From Loxodes magnus (taxonomy: Eukaryota > Ciliophora > Karyorelictea > Loxodida > Loxodidae): 64,000 bases of DNA. The notes under the pieces were generated by a model. The model worked only from the letters and a program-made list of their open reading frames with translations, did no database searches and had not been told where the DNA came from. The translations under genes were made by a program, and so were the position numbers. The DNA is taken from positions 434,001 through 498,000 of the forward strand of contig CAMPDV010000091.1 in the NCBI GenBank assembly GCA_946699065.1, read 5' to 3'. Positions 1-64,000 of the stretch are shown piece after piece (positions within the stretch are counted from its first letter, which is position 1; the number at the start of each line of letters is the position of its first letter).

Positions 1-650
1 AAGAAATATGTTGGAACAGTGCAAGCAGAAGAATCTAAGAATGATCATCAATAAGATTTTAAAACTAAATAGAACAATGAAGATTAAAATTTCTCGTTTT
101 GATAAAACTATTTAGAATCAAAGCTTTTTAAATAAGAGAACTAATGAACAATTTTAATTTTCAGAATAATGAATTAACGATTTAAGAAAATAACTAATAT
201 AAAATATATTTATAACTAAAGAATAACATGAAGATAATCATAATCAAACTAATCAATTACCAATCAATGGAGATTTAAAAGTTTCTAATTAGATTAAAAA
301 AAATCCCAAAATTAAAAACTTAAAGATCATAATTTATCTGAAATAATAGAAAATATAGAAAGCAAGATATTTATAAAAAATTAACAAATATAATAAATAA
401 AAAATGTTGATACTGTTAATCAAGATTTCATTTATTAAGATTAGACATTGCCTGAAGAATACTAAGTGAAAAAGAGCAAAAAAACATGATTAGATTTATA
501 AACTATGGATAACACCAACAAGAGTTCATAAGAGAAAAATATTTGTCAGATCAAATGAAAACCAATAATGCTAATCTTCCATTTAATCAAGGAAGTCGTG
601 ATATCCATCCTCATAAATAAAATTGCAGCTTGTATCTAGTTTAAATTCTT
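1..650 (+). CDS. Possible 3' part of a gene cut by the window edge
   Basis: The first 600 bases read as plausible protein with TAA/TAG as Gln, but in two different frames. Frame 1 looks coding up to about base 480, with a stretch reading LPEEYQVKKSKK. Another frame looks better from about 430 to 620 (for example INYGQHQQEFIREKYLSDQ and NQGSRDIHPHK). An intron or a frameshift between 440 and 520 could join them; a GT..AG pair exists there but does not connect these two frames. No domain is recognised and no convincing stop is seen. It could equally be a decayed gene. Confidence 0.3.
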
Positions 651-699
651 TAGATAGCTAAACATTTTTAAACTTATTTTATATCAAATTTTTAATAAT

Positions 700-2790
700 A
701 TTTTTAAAAGTCAATTTTATTTATTTTAAGCATACTCCTTGCTTTAAATTTCGAAAATAAACAGCTTCGAAAAGTAAATTTCAATTGCTTAATTTATAAT
801 ATTTATTTTTAAGATTTATAATCTGATTTAGATAGCAACTAAATTGTTAATAAAAATATGATGCGAATGGAACAAATAGTATTTTAAGCTCGAACTTTAT
901 TAAGTTTCTTGAAAAATATTAATTTGACTATGTTGAGCTATATTTAATGGTTTAATGATTTATTTATTTTCATTTAGAATTATCATCTATAAAATATATT
1001 TAATTGAAAAATTTATTTATATTTTCTTTAATATAAATTAAACAAAAGCAAAAATATTTACTTTTACATTTCCAAATTTGAAAATTGTATTCTCAATTTA
1101 GAATTTCATTCTTTAGTTTTTACAATTATATTTTTTCTTAATTATATATTTCCTAAGAAATTTGCAAATCGTGCTTTTAGTTTAATTTAATACTATTTAA
1201 AATTTATTAATATAAATTTAAATTTAAAATTAATTAATGAAAACGATTAAAGGGAATAGTCTAAAAAATTATAAAATTTATCGTTTGTTCATATTTAATT
1301 AATGCTTATTTTTACTATATTATATCTGATAGAATCATAATTACAATAAAATAGATTTATCTAATTTATTTAATTAAGTTATGTTATTTTTCTTATTTTT
1401 TATTTTATAAATTTTTATATTTTCATTTTATTTCAGAATCTGAACTTAATTTTTGATTATTTTTCAATTTTAAAAATCATAAATTTGCTTAATTATTTCA
1501 AAGTTTTATATTTCTTTTTTCATTAATTTTAATAATCTCTTACAAATTTTATCTCTTTTTTGCAATTTTTTAATTTAAACTTAGCAATCTTAATTACTAT
1601 TTTACACTTATCTAAACTTTAATGTAAATAAATTACCATTATTTTAAAATTTTATTTCATAATAAATTAACTATAATTTTCTTATTGATATATGAAAAAG
1701 AGTCTAATTATCTAATTATATAAATATAGAATTATAGAACTATTTAAAAATTAGATGCATCAAATTAAAATAAATTTATTATTCTTCTTCCTTTTTATCA
1801 TATACTAACTCTTAGTTCTATGTTAATATCTTATGCTTTTCATTAATTGTAATTAAAGATAAAGTTATTAATTTTAGCTTTTTTAAATAATTCAAGCCAT
1901 ACATTGAAATACATAACTTAAGTTTTTATTAAAAGGAAACAATAAGGATAAATTATGTTTATATTCTAAGAGAAGAGCTTCATAGTTAACTTCTATTTTT
2001 CCTACTCTCCTAAATTACATTATGTAATAGGGCTTCATTTGTCCGCCTTCCTTGTCTCCCCCAAAATCCATATGTTCTTCTGATTTCTTCTCCAATTTTT
2101 ATTTTATTCGTTGATTCTTGAATTATAGATTTTTCTTTATATTTATCCAGTCTCTGTTGGTCAAAGGCAGAAAATTTTTTCTAAGATTAATTTTTTATTG
2201 TTTCCTTCAATTTCTGATTTTTTTCGATATTTTTTCAGCAGTGATTCTTCTAACATATTTAGCAAAAAATTCTTCTATGATAGAAATTTATCTTATTTGT
2301 ATCTTATTATTAATATTGCAATTTGATTTCCATTGGAATACTTGATTACTAATATAATGCTTTTTAAATTACTACTAATTATTATTCTTACTTTTCTTAC
2401 AGTTCTTTTATTCGCTATTAAATTTTAGGAAATATGAATTAAAACATTTTAGGAATTTCATTGAATTATTTGTCAATTCTTCCATTGTGATTAATATTTA
2501 TGATTATTTATGATTATTTCTTATTAAAAGATCTTCTATTGTGGAAATTTGGCATAGTTATTCAATCAGATTTTCTAAAATATTTTCTAATTTTTCAATC
2601 CTTTTTCTTTATTATTTTAACTCCTGTTATATGTTAGTTTTTTTTTGCACCTATTATGCATATACTTCCTTAGATTATATTTCTTAATTTTTTAGGCTCT
2701 TATTCAATTAGATTTGATTATTATTCTTATTTTTTTCGAATGGACTTAGAAAAGACTATTTCTTAGGTATCTTTTTTAATCATTTATAAC
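700..2790. other. AT-rich stretch with no supported gene
   Basis: Mostly A/T with long homopolymer runs. A short GC-richer patch at about 2040-2110 contains a run of C residues (G on the minus strand). A minus-strand reading around 1950-2800 has weak coil-like character and might be a very degraded family A copy, but no zinc knuckle or conserved 3' end could be found there. Confidence 0.5.
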
Positions 2791-2792
2791 AT

Positions 2793-3480
2793 AACATAAT
2801 TTATTAACGTGGTGTTACCTTAATTTGGTTTGCCACTAGTAAAAAAGTTTAAAATTTAAATTATCTTAAGTATTATTCCATTCCAATCTTCCTGAGTCTT
2901 CTTTTTTGAATACAAATCTTGTAGTACTTAGTTCACCTTTTTTTATTAAAGGTATCTTGCTTCAATCGAGTTCGATTCCAAACATATTCAAATTTCTGCT
3001 TTATTGAGAAAATGCTATGTCCTTCAAGAGTTCTTTTCCTATATACATCCCCTTTCTGTAAAATAAACCATCTGGAGTGCATTATAAATTACTTATGCAT
3101 TTCCATAACTTGAAACTTTCAAGTTTTTGGTTTTATTAGAATTTTCAGCAATATCTTAAAATGTGTCCATATTTCCTGCAATATCCGCATTATTTTATAT
3201 TCTTTAATATCGGAATTTTTATTGGTTGAGGATTCAGCTCCACATCATGGGGTCATTTGTTACTGTATTTTTAGAAATAATTTTTGTTCAATTCTCAGAT
3301 TGACTGGTTAGAATTTTTCATTTTTTAGTATTTGTACTAGACATTAGGTATGCGATTTTTCCTCCAAGCTCTTATACGTTTCTTAAAAGTTTAAAATTCT
3401 CCTATTACAAAGCTTTGAGTTCTTAGAGTATCGTAACTTGATTGGGATTGATCCTGTTTAGAAGAGACTTTTTGTAAGAA
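2793..3480 (-). repeat. Family A copy 1: zinc-knuckle element
   Basis: This minus-strand copy has the best-preserved zinc knuckle of the family: CGYCRKYGHILRYC, encoded at 3189-3148, a perfect C-x2-C-x4-H-x4-C (nucleic-acid or protein-binding CCHC type). About 25 codons later it has a TPDGLFYRKG segment that corresponds to the (D/N/E)G-x-(I/F)-Y-R motif of other copies. The 3' end at about 2793 carries the family signature, CACGTTAAT followed by an ATTAT-rich tail. In-frame TGA codons are read as Trp. The upstream half is coil-like. The start was not located; the 3' end of copy 2 lies immediately upstream. Confidence 0.65.
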
Positions 3481-3489
3481 ATTTTCAAT

Positions 3490-4238
3490 TTCTTTATGTT
3501 AAAATAATATATTAAAGTGACAAAACTTTATTTTATTAGTCATTAATAGAGTTTTTAAAAAGTTTTTATCCTCAATAAGTTTTATAGTCAAATTTTTCTA
3601 GTTTCTCTGGTTTTAAATTCTTATTAATTTCTTACTTTCTCCTCTAGCTTAAGATTGGAAATCAAAACCACACTATCATTTTTTGAATCTCATCAGTGCA
3701 CTCATAATCTTTGGAGCTTCTTAGTTCGGACAAATATATTTTACTAATATATTTTTCCGTTTGGCATGCAGTAAATCTTAAATAAGTTGTAAGTAAGATT
3801 TTCTGTTTATAAGTTTTACTTTGATTAGAATTTGTTTCAATTTCTTATCTTGTGGCCATATTTTTGCAGTATTAGCATTTAACTTTTCCTTTTTATCGAA
3901 GATTTAGAACGAATTCTTTTTTTTCTTTACTCTGGTTTAGTTCGTTTGTTAATATAAATTTGCTCCAATTGATATATTCTCTGATTCAAGTCTTTTCTTA
4001 AACTACTTTCGATTTTATTCCATCTATTAGAAGAGAGACTATTAGTTAATTTCTAATTTAAAGTTCCATTCATTGTATAATTTGCTAATAGTTAGGATTT
4101 AAAATTAAGTTTTTTATTTAGATTTTAAACTTCCTTTGTTAGTTTCTAATTATCCAATTTTAGCATGTAGAAATCATTACTTAAGTCTGGCTAATTATTT
4201 GGTACTGCTGGAAACGTCCGCTATTTCTTGAGAGAAAT
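3490..4238 (-). pseudogene. Family A copy 2: broken zinc-knuckle gene
   Basis: This copy is closely similar to the copy at 51.96-52.71 kb over its 5' half, but the position of the start ATG is ATT (about 4238). Its knuckle begins CQYCK and continues YGHKIRN only after a one-base change of frame. The last cysteine position reads TGA. A CMPNGKIY segment downstream matches CTPDGLFY of copy 1. The 3' end (about 3490-3530) shows GTCACTTTAAT and an AT-rich tail, the same end seen at 52.7 kb. The lost start and the frameshift indicate a pseudogene. Confidence 0.6.
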
Positions 4239-5084
4239 TTTATTAATATAATGATTAAAATCTAAGACATAAAATATTACTTTTAATGTATAAAATCAGG
4301 ATTAGTTCTTATTTAGATAAATTTCATAATTTTGACTTTTTTAATTTGAATTTTTTGCAATTGATAGTAAATATTTAGAAAGATTTTAACAAAATTAATA
4401 AAAATTTAATTTTTCTTATGTTAATCTAATTTAAATCGTAATATTATGTATAGTCCAAATTTTTTATTTTAAAATTGTCTTACTTAATAAACATCTAATC
4501 AATCATAAACTTTTATTACTAAATACTTTCAATAATTTAAACCATTGCTTTACTTTTCCTTTTATTATTCTAATTTAATTTTATATGTTTTTAAGTTTTA
4601 TCTAATGTTGTTTTTCTAAGGCTTTCAAAATAATAGAAAATATCTTAAAGCTAACTATTAATTTAAGAGTATTAATTCTTATTAAGATTTTAAATTATAT
4701 GAATGTATTTAATAGTAAGATTTTTAATAAATCTATAGCTAAGTATAAATTTAAAATGCTTTAAAGGTGAGACATAAAAATTAATATAAAACGTAAATTT
4801 TAAATAATTAAAGGAAATTATCTAAAAAATTGCGGATATAAAAAAATGCCAGAAGGTCGCTAGAAGGGTTTTTTTCCAGCTCCATAGAAAAAGGAAAGAA
4901 ATCTAGAGATTTATAATTCTTCTTCTACAAGTCTTCTTTAATAACATTATAATTTTTTTAGGCTCTTTAACCCCTAAATTTTGGAAAATGAAGATAGGAT
5001 TAAATTGAATAAGAAATTAAATCAACAGAAACTGACTAAAGCAAGCGAGATTTTTTACTCCCATAGCATCGATAAAGCAATTAC

Positions 5085-5612
5085 ATGAAAAGTGGTAATT
5101 AAAAAGTAATATAGAAATAGAAAAATGATGAATAGCTAATAATAGAATAACTTATGAAATACATCCGCAATCCATAAGAAGAAGTTTAAATATTAAAGAA
5201 AGAAAACCAAAAATTATTATAGTAAAGTTAAAGTAATGAAGAAAGATTAATGAAACAGGAAATCGAAGTGAAACTTTTGGGAGAAAAAAGAATTTAACCT
5301 TAAATCTTAGCTGAAAATAAAATGAAACTAGAATACGTAAAACCCATAGAGATAACTCCTTCCAGAAGGATCGTCAAACGATGCTACCTGTGCAAATCAA
5401 GATTCCACACATACAAGAGATGCAAAATATATTTAGATAAACAAGAAGAAACAGTAAAGAGATTTGGAGAGAACTATCAGGAATTTATGTAGACAAAGAT
5501 GGAAGAATATATAGAAGGAGGCTTTTTAAGGGAGTGCCAGAACTCCAAAAAAACTAGGAGTCCCGAACTTTATTTTAAACCTCAAGGAACGAACTTTGGA
5601 GGTATGCATTGA
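5085..5612 (+). CDS. Family A copy 3: CCHC zinc-knuckle protein
   Basis: This reads as 175 residues from ATG 5085 to TGA 5612 with no internal TGA. The N-terminal two thirds is rich in E, K, Q and L and probably forms a coiled coil. A perfect C-x2-C-x4-H-x4-C knuckle, CYLCKSRFHTYKRC, lies at 5382-5423. Downstream, a different frame carries DKDGRIYRRRLFKG (about 5492-5533), the family's IYR motif, so the C-terminal part has probably slipped frame or is spliced in. The copy ends in the CACTTTAAT...ATTATTATTATTA signature near 5675. CCHC knuckles usually bind RNA or DNA; the function here is unknown. Coding upstream of 5085 is possible. Confidence 0.5.
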
Positions 5613-5689
5613 AGGGATTTATAATCCTCGAAGATACGAACACTTTAATTTAGTATATTATCATTATTATTATTAAAAAATAGCAAATA

Positions 5690-6420
5690 AATATGTCTTT
5701 AAAAATATAAACACATTAATAGATTTTTAGATAAAAGAGATAATATATGAAGAAAGTTTCTTTTTTTATATCTAAACTAATTTTTAGAATCTCAAAGTAA
5801 ATTATCTCAAAGAAAAATGATTAAATTAAAAAATGATAATGCAAAAAGATCTTTTATTAATGTTTCTAATACTTGTTTAAATGAAAAAATTATGATTAAG
5901 CATAGAAAAGAAATTAGTTTGAAAATAGATCGAAGGAAAAATATACCAGAAAAAATAACATAAATAAAATTCAATGCTCATTAATGGTTTGCTTTTTATT
6001 CCAATATTTTGCTGAATCTATAAATGATTCTAGATATTCTTTTTTATTATCTTTTATTATTTTATTATCATATTAAATATTTTCTTTATTCTTTATTCTT
6101 CAAACTGATTTAACTGTATTTTTCTTAATTTTTTATTTAAAACTTGAAATTAACCAGACAAATTTATTAATTTCAATTTATATTTAAAAATTATTATATT
6201 GCTTTTAATTTTATTAACATTATTTTCTTTCAAAGGAATTATAAGTTATTTGATTTAAAAAGTTAAAATTTCTCATCCAAAAATTTTAATTTTTTTTTAA
6301 TTATCGTTATTAAAGACTATAGCAAAATATGTTAAAATTCTTGAAGATATTAGGCTTGTCTTAACTTTAAATTAATTATTTTGAATTATTATTATTATAT
6401 ATTATAAATTGTTTGCGACA
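5690..6420. other. AT-rich spacer, nothing recognised
   Basis: Low-complexity A/T sequence between two family A copies. No conserved motif, RNA gene or coding frame could be supported. Confidence 0.5.
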
Positions 6421-6424
6421 TCTG

Positions 6425-7249
6425 ACAGATCACCACTTAAAAAATGTTTTGAGGTTAGTTTTTTCTAGCTTTTTGCGGGCTCTAGTACTTGTGAGTCTTG
6501 CTTTTCTGATAAATTCTCCCTCTGTTATTAGTTCTTGTTATGATTCCTAGATCCACAGATTCTATTTTTCCCTTTAGTCTGTAAATTGATCCATTTTTGC
6601 TATATTAAATCTCATTTTTTCTTTTCTGATTTATAATTGCATTGATTTCTTTATGTTTATTCTTTGATTCCTCTAAAAGGTTTACAGTTCTTCCAAAGAA
6701 GCCACTAGTTCTGGCAATTATAACACAGTTTCTTAATATTGGCTTCTTTTTTAGTTATCTTTGTTGCTTAATTAATCTTCTCAATCTTCATTTTATCAGT
6801 GCTTAGAATTCAATTTAGTACACTCTGCTAACTTTTAAGGTTCTTCCGACTTTAGAAAATATTTTCGATCTATTAGCTTTTATCTTATTCTCTTTAGTAA
6901 TTCCAAAGGGCATCTAGTTCTCTATCTTGGTCTGCCATCCTAATTTTTTGGAAGTTCGTGCTAAATAAGTTCGACTAACTACTCGTTCTTCTTATGAAAT
7001 TTCCTGACTTCTTCCTGGAGGCTTAGGATTACTTTGATGAGCTGCTCCATTTCTTATCTTGCCATAAGGGCTAACTCAGAGACCTCTTTGTGTAGGACAG
7101 ACTTCAGCTGTTTCCTAGATTTTTTCTCCGATGTTGGCGTTGCCGCGTGTGTCATTTTTGATAGCCATTTTCTGTTCCTCATAGCTTTGCTATGCGCAAT
7201 TTTACTAATTCTTAGACACAGGAAAAGATTCCTTTATGAAATGAGACAT
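6425..7249 (-). pseudogene. Family A copy 4: degenerate zinc-knuckle gene
   Basis: This copy starts at ATG 7249, only 72 bases beyond the stop of the RING-OTU gene and on the same strand. It is GC-richer than its surroundings. The reading moves between three frames: an N-terminal stretch from the ATG; a coil-like stretch containing LQEEVRKFHKKNEQLVELIQ; then a knuckle-like CYNCQNQWLLWKNC (encoded at 6725-6684), where the histidine position is Leu. A NGSIYRLKGK segment in yet another frame matches the family IYR motif. Two or more frame changes make an intact protein unlikely, though very short introns cannot be excluded. Confidence 0.5.
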
Positions 7250-7321
7250 TTTTTTAAAATTATTTTGAATTAAATTAATTAAATTAATTAATTTTAATTT
7301 TAAATAAGTTTAAATTATTTT

Positions 7322-10300
7322 TCATTTTCTTAATCTTGCTTCAGCTTTAATCTAAGCATCCTTAAACTTCTCTTATCCTACTATTTTTTCTATTTCTTAG
7401 TTAGTTAACTATCTTCCACATGATTAGCATGTTGATCTTTATCCTGATTCATTATTATTAACAATTATTCTTCCTCCTGTCTTTAATTCTATCCAATCTT
7501 CTAAACATAGGTTACAAATTTAATGTCTACAACTTAATTCTGTGAAAAATTATTATTCTAATTCCATAAAGCAAATAGTGCATTATAGTATTTAAGTTGC
7601 TTATTGCCGTTAAATTTATTTTTAAAAATCTATACCTCTTGCTTCAGTACTCATATAAGGAAAATCATACTTAATTTGGAATTATTTAAACTCCTCTCGA
7701 GGACTTTCTTCCTCAGTTTTCTAAATTTCTATAAAAAACGGAGTTTCAGGATGATCGATTTAGTAACCTTATGGAACTTTGAATTCCTGTGTATATTTCT
7801 CGTTTACTTAATCAAATCCATCGGCATTTGATTAATCAATGGAGTAGATAATATCATAATGTCCTGGCTTATACAAAATATATATCAAGGGACACTTTCC
7901 TGCTATTTTCATTTATTCAAATGATAAAGCTCCTTCATAATTTCTATCAATTGTTATTATTTATATTTATACAAATAATATCACTTGAAGAGGTCCTATT
8001 CCCAATCCATCTGCCTCTTTACCCATTAATAGAACATTTTCAATGAGTTACTTATATGGAATTTAACAGAAAGGTTCGAAATATTCTCTATGAGACTCCA
8101 AATAATTAGCAGTTAAGCAGCGCATAGTTCATATGAGAGCTTCATCTTAGTTGTCTTTATTATATTATAATTCTTCAACTAAAAACTATTAAATAAACTA
8201 ATCTTTTTACTATTTTCTTTATCTCAATTTGTATAAAAATTAAACAAAAGTTTGATAGAGCTTTAAATGAACTTCATTGTTAGATTTGCTAGGTCTTATC
8301 TAATAATATCCTTATTTGCTTTCTAGTTTATTTATTAAATCTTCAAGATGTTAAATAGAAGTTGTAAATCGAGTTAAGTGTTCTAAATAAGAAAATCCAA
8401 CAGCACGGAAGTAACAGTTTCCATCACCTCTAACACTTCTGAAAGAATCAAATTTTTTTTGTAAATCTTTAACTGCTTTTTAAATATTAGCATTATGCTT
8501 AAATTCTTTAGAATAGGTATTTAAAGATTTTCTTGGATATATTTGCTTTAGTTATGACTATTGAATAATATTTTCCTATCCTTAGTCTTTGATATCGATT
8601 TAAGCATTTCCTAAGTTAGCATTCTCTTATTATTCTGATTAATTTTTATTTATAATATCTTTTGACTCTTCTTAAGGTTTTTAATTTTAATCTTATGAAA
8701 TATTTTTTAACTATTTTTCTAGCTGATCTTTTTTATCCTCTAATTTCTATTAATTCTCTTTCTCTTTTTATCCCTAAATATTCAACTCTAATTATTATGT
8801 CTCTAAATCTTTTTTTGATTGAGTGTTTTATTCTTGTTAATGCTTCAAGTCTTATTCTAGCTTAGCTATTTAGTTTTTAAATTGAGAGACTTAGTTTTCA
8901 TTTGATTTGATTGTAACTGAAAGATTGGAGATTTGATCATTAAGAGTTTTAATTTCATTTTGATAGTCTAAAATTTACTTCTTTGCGTTGGAATTTTCTT
9001 CTTATAAAGTTTATTTTTCTTATGTTATTTTAATTTTTTCTTAAGTTAAATCTTTCTTTTCTTATTCCTAGTTTTATAATTACTAGTTTATTGTTTTTAG
9101 ATTTTATTCTATTTTTTCTTTTTCTATTTTCATCTACTCTGTTAAATTTTTTTGCTGATTTAGATCTTGCTATTATTTAGCTAGTTCGTTTTAATTTGAA
9201 TTCAGTTATTCTTCTTTTTATTTTAAATTATCTTATTAACTTTTAACTTATTCATTCAGCTGTTTTATTTAGTTATTACTATTTTCATTTTGCTATTTAA
9301 TTTTTTCGTTTTCTACTTAATTTTATTATTATCCACTTATAATTGGCTATTAAAGCTTTTCATTTTCTTCTTTCAAAGTTTTTATTTAATCACCCAAGTT
9401 TATTTATATTTATTTAACTTCCTTTGTTTTATCTTCCAATTCTTTTCCCAACTCAGTTACTTCTTCTGTTTTTTGTTTTAGCTGATTTGCCAAATCTTAT
9501 AGATTATCTTATTATAGGTTTTATTCATTTTTATTTTATTGTTAATTATCTTTTTGTTCTATATTTTTTATTTCTTCTTATAGTTAGTTTAGTTTGTTTT
9601 GCAACTCAGTGTTTTATTTTCTAATACCTTCATTTTCAGTCTCAATCAACTTATTTTGCTGTATTAAATCTAATTTAGTTTATTCGTTTTGTTCTTATAA
9701 ATTTTTTATTTCATTCATAAAGTTTTGCTTTTATAAATCTATTTATGCTTCTAGCTCTTTTAGCTATTATTCTAACTGCTAAACTTGATTTTGTTATGAT
9801 TATAACTCTTACTATTAGTTCGCTTAATCACTTTGTTATTCTTCTATTTTTTCATTTATTTATTATTCTTGAGATTATTCCTTATTCAAATTGTTTTCTT
9901 TACTTATATTTAACGACTATAATTATTAGTTTTCTTCCTATAATTGCTGAATTTAGTTTTGCAAAACTAATATCTCAGCTTATAGATTTATTATATTATT
10001 TTGCTAGTAATTGTATTAATTTTTTCTTTTTTCTATTAATTGATCTCTATTTTCTACAGTTTTTTATAATATTTATAATTTTTTTTTAAGTTCCTGGTTT
10101 TACTCTTTTAGTTCTTATATTTATTTATCGCTCTCAATTATCTAATTTTTTTAGCTTTAGCTCTCTTTATTTAGTTCTTCTAATTCTTAGCACTTTTGTT
10201 TCAACTCTTGATTTTCTTTAACTTTTTTTTAAAGGTTTTAATTTATCTAATTTACTTGTTCGTCAAAATTTTTTTGCTGATTTCTATTTTTTTTATCAAA

Positions 10301-10778
10301 ATCTTTAACTTCACCTGATAATTTGGTAACTTCCTTCTTTAATTTATTTCTTTCATTTTGTATATTTTATGCATTTTTATATTCCAGTTCATTTTAAGAT
10401 TTTTAATTTTTAAGATTCTATTCAACCTCTTACATTTCTTTTTTAAGTTTTTATATTTATTCTTCGTATTTCTACTTCTCTCTTTCAAAGTCACTTCTTT
10501 ATTTTTACATTTCTTTTTTCATTTATTCTTCGTTCTATATTTAAATAAATTACCTTTTTCCATTTTACTTTTAAGAGCTATTCATTATCATTTATCTTGG
10601 TCTATTGTCTGCATTTTGAGCAATCTACTAAGAGAAATTCCTCTTTATTTTCTTCTTGCTTTACTTGAGATGATTTCAAGAGGCATTTTTAGCACATATA
10701 ATGGTTGCATTTAAGAATAACAAAATCTTATTACTAAGGTTAGTCACATTAAATGCACTAGGCTTATTAGCCACCCAT
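7322..10778 (-). CDS. RING - coiled coil - otubain (OTU) protease - RING fusion protein
   Basis: With one 19-nt intron (10553-10535) this is 1145 residues, from ATG 10778 to TGA 7322; the length fits one uninterrupted frame. The N-terminal RING has Cys8-x2-Cys11, Cys24-x-His26-x2-Cys29-x2-Cys32 and Cys53-x2-Cys56. Residues of about 75-700 are a Gln/Glu/Lys/Asn-rich coiled coil. An OTU cysteine protease of the otubain (peptidase C65) type follows: VRGDGNCYFRA gives Asp779 and Cys782, and PGHYDIIY gives His967 and Asp969, with the otubain-like MGKEADGLGIGPLQV segment between them. A second RING starts at Cys1060 (CTIC...CRHQICNLC...CQSC). Predicted role: a ubiquitin ligase and deubiquitinase on one scaffold, probably cytosolic since no signal or membrane segment is seen. 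Trp at IWTMRC is TGA. Its 5' part is duplicated in the gene at 20324. Confidence 0.9.
8818..10778 (-). repeat. Inverted duplicate of 20324 to about 22.6 kb
   Basis: From the start codon to about 8818 this sequence is nearly identical to the opposite-strand copy beginning at 20324, with only scattered substitutions. The plus copy has about 310 extra bases in the coiled coil (around 21.85-22.16 kb). The homology ends near 8818, inside the coiled coil and before the OTU domain. Confidence 0.85.
10535..10553 (-). other. 19-nt intron of the RING-OTU gene
   Basis: GT...AG segment directly after the first RING. Its removal joins the RING frame to the coiled-coil frame, and the whole 3457-nt gene then becomes a multiple of three (3438). 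An identical intron sits at the same place in the gene at 20324. Longer alternatives ending at a downstream AG also keep frame, so the 3' site is not certain. Confidence 0.65.
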
Positions 10779-10789
10779 TATTATAATTT

Positions 10790-12130
10790 TGAATAATTAA
10801 TTGATGTAAATAAGCAATAAAATAAGAAATTATTATAATTTATCTCATAATATAATCTTTTCAGTATAAACTTTAATTATTTATTTTATAATTATCTTTT
10901 ATCTATTTTATTTTTAGCTTCAAATCCCTGTTTTTTTATTTTTATTTTTGCTCTTCTTAGGTAAAAAAAAAATATAATCTTCTTTCTTTCTAAATTATTA
11001 AAAATTAAGCATTTATAATTATTTTTTAAATTAGTGAGAATAAATAGAAGGAAACAACTATAAGATTATTTTTAAATAAGCATTTTGTATTCTTTGAGCA
11101 AACCTTAGATAGATCACATACACTTTTTCTTATTATAAAGAGCTCATTTTACTTACTTAAATGAATTGCTTTATTTGAAATATCTAAAGTGCTATAAAAC
11201 TTATTCTTTAGACTTATACTCTTTTTTAATTGTTATTAAACTCTAAAAGCTTATTGGCTTTAATAGTTCTATTTTATTTTCTTAATAGACTTTTATATTT
11301 AATATTTATATAAATAGATTGCTATTTTAATCCTACATAATTATTGTGTTATGCATTTAATTTAACTTCTTCAAGTTTAATATTAAAAAGGAGAATTTAC
11401 AATTCGTACTTTAGAACTAATTACTCATTTTTAAAATTTAAAAGTTATAAATTAAGCTTATTATATCCCAAAGCTTAATATAAATAATTAAAATAGCTTT
11501 AATACTTTTAGGCTATTTTATTTGAGTCATTTGCTTAAACATTTTTATCAATTATTTATTTTTATTGGATAAGCTTAGAATTATTTCTTTAAATATTAAA
11601 ATAAAGCTAAAGCTTCTAAAGAATTATTAATAGAAGATGGCATCTAAAATTTTAAGAATATTTACTAAAAAATAAAATTATAAGTCCTGAGGTTAATTTT
11701 TCCTTTTTAATTTTTAAACAAATTTCAATAGTTTCTATATAAGAAAAATAACAAGTTTTAGCTAATATCATTAGATCCTAATTCAATTAAAATAGAAGTT
11801 TTTAATTGTTTAATATGTATAATCGTGCATTATAGTTTAACTACTTCTAGAATTTAGTTTTAATACTAATTTTACATCTTTTAGATTTACCTTAATACCA
11901 TTTATTAAATCGTTATTTTCCTCTTTTATTTTTTTGGATTTGTTTTAAATTTAAATAAAAGACTAAGTTTAAGCAACTATTTTTATTGTAAGTATTACAA
12001 TTGATAAAAGCTTTAATATTTTTCCTTGTAAATACATTTATTATCTTAAGCTATAAAATTATATAATTGTAGTTCATAAAGCAAGTTTATTTAAAATATT
12101 AATTTTAGATTTATTATAATTATTCAATCA
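10790..12130. other. Intergenic, nothing recognised
   Basis: AT-rich interval between the 5' end of the RING-OTU gene and the 3' end of the glycosyltransferase gene. No motif-bearing frame or RNA gene was found on either strand. Confidence 0.5.
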
Positions 12131-12139
12131 AGTTTTTAG

Positions 12140-14326
12140 TCACTTCTTTAGTGTGTAGTTCTGCTAAAATATCTTGCTTGTATAAAAGAAATTTTGCTAT
12201 ATTCATTCCATTACTTCCTCTTAATTTTAAATAATTTCCTAGCATTTTTTAATATCTTTAACTATAACAGGAGTTTCTAGATCTTCAAATGATCCTGCTT
12301 ATTATACTTTTTTATATAAATAATGCTTTTATGAGGGTAGTTATACTTTTAATAGATTCTGCTATGTGAAACTCCTAATTCTTTTATTCCTTTTTTCATT
12401 TAGAGCTGTATTACTACTTGTTGAATCATTCTATGCTAAGTGAACTGTTCTTCATGTTAAAGACGTTATAAAAGGTTTATTATAAGCTTATTTAAATAAG
12501 TACTGTAATCATGACTCATGGTCTTCTCAATAGAACTATTTTACGAAAGTATCAAAAATATATTTAGGTAATAAATAACTAGCATAGGGAACTGCAAATC
12601 CAAATTAATTTCATCTTTCATCTGATTTATTTCCTTAACATTCTTCATATAATTTAGTAACTAAAGCAACAAAACTAACTGATTTTCCCAGAAATGGATT
12701 ACTTATTCAGAAATGATAGGAGTATTTCATAAATTCATAGGCATCTTGGGAAAATAAATAATCATCTTCTGTGTATAGAGCTACTGGAGCGTTCATGAAT
12801 CCCATAGTAAAATTCATCACAAACATTATATTTCTATTTATTCTTTATAGCCTCAAGTAAAGAAATTTTCTTATCTCTGTGTTTATCTAAGGATGATCTT
12901 ACTAATCTGGGTAATACATATGCAATATATTCAACTTTTACTTATAGCTTTCTATTAATTTCGATACTTCTGTATAGTTACCTTATTAAACTATCACTAT
13001 GACAGTTTAGTTTATTTCTCTTACTAAAGCTAAAGACTCTAAAACTTATGATAAATACTTAGTTCGTTTATATGTAATCATGCAAATAGGAATAAAAAGT
13101 TCAGGCAATGTCTTTGTTATTTTTAAGTATTCTTCTTAATATTATTAGTAATAAGGAGTTGGATCTAAAGGTCAAAAATTAGTGATATTATATGACTCTT
13201 TAGCTCATGCGTTATAAAACTCCATTCCTTCATCATTTTTAGTTTCTATAAAATAAACTTTTTTTGCTAATCAATAAACTTTAATAGCTTATAAATTCAC
13301 CTTTCAAGGAAAATTTTAATATTTGTAAGAAAATCCTTGACGCTCAGTTTTTCTATTAGTTCTAGCATAATAATGATAATGAATTCCATATGTTTTGCGA
13401 TCTAAAGTTTTTACTTTTTATCACTCAAAATCGCAATAAAACAATCAGGTGGTTCTAATTTAATTTCCTTGAAGAACATTAAGAATTTCTTGGAGATTAA
13501 GGATTTTATTAAGTAAAACAAAGTCATCAAATCACCCATTGAAGTGATATCCCACTATTTCTTTTAAATTACGGTTCATTGATTCCTTTTAAATTATTCA
13601 GCTTCCCAATCTTAAAGACTATCCACCTTAAATAAGTCGATAAACTTTTTAGCTCTTATAAATTAGCTATCCATTTATATAAAAGTCTACTTACTAAGTT
13701 TCATTATAACTTCCACCTAAAGCTGTAAAAGTAGCAGCTAACTGATTTCACTAACTATACACTATCTCATCAGTTATTTTAAGCCTTTAGCATTTAATAT
13801 CATTCCCTAGCTCCATGAAGAGTGTTTCATTCTAGATATAAATAGAATATCCCCAGTAAAATATTTCATTTCCACATCCATATAAATTATTGCTAGTCAA
13901 TGTCTAAATTTAGCTTAGACTTTTATCTCTTTTAAATCAGAAGAACAATGTGATTTCTGGGTAATCAATTGAAGGATATTTGGAGGCGACTCTTAACTGC
14001 ATATCAGAAGTAGAATGATATTATTTTGATTCTTTGAAATACTTTTATGTAAAGTTAATCCTTTAAGAATCACCTAAAATGCCGTATCTTTATTCTTCGT
14101 ATTTTGGAATTTTTTAGAAGTTGATATCTTCTTACTTTTCGCTGGAAGTAAGCTAATGCTAGTTCAAACTAAAATTCTTAATATTTACTAATTTCTTACT
14201 CTGAGAAATTTAGGAAAAAGTATCTTGAACATTTAACTTTGTAAGGTGTTGGAAGGAAATAAAATAGACAATAGAAGAAACTAAAAACAGGAAAATAGCT
14301 ATACTAATTAATAGTCTTTTTTTCAT
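12140..14326 (-). CDS. Type II membrane glycosyltransferase (GT13-like) with N-terminal laminin-G-like domain
   Basis: 728 residues from ATG 14326 to TGA 12140, a single frame with no intron. Residues 5-24 (after KKR) form one hydrophobic signal anchor, expected for a Golgi or ER lumenal enzyme. Residues of about 120-275 resemble a laminin-G/concanavalin-like domain: QWNQLAATF around Trp193, VDFYINGQLIY, and GWFDDFVLLN near residue 265. The catalytic part (about 410-650) begins IPICMITYKRTKYLSQVLES and carries a DXD-type acidic motif, YTEDDY (Glu520-Asp521-Asp522). FYWEDHESWLQ and LTWRTVHLAQND recall the WDDWLR and SRT-H region of GT13 (N-acetylglucosaminyltransferase I/POMGNT1). At least 16 Trp are TGA and one is TGG. 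The GT13 assignment is by motif memory; another GT-A family is possible. Confidence 0.82.
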
Positions 14327-14329
14327 TAT

Positions 14330-15931
14330 TTTACTAGATCTTTTAAAACTTAAGCAACCAGAAAATATGATAGTTGTATTAATATAGAATCTTATATCAT
14401 TTTAAAAATAAAAAGCAAGTCTTATAGAAATAGGTTTAAAACATAAGAATTTCATTATAAAGGTTTAAAGAACAAGATAATATATAAAATTTATTAGAAA
14501 AAGGCTATTATCTCATTAGAGATAAAGATCATCGCTATACAAAATAATAATTAAATCAATCTAAGTAAAATTGATAGACCAGGTAAAAAGGCTAGCTTTG
14601 AGAATAATTAAACTATTCCAATAATTAAATGAAAACTAAAAAAACCAATACCTTCTTTTAATTTCTAAGCACAATACGAAAAATAATTGAGCTGCTTTAA
14701 ATAAAAAAACTTAAAACTAAAATAGAAATTTCTAAAATTACTAGCTTCATAAATAATAGCTAGCTACTTTAAATCAATTATATAAATTAAAATTTACTAC
14801 TAACAAAATAAAATATCCTATATTAAGTTGCCTCATTAGGGAAATTCAAAAGCATGTCATTAAATATAATAATTCAAGCAAATTAAAAAAACTACTTAAA
14901 GTAAATACTTTTAATAATTATTGATAGAATTAAGTTAATAACTATTTAAAGAAAATCCAGAGGAATAATTAGTTAATTAGGATAAAGAGAAAAAAATTAT
15001 AAAAATTACAAATTTGACAAAGAAAGACAATGGATTTGATATAATATTTTTAAATTATAGTGAAATCAACTTTAAAAAATATTTATTTAAGTTTTTAGAA
15101 GATAAATTTTAGTTATAGGCTTGTGCAATTACAATTAAGATTAATAGCTTATTAATAATAGATAATTACAGTGTAAATCATCTAATTTTTGAGTTAATTT
15201 ATTCTTATCTGTTTCTACTTTATTTAATAAATGCAGAATGTAATAATTTAGCAAGCACACTTTACAAGGTAAAATTTTATTAATATTAATATTTATTAAG
15301 TAAAAACATTATGCAATTTGGAATTTTCATTAGTGTTTCAAAGAATTTAAGCTATCATTATATTCAATATTTTCTAAGGCTGTTTTTCTTCTAAAAATTT
15401 TCAAAGTTTCTAGTAGTGGTAAAATCTTAAAATAAGAAAAATTTCCTTTAAGAAAATAAATTTTAGTTTCTAAATATATTTTTAGCTAATTTAAAACTAT
15501 GAGCAGCTTATAATTATCTTCATTCTATAATTAATTTAAAATATCCTTATTTTACTTTATATCCCTTGGAAAATAATTAGTCTATTATGTCTAGTAAATC
15601 CTAATTCAATGTATACTATTATATCTACTAAATTAAGAGATACTAAATAGACATAAAGCTTTTCTACTAATTAATTAAAGATTAAATGAATAGTTATTTG
15701 ACATAATATTTATATCCTTTAAAAATTAAAAATTAACTATAAATTTATATTCCCATTATTAACTATAAACTCTATATAATAATTATTAGGGTAAGCTTAT
15801 TATAATCTTATATTGAGTTTAGCATCCCCTTAATTATTATTAATTAATTTAAGCTTTTATTTAAATCAAATTATCATTCATTAATTTATCTATTAGTAGG
15901 CTAATTAATCTTAATCATTTTAGTACAATGA
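14330..15931 (+). CDS. Possible uncharacterised protein-coding region
   Basis: One plus-strand frame runs from just beside the glycosyltransferase start to TGA 15931 with only two earlier TGA codons in about 530, fewer than expected by chance. The best stretch is at 14.95-15.26 kb (KIIKITNLTKKDNGFDIIFL, then SEINFKKYLFKFLEDKF). No ATG was found in frame upstream of that stretch, so the start or an upstream exon is missing. No family is recognised. In this code random AT-rich DNA also reads as K/N/I/L/F/Q-rich protein, so this stays tentative. Confidence 0.3.
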
Positions 15932-16123
15932 AGAACTTAAATAAAACCTTTCTTAATATTCTAATTGCAAGTAAGCTAATTTTGCTTGTTCTTTAGCTGG
16001 TGATTATTATAAGCACTAAATTTATGAGTAAGTTACGAAAATAAAGGTAATAGTTATAGAGTAATTTAAAGGAACTATGAATATAAGAATTTCTTATAAA
16101 TAGTTATAAAGTAAATCTTTAAA

Positions 16124-18863
16124 ATGGGATGTAAATAAGTGAGATGCAATGTGTGTGATGAAGCTTCTTCAAATAACTATTTGATACTAGATTGTGGGCA
16201 TTGTACTTGTGAAAAGTGTTCAGCTAAGATAAGTATTAAAGAAGGATTTGATAAAACAGAATTTATCGTTTTTGAATGTCCTCGCTGCAAGTAATAATCT
16301 AAAATAGTAGATCCTGTCTAAATTGCTAGGCTTAAATTATTCAAGGTAATTTTCTTTTATTCAGGTTTAATAAGAAAACTTAACTTTATAGCAAAAAATA
16401 CTTGAACTACAAGAGCAACTGAAGGCAAAAATAAGTGAACACGAGTAAAAATCTTAAGAAATTAAACAGCAAATCTAGCTACAAAACTAGGTCTAGCAAA
16501 GTACACTTTAGGAACTTCAAACTATATAGCAACAAAAAGAAAAACTAGATTCTATTTAAAAAGAAGCACTTTAGGATAAGGAAATTATAGCCTAATTATA
16601 AAATAAGCTCTAAGAAACTTTAGCTTTATATAATTAAAATTTGGAAGAAAAGAATAAAATTACTCAATAACTAGCTAATCTATAAGAAACTCTTTAAAAC
16701 TAAGAAAAAGAAAATCTTTAATGGAAGGAAAAACATGATAATGTCCAAATTTAAGTAGAAGACATTAAAAAGAACCTTACTGATTAGCTTGGAAACTTAA
16801 ACTAAAAAAATAATGAACTTGAAAAATAGAAAAAAGAAATATAGCAAGAATAAATAAAAATAGAAGAAGAAAATAAAAATAGTAAGCTATAAAACGAGGA
16901 TCTAAACAAGAAGATACAATAGCTAAATGAAACGCTATAAATTAAAGAAAAAATTCATTAAGAACTAACTTCTACAAAAAATGATTAAGAAGGTTTACAA
17001 AAAAATATATAGTAGTTATAAGAAAAAGTGATTAAAGAAGAGAATGAAAAAGAATAACTAAAAATAAAGCTAAATCAACTTGAAAAGTAAAACTAAGATC
17101 AAAAACAAGATTATAACAATTAAACCAACATTCTAAAATAGGAAAACGAAAAACTGCAAAAATAAATAACTTAAATAAATGAAGAAAAATAGAATTACTA
17201 AAACGAAAATTCTAGTATAAAACAACAAAACTAAAATCATTTAAATGAAATCAAAACTCTTAACGAATAAATCTAAAACCTTTCTTCTAACTAAAAACAA
17301 AACGATAACTTAATTTCTTCCCTCTAAAAAGAAACTAGTAATCTATAAAAAGAAATTTAACTATAAAAAGATCTTTAAGAACAACTTAACAAAGATAAAC
17401 TTAATTTAGAAAACTCTCTTAACCTTCAAAAATAAGATTCAATCAAACATGAACAAGAAAAAAAATCTCTTGAATCCGAAATCTCTAAATTTAAACAGGA
17501 ACTTACTCAAAATCAGAACGATAATAAAAATATCTAGCAATAGTTAGATAATAAAAACAATGAAATTAAAACTCTTAACGATCAAATCTCAAATCTTTCA
17601 GTTACAATCAAATCAAATGAAAACTAAGTCTCTCAATTTAAAAACTAAATAGCTAAGCTAGAATAAGACTTGAAGCATTAACAAGAATAAAACACTCAGA
17701 TGAAAAAAGATAAAGAAACTGCTGATAAAGCTCTATTAAATAAAAAATAAGAAACTGAAAATCTAGAAAAAGAAAAGAAAGATATTGAATAAGAAAATAG
17801 TAAGATAAAATAGGATTTATAATAAGTATAAAACGAAAATTCTAGTATAAAATAACAAAACTAAAATCATTTAAATGAAATCAAAACTCTTAACGAATAA
17901 ATCTAAAACCTTTCTTCTAACTAAAAACAAAACGATAACTTAATTTCTTCCCTCTAAAAAGAAACAAGTAATCTATAAAAAGAAATTTAACTATAAAAAG
18001 ATCTTTAAGAACAACTTAACAAAGATAAACTTAATTTAGAAAACTCTCTTAACCTTCAAAAATAAGATTCAATCAAACACGAACAAGAAAAAAAATCTCT
18101 TGAATCCGAAATCTCTAAATTTAAACAGGAACTTACTCAAAATCAGAACGATAATAAAAATATCTAGCAATAGTTAGATAATAAAAACAATGAAATTAAA
18201 ACTCTTAACGATCAAATCTCTAATCTTTCAGCTACAATCAAAACAAACGATAACTAAGTCTCTCAACTTAAAAACTAAATGGCTTAACTACTTTAAGACT
18301 TAAAACAGTAGCAAGATTTAAACACTCAATCGAAAAAAGATAAAGAAACTGCTGATCAAGCTTTATTAAATAAAAAATAAGAAACTGAAAATCTAGAGAA
18401 AGAAAAGAAAAGTGTTGAATAAGAAAATAGTAAGATAAAATAGGATTTGTAATAAGTTTAAACTGAAAACTAAAACATTAAGAAATAGATAACTGATACT
18501 TAAAACTAAATAAAACAACTTTAAGAATCTAATAATAAGAGCCAATAAGAGTAAGTAGTTTTAAAAAGTGAAAATCAAAACTTGTAATAAAGTCTTAAAT
18601 AACTATAAGAGTAGCAAAGCAAGAAAGAAGAAGAAGTAAGTTAATAGAAAAAGAAACAATAAGAAGAGATTCAATAAAAGTAATAGATGATAGAGAGTCT
18701 TGAGAAGAAAAGTAGTAGTTTAGAGTAAGAAAACAGGTAGCTAAATGAGAAGTTATCTTAATTATAAAAGGAGATATAATAACTTTAAGGAGAGTACGCA
18801 AAAGCTTAGAATTAGATAAAGGAGGAATAGAACAAAGAAAAGAAAGAAGAAAGTAATCCTTGA
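16124..18863 (+). CDS. RING-finger coiled-coil protein 1
   Basis: ATG 16124 to TGA 18863, about 897 or 906 residues depending on the intron end. The N-terminal RING has Cys8-x2-Cys11, Cys24-x-His26-x2-Cys29-x2-Cys32 and Cys52-x2-Cys55 (CNVC, CGHCTCEKC, CPRC), predicting a ubiquitin E3 ligase. The rest is a continuous Gln/Glu/Lys/Leu/Asn-rich coiled coil, ending in a highly charged tail before the stop (...KEKKEESNP). It contains two copies of a 630-bp (210-codon) unit starting at about 17201 and 17831. It lacks the OTU protease and second RING of the gene at 7322. Its last 1.03 kb is nearly identical to the 3' end of the gene at 20324. Confidence 0.85.
16346..16391 (+). other. Intron of RING protein 1 (19 or 46 nt)
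   Basis: The RING frame and the coiled-coil frame join if GT at 16346 is spliced either to AG 16364 (19 nt) or to AG 16391 (46 nt). Both lengths are 1 modulo 3. The 27 bases between the two sites would add nine residues (VQQENLTLQ). The 19-nt form matches the intron size and position of the other two genes. Confidence 0.6.
17201..18460 (+). repeat. Two tandem 630-bp units in the coiled coil
   Basis: Bases 17201-17830 recur at 17831 onward with few changes; for example AAACGAAAATTCTAGTATAA opens both units. The period is 210 codons, exactly 30 heptads, as expected if unequal exchange must preserve coiled-coil register. The same 630-bp spacing occurs at 22458 and 23088 in the third gene. Confidence 0.85.
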
Positions 18864-18869
18864 TCTAAA

Positions 18870-19500
18870 ACTTTAATAAACTTATTAATATAAAATAATA
18901 AACTAATTTAAATAAAATTCTTTATTTCGAAAAAATTGTATGTCTATTAAAATAATTTATTATCTTATAATTTTTATAATAAATACTTAATCTCAAAATT
19001 ATAAATAAAATAAAAGTTATTAAAAGTTATTTTTAGATACTTGTGTTTGGTATATATAAGCAAATTATGTATTTCATAAAATTTAGTATTTTACGAATTT
19101 TTAATTTTAAAAATCTAAATTAAAATTACTAAAATCTTAATTTCTAAATAATAAATTGATGCTTTAAATCCAGAATTATATAATTTATGTAATTTTTTTC
19201 TATATTTTTAAATTTTCTATTTTTTTCCTTATTAATTTTGTTAAAATAATAAAGATTTATGAAAAGCTTAATATATAAAGTTAATTTTTTGCTTAAAATT
19301 TATTTTAAATAAGTAAGCTTTTCACTGTTATCAGCTAGGCAGCTTTTTTAAGTTAAATAATTTACTTAGTTATAAAGAAATAATAAGTATTTCATTAATT
19401 TTGTTTATCTTTTGAGAGTAAAGTTTTGGATAACTTAAATTTGTTATTTTTTTAAATGTTTGCTCTATACAACTACTAATAGGTCTTATTATAAATTGAA
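18870..19500. other. AT-rich spacer, nothing recognised
   Basis: Intergenic sequence downstream of RING protein 1. About 30 bases after its stop are shared with the 3' flank of the gene at 20324, after which the sequences diverge. Confidence 0.5.
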
Positions 19501-19506
19501 TATAAA

Positions 19507-20358
19507 ATGGTAAAAGAGCTTGAATGATATTATTAATAATAAAGAAAATAAAATAGCAGAGGAATTAGAATTAATTGATGAATGCCATTTCATTTATGTC
19601 TTATTTCATTTATACCTTAAAAAGATAAAAGTGGTACTAAATTTAATTCCCCAACATCATTTTATTTAACTACTATCTCTCTAACTCTTCTTTAGATGCA
19701 AATAAATTTAATTATATTTTTGTACTAAAATAGAGTTCAAATGAGCATTAAGAGTGAATTGAAGCAAAGGATAGAAAATAATTAAGTTAAGTTCTATTAA
19801 AATAAAAAACATAAGTATGAGTATTAAATATACTAAGATATTAATTTAAATAACCTAAGAATTACAAGCTTTTATTTTATTTCCTAGTAAATAACTCACT
19901 AGAGCTTTGATCATCTTAATATTTAAGAAAATATCTAAAATAGCTAATAAACTTAAAAAGAGAAAATTTATCTTTTTTGAATTCATAAATGTATTGCTGA
20001 TAGATACCAATTTAAAAATATTAGGCAAAAGTAGTTCTATAAATAAGCGTAAATCTAGTATTCTAAAAAAGGATGTGAAAAATTAAAAAAAGCATAGTAA
20101 AATATCACGGAAAATTCTTTAGCAAAAGCTTGTATATAACTCTCAAAAATTATGAATTAATTTAGAAATTGTATCTAATATAATTTAGATACTTCTAGTT
20201 ATTAAAAAGTAGATAAATATGGGATTAATTAAATAGCTTTAGAAGAAAAAACAATAATTTAAATACTTTAATTTAAAGCTAAAATAGAGGGATATATAAA
20301 CTCTTTTCTTTTAAATTATAATAATGGGCGGCCAATAAACCTAGTGCATTTAGTGTGA
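19507..20358 (+). CDS. Possible uncharacterised protein
   Basis: A plus-strand frame from ATG 19507 (or ATG 19741) to TGA 20358, 283 or 205 residues. It is Lys/Gln/Asn/Ile-rich, with stretches such as MSIKSELKQRIENNQVKFYQ. It runs 35 bases into the RING protein at 20324 in another frame, which is unusual and argues against it. No domain is recognised and nothing similar precedes the 10778 copy. It may be noncoding. Confidence 0.28.
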
Positions 20359-23300
20359 CTAGCCTTTGTAATAAGATTTTGTCATCATTGAATGCAACCA
20401 TTATATGTGCTAAAAATGCCTCTTGAAATCATCTCAAGTAAAGCAAGAAGAAAATAAAGAGGAATTTCTCTTAGTAGATTGCTCAAAATGCAGACAATAG
20501 ACCAAGATAAATGATAATGAATAGCTCTTAAAAGTAAAATGGAAAAAGGTAATTTATTTAAATATAGAACGAAGAATAAATGAAAAAAGAAATGTAAAAA
20601 TAAAGAAGTGACTTTGAAAGATCGAATTAAAAGCATGATAAAGAAAAATAACAACTTTAAAAAGAAAAGTAAGAGATTGAAAAGAAGTTCAAAGAGTTAA
20701 ACTCTTTATATGAACAAGAGACTCAAAAAGTTTAAAGTCTATTAAATGAAAAGAATTAGTTAAAAAAGGAAAACACCAATTTATAAGGTTTAGTTAAAGA
20801 TTTCGATAAAAAGAGAGAAAATAGATAGAAAAAATCTGATGAATAAATAAATTAGATAAATTAAAGTCTTTAAAAAGAAATCAAAGAAAACCAATTGTTG
20901 AAGCAGAAACTTTAACTCCTAAATGAATAAACTGAAAAAACAAAATAAAGCTAAGAAAATTAAGTAGGTGAATGCGATTAATAAATCTAAGAACTAAAAA
21001 GATAGAAGTAAGAAATTATAAATAAGCTTTAAATATAATAAAATATAATAAATAAAAAAGAAAGATATATCAAGCAAAGAAGTTGGTAATTTAATAACAA
21101 TTAATAGGGTGCTATAGAAAATCTATAAGCTGAGATATTAGTTTTCCAAAACTAAATTCAGCAATTATAGGAAGAAAACTAATAATTATAGTCGTTAAAT
21201 ATAAGTAAAGAAAACAATTTGAATAAGGAATAATCTCAAGAATAATAAATAAATGAAAAAATAGAAGAATAACAAAGTGATTAAGCGAACTAATAGTAAG
21301 AGTTATAATCATAACAAAATAAAGTTTAGCAGTTAGAATAATAGTTAAAAGAGCTAGAAGCATAAATAGATTTATAAAAGCAAAACTTTATGAATGAAAT
21401 AAAAAATTTATAAGAACAAAACGAATAAACTAAATTAGATTTAATACAGCAAAATAAGTTGATTGAGACTGAAAATGAAGGTATTAGAAAATAAAACACT
21501 GAGTTGCAAAACAAACTAAACTAACTATAAGAAGAAATAAAAAATATAGAACAAAAAGATAATTAACAATAAAATAAAAATGAATAAAACCTATAATAAG
21601 ATACTCTATAAGATTTGGCAAATCAGCTAAAACAAAAAACAGAAGAAGTAACTGAGTTGGGAAAAAAATTGGAAGATAAAACAAAGGAAGTTAAATAAAT
21701 ATAAATAAACTTGGGTGATTAAATAAAAACTTTGAAAGAAGAAAATGAAAAACTTTAATTACCAATTATAAGTGGATAATAATAAAATTAAGTAGAAAAC
21801 GAAAAAATTAAATAGCAAAATGAAAATAGTAATAACTAAATAAAACAGCTGAATGAATAACTTTAAAACTTGCAAGCTACTTAAAAATTAACTGAAAATT
21901 AACTTAGTTAACTTAAAGCTGAAAATACTTAAGCATAATAGGAAATAAAACTATAAAAAGATCAAACTGAACAATAAAAGAAAGAAAAAGAAAATTTAGA
22001 GTAAACAGTTTAAAAAATAAGTCAAGAGTTAATAAGTAAAGAATAAGAAAAGAAATCACTTGAATAGCAAATCAATAAAATGAATCAAGAAGCATTAAAC
22101 GAAAATAAGTCTACAAGTTAGCAAAATGAAAACTTGGTAAACGAAATAAAAAAGCTAAATGAATAAGTTAGAAGTTAATAAGATAATTTAAAATAAAAAG
22201 AAGAATAACTGAATTCAAATTAAAACGAACTAGCTAAATAATAGCAAGATCTAAATCAGCAAAAAAGTTTAACAGAGTAGATGAAAATAGAAAAAGAAAA
22301 AATAGAATAAAATCTAAAAACAATAAACTAGTAATTATAAAACTAGGAATAAGAAAAGAAAGATTTAACTCAAGAAAAAATTAAAATAACATAAGAAAAA
22401 TAAACTTTATAAGAAGAAAATTCCAACGCAAAGAAGTAAATTTTAGACTATCAAAATGAAATTAAAACTCTTAATGATCAAATCTCTAATCTTTCAGTTA
22501 CAATCAAATCAAACGAAAACTTAGTCTCTCAATTTAAAAACTAAATAGCTAAGCTAGAATAAGACTTGAAGCATTAACAAGAATAAAACACTCAGATGAA
22601 AAAAGATAAAGAAACTGCTGATCAAGCTTTATTAAATAAAAAATAAGAAACTGAAAATCTAGAGAAAGAAAAGAAAAGTGTTGAATAAGAAAATAGTAAG
22701 ATAAAATAGGATTTATAATAAGTATAAAACGAAAATTCTAGTATAAAACAACAAAACTAAAATCATTTAAATGAAATCAAAACTCTTAACTAATAAATTT
22801 AAAACCTTTCTTCTAACTAAAAACAAAACGATAACTTAATTTCTTCCCTCTAAAAAGAAACAAGTAATCTATAAAAAGAAATTTAACTATAAAAAGATCT
22901 TTAAGAACAACTTAACAAAGATAAACTTAATTTAGAAAACTCTCTTAACCTTCAAAAATAAGATTCAATCAAACACGAACAAGAAAAAAAATCTCTTGAA
23001 TCCGAAATCTCTAAATTTAAACAGGAACTTACTCAAAATCAGAACGATAATAAAAATATCTAGCAATAGTTAGATAATAAAAACAATGAAATTAAAACTC
23101 TTAACGATCAAATCTCTAATCTTTCAGCTACAATCAAAACAAACGATAACTTAGTCTCTCAACTTAAAAACTAAATGGCTTAACTACTTTAAGACTTAAA
23201 ACAGTAGCAAGATTTAAACACTCAATCGAAAAAAGATAAAGAAACTGCTGATCAAGCTTTATTAAATAAAAAATAAGAAACTGAAAATCTAGAGAAAGAA

Positions 23301-23759
23301 AAGAAAAGTGTTGAATAAGAAAATAGTAAGATAAAATAGGATTTGTAATAAGTTTAAACTGAAAACTAAAACATTAAGAAATAGATAACTGATACTTAAA
23401 ACTAAATAAAACAACTTTAAGAATCTAATAATAAGAGCCAATAAGAGTAAGTAGTTTTAAAAAGTGAAAATCAAAACTTGTAATAAAGTCTTAAATAACT
23501 ATAAGAGTAGCAAAGCAAGAAAGAAGAAGAAGTAAGTTAATAGAAAAAGAAACAATAAGAAGAGATTCAATAAAAGTAATAGATGATAGAGAGTCTTGAG
23601 AAGAAAAGTAGTAGTTTAGAGTAAGAAAACAGGTAGCTAAATGAGAAGTTATCTTAATTATAAAAGGAGATATAATAACTTTAAGGAGAGTACGCAAAAG
23701 TTTAGAATTAGATAAAGGAGGAATAGAACAAAGAAAAGAAAGAAGAAAGTAACCCTTGA
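20324..23759 (+). CDS. RING-finger coiled-coil protein 2 (mosaic gene)
   Basis: ATG 20324 to TGA 23759, 1138 residues after removing the 19-nt intron at 20549-20567. The RING has the same Cys/His spacing as the RING-OTU protein (CIQC, CNHYMCQKC, CSKC). The rest is coiled coil, with two 630-bp repeat units near the 3' end. The first 2.1-2.3 kb is nearly identical to the RING-OTU gene on the opposite strand. From about 22.45 kb it follows RING protein 1 instead (from about 22727 at a constant offset of 4896 bp). The OTU protease and C-terminal RING are therefore absent. Likely a ligase-type scaffold able to form coiled-coil assemblies with both relatives. Confidence 0.85.
20549..20567 (+). other. 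19-nt intron of RING protein 2
   Basis: GT...AG segment identical in sequence and position to the intron of the RING-OTU gene. Removing it gives 3417 coding bases in one frame. Confidence 0.65.
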
Positions 23760-23789
23760 TCTAAAACTTTAATAAACTTATTAATAAAT

Positions 23790-25200
23790 AATAATTTTAC
23801 TAAGTTAAATCATTTTAGTTGATGCTTGCAATAATTTTAAAAATAAGTTTTAGATAAATATAAATTTTAATTAAATCTAAAATTAAGTTTAACTTTAAAA
23901 TAATTTATAAGTATCAAGATGTGCTTTATCATGAAAATCTAAAAATATAAAATATAAATAAAATATCTATATGGTTTCTATCATACTTTATTTATATTTT
24001 AATTTATTTTATTGATATTATAAAATCCAAAATTTTAAAGAACTTAATCTCTAATCTATCTAAATATTTATAATTTTAAGATTATGATTATTATTATTAT
24101 TTTTATCTTCTAAACTTTATAGCATCTTATTAAATTATTGTAAGATACTAGTAAATTATTTCTAAAAAATACATGCACTAAAAATAAATTTTCAAATTAC
24201 TAATATCTTTAAAATATTTCTTTGATGTTTGAATAATTACTTATTTTAGATTTTTTAAACTTCAGTTATTTTTCCATTTACTTGTAAATTAGATTCTTCA
24301 ATTATTTATTTAATTATTTGAAAGTTAGTTATATTTATTCTTGTCTTCAAAGTTTTCCTAGCTTATTCTTTTAATTTAAAGAATTTAGATTTTAGAATGA
24401 AACATAGTTAATATAATACTTTTCAAAATTATTTTTATTTAAGAATTATATACTTCAAGAATGGTTTTTTTCTATCTAGTTAAATTGTTTTATTTTAAAG
24501 CTTCTTAGTTTTTTTCTATTTTATCACTTATTTATTAATTAAATAATTTACAAATATAGAAAAGCTAATACTTGAAGATATTTTTAATAATGCTAAAAGA
24601 AGTTAAATTTTTTCAGAGTTTAGGGCTTTTGTTAGATCTTGACAAATTGATCTTGTTGGCTTTTAATAAAAGAAGATAAAGAAGAAATTGGATACTAGCT
24701 AAGTTAGATAGTTAGTTATTGTAATTATTATAATTATTAGATTATTATAATTAGAAACAGGCTAAGCATTTTGGATATTTTACATCTATTTATTTAGCTA
24801 ATAAACTAACTTATAGAAATTAGTTGTTCTTGCTTACTTGGGAAAGAAATATATATTTATAGAAATAATATTAAATTTTCAAAATTTATGCTTATAATTA
24901 GGCTTAAGTCATTAGCATAACTTTGGGATATATAAGTGATATAATCTTTAGTTTATTTATATTGTAAACTGAAATTTCTTTAGTTAAATTAAAAAGTGAA
25001 ACTAGTGGAGGTAGGAATAAATTAAATTGAGTTATTAATGCAATTAATACAAAAAGAATACTTCACAAGAGTGGTGAACACTTATAAGTTAGTTATTTTG
25101 GTTATTGTTTAAGTTGGTTCTTCTTCATATTCTTAAATGTTTAAATCGGAATTCATTACAAAAGTTATTCTTAAGTGACTTCACTGGCTTCATTATAAAA
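23790..25200. other. AT-rich spacer, nothing recognised
   Basis: Highly A/T-biased interval downstream of the third RING gene. No conserved motif or RNA gene was seen. Confidence 0.5.
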
Positions 25201-25221
25201 TTCTTTATAAGCTGCAAAATT

Positions 25222-28200
25222 ATGAAACATTCTTTTCATAATAAAGCATAATTATTTAGTTAAAACAGACTTGTTCAATATTCTTGAATTAATTTTAATA
25301 AGATTAAGAATATAAGAATAAATAGCTCTACAAACATTTATAAGATTGAGAAGGAAATAGAACAAAACTAGATTTCTCAGATTTTTATTAAGGAGAAAAT
25401 AGCAAGTTTGAAGATTCTATTATTTGTAAATATAAACTTTAATCTACCTCAGTCTAAGTCTTTCCAATATATTGAAAGGCTGCATAGATATTTTTAATCT
25501 GAAACAAATTAAAACTGAAACAAATTTCAATCTATAATAAAGGATAACTAAGAGTAAGCTTGGAAGAATTAATAAAGAAAAAGGAAAAATAATTTAAATT
25601 ATAAAAATTTTAAGGGGAGTAATTCCCCTATTAAAACATATATTGATTTTTAGAGATAAAAAAAGCAGCAATTGCTTGATATTAGAAAAATCTAAATATA
25701 AACTGAATACTCCTTATATTTTTATAATTTTAGAATTCTTTAATTTATTTCAAAGCAATCTAAATCAATAAATGTAAGATATTAAAGTTCTAAAATCTTT
25801 TTCTAAATGTTTGCTATCAATAGGTATTTTATTCTGCTTTTTTAAGCTTAGCTAAACAATTTATTAGTAATTTATAATTTCAGTTCTCTTTATTAAATTA
25901 ATTAAGCTTTTCTTCTTACAATTAAAATTATTAAGTGATTTATAAAGTTCTAAAATAGCTGCTAATATTATAATATATATATAAATCTTTAAAAAGGAAT
26001 AAATTCATCGATCTCTATTATAAATACATTTTTATAATTTTAAGATCTCATCAAGCTTTTGTGAAATTCCATTTAGAATGAGCCAGACTTATAGATTAGT
26101 TTTAGTTTATTTAAATAATTTAAAATATTATATAGAATTTTACGAATCTTTTTAGCATTGCCAATCAACTATAAATAAATATACTTAATTTCTCTAAATT
26201 TGGATGATAACTATGCAGAGAGAAAGAGAAAGGTTGATAGTAGTAAATATGAAATAAATATATGAACTTTAAAAATAGTTACCTGCATTGTGTTTCATTT
26301 ATATGATTTGAATATTATATTCCTAATAAATAGATATAAAGGAGTGCTATACATTAATATAATTAGATTATTTATTAAGTATTGCAGAATAAATAGAATT
26401 TTCCTATTTAAGTTATATTTACATTTTTAAACTAGCTACTCATATTTATTATCTTTATTTATTCTATTATTTTCCTCTTTTTTAGACCTGGATTTTAAAT
26501 AGAACTTAGTCATTGTTCTTTTTGTAGAAGCCATGAAGAAGAATATTTAATTAATTAAAAGAGTAGCTTTGATGTAAAAATAAAAAGAAAAATCGTCTAA
26601 TTGTGTACATAGTACCTTTAAAGCATGGAACCTGAATTGCCCAAAAAGAGTTGTTAATTCTAACTTAAAAAGATATCTGATAATTAATTCAGCTTATTAT
26701 ATAAGTATTGATTTATATTTAACTTTATAAATCATAATATTAGAGGAATTATAGCTAACTACAAGCAAAAGATGTAAAAGCTTATTATTTTGGAAATTCT
26801 GAATAAATTTAAGTAGATATTTTATATTAAATTTAATGATGCTACTATTTAATAAAGTTAGAAGAAATAGAAATTAAACCTTTGATTTTTCTTTAAATAA
26901 AAGAGCTTCTTCAAAAATAACTTATCTTAAGAACAAATCATTAGTTGTCAAAATGGGATCCTATTATTAAATTTGAAGTAGAAGGAGTGCATTTTTTAAA
27001 TTTCATGTATTAAAGAGTTGTATATTATTGCTTCATTTCGTTCTAATCCATATTGCTTTAATACAAAGTTGAGCTTCAAATTAGTTTGCAAAGCATTCAA
27101 TGAAGATTTATTAAAATAATTTAAATTATAAAATAATTCAGCAAAGACTTTAGTCTGAATCAAATAACCTATTAATGAACCTTAATTTATATAATAAACA
27201 GAACTATTTTTAAAATTATTATAGCTTTTAATAAACTGCTTCAATAGTAAATAATTGTAAAAGATATTTTTATATAAGTATGAGCTTTTAAATTCTTCAT
27301 AAGTATAACCTGCTATAAAATTAATAGCTTGTATGATAACTACAAAAATATTAAACTTAGTAATTAGCTATATAATAATAAACTTTTAAATTAATTCTTA
27401 AAAGAGGAAATAAGTAGACAAACTGATATCCTCATTCTTTAATAATCCTTATAATATTCCCTAAAAGGTTATAAAATTATTGACAGGGAAATTGATTTGA
27501 TAATAAGCTTCCCTTTTTAAACCTCTTAAGTTATAAGATTTTAAATTAATAGCAGCATTTATAAATATTCCTTAATTTATCTTTTCAATTTTTAACTTTT
27601 TCTGGTTAATATTACAATAGCAAAGAGCCTAAGCAACCTTAAAATAGAAATAATTTATTAGATTAGTTATTTCTAGGCTTTTCTTCTAGTTTTTGCTGAT
27701 AAATTGCTATTTATTAGAAGGTAAAATACTTGATATTGCTGAAAATTATATAACTATTAGTCTAACTATTAAGCATTGAAAATAATAATGTAGATATAGA
27801 ACTAAGTTAAAAATAGGCTTCTAATAGGCCTTTTAAATTAAAAATTTATCATAATTTACTAAAACCTTTTGGATAAATATCCTTTTATCTTAATTTTGTT
27901 TTAAAGCTATAATAAAAATAACTTAATTAATATATGATACTACATTTATATTTATTGACTATAGCTTTAGATATCTCTACAAATTTTTATTAATAACAAT
28001 TAGAGGAAAATTTATAATTAATTAAAACTATATAAGGTTCAATTTTACTATTTTTAATAAGCTTAAAAATTGAATATAAAAGTTAAATATCTATAAGTAG
28101 GATTATATTCTCTACAATGCTGACTATTTAAGCAAGGGAAATATTAATTTATATAGTCATATATCAATATAATGTAAAGAACAATTTTTAATTATGTATT

Positions 28201-28460
28201 TCTTAATTGAAGCAAACAGTATTAAAATTAGCATCAAGCTATAAGTAATATTTATAAAGATTAAGGCTTATAAATCTACTAGCATTTATTTTATTATCTA
28301 TTTTTATATTTTAAAAGATAAAGTTTATTTGTTAACTAAGTTTTAGAAAAGCTTTTATATATTTTCAAATATTTCTATGCTTTGACTAACTATATTAGAT
28401 TTTTATGAGCAGGGCAAAAAGAAAGATATACAAATTATTTATTAATAATTAAATTAGATC
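25222..28460 (+). other. Possible coding sequence, frame unresolved
   Basis: Two plus-strand frames read as fairly balanced protein. One begins at ATG 25222 and includes FQYIERLHRYFQSETNQNW, with few TGA codons to about 26.97 kb. Another covers 26.49-28.46 kb and includes HCSFCRSHEEEYLINQ. They overlap and neither has a recognised domain. The region may hold one gene with undetected introns, or none. Confidence 0.22.
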
Positions 28461-29417
28461 ACTTAAGATTTTATATTAGCTTTTAATTATTTACTCTTTA
28501 ATAAATATTTATATGTATAACTTTTCTTTTTTATTATTTTTTTTATGTAGCTTAATTATTTCTTCGAATCTTTGTTTTCATTTTATTCTTTTTAGAAGTT
28601 CTATTTATTTCTTTAAAATTAGTAAAATATTTTGAAAAGATAAGCTAAAATTTCTATAATTATAATTATCTCTTCTCGCTATGGCCCTTAATTCCAGTCA
28701 AAACAGTATGATCTTTTAAGTGCTTTTTTTAGAAAACATTTGGCTAAATTAAAGAAGATTGAACATTTATTTATCTCGGGAATGCTAGCTCATTAAAAAA
28801 ATTATTTTCCCATCTATAAAATTCTTAATATCACTATAATTTAAAATAACTATCTAGTTAGTATACAAATATAAATTTCTTATAGTGGTGGTCACTTATT
28901 CTTTTTTGAAATTACTATATAAACTTTGGTACTAAGCACATATAATTTAGCATCTAGCTCATTTAATTTATTTTTCTTTTATTCTACCTTTTTATAAAAT
29001 AATAAAGCTTAACAAAACCTTAAACTAAACTAAATATTTCTAAAGGAATTTATTTACGTAATACTTAGTTATTCTGACTCTTAATTTATTTTTTACATGC
29101 TGTATTAATACCTTAGCTATGATTATTCAAAGCATATATTATATATATCTTTTTAAATATGAATCTGGTTAAAATAATAGTAATGATCCTAAGTATTTTA
29201 ATTTAACTATAATAGCTAATTAAGTTAAATAGTAGCTTATTACTTATAGAATATTATGATAAATCTATCTATTAGTTAGTTAATATTTAGAGTGCTATTA
29301 ATAATTAGTCTTTATATCCTACTAAGAGACTTTTAAAAATTTATAATTACGTTGCTTAGAATTATTTTAATCATATTGGTAAGATCTCATTGCCTACTTT
29401 TATAAGTATAAAGAGAC

Positions 29418-32400
29418 TCATATCTATTTTAATTTAGCTAAGAACTTGTTTAATAAAAAATATTCTTAATTCAGTTAAGAAGGAGGCTCAGTTTCCTTAA
29501 TGACTGCTCCGTATGAATCACTTTGAATAAGAATAGAAAACTTCTTGACTTTATCAATTAACTAAGTATTAAGAGATATATAGTTAAATCTTCCTCTTAT
29601 ATCTGTATAGCCATCTTTGTAGAATATAACTTCATTAGTTATCTTCAGAATTGCAAAGCACTTTATATAAATTTAAGGAAGGGGCTTATTTTCAAGCTCT
29701 ACTTTAATGTGACCAAGTTGTTTAATTATTTAGATTTATAAAGGAGATCAGAAGTACATTACTCCATCTCTTATCTTAGTTTGGGTGGATTTATTTCTAT
29801 AAATTACTTGAATAAAAATATTTTTCTAAGCTACTTCTTGAGGAATTTATACTTATTGAGCATTATTTTCTAAAACTTAAGTGAGATATGGGTTTACAAA
29901 TGAAAAGTCACAATTATTTGCAAAAAATGGATTCTTTGAAAAGAGAACTTCTAAATCTAAGGGATAGTACTTAATTTCTAATTAGTCTATATTTCTTATA
30001 ACTTTGAATTCAATTTCTTTCCCATGTAATTAAAACCAAATTTCAGGTTACTAAAGTAACTGATTATCTTACTTGTTCTAAATAACTTCTTTTAAGCCTA
30101 AGTTTGATAGGATTAGTTAAAACAATCTTCTTCATTTTATAATTGGAAAGTTCTGAAATTGCTGGCTTATAGCAGTAGCTTATAAAAATTATTATTCCTT
30201 GTACATATCTAAATATGCTAGTAGATATTAATACTGTATATAGCTGCTTTTTTCTTTTATTTAAGTAGCAATTTCATTGCAATCGTTTATTCTATCTTAA
30301 CAAATAAGGTAAAAACACCATACTAGCTTATCATCTTCATCCATTTGTTGTTTTTATAGTAGATAGTCTAAAAATTATTAATACTTTTGAGTAAATTCTT
30401 AGTTTATAAGACTATAAGTTTGAAGTTAGTGAACTCTTTACCTGATAAAAAGCTGGAACTCTTAAATTATAGAATATTAAAAGTTATCAATTTTGATTTA
30501 TTTAGATTCAAAGTAGATTAAGGTTTCAATATTAGAAGGTTATGAATAACTTATTCTTTCTAAGATGTTTTAAATATCTTAGTGCATGAAACTAAAGTTA
30601 AATGTTTACTCATCATATAGCATTCTCTCTATGAGTATTTTAGCAAACTCTTTAAAAAATAGCTTGTTATGTAAGAGATGATATATGCTGCTGAATCTGA
30701 AATCACTGTTATATATTTTATTCTTATGGATTCATTGAAGGATCTAATCTAAGTTTTAGCTCTTTACAACTTTATCGAAAGTCATATATTTACTATCTAA
30801 TTCATTCTGTTCTTTATTTTTCGCAACTATCTAGAAACTTCTCATGGTGGTTTTTGAAATAACTGTATTATTTACTGATACAAATATAGGAGAATGGATA
30901 GTATATCCTTCAGATGGAAAATAGAAATAGAATTCAAAGAAGTTAGTTTGATGAGAAGCTAAGCCTAATTATCTAATTTAGTAATAGTCTTAAGTAAGAA
31001 TCGATATGCTATGTTTAGGAATTTCAGCTAAGATACTTAAGTTAAGGTAATTCTAAGAAAGATTTGTAACTATAACTTGACATCCTATTACTGTATCTGT
31101 TATCATTTAGCTAAAATTTTTTTCTACTTTTTCTTATTTCTCATTAGTGTAATAGCGATCAAAATAGTCAAAATATCTTACTGTTGTTATAATTTAATTT
31201 TATATATTTTCCTTTGCTTCTATTGTTCCTTTATAAAACAAAATTATATTAGATGCACATTTAATTCTAACTCCACGATTTTCAAATCTAAATCCATGCT
31301 ACTTTGCTTTGAATGGGAGATCTAATAATGCCAAAGTTGATAGAGCTTCAGTTAAACTTTAAACTGAAAAGATAAAAGAAGATTATAATCGAATGTTATT
31401 AATATTCTTTATAATATCTTTGAAAAAAATAGCGCTAAAGTTAATATTATCCAGCTTTAGCTATTTTTGATTATAATAATTCGTTTCAGAATATTCTTTG
31501 GTCTAAGACATTGGCTTATAAATTTATGTTAGTTATTAGCGCTTCTCTATTAAAAACTGATTTTCTTCATCTTATTTATTCTCTTCATTCTCTTTATTTT
31601 AAATCAGTATTTTTGGCACTATTTTTTTTAATATCGCTTGCCTTATTGTTTAATCATTCGTTTCAAATGACTAAAATGGAATATCAGCAACTTATTATTT
31701 TTCTTTTATCAATTGTTAAGATTTTGTGAATAATGATCCTAGAAAACCCCTTTTAGATTAATAAACTTAAGCTTTCTATAATTCTAAATGTCCTTATTAA
31801 ACTCCTTTGAATTCTTGGCATACTTAGATATCTATTTCCTCTAGCAATTATCCTTAGTTTTAGATTGTTAAGTTTAAAACATCAAATTCGCTTTATCTAT
31901 CAATTTATTTAGCTTAAGCTATGACTTAATTAATTTTTTCAATTTATTAATCTTTTTCTTTTAATTTCATTTCTTCAATAAATTATGCGATTTCATTTTC
32001 AACTGGATCTCTGCTGTATAGCAAAACAGTATCAAAGGCAAGCTAAAAATATTCTTTATTTATTTATTTTTTTTCCATAAAGCTATTAGGCTTGCTTTCC
32101 TTAAGTTTTAAGAGCAATAGCGTTTTTTCCAAGCAGTTAAGAAGTTAGAAATTTTGAACCATTAAACACTTAGTCATATCCTCATCTAAAAGCCATTTAT
32201 CAATAAATTGTTTTTCGTACTTATTTTATAAGAATGGACAAACAACTGCTTCAAAATACTCTCTGTCTTTTAGTTTTAAAAATAAATTTAATTCGTGACT
32301 GAAATACCTATAGTAGTATTCGTTTTTTCTTTCAAAAGTCATTTCATCTCACTAAGTTAGGAATCTCCATTCATAAAGTTACTTTTCAACTTCAGGTAGT

Positions 32401-35400
32401 CTAAAGGTTTTGCATTACTAAATTAGGATATCAAATGCCTATTTTAAGTTGTCTATAATTGTGAATTCAGTGCTTGCTATATCTTCTATTTATACTTCAT
32501 CTTTAAGATCTTGCTCTTTACTTAAAATTTGGATAATTCTTGCTTCAGTATAAGTTTATTAAGGTGTAAAACCACCTTCTAGTGTCTATTATCTTATTTT
32601 AATGGGATAGTTCATCTCTTTTACAGCTAAGTTTATGTCTAAACATTAATTATAATTTAATATAATTAACTAAACATTTGTAAAATCCTCTACTTCTATC
32701 TCAAAAGTTCCACTTTCCTCATTTACTTTAATCTCACTCAAAATTTTACCCGGAGTCTGTAAAAACTAGACAAATGAATCAAAATTTGCAGATTGAATTT
32801 TCTTTTCTTATTCTAGGGCTTCAATATTTCATATTTTTGAAGTTAGACTTTGCAAATTACTTCTGGATCATCTTTTTGGTGAATTTTGAGAGTTTTTATT
32901 TGATACTTAAATATCCATTTCTCCAATCTGATGAGGATTTATAAGAATCAATGGTTTAGGCAGATTATTTCCTAATTGTTCTTAAATTTATTTTCTTCTA
33001 TTGATATAACTTTACTCTTAGCTTATTCTTTCAGTTTTTTAATATCTTTTTCATTCTTTTAATTGGGATTCTTAATTTTTATCCTTGTCTAAAAGTGCTA
33101 TCATTTACTACAAGGTAGCATTTGCTTCAAAATGATGAAGAAAAGCAAAAAATTTGAGATCTTGAGTATTTCCATTAACTTAAACTTTTAAGCTTTAATT
33201 GTGAAGAGAAATGGATTATAGATGAATTAAATTCTAACTAGGCTTTCTGAATTTAAGACAGTCATTAAGAACCAATACTTAATTTTCAGTGTATCTTCCT
33301 TAATCAACATTAATCAATATGCAATTAAGTTTATTCCCATATACTAAAAGGTATTATCCTGAACTTAGACTTTCAACTACTAAATTATATTAATTTATCT
33401 TTAATTTGTCCGAGTTTTCTTAGATAACTTTAAAATCTCCACATTACTGTATTTAAATTTCATCTTTAGATGTTTATATCTATAATAGTCTAAAATCTGA
33501 AATAGTAACACCTAATGGAATCGGAATTGTCAAAATCTCTCCCTCAACTATATCGAATTTTTTCTAAGTGAAGTTTACTGTATCTCATGGATTTTAAACT
33601 TAAAACTCCTTTTGGAATGGAACAGGATTAAATATTTAAACACTTATACTTTTAACGTGAGTTAAATTTCCTAATCAAATAGTTCCATTTTCATTCGTCT
33701 TGCTAAATTATTCTACTTTATCTTATTCTCTATACCAAAATTTGAATGTTATAAGTACTTAAATTTAACTTTTAGATTCTCCGTTACGTCCTAGTAATTA
33801 TAAAAAGTAGCTTTATCCATTTAAATCATTCATCTTTGCTAAAGCTTTTCTTAAATAAGCATCGAAAAATTGGAAGTTATTAATATCCTTTAATTTTTAT
33901 ATATGATCATATTCTAGCTTAGTAGTTTCCTTCTCACCTACTTTTCTTACTTTAGTTCTAAAGATAAATTTTAACTCTTGACATTTAGGTGGAATTTAGT
34001 ATTATATCTTAATGAAATTTTAAGAGTTTATTTTTACTTATTAGAAAGATTTCTGTGAAGATTTTCCTTTTTCATCTAGACTTAAAATTGTTACTTCGTT
34101 TTCTTCTAAAATATCTAAGTTTGCTCTTTATTAATTAATGAGAAGCTTAGGAATTATCAAAACTTCAGTTTCATTTCCAGAAATAATTTACTCCTCATTT
34201 ATAAAAAAGGCACATTTTAAGTCATAATTCTCACTTTTATGTACAAATTGTTTTATTTCAATTCTACTTCCTCCTACTAATAGGATATTTCTTAACTCTT
34301 CTCCTCCTTACTTATAAGGAACTAAGATTTTGCCTCCTTATTCACTTTAAAAAAAGCGATCTTAGATTCATATACCTGCTTACTATAATTAAATTCCCTC
34401 TTCGTTATAAATACTAAACAAATGTCCAGAAATTGTTTGCTTCTCTATAAACTGAAGGGATCCTTTTTTAATTTCACATTTTATTCGAAGCAAGCCACCT
34501 TAAATAATAATTATGAAAAGTCCTAGTCTATTTTTTAGTTCTTCAATTTCTATCTTAACTGTCTAAATCAATCCATATTTTTAAGGTACAATAACTTGAA
34601 ATTAAAATTATGAAAGCATTCCATCCAAGTTGATTTGAGGTAAATCTTCTAAAGTTTAGCCTTTTCTATAAATTTATTCTTAGTCTATTTCGTATATTTT
34701 AACATTAAGCTATTTGATATTTTTAACTTTAGCATTCAAAATTACTTCATCTTAACTTATTAATCTCTCTTCATTGAACTCATACTCGAATTGCAATTAT
34801 TCTTCTTATTATATTTATTCTATTTTCTTAGTGTCTAAAGTGTTATATTTTTAACTTTATCCAATTTTAACTTTCTCTAAATCGAATTGTTTTTAGAGTA
34901 TAGATTCTTCCAAAAAATAGGATAGTTCACCAATATCTTTATTTTATTCATTTCTAAATAATTCTTATAACATGATGTTTATAGTATCTTCCTCGTTAGC
35001 TCTAAGCTCTAAGAATTTATTATTTACTATTATTTTAAAAAAGGATACATCCCTTTCTTAAAAGCAAACTTATTTTATCTGCAATATCTTAATTATTTCG
35101 TTATGATCTATTTAAAGCTTTTGTTTTATCTTTAAATTATAAAGAAATATCGTAAAATAAAACTTTAAATTAGCCTTTAAAATTTAGAATTTTTCAGGTA
35201 TAGATTGTTCAATCCATTCGATTATAGATATTATTTTTAGCATCATTTCCTAGTTATTAATTTTGAGTTTACTAAATCTTTTGCTTAGCAAAATAAGAAC
35301 TATCTCTATGTGATTGTATAAATCTGGATATTTCAAAAATGCTCTTTCTAATTGCTGAAATGTATGCATTTGGCAAACCTATTAAAACTAAGCATCTTCA

Positions 35401-35999
35401 AATTCTTTCGATAATGCGATTTGATTATTTTCAGATAGAAGCAGTTAAAAGATATTAAAATTATTACCTAAGAATGGGATTATTATATGTCCTCTTTTTT
35501 TAAATCATTCTAGATAGCTCTGTTTTTACAGGACTTATGGATCCAATTTCATCAAATAAAATAAATTGAATCTGTCAAGATTTTCTTTCTCTTTTTCTAC
35601 TAAATCTAGCAATCTTTCTATGCCTAAAAGTTTTTCATTAATTGTAAACTCTTTTTCAGTCTATTATTAGGATGTTTACTAATATATTTAAGAAGGATAA
35701 GTAACTTAATAAATATTTTCTAGCTTTTTTATAGTTTCATTAAGGATTTACTAATCTTGCTCATTTTCTAATATTTTTATGAGCAGCTTAAAGTTTAATT
35801 ATTGAAAAGTTTAATTTTTACTATACTAGCTTTTATATTATTCAAGCATTTCTTCTAGTTATGATATACTACTAAAATCTTAAGAAACGTAGTTTTAAAG
35901 TTGTTATTGTATTTAAGCTTCAAGTTTTTTATCTCCTACTAGATATTTTACTCCTTCCTGCCGATTCTTTTATCTTAAATACTCTTCTTGTTTTTCCAT
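29418..35999 (-). CDS. Giant conserved protein of unknown function (2193 residues)
   Basis: ATG 35999 to TGA 29418 is exactly 2194 codons in one frame with no intron. At least ten in-frame TGA codons fit Trp (for example AGIWIQDRFF, YLEWFKKRG, MYFWSPLQ). No signal peptide or clear membrane segment is seen. From memory it resembles very large uncharacterised proteins of ciliates and some bacteria. Recognisable blocks are LNLFLKLKDREYFEAVV (about residue 1250), a segment beginning TNYYNQKQLKLDNINF (about 1505) with LTEALSTLALLDLPFK (about 1560), FEFYFYFPSEGYTIHSP (about 1700), and near the end DGYTDIRGRFNYISL with QSDSYGAVIKETEPP. The central part (about residues 500-1000) is beta-rich in appearance. 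I cannot assign a function. The stop is the first TGA after conservation ends. Confidence 0.82.
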
Positions 36000-36009
36000 T
36001 CTTTAGAAA

Positions 36010-36980
36010 TTGTATTAATTAAACTTAATTTTTAACTTTAAAACTCCTAAATAATTTTGATTACTTAGTTAATTTAAATTTGAATATACTTATACTAAAA
36101 TTAGCTTATAGAAAAAGAGCTTAAAAAGAAAGTTTGACTTAGAATAATTTGAAAGACTTTAAACTTATTTTCTATCTATTATGGTATTTAGCTTTATCTT
36201 AATTTTTGATATTTAGATTATTTTAAAATTTATACAAACTGAATATTTTAGTAGGAGTAGAAGTAATTAAATTAAAAGAGTTTCTAAATAAATTAGCTTA
36301 AGCTGATTATAATTGTATATTCTATCTTATTCAAATTTAAAATAAAATAAAGAGTATTAGTTAAAAAGAAGTTGAGATACCTCTTAATGAATATACTGGC
36401 ATATATTTAATGAAAAAAGTAATTTGCTTTTAGTTAAAAAATTCTAGTTATTGGTTTTAGATTTTTTTAATACTTTAAATACAAAAATTTTAAAATAAAT
36501 AATCGTAAAAATAATATAAATCAGATTTTAATTTAAGCTATAAGTAAATCTAAATCTATAAAATATGTTTAATTGGCTAATTATTTTATTATCCTCATAT
36601 TGATGAATAATTTTATAAGATAATCTTAAACATTTTTGATTGCAATTTTCTTGACAAATCATTATAGATAAATTCAGATATAGTTAAAAACCCTTTAGTA
36701 GCTTATAGTTCAATAGCTTTTCTTATAATCCTTAAAGATAAAATTAATCTTTTGAGATTTCAAGCAAATATTTTTAAATTTATAAATCCTTTCCATGGAA
36801 CATTTTTCTAAAATGACCTGATTATAAAGCTTAATGAAATTTAATGAAATTAAAAATTAAAAAATACTTTTAAAATTGATATGATAAATATGTAATTACT
36901 TTTAAAGAAACTGAATAATTACAAAGCAAATTTATTATAATTTTTATTCTTTATAACTAAATTTTATTAATTCATTTCAA
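36010..36980. other. AT-rich 5' flank of the giant gene
   Basis: A/T-dominated sequence likely to include its promoter. No specific element is recognised. Confidence 0.45.
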
Positions 36981-36989
36981 CTTAAAGAG

Positions 36990-37275
36990 TTTTGGACTGC
37001 AACTTCTTGCAGTTTAACGATCCAACACTCCCTTCATGGGATAATGGGGATATCCTATTGCTTTCGAAAAGCAGCTGCCAGGGAGCTCCATCGCTATGAG
37101 CAGCCAGGCTTGAAGCCCTACCAGGAGTGGATAATCAAGAGGAAGGCGTTCCCTTGCAAAGGTTGACTTTGACCAGGGACTTTCTCAGCGACAGGAAAGA
37201 AATTTGTTCCTAGCCATAAAACCAGAAAGTATGATTCAGAAGGTCAATCTCAGCTCCCACCATCTTTTTAATTAT
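36990..37275 (+). repeat. GC-rich element, inverted partner of 45238-45525
   Basis: About 280 bases near 45% GC in a genome near 20%. The sequence is closely similar to the reverse complement of 45238-45525, with long shared blocks (for example GGGAGCTCCATCGCTATGAG and TAGCCATAAAACCAGAAAGT). Frames starting at the internal ATG read similarly in both copies at the ends (SSIAMSSQA, RNFLLAIKPES), but they slip by one base in the middle and return. It could be a decaying coding module or a structured RNA repeat. No known RNA family was recognised. Confidence 0.6.
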
Positions 37276-37665
37276 TATTTTTTCAATATAATAATAGAAA
37301 TTAGAATGTTATAAAAAGAGAAAACTTTATATTTATGTTAAGTTAAGCTTCAATTTTTCAATTAATTTTTTGCTTTTTCTTTTTCTTTCTAAATATTTAA
37401 AAATTTAATTATTTAATGATTTATATAATAATAATTTAGATAAATAATAATTTAAATAAAAACAAGCTATCAGTTTTTAGATTGAAGGTTTATTTTTAAT
37501 AATTATTAAAGTATATTTAAATTAAAAATGTAAGCTTGAAAATTGTATATTTAATAATGCAATTTTTATTTAGAAGTGATATATATAAGATTTGGCTGTA
37601 AAATATTAATTTATATAAGTTGATTATTAAATTTCTATTAAATGAATAAATATAATGATGATTAT

Positions 37666-38065
37666 AGAGCGCGTAGCACTTCATTGGCGAGCAACTCTTT
37701 TAGTATTAATATTGAATATTATAAAAAAGTATTCTCGTGCTTCTTGATTTAATTCTATTCGTCCAATGAGTCACTTCAGCTTCTCCAAATGGGGAATCTT
37801 CTTATTAAAAATTATTCTTAAATCTTGAATAAAATACTCCTTTTTCTTGAATAAGGCCCAAATAAGAATTAGTAATTAGTCAATAGCAGGCCGTCATTCA
37901 AAATTTCATACTGCTAGAAATCCTTCAGGCAAGTTAAACTTGTCTCTTCTGAGCTTGTCTACCCTTTCCCGTGGTAGTTTCTAGTGCAAGATTACTCACA
38001 ATGCAGTATACAGCTGCATCAGATTGCCTACTAGTTTTTCTGACGTTGCCTACATCCATTTTATA
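37666..38065 (+). repeat. Short element B with tRNA-like head (copy 1)
   Basis: It begins with the 35-base head motif (37666-37700): a GAGCGCG/TA/GCAC...GCGAGC arrangement resembling a tRNA acceptor strand plus D-arm. The body is GC-richer than its flanks and ends near 38065 before an AT tail. The reverse strand from ATG about 38063 reads MDVGNVRKTSRQSDAAVYCI, so a small antisense coding reading cannot be excluded. A SINE-like retroposon is my preferred reading. Confidence 0.5.
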
Positions 38066-38069
38066 TATT

Positions 38070-39235
38070 TAATAAGTAAATTTATTTATATTTTAAATTA
38101 TTTTAATACTTTATAAATATAATATCTTATACATTTATTTCTTTTTTATAAATTAACTAATTTTTATGATTGCTTAAACTTACCAATCATCTAACTATAA
38201 ATTATATATTTATTAAATAAAATAATTATTTCTATTTTCCATCTAAAAAGACAGGAAAATTTATTATATATTTTTCATTTTTCTAATTAAAAAAAAGAAG
38301 AAGATTAATAAACTTAAATCTTGTTAATGGTTTATTATTAATTTGAATTTAAGAATTTTTATTAAAAATAGTAAAATATAACAAACAATTTTTAAATAAT
38401 TGAGATTATAGCAATATATTTAAAAAAGAGGCGTTAAAATTGCCTTCTTTTATTGTTTTTAATAATTTTTTAAATTTATAGTATAAATATCTAAATTTAA
38501 ATTTGTATTTCTCATTGTATAATTTATTTTTCAATAAATTAGGTAAAGTTGCTAGTTGTATCTATAATTAATTTAAAGTGGAAAGTTAATAATTTTTAAT
38601 ATATATTTCTAATTATAAAGAAAATATTTATTTTATGCAAATTCACAAAGGTTATTTTAATTTATTTTAGTTGATTACTATTATTTTTATAATATTATTT
38701 CTTATTTATTTTAAATAGTAATCATTAATTAAAATTGTCAAGTAAATAAAAAAAATAAAATAAACTAAAAGGAAAATTTAAGCAATTTTATTGAAAGTCT
38801 TCATTTAATCCTAGATAATTATATTTATAATTTTTTTTACTGATTTATATATGATTTATTTAAAGTGCATCTCTATAGTAAATGAATATTAATTTTTCTA
38901 TAGATTTTTACTAAATAAATATATATTTTATTTAAAATTATTGCTTTAAATTTTTCAATATACTTAAGTTCTAAAAAGCTGCAAAATATAATATTTAATT
39001 TAAGAAAATAATTAATTAAATAAGCTATTTAGGATAAGAAAATATATAAACTTCGAACTCTCAGATTTTATATCTAACCTGCTCTAAGTTATAATTTTTT
39101 ATACTTCTGTACCATTTAGTATTCGATAGGATAATATCTTAGTGCAAGTTCTTCTATTACAATGCTATTATTGTGATAAGTCTTTTTATTTACTTCTAAA
39201 TTCTTAATTTTTTATATTAAATAAAATAAACAAAT
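38070..39235. other. AT-rich spacer, nothing recognised
   Basis: A/T homopolymer-rich sequence between two short elements; no supported feature. Confidence 0.5.
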
Positions 39236-39243
39236 AAAATTAT

Positions 39244-39425
39244 AGTGCGCATAGCACCTCGTTGGTGTGCAACTCTTTCCATATCTCTTTATATGTCCGT
39301 TTCTTCAAGTAAGTCTTCAGGTAATAGAAATTCTTCTCTTATTAGTTACATATCTTCCTCATTTTCCTCTACATTATCTCTTTTTCTTCTGTTTTCTATC
39401 TATCTACGCTTTATTAGGTCTTTAT
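39244..39425 (+). repeat. Short element B with tRNA-like head (copy 2)
   Basis: The head motif at 39244-39278 (TAGCACCTCGTTGGTGTGC core) is followed by about 150 bases of moderately GC-rich body. The D-arm-like stem GCAC/GTGC is perfect here. Confidence 0.5.
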
Positions 39426-40172
39426 AGCAAGTTCAATTAATTTTTCTTACATATCTTACTAATTTTCATTTCTAATTATTTTCTTCTTGATCAAGCTTTT
39501 ATACACTCATAATTAATAATTATATAGTGATCTAAATAAATCTAAGTGAATATGTTAATTTTTTATTTATATTATGCCAAAATACTTTAAGTAAGCTATT
39601 TTATTAATTAAATAATTTAAATTAGATGTATTACTCCCGAGATTAAATAAAGTATACTAAATTTTAATTTATATAAATTGCTTTTCATATAGCAGAGAAA
39701 CTCTCAAAGAAGAAAATAAAATGCAAAATATTTAATTTTAATTAAATGAATATTTATTTATATAAATCTTACTCTAATTTAGTTATCTACTTTAAGTTAT
39801 TAAGCGAAATATAATAAAAAATTAAAGAATTTATTAATTCATATTTCTTAAAAAAGGTTACTAATTATTTAATTTTATAATATAAAAATTATTTTATCTA
39901 GTGCTTTCTAATTATTAAAAAATTAATTACTAAAATCAAACTTTAGGATAACTATTTTCTAATATAATATAGCAAATATTAAATAAAATAAATTATTAAA
40001 ATAACTATAATTTATAAAGATTTATTAGTTTAATTTTTTTTATTTTCAAAAGATATTTAATTGAAGTTAGAAAAATTAATGCTCAATAAATAAACAAAAT
40101 ATTAAATTAAATATAATATATAATATCTATTACTTTTGGTGTCTTCTTTATATTTATTAACCGATATATAAA

Positions 40173-40910
40173 ATGGCTTCTAAGAAATAACAGAACTTTG
40201 AACAAAACATTTAAACAGGAAAATTCTCTAAAAAATAAAAAAGCGAAATAATTATAATGAGTGAAAGTGAGAAATATGATTGATATGACGAACATTAACC
40301 ACTTGGAAATCCAGAATTAAAAAAATTTCCGACACAAACTCAAATAGAAATATTATCTAAGTCATTAAAAGAGTTTATGTTTAAAAATAGATACCTCACT
40401 GATAAAGTAGAAAAATTAGAAAAATTAATAACGTCTTTACTTGAGAAACAATATTAATCATCATAAGAAATAGAAGACAAACTGGAACAAAGAATTCTTT
40501 AAATTTAATAATAAATTCAGGTTACGCTATTTTCGATTTAACAGAATTAGTCAGATCCTATGGAAATAGAAAATGAAGCCTCAAATTAAAATAAACAGTA
40601 AACATTTATTTAAAATAAGTAGTAAATTTAAATTAAATAAGTGTTACAGGAATAATAGGCTAAAAGAAGAATAAAATACTACGTGTGCAATAAATAACAC
40701 CAATGAAAATACTGCTACTAACTAAGAGAAATTTAAAAAAAGAATAAATAAGATATTTTTAGAAAACTATTTAGGATATATCCAACATAAAGCGGAAAAA
40801 TTTATAGAAAATTTTTTTAAAATCCAAATCTTAATCCTTGGATAAATAATTAGGAACGCTACATGCAAGATGAAAACTATTCAGAATATTAAAGGATGGT
40901 GCGCTAATGA
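40173..40910 (+). CDS. Family A copy 5: coiled-coil protein with degenerate knuckle
   Basis: ATG 40173 to TGA 40910, 245 residues, with TGA read as Trp at two internal positions. It begins MASKKQQNFEQNIQTGKF. A YDWYDEHQPLGNPELKKF segment follows, whose xEHxPxGNPE core recurs in copy 8. Next come a Leu/Lys/Glu-rich coil, a degenerate knuckle (YYVCNKQHQWKYC) and the family GKIYRKFF motif. The copy at 47344-46607 has the same length on the opposite strand. The 3' part contains the 35-base head motif in reverse (about 40890-40925). The function is unknown. Confidence 0.5.
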
Positions 40911-41030
40911 AGTGCTACACCGCCTAACTAAGCCTAGTAGAAATTAAAGACAAACTAATGGAGACAAGCTGATAGAATAGGTCAGATGGCTGACTACTAA
41001 GGCCTTAACAAAGCTTTTTAACTTTTTAAC
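40173..41030 (+). repeat. Left arm of an 850-bp inverted repeat
   Basis: The sequence from ATG 40173 to about 41030 is almost identical to the reverse complement of about 46480-47344. Both arms end in AGGCCTTAACAAAGC followed by repeated AACTTTTT units. The 5' flanks differ, so the duplicated unit starts essentially at the start codon. Confidence 0.8.
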
Positions 41031-41039
41031 TTTAACTTT

Positions 41040-41640
41040 TTAACCAAAAATTTTAACTATATAAATACTTTATCCTGCAAATATTCTTAAATATTTTTAT
41101 AAATATAAAATCTCTTTACTTTTAGTTGTTTGTAGAATTATAATTTTATTTACTATTTAAAATATTATCTCTTTGAATATTAAAATAAATAAAAAGTTAA
41201 AAACTACATAGCCATAGATGAACTTTTGATTTATTATAATATAAAGATAAAAAATAATAATTTTGAAAATATGGTTTAATAACTATTAAAAGTTTAAATA
41301 AGAAACAAATAAATAAATAGATCTTATAGAAATAATATAAACATGTTGCAAATATTTTGTAGTTTTTATTTTAATTAGATATAATATTAATTAATTAAGC
41401 TAGAAAAATAATTTTATTAATGAAATTAGAAGGTTTGGTATCTGTAACTATAATAGTATTAATTTACCCATTTAAAGAAATTAAGAAAATTAATCAATAA
41501 GCAAATTAATAAAATATAAATAAAGTTTAAAAAAATAATTTAACTATTTTAAATATCTTACTACTGTTTAAAATAATAAATTAATTTTTATTTTATTTTA
41601 TCTTTTATTTTTAAAGTTTACTTTTAAACTAATGAATAAT
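41040..41640. other. AT-rich spacer, nothing recognised
   Basis: No feature is supported between family A copy 5 and the first SPRY gene. Confidence 0.5.
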
Positions 41641-41652
41641 TTTTCTTAAAAA

Positions 41653-42378
41653 ATGAAAGAGAACGAAAATGATTTAATTTAGAATTGGAATAAATTGTTC
41701 CACTTATGCAAAATCCTATTTCTAAGAAAAATTTTAAAATTAAGCAAACCTGAAAATAATAATTATTTATTTTCTAGACTTCCTTTGTTGCTAACAAAAT
41801 ACGAAGTTTTTCCTAACTTAAGTTATAGATACAAATTTTGTTGAAATAAAAATATCAACTCATAAATATACCAGTATACTAACAATGGTAATACAGCTAC
41901 TAAAATAAGTGCTTCATCTTTTGATACTTTTTGTCTAGATTAAAAGATTTGCGAAAACATGTTATATCATTTTGAGTTTGAAGTATTTTTGGCAGATACT
42001 TGGGAATGTAAACTTGGAGTTTTTAAATAATAATTTGACAATTGAAGATAATGCTATTCTGATTCTCAATATGGGTGAAGTTTTTTCTTAGGAGCGCATG
42101 AAACTAGACACAACTCTGGTAGTAGTGGATCCAGTTGTGGTTAAGATAAATATGAACTTTCATAAAATTAAAAATATAAAATTGAAATGATAATAGATAC
42201 TTGTAGAGGAGAGCTTTCTTATAAAGTTAATGATAAAGATTTAGGAATAACATTTAGCGAACCTTAAAATTTTACTGATGGTGATTTATATGTTGGAGTA
42301 AGTTTTTTTTGAGAAAACTCAAGTATCACTTTATAATCTTGCAAAATAAAAATGTTTAAAAAAAAATTCTAGCGATGA
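41653..42378 (+). CDS. SPRY-domain protein 1
   Basis: 241 residues, ATG 41653 to TGA 42378. A B30.2/SPRY-like domain covers about residues 95-235: YHFEFEVFLADTWECKLGVF, a GWSFFLGAHETRHNSGS loop, IDTCRGELSYKVNDKDLGI and DGDLYVGVSFF match the usual strand order and the NxxDLGIAF signature. TGA occurs in frame four times before the stop (KFC-W, DN-W, YG-W-SFF, SFF-W); the first and third are also TGA in the paralogues. SPRY domains are protein-binding modules. No other domain or signal is seen. It is the first of four plus-strand paralogues. Confidence 0.75.
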
Positions 42379-42515
42379 ATGCAAAAATAATTAAATTTCT
42401 TAAGATTTTTTAATTATTTAAAATATTTAATTTTTTGAAATAACTAACTGTAAATTAGTAATAGATATCATATTTAAAATAAATACTTTTTAGATAAATA
42501 AATAAATTTGATTAT

Positions 42516-43010
42516 AGAGCGCGTAGCACTCTCGTTGGTGCGCAGCTCTTAAAAAAAATGTTTCATACTGACAAGAATGTTTGTTACTGATAAAATTATC
42601 AGATACTGATAAACCTTGTTCAATACTGGTATAATTATTCAGTACTGATAAAAATGTTCAATACTGATATAATTTTAGAATACTCGTAATCTTTAATACT
42701 TGCTGGAGGTCCAAGGACATGGCAGGATTGTGCCTCATTGCATCACCAAAGCAGAGGATAATATGTGTCAATTATGGGTACTTAAATTTCCCACCTCTGA
42801 TGAAGCTCACAATATTATTTATTTTTCGTTCCAGTATTAAAAATAAACGAAACCAAGTCAAGCCAACATCGAAGGTCTAAGAGTCTTATGTCTCGAGGCC
42901 AAACCAAAGCAGAGGAAGACATAAAGTCGATTATGGGTACTTAACTTCTCCAACCTCTGATGAAGATGACCTTGTTGTTAACCTTCGAACAACTATGGCG
43001 GTTTTAAAGA
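42516..43010 (+). repeat. Short element B with tRNA-like head and tandem body (copy 3)
   Basis: The head motif at 42516-42550 is followed by degenerate tandem repeats and then a GC-rich body. Two related body segments lie about 120 bases apart: each has CCAAAGCAGAGG, GGGTACTTAA and CCTCTGATGAAG. CAGAGG and CCTCTG can pair as a stem in each. The reverse strand includes an ILCFG reading also found in the element at 52.73 kb. Confidence 0.5.
42565..42690 (+). repeat. Degenerate tandem repeat, unit about 20-28 bases
   Basis: Six or so copies of a unit around TTCAATACTGATAAAATT run between the head and the body of the element at 42516. Units vary in length and sequence. Confidence 0.6.
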
Positions 43011-43019
43011 AATATATAA

Positions 43020-44105
43020 TATATTTTCTTTCTAGAACATATGTATGAAAAATAAAATATTTTGCTTATTATATTTTTATAAATAACTAGCTTCTTAAAG
43101 AGTAAAATATATTACATAATTTTTTATCTTAATGAAAAAATAGAATTATCGTATGAAAAAATAATTACTTTCTTTCGTGATTCAAATTATAAAAAACTTT
43201 AAAATTAAAACTTTAAAATTATTGTTATTTCAAAATAATACAATAGGAAATATATTGAATATTCTAAACAGATTTTATTCTAGTATAGTTAAATGAAAAT
43301 AAACTCTAAATTAAAAAAAATAAAAATTTTGATTAAAAACTAATGGGATTTTAAAAAGAGCTATAAAATAAAGTATAAGCATTTATAAAAGTTATAATTA
43401 ATTAAATTTTAATTTTTATAGTTTATTTTAATAAATTAAAAAAAATTTATTTTCATATTTAAAAATATTATACTATAAGAGATTATAGTTAAACATTTAT
43501 TTTAATAAATTAAGTTCTAGTTATGCTAGAGAAAAAATAGATTTTATTCTACATTTAAAAATAAATTTAATTTTTTTAGTCGAATTAAGATAAAAGAAAT
43601 AAATCTAAAAATTTAAAATTAAAATTAATTTTTAATTTGCTATACTTGGATTTATTTTTTAACTCATATAATAGTTTTGTTAAAATAGATAGATAGTATT
43701 TATAAATTAAGTTTAAAAATATAAATTTTTTTATTAAAAATAGTAATTCTAAAATCTAAATCTTAAAAGACTATTTAAGAACAAATCTTTTAATTAATCT
43801 TCAACTTAATAGAAGATAAATAAATTTATACTAATTAACTAGAAATAAAAAAGCATTTATTTATTAAATATTATTGATTATCTACAATGATTAATTAAAT
43901 ATAAATAGATTTATCATTAATTTACATTTTTAAATTTTTAATTTTTAATTACTATATTTAAATTTTACTTTTCGGATTTATGTTTTTCTATTTTTTGGTA
44001 CAGATTTAAATAATTTTAAATATTTATTGAATGAAAATCTTGCTCGTGTTAGATAATAAAAATCAAATAATTATAAGTATTACTTAACAAAAAAAATTAT
44101 GATAA
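43020..44105. other. AT-rich spacer, nothing recognised
   Basis: About 1.1 kb of A/T-dominated sequence with no supported feature on either strand. Confidence 0.5.
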
Positions 44106-44119
44106 ACAAGCTTAGACTA

Positions 44120-44405
44120 TATAGTACGTTGCACCTCAATGACGAGCAGTTCTTTAAATTAAGTTATTAGTTTTACTGAAATACTTCTGGAAAATTCCAT
44201 GCATTCAAATTCTTTGAGTTGATCTTGATTTCTTATAGGCATGGATCGAAATGACAAGCAAAAAGATACAAACTTTTACTTTTGTTTATCTATTGCTAAC
44301 TGTTAGAGTCCTCTTGGCTCCTTCTAAGAGTCTTTAACAGTTCTTCACATGATAACCTTCTTCTTAATCCACAGATTAAGGTATCTCAATGTGAAGATTA
44401 CTCCT
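44120..44405 (+). repeat. Short element B with tRNA-like head (copy 4)
   Basis: The head motif at about 44120-44155 has the GTTGCACCTCAATGACGAGC core. The body contains a GC-richer block with CTGTTAGAGTCC and GACTCTAACAG-like complementary parts around 44300-44340, so it may fold. It ends in an AT tail near 44405. Confidence 0.45.
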
Positions 44406-44409
44406 CCTT

Positions 44410-45235
44410 TTTTAAATAAATTAGATATAATAAAATTTTTTAGGAATAAAAATTAATACTGTATAAAATTATAAATTTTTGAAGAAGAATAATAAGCTTA
44501 AGCTAATAAATTTAATGAAAAATAATTAAAAAAATAATTACATAGAATACTTTTTTCTATTAAGTAAATATAAATCTTTCAGTAAAATGAAAAATATTAA
44601 AAGCAATAATGATACAAATTTTAAAGATTTTAGTAAGTTAATCCCTTAGATTTACTTTAGAGCAATCATAGAAATATAAACTTAAATTTTAAATGTTTAA
44701 AAGTTTAAATCAGTTACTAATATTTTAAATGCTAGATTTTACTTTTTTGCTTTTTTTATAGTTTTTATTTATAATATCTAAAATTTAAAAGCTTAAAATT
44801 CTATTTTAATTATAAATTTAAGCGAACTAATAGTAAGAAAAATTATAAAATTAAAAATATCGATTAATAAATTAAAAATAATAGACTTTTTAAATAGAAA
44901 CAATTTTAAGATAAAAAAATAAAAGTTTAAAACTATTAATTTCATTTAATTAGATAAAAATTACGAATATAAAACAATTTTAATTTAAGGTTAAGGTAAA
45001 AATTGATGAAGAATAAGATTTAGAAAATTATCTAGGAATAGTTTGTACATGAGAATAATAAAGTAAACATATATTTAAATTTGATTAATTTTCATTGGAA
45101 ATTCTCTTATTTTGTGTGATGAATTTCAGGATAATGAAAATAATCAAAGATTAAAATGAATTAAAAAAAATGAAAGCAGGCTTTCTATTTAATAAAGAAA
45201 AAGTTGATTTAAAGAAATAAAATTTATAATTGAAA
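44410..45235. other. AT-rich spacer, nothing recognised
   Basis: No motif-bearing frame or RNA gene is supported. Confidence 0.5.
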
Positions 45236-45237
45236 AG

Positions 45238-45525
45238 ATGGCGGGAGTTGAGAATGACCTTCGTGACAACACTTTCTGGTTTTATGGCTAGGAGCAAGTT
45301 CCTTTCCTGTAGCTGAGAAAATCCCTGGTCAGAGTCATTTTCTGAAGGGAACACTGTTTTTGAGATTATCCTATCTTGGTAGGGGCTTGAAGCCTGGCTG
45401 CTCATAGCGATGGAGCTCCCTAGCAGCTGTGCATGGAGCACAACAGGATATCCCCGTTATTCCATAAAAAGAGAGCGTCGGGTTGTGTAATTGGAAAGGA
45501 GTTTCCGGTCCAAAAACTTTTTTAG
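45238..45525 (-). repeat. GC-rich element, inverted partner of 36990-37275
   Basis: It is the reverse-complement counterpart of the block at 36990. On the minus strand one frame is open from an ATG near 45467 and reads ...SSIAMSSQASSPYQDRIISK..., ending in RNLLLAIKPES. The partner keeps the outer parts of this reading but shifts frame in the middle, so protein coding is not proven. The sharp GC contrast is the main reason to mark it. Confidence 0.6.
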
Positions 45526-45619
45526 TTGAAATTAATTAATTAAGAAATAAAACTTTCAAAAAGCTAAGAAAATATTATCTTGTTCTTTTAAATAAAAAGA
45601 GATTTTCCCATAAGCAAAG

Positions 45620-45793
45620 ATGTAAGATTTATAGAAGACCGAAGAATAAATTTGCATTGGGAAATCAGCACTATTATATGCGAAATTAAATAGAGAATTT
45701 TGACAAATAAAGAATGAATTAAAAATTGAGAAGATCTATTAAAACTTAAAAGAAAGGCTTATGAGTTAAGAAAAAGATCTTTAAACTTAGTGA
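45620..45793 (+). CDS. Possible short coiled-coil peptide or gene fragment
   Basis: ATG 45620 to TGA 45793, 57 residues, beginning MQDLQKTEEQICIGKSALLY. It is charged and coil-like, similar in composition to family A N-termini. It may be an isolated fragment of that family. It is short, and no homology beyond composition can be shown. Confidence 0.25.
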
Positions 45794-46479
45794 TGTAATT
45801 CTGATAAAATTATATTCGATAATTGATAAATGCTTCAAAATACTTTTAAGTCTCTTTTTAGACCTAAGTCACAATTCTATTTCTTACGTTATTTAAAATT
45901 TTTCCATTCGTTTCTTATTATCTTGTTCAGCTAATTAGCCTCTTACTGTAGGTCCAACAACATTTTAATAAATTAATCAAAACTTATTTATTGCACAGTA
46001 GTTAAATCAAAGATTTCCAATTATAAAATATTATTAAGCTTACATTTTTTATAAAATTGAAAAAACTATGCTATTTAAATAAACTTGAGAATAAAAATAT
46101 GATAAAGTAAAAAATTCCTTACAAAACATAATGAGGATAAAGGTTTTTATTAATTTTTATTTCTGAATAAATTAGCATTTTTAATTGTTAAGAAATTTTC
46201 TTTTTTTCTTTTTACTTTCCATAACTTAATAGGCCTTTAAAACCATTATATTATAATTTTATTTTAACCTATTTATAATAAGAAATAATTGCTTGATTTT
46301 CTAACAATTTGGTATAGGCACTTGCGATTATAAAATTTAATCTATATAACGTACTATATTCGTTAAAAATCAATATATAAGTATTTATTAATGAAAAAAT
46401 AAAATACTAAAATAATCAAAATTACTTATTCAACATTTATAAACTCTCTTATCCTACTTAATCATTTTTGCTCATAAAA

Positions 46480-47344
46480 AGTTAAAGTTAAAAAGTTAAA
46501 AAGCTTTGTTAAGGCCTTAGTAGTCAGCCATCTGACCTATTCTATCAGCTTGTCTCCATTAGTTTGTCTTTAATTTCTACTAGGCTTAGTTAGGCGGTGT
46601 AGCACTTCATTAGCGCACCATTCTTTAATATTCTGAATAGTTTTCATCTTGCATGTAGCGTTCCTAATTATTTATCCAAGGATTAAGATTTGGATTTAAA
46701 AAAAATTTTCTATAAATTTTTCCGCTTTATGTTGGATATATCCTAAATAGTTTTCTAAAAATATCTTATTTATTCTTTTTTTAAATTTCTCTTAGTTAGT
46801 AGCAGTATTTTCATTGGTGTTATTTATTGCACACGTAGCATTTTATTCTTCTTTTAAACTATTATTCCTGTAACACTTATTTAATTTAAATTTACTACTT
46901 ATTTTAAATAAATGTTTACTGTTTATTTTAATTTGAGGCTTCATTTTCTATTTCCATAGGATCTGACTAATTCTGTTAAATCGAAAATAGCGTAACCTGA
47001 ATTTATTATTAAATTTAAAGAATTCTTTGTTCCAGTTTGTCTTCTATTTCTTATGATTATTAATATTGTTTCTCAAGTAAAGACGTTATTAATTTTTCTA
47101 ATTTTTCTACTTTATCAGTGAGGTATCTATTTTTAAACATAAACTCTTTTAATGACTTAGATAATATTTCTATTTGAGTTTGTGTCGGAAGTTTTTTTAA
47201 TTCTGGATTTCCAAGTGGTTAATGTTCGTCATATCAATCATATTTCTCACTTTCACTCATTGTAATTATTTCGCTTTTTTTTTTTTTAGAGAATTTTCCT
47301 GTTTAAATGTTTTGTTCAAAGTTCTGTTATTTCTTAGAAGCCAT
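46480..47344 (-). repeat. Right arm of an 850-bp inverted repeat
   Basis: Reverse-complement partner of 40173-41030. The arms enclose about 5.4 kb containing the first SPRY gene, two short B elements and the GC-rich block at 45.2 kb. Confidence 0.8.
46607..47344 (-). CDS. Family A copy 6: coiled-coil protein with degenerate knuckle
   Basis: 245 residues on the minus strand, ATG 47344 to TGA 46607, the same length as copy 5 and nearly identical to it. One visible difference is a run of A within codons of about 21-27 that changes the K/Q content. It carries the same degenerate knuckle, GKIYRKFF motif and reverse head motif. High identity between inverted copies points to recent duplication or gene conversion. 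Confidence 0.5.
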
Positions 47345-47382
47345 TTTATATATATAATAATAATAATAATACATTTTATTAC

Positions 47383-47418
47383 AGAACGCGTTGCACCTAG
47401 TTGGTGCGTAGTTCTTTT
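47383..47418 (+). repeat. Isolated tRNA-like head motif
   Basis: This copy forms the cleanest hairpin of the set: GCACC and GGTGC pair around TAGTT, and AGAAC pairs with GTTCT outside. It lies 39 bases upstream (in the gene's sense) of the start codon of family A copy 6, next to an (ATA)n run. No body follows. Confidence 0.55.
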
Positions 47419-47678
47419 CATATATATCCATAATAATAATATAGAAAAAGCAATTTAAGCAAAAATAACTCTAAGTCAAAGTATTAGTATTTGTAATAAT
47501 TTGTAGAATAAACCTTTAAATAAATATAGCAAAATCATAAAATTATAATAAATAAAATATTTTATTTTAATTGCTTGCATCTTTAGTAAAGATAAATAAA
47601 ATAAAAGCCATAAATAGTAACTAATTTAGTATTTTAAATATTTTTATATTTATCTTCAGTTTTTCTAAATCTGATAAA

Positions 47679-48416
47679 ATGAAAGAAGAGATTAAGTAAG
47701 TTGAGATTGAAAATAAGTAATATTAACTTTGCAAAGTTTTATTTTTAAGGAAGATTCTAAAAGTAAAATAAATCAATGGTATTTCTAAAAATTTCTCTAG
47801 ATTACCTTTGCTTTTAACAAAATACGAAATTTTTCCAAACTTAAGTTATAATCAAAAATTTACTTGATGTCATAAAAGAAATTCTGCAATGTATTAATGC
47901 TCAAATAGCTTTAAAACAGCTACTAAGATAAAAAATTCTTGCTTTAATACTTTTTGCTTAGACTAACAACTTAAAAAGAATAAGATTTATCATTTTGAAT
48001 TCGAATTCTTTATTGCAACTAATTGGGAATGCAAATTAGGAGTTTTTAAACCAGATTTCACTAATTTTAATTTATGTTTTTCTGATTCTCAGTTTGGATG
48101 AAGCTTTTTCTTAGGAGCGCATGAAACTCGACATAACTCTGGAAATGGTGGTTCTAGTTATGGTTAAGGTAAATATGAAGCTATGAGTAATTAAAACTAT
48201 AAAGTTAAGATGTAAATAGATACTTGTAAAGGAGAAATTTCTTATAAAATAAACTATCAAGATTTAGGAATAGCATTTAAAGAATCTTAAAAATTCACAG
48301 ATGGAAATTTGTAAGTAGCCTTGAGCTTTCATCATTAATAATCTAGTATTACTTTAATAAATAGCAAAATAATTAAACCTTCTAAAAATAATTAGAAACA
48401 GACATAAATTAATTGA
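47679..48416 (+). CDS. SPRY-domain protein 2
   Basis: 245 residues, ATG 47679 to TGA 48416. The layout matches SPRY protein 1: RLPLLLTKYEIFPNLSYNQK, then YHFEFEFFIATNWECKLGVF, an FG-W-SFFLGAHETRHNSG loop with Trp as TGA, IDTCKGEISYKINYQDLGIA and a closing SITL strand. TGA also follows KFT at the same column as in paralogue 1. Predicted to be a protein-binding SPRY module, with no targeting signal seen. Confidence 0.75.
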
Positions 48417-48419
48417 AGA

Positions 48420-49195
48420 CTTAATAAGATAATCTATTTTAATATATTAATATATAATAATTTTTAATATTTAATTTATAAAATTTAACTGTTTATTTTT
48501 AATTAAAGGTTATTAGCTAAGCGGTAGTTTATTAAATTTAATTTTTTTCTAAAACATTGAGCTTGAATTATGGTAATTTATTTATTTGAAATTTATTAAA
48601 ATATAATTTATTGGAGTTTGATTTAAATACTTAATCTATATTAAATAAATTATATTCTATCAAAAAAATTATTTTTAATAACTGTAATCTTTTCAAAACT
48701 AGAAGCATTTAGTATTAAATCAATTAATTTTTCTTATAATACTCATTTTTTTATTATCTAAACATTTAAGATTGATATATAAAAACTAAATTTAAAATTT
48801 AGATTTAAAAATTATTTATATTTAGCATTCATCAAATTTATTTTACAAACATTTGCTTATTATTAATGAATAATAAAAATAATTTTTTACTAAATTTGTT
48901 CTTTTTTCTTTTTTAATAAATTAATAAACTCAACTTTAGCATATCAAAATAAGATTTGCTTTTAAATAAAATAAAATAGTTGATAATTTTAAAATAGCTT
49001 AATAATTATTAAATAATGATATTTATATCAGACTAATTCAATCAGATATCTTCTATTTTTTTAATTATTTTTTTGGATTAAAAATGGATAAAATATTCTC
49101 ACGAAATTTATTAATTTTGAATATTTTTATTTTCTTTAATATTTAATAATAATTTTAAATTTTAATTATTTTTTTATACTAATGAATCTAAAGTT
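48420..49195. other. AT-rich spacer, nothing recognised
   Basis: No supported feature between SPRY gene 2 and the possible minus-strand gene at 49.2-50.05 kb. Confidence 0.5.
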
Positions 49196-49199
49196 AAGA

Positions 49200-50051
49200 T
49201 TAATTTTGATTAATATGAGGCCCTTCAGCAACTGTCACAAAGGAATCCGTAATTTTGCAAAAATTTAATTTAAAGCATTTAGTTATATTTGATTCATCCC
49301 TAATTTATTCTCTTATTGTATCTACTCACTTTGTCAGAATTAACACATTTTCAACTTAAAGATTCTTCCTTTTTTATTAAATTTCAATTTTCCTGTTACC
49401 GATTTACATTCCTTTAGTATTATTTCTTAAATTTTAACTGCTTTCTCTTATCCTTTTTAAGTAATTATTTTTTAAAACTAGATCTTTTAACATCTTTTAT
49501 GAGAAAATTATTTGAATAAAAAAGATATTTATCTTATTGGATAATTTTTTCTTTCTTTATTTCCTCTTTTGCTTCTAATAATTTCTTTAATTTTGCAATT
49601 CAATTTGTATCAAAATTATTACTATTTATATACTATTTTCTCATTTATCACCTTCTTCTTTTTGTTTCTAACCATAGTTTATTTATAATTGTTTAAATTT
49701 TATTTCTAAGTCCAAAATAAAATAATTCTCAATTTTATGACATTAAACTTAAGTCTAATTCCATAAATATAATATGTTTCATTAAATTTTAGAAATATTT
49801 ATTTGAGTCTCTTGACTTATTTCATGAATTTAATAATATTTTTATATTTAATCAAATTTTTTAAGTTAAACTATATTCAGAAACCTGTTTATGCAATACT
49901 TACTTAATCTATTTTCTATAATTTGCTTCAGAGTTTCAAGAATCTAATAGTCTAATTTTGTTTAATTGCTTTTTAAAAGTTTTCTTTTATATAAAATTTT
50001 CTAAAATAAATATTGTTTATTTCTAACGTTTTCTTTATTTTATTCCTCCAT
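49200..50051 (-). CDS. Possible uncharacterised protein
   Basis: The minus strand from ATG 50051 reads MEEQNKENVRNKQYLFQKIL and continues K/Q/I-rich. Nearer 49.2 kb a different frame looks better (GKLKFNKKGRIFKLK, then a stretch with MCQFWQSEQIQQENK). KKGRIFKL loosely recalls the family A IYR motif, so this may be a diverged or broken member. No domain is recognised and the frame change is unexplained. Confidence 0.25.
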
Positions 50052-50630
50052 TTTATTTTAATATTTTATAAATAAAATATAAAAATATATGAATACATAA
50101 CAATTTTAAGCTAATCTATATATATCAAAAGCAAATAAAAAATTCCCTAATTTTAATTTAAAGATAAGTCTTTAAATATTAAAAGATATAAAATATTTGA
50201 AGCAGCAAGCTAAGAACATATTAACTATTTACTTTATAGGAGGCTTTTGAATATCCTTTTTAATTTTTAGATTAAATGTTTAAATAATAGCAGTTTCTTA
50301 ATATTTTTGTAATAAATTAAATATTATTTTAATTAACATCAATATTAACAACTAAATATTCTTATTTCTCTTTTATTACAACTTCCAAAACTAAGATTTA
50401 AAATATTAAAAATAATAAAAAATACTAAATTTTATTAAATTATTTTACTTAAATTATTAGTTTGTTTTGTAGTAAAAATAAATATTTCAATAAATAATAT
50501 TTCCTAAACTTAATATATTGTAAATTCATTATTTAAATACCTTGAGATCTCCTTAAAAAGTTTATTTTTCAAACTATTAATTAAAATTATTTAATCAAAT
50601 CCTATAAATTTAAACCTTTATATTTTTATA

Positions 50631-51542
50631 ATGCAAACAGATATAAATTAAGGTCAAACTGAAGATAAAGAATGATAATTTGCCAAAATTCTATTTTTAA
50701 GAAAACTTCTTAAAGCTTAATAGATAAAAAAAGTATAAGAGAGCTTCTATAGACTTCCATTGCTATTGACGAAATATGAAATACTTCCTAACTTATGCTT
50801 TCATTAGCAATTTTTCTGATAAGAATCAAGTAATTCTGAAATGTATAAATGCTCTAATAACAACAAAACAGCTATAAAAACTCTAATTTCTCATTTTGAT
50901 ACGCTTTGTTTAGATTAAAAACTTAAAAAGAATAAAATTTATAATTTTGAATTTGAAGTTTTTATTAATGATACTTGGGATTGCAAATTAGGAGTTTTTA
51001 AAAATGAAATTACTGATTTTTCGTAATGTTTTTCGGATTATTTATGTGGGTGAAGTTTTTTCTTAGGTGCAAAAGAAACTAGACATAACTCCGGAAGTGG
51101 TGGTTCTAGTTATGGATAGATAGAATATGAACTTAAATTTAATTCTAAATATAAAATAGAAATGACAGTAAATACTTGTAAAGGAGAACTTTCTTATAAA
51201 GTAAATGACTAAGATTTAGGAATAGCATTTAATGAGCCTGAATAATTTACAGATGGAGATCTGTAAGTAGCAGTAAGTTTATATCATGATGCTAGTATAA
51301 CGTTAAAAAATTACAAGATAAAAAATTGTGCTAAAAGAATTTAAAGATAAACTTAAAATAAAAGATTATTTAGTAAAACTATAATATAACTACTTATTAA
51401 ATATTTATAATATTTTAATAATTATTAAATTTTTTTACTTAGTTTTACATTTTTAAATAAGTAAACTAGCTCTATCATTTTTTATATAATATTAAATGAA
51501 ATTTCTTAAGATACTTTTTTAAATAAATTAAATAATTAATGA
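50631..51542 (+). CDS. SPRY-domain protein 3, terminal TGA lost
   Basis: ATG 50631; the SPRY domain ends near 51.33 kb. It has the same architecture as its paralogues (NDTWDCKLGVFK, CG-W-SFFLGAKETRHNSG, NTCKGELSYKVNDQDLGIAF, SITLKNYK). TGA is in frame at three sites, all read as Trp: DKE-W-QFAK, FF-W-QES and CG-W-SFF. The paralogues stop at TGA shortly after the domain, but here the next in-frame TGA is 51540-51542, giving 303 residues with a low-complexity tail. It may use that late stop, terminate otherwise, or be starting to decay. It is most similar to SPRY protein 4. Confidence 0.68.
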
Positions 51543-51957
51543 TTTACTATTATAGAAAATAATAGGTAATAAATTAAAGACTTTTAGATTAACTATCTAA
51601 ATATCTAACTATCTAAATATAAATAATAATTAAAAAAATATGAAAAAAACTAAAGATTACTTAATTATTTTAAATAAATGATTACATTTATTTTTAAGAT
51701 TTATTATGATTAACAATTAATAATCTAAAATATTTTAAATTAAACTATATATTAGTTTAGAAGCAACCATTAATTAGAATAAATATAATTAGTATAAATG
51801 CTAGTTACTTCAGAAATAAAGTATATAATTTAAAAATTTAATTTAAGTTTTTACTTTTTATTTAGGAAATATTTTTAAGTATCAATCTAATAGTTTTTTA
51901 AACATATAGTTGGAACTATTATAACCAAATTTAAACATTTTTTATTATATAAATAAC

Positions 51958-52712
51958 ATGTCTCCTATGAAATAGCAGAACTTCCAACTAAGCCAAATAG
52001 GTAACCAGACTTAAATAATTATTTCTACATGCTATAAATTGGAAAATTAGAAACTAGCAAAGAAGTTTAGATCTAAAATAAATAACTTAGTCTATTATGC
52101 TAATTATCAACAAATTAATAAATAAATAGAACTTTAAATAAGAAATAAGCTGATGGTCTCTCTTCTAATAGATGGAAATGTAGTTCAATACAATTGAAAG
52201 GAATTTAAGGCAAAACTTGGATCAGAGAATTATTAATGGAGCAAATCTAGATTAGCAAAAGAACTAAAAGAATAAAGAGAAAAACAGAATTTTTCATAAA
52301 TCTTTGCACTAAAAAGAAAAGCTAAATTCTGAAAATGAAAAAAATATGGTCACTAGATAAGAAACTGCTACAAATTTTAATCAAATTAAGATTTATCAAT
52401 AGGAAGATGTACTTAGAACTTATTTAAGATTACTACATGAAAAATGGAAGATAATAAAAAAAATTTAGCCATATTTAGAAGCTCCAAAGATTATGGATGC
52501 ACTGAGACGATTCGAGAATATATAATACGGTTTTTTTTCATATCTTTAGCTAGTTTAGAAAGCAAGAAAGTAATAAGAATTTATGACTCAGAGAAACTAG
52601 AAGAATTTGATTATTAAACCTATTAAGATAAAAAACCTTTTTAAAAACTCTAATTAGAGATTAACCAAATAAAGGTGTCGTCACTTTAATTAATCATTAT
52701 TATTATATATAT
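51958..52712 (+). pseudogene. Family A copy 7: zinc-knuckle gene with altered cysteines
   Basis: It begins MSPMKQQNFQLSQIGNQ at ATG 51958 and is closely similar to the 5' half of copy 2. The knuckle reads KFWKWKKYGHQIRNCYKF: the KYGH...C half is conserved, but the two leading cysteine positions are Phe and TGA. A YYMKNGR segment in a shifted frame corresponds to CMPNGKIY of copy 2. It ends with GTCGTCACTTTAATTAATC and ATTATTATTAT at about 52712. Frame changes suggest a pseudogene. Confidence 0.5.
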
Positions 52713-52724
52713 AATAATTTAAAT

Positions 52725-53068
52725 AGGGTGGAAAGTCCTTTCCTTCGGATGCTGCTTGGAGGCCCAGCTAGGCAACTAAAAAATGAGCGCGGACGGAGGA
52801 TAAATCAGAGGAAGAGAAACAAATAACAAGAGAAGGATGATGCGACAAGCTGGAGAACTCTGAATACCAGGAGAAAACCTTCTTCATCATAGGTCGGGGA
52901 AAGATGTACCCGTAATCGCATATTGCATCCTGTGCTTTGGAAGGAAAAATTGCAAGACGTACTGCAGGAAGAGAAAAAAGGATAGAGAGACTCATAAAAT
53001 TTTATTTTTCGACATTAAATAAAATTAATTTAAAGAGCTGTGCACCAACGAGAGTGCTACGCGCTCTA
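52725..53068 (-). repeat. Short element B with tRNA-like head (copy 5)
   Basis: The head motif is at 53068-53032 on the minus strand, with the GC-rich body extending to about 52725. The plus strand is open from ATG 52782 through the body and reads MSADGGQIRGRETNNKRRMM and later VIAYCILCFGRKNCKTYC. The ILCFG part is shared with the element at 42.5 kb. Either a short Cys-containing protein gene with the head in its 3' part, or an RNA-type retroposon. Confidence 0.5.
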
Positions 53069-53334
53069 TAATCCAATTTATTTATAGGATTTGGGATTTG
53101 AAGAATCTGATATGAGATATACTTTTGCGAAATATTTTATTTTGTTAGCATGTGAAAACTCTAAGATTATAGCAATAAAATCTGTTAATTTATAATTTGA
53201 AAATAATTGGATGTTTCTGTTAATTTCAAAATATTACTTAAGAGAGAATAAATTTCTCATTCTGTTGGTGAACTTTACATAGTTAGATTAGTTATAAATC
53301 TAATTTTTTGAAATTTAACTACTATCCCTCCAAC

Positions 53335-53622
53335 TGACATTAACGTAAGATATGATACCAGGAAGTACTCATGAGCGATGAACCGAACAAGAATCTTGGT
53401 AGGAACCAAGAGAGAAGAAAAAAACTAAAGAGGCATCAAGTAACTTTATTGATGAAAGATGTCAGATACTAAGGTCTCTTAGGAAGCATTCCATACAAGC
53501 CCTTTAGAAGACGAGACATGCAAAGGATGCTAGAACTGGAGAGGATTTCATAAAATAATTTTTTATGACTTTAAAAATTTTTATTAAAGAACGGCACGCC
53601 ATTGAGGTGCTATGAGCTTTCT
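53335..53622 (-). repeat. Short element B with tRNA-like head (copy 6)
   Basis: The head motif is at 53622-53586 on the minus strand. The body shares many blocks with the next element (CTCCAACTGA, AGAAGTACT, GGTCTCTT, CATTCCA). Confidence 0.5.
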
Positions 53623-53654
53623 AATCTTATTTATTTGATTATTTATTTATAATA

Positions 53655-53875
53655 TTTTAAATAGGGAGGAGCAATCCTCCAACTGAGATTAACTTAACTC
53701 ATAGTGTCAAGAAGTACTTCAGGAGTGACAAACTGAGGAAGAGTCTTGGCAGGTGTCAAGAGGAAAAGAACTGGAGGCATTGAGTAACTGTTGTTGAAAG
53801 ATGCCAGAAGATTAGGTCTCTTGGGGTATCATTCCAGCCATGCCCTATTAGAAGACATACTTTTATTATGAGTAC
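53655..53875 (-). repeat. Headless element B (copy 7)
   Basis: A GC-rich body closely related to 53335-53560 (AACTGAGATTAAC, AGAAGTACTTCAGGAGTGA, TTAGGTCTCTTGG). No head motif follows at its right end, so it is probably truncated. It is directly adjacent to the previous copy in the same orientation. Confidence 0.5.
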
Positions 53876-54295
53876 TTAAAAATATCATTATGCTTGGAAT
53901 TGGAAAATTACTATCAATTTATTTGCAATTTATAATTTAATCTTACGTTTAGCTAATAAATTCAATTGTTGTCCTTTTAATAAAATATTATAAAATTATT
54001 TGATTTAGTTCTGATAAATATCATAGCGATATAGATAATCAATTAGTACTTATAGTATTATATTTTTTAATTTAAACATTATTATTAGCTAATTCTGAAA
54101 TATTTTTAAAATTAATTAAAAATATAAAAAACGTTACAAACTTAATTTGCCAAAGTTGAAATTTTAATTAATTAATTTTATAAAATCTTAAAATAATTAT
54201 TATTTAATTATTACCCTTTTTTTTCTTTTTATTTATTATAAAAAATTCAAAAATATAGTTATTAAGAGTGATTATTTTAGATATAATAACATAAC

Positions 54296-55440
54296 ATAGT
54301 ATGACATAATAAATTAATGTAATGCCATTGTAATAAGTTTTTTACGAATTTAGCTTTAAAATCTGAAAATTTTCTTTTTATATTATTATTTTTTATAATT
54401 CTTGAGTCATAATAATTACCAAATTTGAACTTTTTGGTAATCCGAAATTCATGAATTTTGAATAAATGACTACATTACGAAAAATTTCATACCAGAATAA
54501 AAAATTAAATAAAGAGATTTTTTCAAGTCTTTCTTCTTAATAATAATATTTTACTTAAAGGCTAAAAAAGGATTTTGCTTTCCCCAGTATTTTCGATCTG
54601 TTTGAAGTGACCAGATTTTTTGAAATGGTTGATTTCCACGGTTTTTTTGGTAAGGAAGACTATTCGGAAACTTATTCTTTGTATGAGATTCCTTAAAAAA
54701 CTTTTCTTTTATACACTCCTGATTTGGTAAAATAGATTCTTGTTAGTTCTTATAATGTTTTTGTTTCTTCCTATTTTTTTATTTTTAACAGTTTTTAATT
54801 AAATGTCAACTTGATTGATAATATCAGCATTTATTCCTGCTAATTGATCTTTATGCTTTTTTTCTAATCTCTTTTCAATTTCTTATATTCTTTATTAAGG
54901 ATACCTAAATCATTATTAGTCTCTTATTAATCCTGACATTAAGGATTAGTACGTGTGACAATTAATTTAAGTTAGCTTCTATTTCCATTTTTACATAAAG
55001 AGATGGTGGAAGTTAAATCTGAGATCAGATTTTCTCTCGTGCAATATAATTTTTTTAGACTTATAAATCTTTAAGTAAATCAATTTCAATGCTTAGTTGA
55101 TCGTAATTGGTTAATATTTCACTTATCTAGCTTAAAAGATTCAAGATATTTCCTCTTTTTTAACTATGACTTATTTTAATTTTTCAATTTTCTCCTTTTC
55201 TGGATTACCAGGTTCGTGATTTGTTATACGGTTGCCTTAAGAACGATTTGAAGAGCTTGATTAATCGATAGCCTTTGGTTTTTATTTATAGATCTTAAGG
55301 ACTTTTCTTCTAACCTTCTTGATTTCTCCTTTTTTATAGGGTTTTCCAATCTAAATTACATTTTTTAAAGTCTTTCTTCTTCAACTTAAATAAGTTGCCT
55401 TGTTGGATAATATGAAAAGGAAGAAATATAAAATGAAAAT
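54296..55440 (-). pseudogene. Family A copy 8: diverged zinc-knuckle element
   Basis: The minus strand contains NHEPGNPEKEKIEKLKQ, matching the DEHQPLGNPELKKF segment of copies 5 and 6. It also has a coil-like stretch with IEKRLEKKHKDQLAGINAD and a FKKSGHFKQI stretch resembling a decayed knuckle. The 3' end near 54.3 kb has CATTACATTAAT and an ATTATG tail like the other copies. Reading frames change several times. Confidence 0.45.
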
Positions 55441-55870
55441 ATAAGTTAAGCTTAAGTCGAGCCTTCAATAATGAGAAACTTCATAAGCTAGACATCTCTC
55501 TTTAAGGTATTTTCACCTTATCCATGGTGGATCCTATTTTGAAAAACTTATCGACAGGGATTTCATCCAAATTTTTTACTTATAAGGATTATATTCAAAA
55601 GAATAAAGAGAGAAAGATATTGATCTATTCAGTTGAACCTCTAACCTTGAGAGATCCATAATAAATCCAAGAAGCTGAAGGAAATGCTAATGAAAAATTA
55701 CCTAAACTTAGCAGGGATTTTAAGTCTTTATTATGGATTATGCATTAATTACTTATAGTAGTTTTTTTAAAGAACTAATCAGCAGAATATCTTTATTATA
55801 TCTATAAAAAGTCGTTTAGAGAAATCAGTGCTGCAAAAATTTCTAGTCTCAAACTCTCGAAATTAATAAT
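55435..55870 (+). other. Weak plus-strand reading
   Basis: The frame from ATG 55433 includes LRYFHLIHGGSYFEKLIDRD, which looks better than background, but it has several TGA codons and no recognised domain. Left unassigned. Confidence 0.2.
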
Positions 55871-56159
55871 TATGTTTATTATATATAATTTTTTTATTGA
55901 TTATAGTGTTTTACACATCAATAGATTAACCACTTAAAAATATTGCTTATAATTTTTGAATTTTTTATTTTAACTTGAAATATAAGTTCTTACATTAGGA
56001 ATTTAAATTTATTTGGATTTTATTTTTTCTCTTTTTATAATTTAATTAAATAAAATATAATAGTTTCAATATTAAGAATATTGGGACATAGTTGCAATAG
56101 ATATAGCTTAAGCTATAAATACTATAAATATGTTGAAAAATGAAAGTTTGTAAATGACA

Positions 56160-57070
56160 ATCAAACCTTTTCTTACTTTTTCTCTATCATATATTTTTAT
56201 TTATTGTCTTGGTGAACTGTTTCTATTTTTTCCAGAAACTCTTCTAAAATTTCATCTTGCAGCTTAAACATTTCAAGACATTTTTTTAGTAATTTGGAAT
56301 GAAAATTTTTAATGAATTTGTCTATTTTAGGAATTTGATTCTTTGAGAAATGTTTATTTATAAAGTTTTAGTCATAAAGAATTATTTCTTCTTGTCTTTT
56401 TCTTTAAAGGCTTTATGACTTTCAAATTCCTCAATAATATCTGCATAGTATTAACAAACAAAAATATGATTAATTTCTGCAAAGTCTTAGCCACATAAGC
56501 AAATAATGCTATATCTAACTTTAATGTGACGATTACTGAGTTCTTATTGAAACTTATAAGAAAAGATCCTCAGTTTATTGATAAAAATAATCTCTCTAAT
56601 ATAGTGTTTGTTATACTTGGTATAAGCAATTTCAGGAAACACACTTTAATTATTTTCTATTTAGTCTATAATTCTTTTTGCTGTTGGTGTAAGTGTATTC
56701 CTGAGAGACATTCTTATGTTTTATTTTTATTTTATGAGTTATTTCTCTTTATGTATTGGCTTTATTTAACTTTGTAATATATTAATATTTTTTATGCTTT
56801 TAACTTACTCTTATCACTATTTAAAATGATATCATAATCTAAATCTGCTTTAATCTTCATATTATAACTTCATTCTTTTATTAAAATAACATATAATGTA
56901 AATCTGCTTTGTGTTATCTAATTTTTATTTTATTTTGAAAAATCTTCAGTTCTTTACTGCTATTCTTTTTTTCTAGAGCAATCATTTTTAGTTCTCTTTT
57001 GCAATTTACTGTAAGCTGATGCTTAGATTCGACTTTCTTAGTATCACTAAGAATATTTAGAGATTCAGGT
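56160..57070 (-). mobile_element. Decayed LINE-like 3' fragment with zinc-binding motif
   Basis: The minus strand at about 56.76-56.37 kb reads FPEIAYTKYNKHYIREIIF, then LSNRHIKVRYSIICLCG and EINHIFVCQYYADIIEEFES. The C-x-C-G...H-x4-C arrangement (56500-56455) after a basic stretch resembles the zinc-binding segment after the reverse transcriptase of non-LTR elements. Upstream (57.06-56.8 kb) there is coil-like and basic sequence. No reverse transcriptase catalytic motif is present and the frame changes near 56.35 kb, so at most the 3' end of a dead element remains. Confidence 0.4.
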
Positions 57071-57429
57071 AATCGATTTCTTTATCTTTGATTTTTAAAT
57101 TACTAATGATCAAATAAGAAATATTATTTTTAATTTTAAATTATTGAGCATAATTTTAATTTTTGAATCTATATTTTACATTTTAAAACTACTTTCTGTA
57201 AGATTTTTTTAAGATTTATAAATCAAAGTTTGTCTAATAATTTAAAAAGCAATTTACCTTATACTTTGCATTTTAATTTAAATAATAATAAAATAATAAA
57301 TAAATAAATGCTAAGTTTAATTATATAAACTTAGAAATGTATTTAGTTACTATTTATCTTTATAACTATAATTTTAATTAAACTAATTATTTTTATATTT
57401 AAAATTGTTACAAATTATAAAAATAATAA

Positions 57430-58145
57430 ATGGCTTCTACCTCTAATAAAGAAAATATATAAAGGCCTTTATTCTTAATTAATAAATGAAATTGCAAAAT
57501 TATAAATAGAAATAAGGATCATTAAAATTAAGTTAATGATTAAACGAAAAATTAAAAACTTACTATCAAATGCTGTGAAGATTAAGACAAGAAAATAATG
57601 TATTAAAAAAGGAAATAAACAGCAAATTGGTAGAGGAAAAGTAAATTTTCAACTAAAATAAATGGAATAGAGACTCAACATGAGTACCTTATAGACATAT
57701 CGATAATTCAATAAAAATAAATATATGAAGATCATATGGATATTGAGATCAATAATAAGAGAAATATACTAAAATATTGATTCTGTATAAAAAAGAACAC
57801 TTCTCAATGCTAATAGTTCAAATAAAATTAAAAAATAAAGGAAAAAACTTTGGACCAAATGGAGCTAAATATGCTGTTCAGAAATTACTCTAATCAATAA
57901 TGGATGGTGATAATACGATATTGGAAAAAATTTTGAAGAAACTAAAGGATGTGTGACATTCAAAGAGGAAGAAGAGTATTGAAACTCAGAGCAAGATGAA
58001 GATTGAGGTGAAGAAAAAGAAAAAAGAATATATTTAAGCAGTAACAAAGGAAGCTGCAGAAATTCTACATAAGTAAATACAATTGAACTTAAAGATGAAT
58101 AACCTAATAATAATAGATCCATTTCAATTAATTAATATTATTATA
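57430..58145 (+). pseudogene. Family A copy 9: degenerate zinc-knuckle element
   Basis: It begins MASTSNKENIQRPLFLINK at ATG 57430. The knuckle site reads LKYWFCIKKNTSQC, with one of the first two cysteines replaced and no His. A different frame carries LEKILKKLKDV and later basic segments. It ends near 58145 in an ATTATTAT tail. The first half shares spacing with copy 10. Confidence 0.45.
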
Positions 58146-58149
58146 TAAT

Positions 58150-58795
58150 TTATATAATAAAATATTTAGAAAATAAGTTAAAGCTACATAAGCAAGTTTT
58201 AAAGAACCCTAAATTTTGTGATAACTTATTTTTTAAAAAGGAAAACAATTAAAATAATGATTACTCTCTAAATTCTTTCTTTTTTATTTTAAATATTTAA
58301 ATAGATATTAACTTTTATCTTTTGACTACAAATAATTTTCTTTTTTATATAAAACTTAAAAAGATAATAACACTCTTATGTTTTAATTAAAAAGCATTAA
58401 ATTATTAAAAATGTTTAAAAATAAATTTTAATTTTATTAATTTATCTTAAAAATTGCCAACAAATTTAGTAATATTATTTTTATAAGTTATTATAATAAA
58501 TCTTATTTTAAAATTTAATAAACTAGTTAAATAATTTTAGCAGTTAGAATTAAAATAATTAAATTAAGAAAATAAAATAGACTAATTTATTAGATAAAGG
58601 GATACAATTCTTTAAAAATTTAATTTACTATTTTAAAACTTAAATTTATCAAGAACAATTCCTTTTTTTTCTTAGTTTTAAAAAATTAAAACCTAAATAA
58701 TAGTTTATAAATATCTAAATCTAAATAGCGTGAGAAAATTAAAAAATACAATATAATATATAAATTTAATACTTTATAGAATTTATAATTAAAAT
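58150..58795. other. AT-rich spacer, nothing recognised
   Basis: No supported feature. The last bases before SPRY gene 4 are not obviously similar to the flank of SPRY gene 3. Confidence 0.45.
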
Positions 58796-58803
58796 TGCCT
58801 AAA

Positions 58804-59523
58804 ATGCAAACAGATATAAATTAAGGTGAAATTGAAGATAAATAATGATAATTTGCCAAAATTCTATTTTTAAGAAAACTTCTTAAAGCTTAATAGATAA
58901 AAAAAGTATAAGAGAGCTTCTATAGACTTCCATTGCTATTGACGAAATATGAAATACTTCCTAACTTATGCTTTCATTAGCAATTTTTCTGATAAGAATC
59001 AAGTAATTCTAAAATGTATAAATGCTCTAATAACAATAAAACAGTGACTAAAATAAAATCTTCAAATTTCAATACAGTTAAAATGGAATAATAGCTTAGA
59101 AAAAATAAATTATATAATTATGAGTTTGAAGTTTTTATTAATGATACTTGGGAATGCAAATTAGGAGTTTTTAAAAATGAATTTACTGATTTTTCGTCAT
59201 GTTTTTCGGATTATTTATGTGGGTGAAGTTTTTTCTTAGGTGCAAAAGAAACTAGACATAACTCCGGAAGCGGGGGTTCTAGCTATGGATAGATAGAATA
59301 TGAACTTAAATCTAATTCTAAATATAAAATAGAAATGACAGTAAATACTTGTAAAGGAGAACTTTCTTATAAAGTAAATGACTAAGATTTAGGAATAGCG
59401 TTTAATGAGCCTGAATAATTTACAGATGGAGATCTGCAAGTAGCAGTAAGCTTGAATTTAGGATAATCTAGCATAACTCTAGTAAATAGCAAAGTAAGAA
59501 ATCCTAAAAGAAAAAATGCTTGA
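58804..59523 (+). CDS. SPRY-domain protein 4
   Basis: 239 residues, ATG 58804 to TGA 59523. Very similar at the DNA level to SPRY gene 3, but a stretch in the middle (TATKIKSSNFNTVKMEQQL...) differs and resembles paralogues 1 and 2 more, suggesting exchange among copies. TGA is read as Trp in DKQ-W-QFAK, FF-W-QES and CG-W-SFF. The SPRY strands NTCKGELSYKVNDQDLGIAF and LQVAVSLNLG are intact. It ends in a normal TGA, unlike SPRY gene 3. Confidence 0.75.
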
Positions 59524-59529
59524 ATTCTT

Positions 59530-60180
59530 AAACTTATTAAATCTAATTAAATATATGTTTTTGATGAAAAATAATTTATTCATAAATAATTTAAAGAATT
59601 ATTAATTTCTATCAGTATATTTAATTAGTGATTTGATAGATTAATCATACAAATAATAAAATATAGCTTTTAAATCAGATTTTGTTTTATTTATTTCAAT
59701 ATATTTTTAATTTTGATTCATATAATTATTTCTAATTTGAATATATTTAATAAAATAAAATTCTATATTTTAAAAAGCTTTTTTGATTTGTAAATTTTAG
59801 CTAATTTATTAAATGATAATTAAAGTGCTGCTATTAAATTTTTTAATAAAGGTTAATTTTTATAGTTATTATTTTTTATCAATAACTTAGTGATAGTTTT
59901 TTAAACAACATTTATTCAAATAAGTAAACATTATTGTAATATCAAACAACAAAAATGGGATTCATTTAAATTAATTTTGTTCTTGTATATTGAAACAATT
60001 ATGCAAGTTAATTTATTAAAATAACTAATTTTTATAAGTTAGATACAAATATAAATTTAATTTTATAAATATCAAAAATTTAATTTAGTATTAGTCATTT
60101 TTTATTTTTAAGCTAATTTCCTTCTTTATTAAAAAAATGCATTAAATCTCTTATAAAGCAAAAAAAATAGACAACCTTTA
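59530..60180. other. AT-rich spacer, nothing recognised
   Basis: No supported feature between SPRY gene 4 and family A copy 10. Confidence 0.5.
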
Positions 60181-60182
60181 CA

Positions 60183-60930
60183 ATGAATAACTAAGAAGAG
60201 ATTTAGCAATATTTTAGAAGAATAAGATCCTAAAAATTTAAGTCTTTAATCTAAAAGAAAAAATTAGAACCTTAATTTAAGCCTCGGAGAAAATTAGACA
60301 AGAATAACTAATTATAAAGTTAATCAGAAACATAAGAGGTAACTTTTCTACTAAAATAAATAGAAGGGAGATTCAATAACTTACCTCATTTACGAAATAA
60401 ATAGACTAGAAAAACTAAAATAATGAAGACTCTATGGATATTGAGGAAGATTAAAAATCTGTTTATTCATAAAAACAGATAAATATATTAAAATGTTGAT
60501 TCTGAAAAAGAAAAGACATTTGATAAAAACAGATTTAACAATTTAAAATTAATTAAAGAATTAAGGAAAATTTTAAATTTTAAAAATTGAGTCAAATATA
60601 TCGCACGCGAGAAGGTAAAATTTATAAAAGAAAATTTTACCAATAAAAAAATACATGAATCAATAAAACGGAAGTAAATAATATTATAATGAAAAAACGC
60701 TAAAATGAGTACAAAATGCATAATTCTAAAGAGCAACAATAAAATGATTATCAAAGCAAGATTAAGACTGAACTGAAGAAAAAGAATAGGCCGTAAGCTA
60801 TCAGCAATTTCGGAAGCTGTAAGGAAGTTTTTATGATCAGTACTACAATTAGACTTATCTTAAAACGTAATGATCCTAATGAAGAAGAAATCACGTTAAT
60901 CTATTATTATTATAAAATATTTTTCACGAA
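60183..60930 (+). pseudogene. Family A copy 10: degenerate zinc-knuckle element
   Basis: It begins MNNQEEIQQYFRRIRSQK at ATG 60183. The knuckle site reads KCWFWKRKDIW, where TGA occupies cysteine-like positions. A REGKIYKRKFYQ segment matches GKIYRKFF of copies 5 and 6, followed by W-IN as in those copies. It ends in ATCACGTTAATC and ATTATTATTAT near 60925. The N-terminal and C-terminal readings are in different frames. Confidence 0.45.
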
Positions 60931-61429
60931 AAATATGAAAAATGAATGTAAATTGTTTTTAATGTAATTTTATTTATAGGACTTAATATAGATTTAAAAT
61001 TAAAACTAAAGGTTTAATCGTTTTTAACAAAAATTAAACATAATTATTTTGAAATGTAGATTATTAATGTTAAAATGATTGCAAATAAATAAATTAATAA
61101 AATATAATAAATTTTAAATGGAAAAAAGAAAATTTAATTAATTATAAAATAGGATGTTTTAATAAAAATAAGTATAAGCCTAAATTTAGATTATAAGATT
61201 AACTATAATTATTTAATGAGAGATTACTTTTAAATTTTAGAATAAATTTTAATTAAGTAAATAATATTAAAAATAAGGGAATTAGATTATCTTTAAATAA
61301 AATATAGTTCATTTGTTAATTAAATCATTAAATGAGATTATAGTTGTTTTGATAATATAAAATAGAAACCTTCATTTTAACGCCTAACAGTTAAAAGAAA
61401 AAACATAATCAGAATATCTTAATAAGTAA

Positions 61430-62150
61430 TTATTTATAAATTCTTAAGTATTTAAGAAGAAAATAAAAGCTGATATTGCAGTTACAAACTATTAAAGAGC
61501 AAATTTTGAGCTTAATTTCTAGTATGACATAAAAATAAGAAAATTAAAGTATTAAATTTGAATTAAGTAATCATCTTTATTTAAAATAAATTAATATGCT
61601 ATTTGAACAAGCAGATTATATTATAAGTCAGCTAGTCGAGATAATAAAAAGTTTATTTTTTACAGTTTATCCAATAAAAATCCTATTGTGTAAATTCAGA
61701 ATTATAGACAGCAAAAATAATAAGTAAGAAAATAAGACTTAAATCCTGTTATTGTTAATTAATTATAATTTTATAAGATTCTTCTGGAAGTTTCAAAAAA
61801 ATAAAAAGGTTAAAAATTAATAAATTTTTAGTAAAAAATAAGTAAATTTTATGTTAATCATGAGGGTAATATTTATAGATTTAAGATAAAATTAATGCAA
61901 AATATTTGTTTACATTATTTTAGGAAATCTTAGGATAAGCATTAATAAACATTTAGTAGTAATCCTAATTTAAGTTCAAAATCTTATGTAAAGACATGTG
62001 AAAAGAACAGTAATAAATATTTATAATATAACAAAAAACTGAGGAAGACTGACAAACTTTTTGTTAGGAAAATTATTTTCAATAGCTTATCAAGTGATGA
62101 ACCTAATTGAAGGTAATATCACTTCATCACATTATTATTATATATAAAGC
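61430..62150 (+). pseudogene. Family A copy 11: remnant
   Basis: Mostly low-complexity coil-like sequence. HEGNIYRFK at about 61859-61885 matches the family motif, and the end at 62112-62150 (ATATCACTTCATCAC then ATTATTATTAT) matches the family 3' end. No knuckle was found. Confidence 0.4.
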
Positions 62151-62344
62151 ATGCAAATAAAATATATTAATATAAATTGAATGTGTTTAAAATAAACTAA
62201 AATATTAATTATAAAGCAAAATAATTTTATTCAAATCATAATGTATTTCATGTCTTTACAATTATTTCCTTTTGCTACATTCAATTTATTTAAAAAACAT
62301 ATTATCTAATAATAATATCTTGAAAAAATAATTTATATACAATT

Positions 62345-62535
62345 ATAATATAATAACGTGGAGTCACCTTTATTTGGTTTTCACAAATTAGGAAGTTTTA
62401 AATTTATTAAAAAATCTTGAAGAGAAGATTCTCTCCAGTTTTATCACCTGGCACTATAGTCAGACTTCGATTAGAGTAGAGATCCATCATTCTAATTATA
62501 CTTGAGTGGGGAATCTCCTTATTTTAAATTATAAA
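62345..62535 (-). repeat. Family A copy 12: 3' fragment
   Basis: The plus-strand sequence starting TAACGTGGAGTCACC, with TTTGGTTTTCAC and TTTTAAATTTATT, matches the plus-strand sequence at 2805-2860, the 3' end of copy 1. Only about 190 bases remain. Confidence 0.5.
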
Positions 62536-62539
62536 ATAA

Positions 62540-64000
62540 TAATTGTTAAATTAAAAAAAAGCAAAATTTAATTAATGTAAGCATTATTTTTCATTTAATT
62601 TATTCCAGTCTTGCTAAGCACAAAAATAAAAAATAATAAAAATGTATTAGCATATTTAGTTAATAATTATTTAAATTATATTTTAAAACTTTATTTTATT
62701 TAATCAAATTACATATTTCTAAGCATAATTATATTTGTCTTTAGACCATAAAATTTCATTTTGCTATTTATATTTTTTCAATCTTTGAATTTTTTTAATT
62801 AAAATGTAAATATAAAAATATTAGATAGTAATTAAAAAATTAAAAGATGAAAATTATTCAAATTATTTGCTGTTAGTATTGCTTTTTTTAATAAAAAGTT
62901 TATTCATAGAAAATTATATAAAATAATTAGTGCATTTTTTACTTTTAATTGTAAGTTAACTTTAAATTTGTAAAATATCTTTTTTACTTTAAAAGTAAAA
63001 AAAAATCTAAAAACTTACTACTAATTAAAAAATTTTATTTTGTATAAATAATTATTAATAAATATTATCTTTATGACAAATGCTTTTTCCTTAAAATGTT
63101 TAATTATATATATTTAAATAATTAAAATATTTTAGAGCTAGTTAATTCTTTTAAAGAGTTAACTGGCTAAAAAATACAAATAAAAACTGTAAAAATTAAA
63201 GATTATATAATTACGATTTTAAGAGAAAAATAGAAGAAAAATTATTATAAAATGTTTATATTTAGTACTCTCGCAATATTTATAGTTTATAGGTCACAAA
63301 CATTAAAGTTTTATCTAGTATTATTTAGTGAAACTATTTAATTTTAATTTTATAATATACATAATTATTTATTTAAATTATGACTTTATAATTTTATAAT
63401 TACTAAAATATAAAAACATAACAGATAAAGGTACTTAATATAAATATTTAAGGACAAAAAATAGTTTATTATTATTTAAATTAATTAGTATTTTTAAGTA
63501 AAAAAAAGACTAAAAACATTTTTCAAAAATTAAACTTTATAGTTAATTTATTTTAACTTACATTTTTTTATAAAAGTCTAAATTAAAAAGATTTTTAATT
63601 AAAAAAATATTATAAAAAAAGCATTTAATATGCAAAAATAATAAAATAAAATAATTTAAGATGCTTAATACTCATAAAATAGAAACAAATTTAACTTTAT
63701 ATTTAATCAATTATTTTATTATTTTATAAATTAATATATTCCTTAAATAAACTTTAAAATTGATGGATAAATAGATTTATAAGAATAATAAGTTAAATAA
63801 ATAATAAATTTTTAAATTTAGATGGCGAAATTTCCAGTTTAAATGTTTTCAAATGATTTTAGTTAGAAAATCTAATATAATTATTTTTAACTTGATGATA
63901 TTAAAAGATTTTATTTAATAATAATAATATAAATAATTTATATTATATTTGATTAAAATTTATTTTCAAATAAAAGTTTATAAATAAAAATAAAAATATT
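62540..64000. other. AT-rich right end, nothing recognised
   Basis: About 1.45 kb of nearly pure A/T sequence. No telomeric repeat, gene or RNA is seen. Confidence 0.5.

Follow-up and report, generated by a model that had tools for sequence, protein, structure and literature searches.

A predicted RING–coiled coil–otubain–RING protein of Loxodes magnus within a large, mosaic otubain family

Does a single gene of the karyorelict ciliate Loxodes magnus carry both the RING fingers of a ubiquitin ligase and an otubain protease, and what would such a protein do? The question arises from a 64,000-nucleotide stretch of contig CAMPDV010000091.1 (positions 434,001 to 498,000; hereafter the window), in which a first-pass annotation had placed a single spliced frame at 7322–10778. 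We found these coordinates to be exact on the minus strand: the gene (gene A) runs from 10778 to 7322, and its exons join across a 19-nt intron into one frame of 1145 amino acids, as had been proposed. Exon 1 (10554–10778, minus strand; 75 codons) holds the start codon, an N-terminus reading MGGQQAQC, and an N-terminal RING (aa 8–56, nt 10757–10611). Exon 2 (10534–7322, minus strand) encodes a coiled coil (aa 76–740, nt 8540–10534), an otubain (Peptidase_C65) domain (aa 750–973, nt 7841–8512), and a C-terminal RING (aa 1060–1114, nt 7418–7582), and closes with a TGA stop (7322–7324) followed by AT-rich sequence. Introns of 13, 31, 34, and 37 nt are also possible; we prefer the 19-nt intron (10535–10553, minus strand; GTAATTTATTTAAATATAG) because its length matches the reported L. 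magnus mean of 19.3 bp (PMC11441545) and because a 19-nt GTAATTT...AG intron stands in the same place in both paralogs in the window, identical in gene C (20324–23759, plus strand) and of different GT..AG sequence in gene B (16124–18863, plus strand). The post-RING intron position is thus common to all three genes.

In the L. magnus code, TAA and TAG are read as Gln and TGA as Trp or stop (PMC11441545). The frame of gene A contains one internal TGA (8131–8129), absent from the first-pass account, which we read as Trp877. Across a main set of 27 aligned copies (gene A, the 20 best-scoring genomic matches described below, and six chosen copies, hence biased toward high scores), this column is Trp in 27/27, encoded by TGA in 14 and by TGG in 13, and on this ground we rejected a stop, a pseudogene mark, or a sequencing error at this position. 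Scans of the 64-kb window for tRNAs and Rfam families gave no matches.

The domain assignments rest on profile scores, residue patterns, and periodicity. The Peptidase_C65 profile scored 126.8 bits (cut-off 24.3), and the closest solved structures were those of OTUB1 (8e-23 in the PDB, or 3e-28 with a family profile), among them an E2-fused structure (4ddg). All three residues of the predicted catalytic set were found where they had been placed, at Asp779 (8425–8423), Cys782 (8416–8414), and His967 (7861–7859), and the triad is present in every main-set copy. By domain score and by these Asp, Cys, and His residues, the protein falls within the otubains (MEROPS C65, Pfam PF10275). The C-terminal RING scored 26.5 bits with zf-C3HC4 (cut-off 21), and the N-terminal RING fell under its cut-offs (zf-C3HC4 19.6 versus 21; zf-RING_5 21.9 versus 27.9). 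The profile search that had been proposed as a check thus recovered the otubain domain and the C-terminal RING and left the N-terminal RING slightly short. The N-terminal RING of gene C passes zf-C3HC4 (22.5 versus 21), and the exon-1 RING parts of the two genes agree at 71 of 75 residues. Both RINGs of gene A have all eight zinc ligands in C3HC4 order, the pattern of RING E3 ligases. Among 12 aligned copies, seven ligand columns of the C-terminal RING are invariant and one nearly so, and the otubain active-site block shows no variation. The C-terminal RING reads CTIC and CLEDW, with a spacing like that of E2-binding RINGs and with the Ile and Trp that contact the E2 in other RINGs; the N-terminal RING lacks the Trp of such RINGs.

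Between the N-terminal RING and the otubain domain, 665 residues show a strong 3.5-residue period and contain only two prolines. Their heptad power (0.730) compares with a shuffle mean of 0.228 and was reached by none of 1000 shuffles. The N-terminus, MGGQQAQ, fits the myristoylation motif. Folding from unaligned sequence gave low confidence, with mean pLDDT values of 37.2 for the OTU-RING half and 51.9 for the N-RING exon, both folded alone, and these models were set aside. The proposed order of RING, coil, otubain, and RING is well supported by profiles, zinc ligands, and the heptad signal, with a coil of 665 residues.

Alternatively, the RING-coil and OTU-RING parts could be two genes that share a frame by accident. 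In favor of this, the window also contains free-standing RING-coil genes, and the coil/OTU joint is where DNA homology breaks (see below). In several other copies, a Met close to the joint might in principle initiate a separate product. Against this, the joint of gene A contains neither TGA nor Met, and its coil frame has no TGA in 665 codons, compared with 11 and 26 for the two alternative frames. All 27 copies of the main set are open across the joint: the nearest upstream TGA lies 70 to 1294 codons 5′ of the active-site motif, and the joint itself about 43 codons 5′ of that motif. For L012 and L032, the open frame extends only about 30 codons beyond the joint. Upstream of the OTU domain, an ad hoc rule finds coil-like composition in the OTU frame in 27/27 copies. 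L052, a decayed relative on the window's contig, matches both halves of gene A, at 87% over the RING and first part of the coil and at 76% over OTU-RING. With the open frame, the coil composition, the intron position shared with genes B and C, and the double match of L052, we conclude that gene A is most likely a single gene, and we regard two genes as very improbable. The idea that the halves are separate genes accordingly fails for gene A, and survives insofar as RING-coil genes also exist on their own.

L052 (C91:32000–37500, gene at about 32–37 kb) is a decayed full-length copy with a retroelement-like insertion and frame breaks.

A scan of the 705.73-Mb, 7843-contig assembly with PF10275 yielded 474 candidates; 150 of them were scored, every one above the cut-off. 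The genome therefore holds at least 150 otubain matches, on 49 contigs (40 on C37, 21 on the window's contig C91, and 9 on C493), a count that includes possible allelic contigs, since C897 and C2897 give matching scores. It is a lower bound because three RING stretches without a listed OTU (L047, L050, and L051) each proved to contain one. Two others, L048 and L049, have RINGs and no OTU within the stretch read; L049 (C397:135400–137700) has two to three tandem RINGs similar to the C-terminal RING. C-terminal RING matches lie just 3′ of many OTU matches, and in the main set such a match follows the OTU in 27/27 copies, although it is weak in L013 and L025 and the L030 match is in another frame.

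The catalytic Cys and His are both present in 39 of the 43 examined copies: 27/27 of the main set, 9/12 from the 15 lowest-scoring matches, 3/3 of L047, L050, and L051, and 0/1 for L052. L035 and L036 lack both residues, L037 lacks His, and L052 lacks Cys; the first three may be pseudoenzymes. In L030 and L051 the frame is broken, within or ahead of the C-terminal RING. Because of these losses and breaks, we read some family copies as decayed. The ratio dN/dS in the OTU domain was 0.03–0.11 in five diverged pairs, three of which have a dS close to saturation or past it; for a sixth, L015–L034, it was not computable. In recent pairs it was 0.10–0.72, on few differences. These substitution ratios show purifying selection on the otubain domain.

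The N-terminal RING is less general. A profile iterated from five pattern matches found it in 10 of the 27 long loci; in three of these (L014, L021, and L027) the matched stretch does not include the last Cys pair. A strict pattern found it in 7/27 (0/27 in an opposite-strand control), and allowing one 15–26-nt intron inside the N-RING added no loci to these seven; all these counts are for fetched stretches that the coil overruns in some loci. RINGs at both ends are therefore supported for part of the family only and not family-wide.

Several paralogs begin with MG, often with a Cys nearby (L011, L014, L018, L021, L027, L031, and the window genes A, B, and C), including MGC, MGNC, MGDC, and MGQCC; L012, L024, L029, and L032 begin with MS instead. 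The MG(C) form suggests lipid anchoring of these paralogs.

We found that the two ends of these genes have different histories. Gene A is 95.7% identical in DNA to L029 and 94.5% to L030, from 8557 to about 7250 only. The joint motif LKQIYPRKSL (8522–8551, minus strand) lies just inside this shared cassette, and the front of gene A is unrelated to the L029 and L030 fronts by blastn; L029 has an N-terminal RING of its own (MSQTFKCQSC). The same boundary recurs. Among the 28 pairs, not mutually independent, whose OTU domains are at least 85% identical, the main alignment starts 15–44 nt before the OTU in 24, one of which, L021–L027, yet shares its front as well, at 98%. At a threshold of 95%, high DNA identity ends 30–44 nt before the OTU in 10 of 14 pairs, and upstream in those 10 there is nothing beyond weak coil matches of 66–71%; front sequence is shared within the other pairs, L011–L018, L016–L017, L029–L030, and L021–L027. 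L015–L022, among the compared pairs, is already fairly diverged (89%). In five recent pairs with comparable fronts, dN/dS was about 0.5–2.2 in the coil and 0.17–0.61 in the OTU, on few changes.

Fronts are also found on genes without an OTU. Gene C has a RING nearly identical to that of gene A and a similar coil start, and ends within the coil at a TGA; gene B has a RING (MGCKQVRCNVC) and a coil. Window positions 10789–9053 in the front of gene A match 20313–22055 in gene C at 86.4% over 1753 nt, and 9295–8799 match 22119–22615 at 95.8% over 499 nt; between their first exons there are 6 synonymous and 4 nonsynonymous differences. Positions 17559–18913 of gene B are 98.4% identical to 22455–23810 at the coil end of gene C, and L053 is a further copy like gene B (96–97%). 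The coils of genes B (16124–18863) and C (20324–23759) also contain internal repeats spaced by about 630 nt (210 aa).

From these alignments, the OTU-RING end appears to be a conserved, homogenised cassette and the RING-coil front a variable part, common also to OTU-less genes. Either of two processes fits: gene conversion of the cassette among copies whose fronts differed already, or exchange of fronts, the latter a process that we propose rather than observe. A DNA recombination signal at the joint was rejected as an explanation, as synonymous positions there vary between subgroups (by eye).

How might the parts of gene A work together? We favor, with a probability of about 0.4, the reading that gene A specifies one 1145-residue ubiquitin-editing enzyme, oligomerised through its coiled coil, in which chains are built and trimmed or restrained by the same molecule, as a member of this mosaic family. 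The N-terminus MGGQQAQ would probably be lipid-anchored, the long coil would dimerise or oligomerise the protein and hold the target, and the variable front would set target specificity. The C-terminal RING would recruit E2~ubiquitin and build chains, and the otubain domain would trim chains beside it or restrain E2~Ub in the manner of OTUB1. Ligase output would then be limited by the same molecule, because the adjoining otubain trims the chains or holds E2~Ub. The enzymatic activities, membrane anchoring, and oligomerisation are thus predictions from sequence; the two RINGs, the long coil, and the active-looking otubain suggest an oligomeric scaffold that builds and trims chains or restrains E2~Ub. 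The self-limiting or chain-editing machine imagined in the first-pass annotation is, on the same basis, plausible.

Three other readings divide the same evidence differently. The OTU could be mainly non-catalytic, holding E2~Ub from the neighbouring RING so that the protein is a restrained ligase with chain cleavage secondary. OTUB1 structures, one of them E2-fused, are its closest solved relatives, OTUB1 is described as trapping E2~Ub without catalysis (PMC6254341), and L035 and L036 still have a readable OTU without the Cys; yet a purely non-catalytic role would not need the Cys and His that 39 of 43 copies retain, or an active-site block invariant in 12 aligned copies, and we think this reading unlikely. 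Conversely, the protein could be a targeted deubiquitinase whose coil and RINGs serve in localisation or oligomerisation, without ligase activity. The RING profile scores are weak to moderate, and the N-terminal RING was not found in many copies and lacks the Trp of E2-binding RINGs. Against this reading, the C-terminal RING passes its Pfam cut-off with all eight ligands, keeps the ligand columns invariant or nearly so in the 12 aligned copies, and has CTIC and CLEDW at a spacing like that of E2-binding RINGs; we think it unlikely.

Finally, the arrays could be largely the product of neutral or selfish duplication, each copy having little function. The genes stand in tandem, L052 is interrupted by retroelement-like sequence, L030 and L051 have frame breaks, and the coil dN/dS is about 0.5–2.2 in five recent pairs. 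However, OTU ratios of 0.03–0.11 among diverged copies, and the catalytic residues kept in most copies examined, make this quite unlikely as an account of the family. The ubiquitin-editing enzyme remains our preferred reading of gene A. For the family as a whole, we entertain as a doubtful extension that well over 100 genes form a recombining ubiquitin-editing repertoire, in which a constant otubain-RING effector would be repeatedly re-joined to diverse RING-coil recognition fronts, through cassette gene conversion and front exchange, as an intracellular recognition or self/non-self system.

The protein is best understood next to known systems. The catalytic domain of OTUB1 and OTUB2 (MEROPS C65) is homologous and shares the Cys, the His, and the DGNC block. 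These two are small single-domain proteins, whereas the OTU of gene A stands between a coil and a RING, in a genome with at least 150 otubain matches; most eukaryotes have one or two otubains. The closest functional analogue is A20, which also joins a deubiquitinase to a zinc-finger ligase in one polypeptide. The A20 OTU belongs to another OTU subfamily and lies at the N-terminus, and the protein has seven zinc fingers, unlike the otubain OTU, RINGs, and long coil of gene A. Membership in the A20 family was rejected, as the OTU is of the C65 type and no A20 finger matched up to E 1 (aa 1–144 and 744–1145 scanned). A20 (TNFAIP3) has been described as combining an OTU deubiquitinase with a ZnF4 ligase on one chain and termed ubiquitin-editing (PMC9110840). 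The principle of ligase and deubiquitinase on one chain is therefore already known; what appears new is the otubain, RING, and coil combination and the scale of the family.

Other comparisons reach only part of the protein. TRIM proteins share an N-terminal RING followed by a coiled coil and have variable family members. Gene A differs in having no B-box and in ending with OTU-RING rather than a TRIM C-terminal domain; we did not assign it to this family, as the coil directly follows the RING and the only B-box match, to TRIM66 (E 0.7; aa 1–144), overlaps the RING. RNF8, a protein with a coil plus a RING, matches the C-terminal RING weakly (E 0.004), but it has no OTU, and no FHA domain was seen in the gene A protein. 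Clustered protocadherins and var genes likewise have one end nearly constant and another that differs; in Loxodes the end that stays the same is a catalytic OTU-RING, and the comparison does not extend to programmed rearrangement.

In the open-access literature on otubain or OTU with RING, on ciliates, on expansions, and on Loxodes, we found no description of the architecture. The main text of the Loxodes genome paper (PMC11441545) has no word starting with “ubiquitin” or “expan”. A paper touching on otubains and Tetrahymena (PMC11071308) was set aside as a prior description, as it concerns viral polymerase OTUs of different architecture. A scan of viral contigs with the family alignment gave 25 pattern matches; tblastn showed no relative there.

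The interest of the locus lies in one protozoan genome with at least 150 otubain matches, in a gene that fuses this domain to RINGs and a long coil, and in gene ends that evolve differently. The family lends itself, as a natural series, to asking how a ligase and a deubiquitinase restrain each other when they share a chain, and may be a single-cell instance of an arms-race family composed of ubiquitin enzymes.

Of the other features in the window, a 538-aa open reading frame (30735–32348, minus strand) has gene-like composition, its only Pfam match being a sub-threshold ThiJ-like one. Two further frames, at 40261–41226 (plus strand) and 46465–47256 (minus strand), have an identical start (VKVRNMIDMTNINHLEIQNQKNFRHK) in opposite orientations; the former has no Pfam match. 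The L052 coil contains a similar stretch, with CCHC-like cysteine clusters close by, and these frames look like a retroelement ORF.
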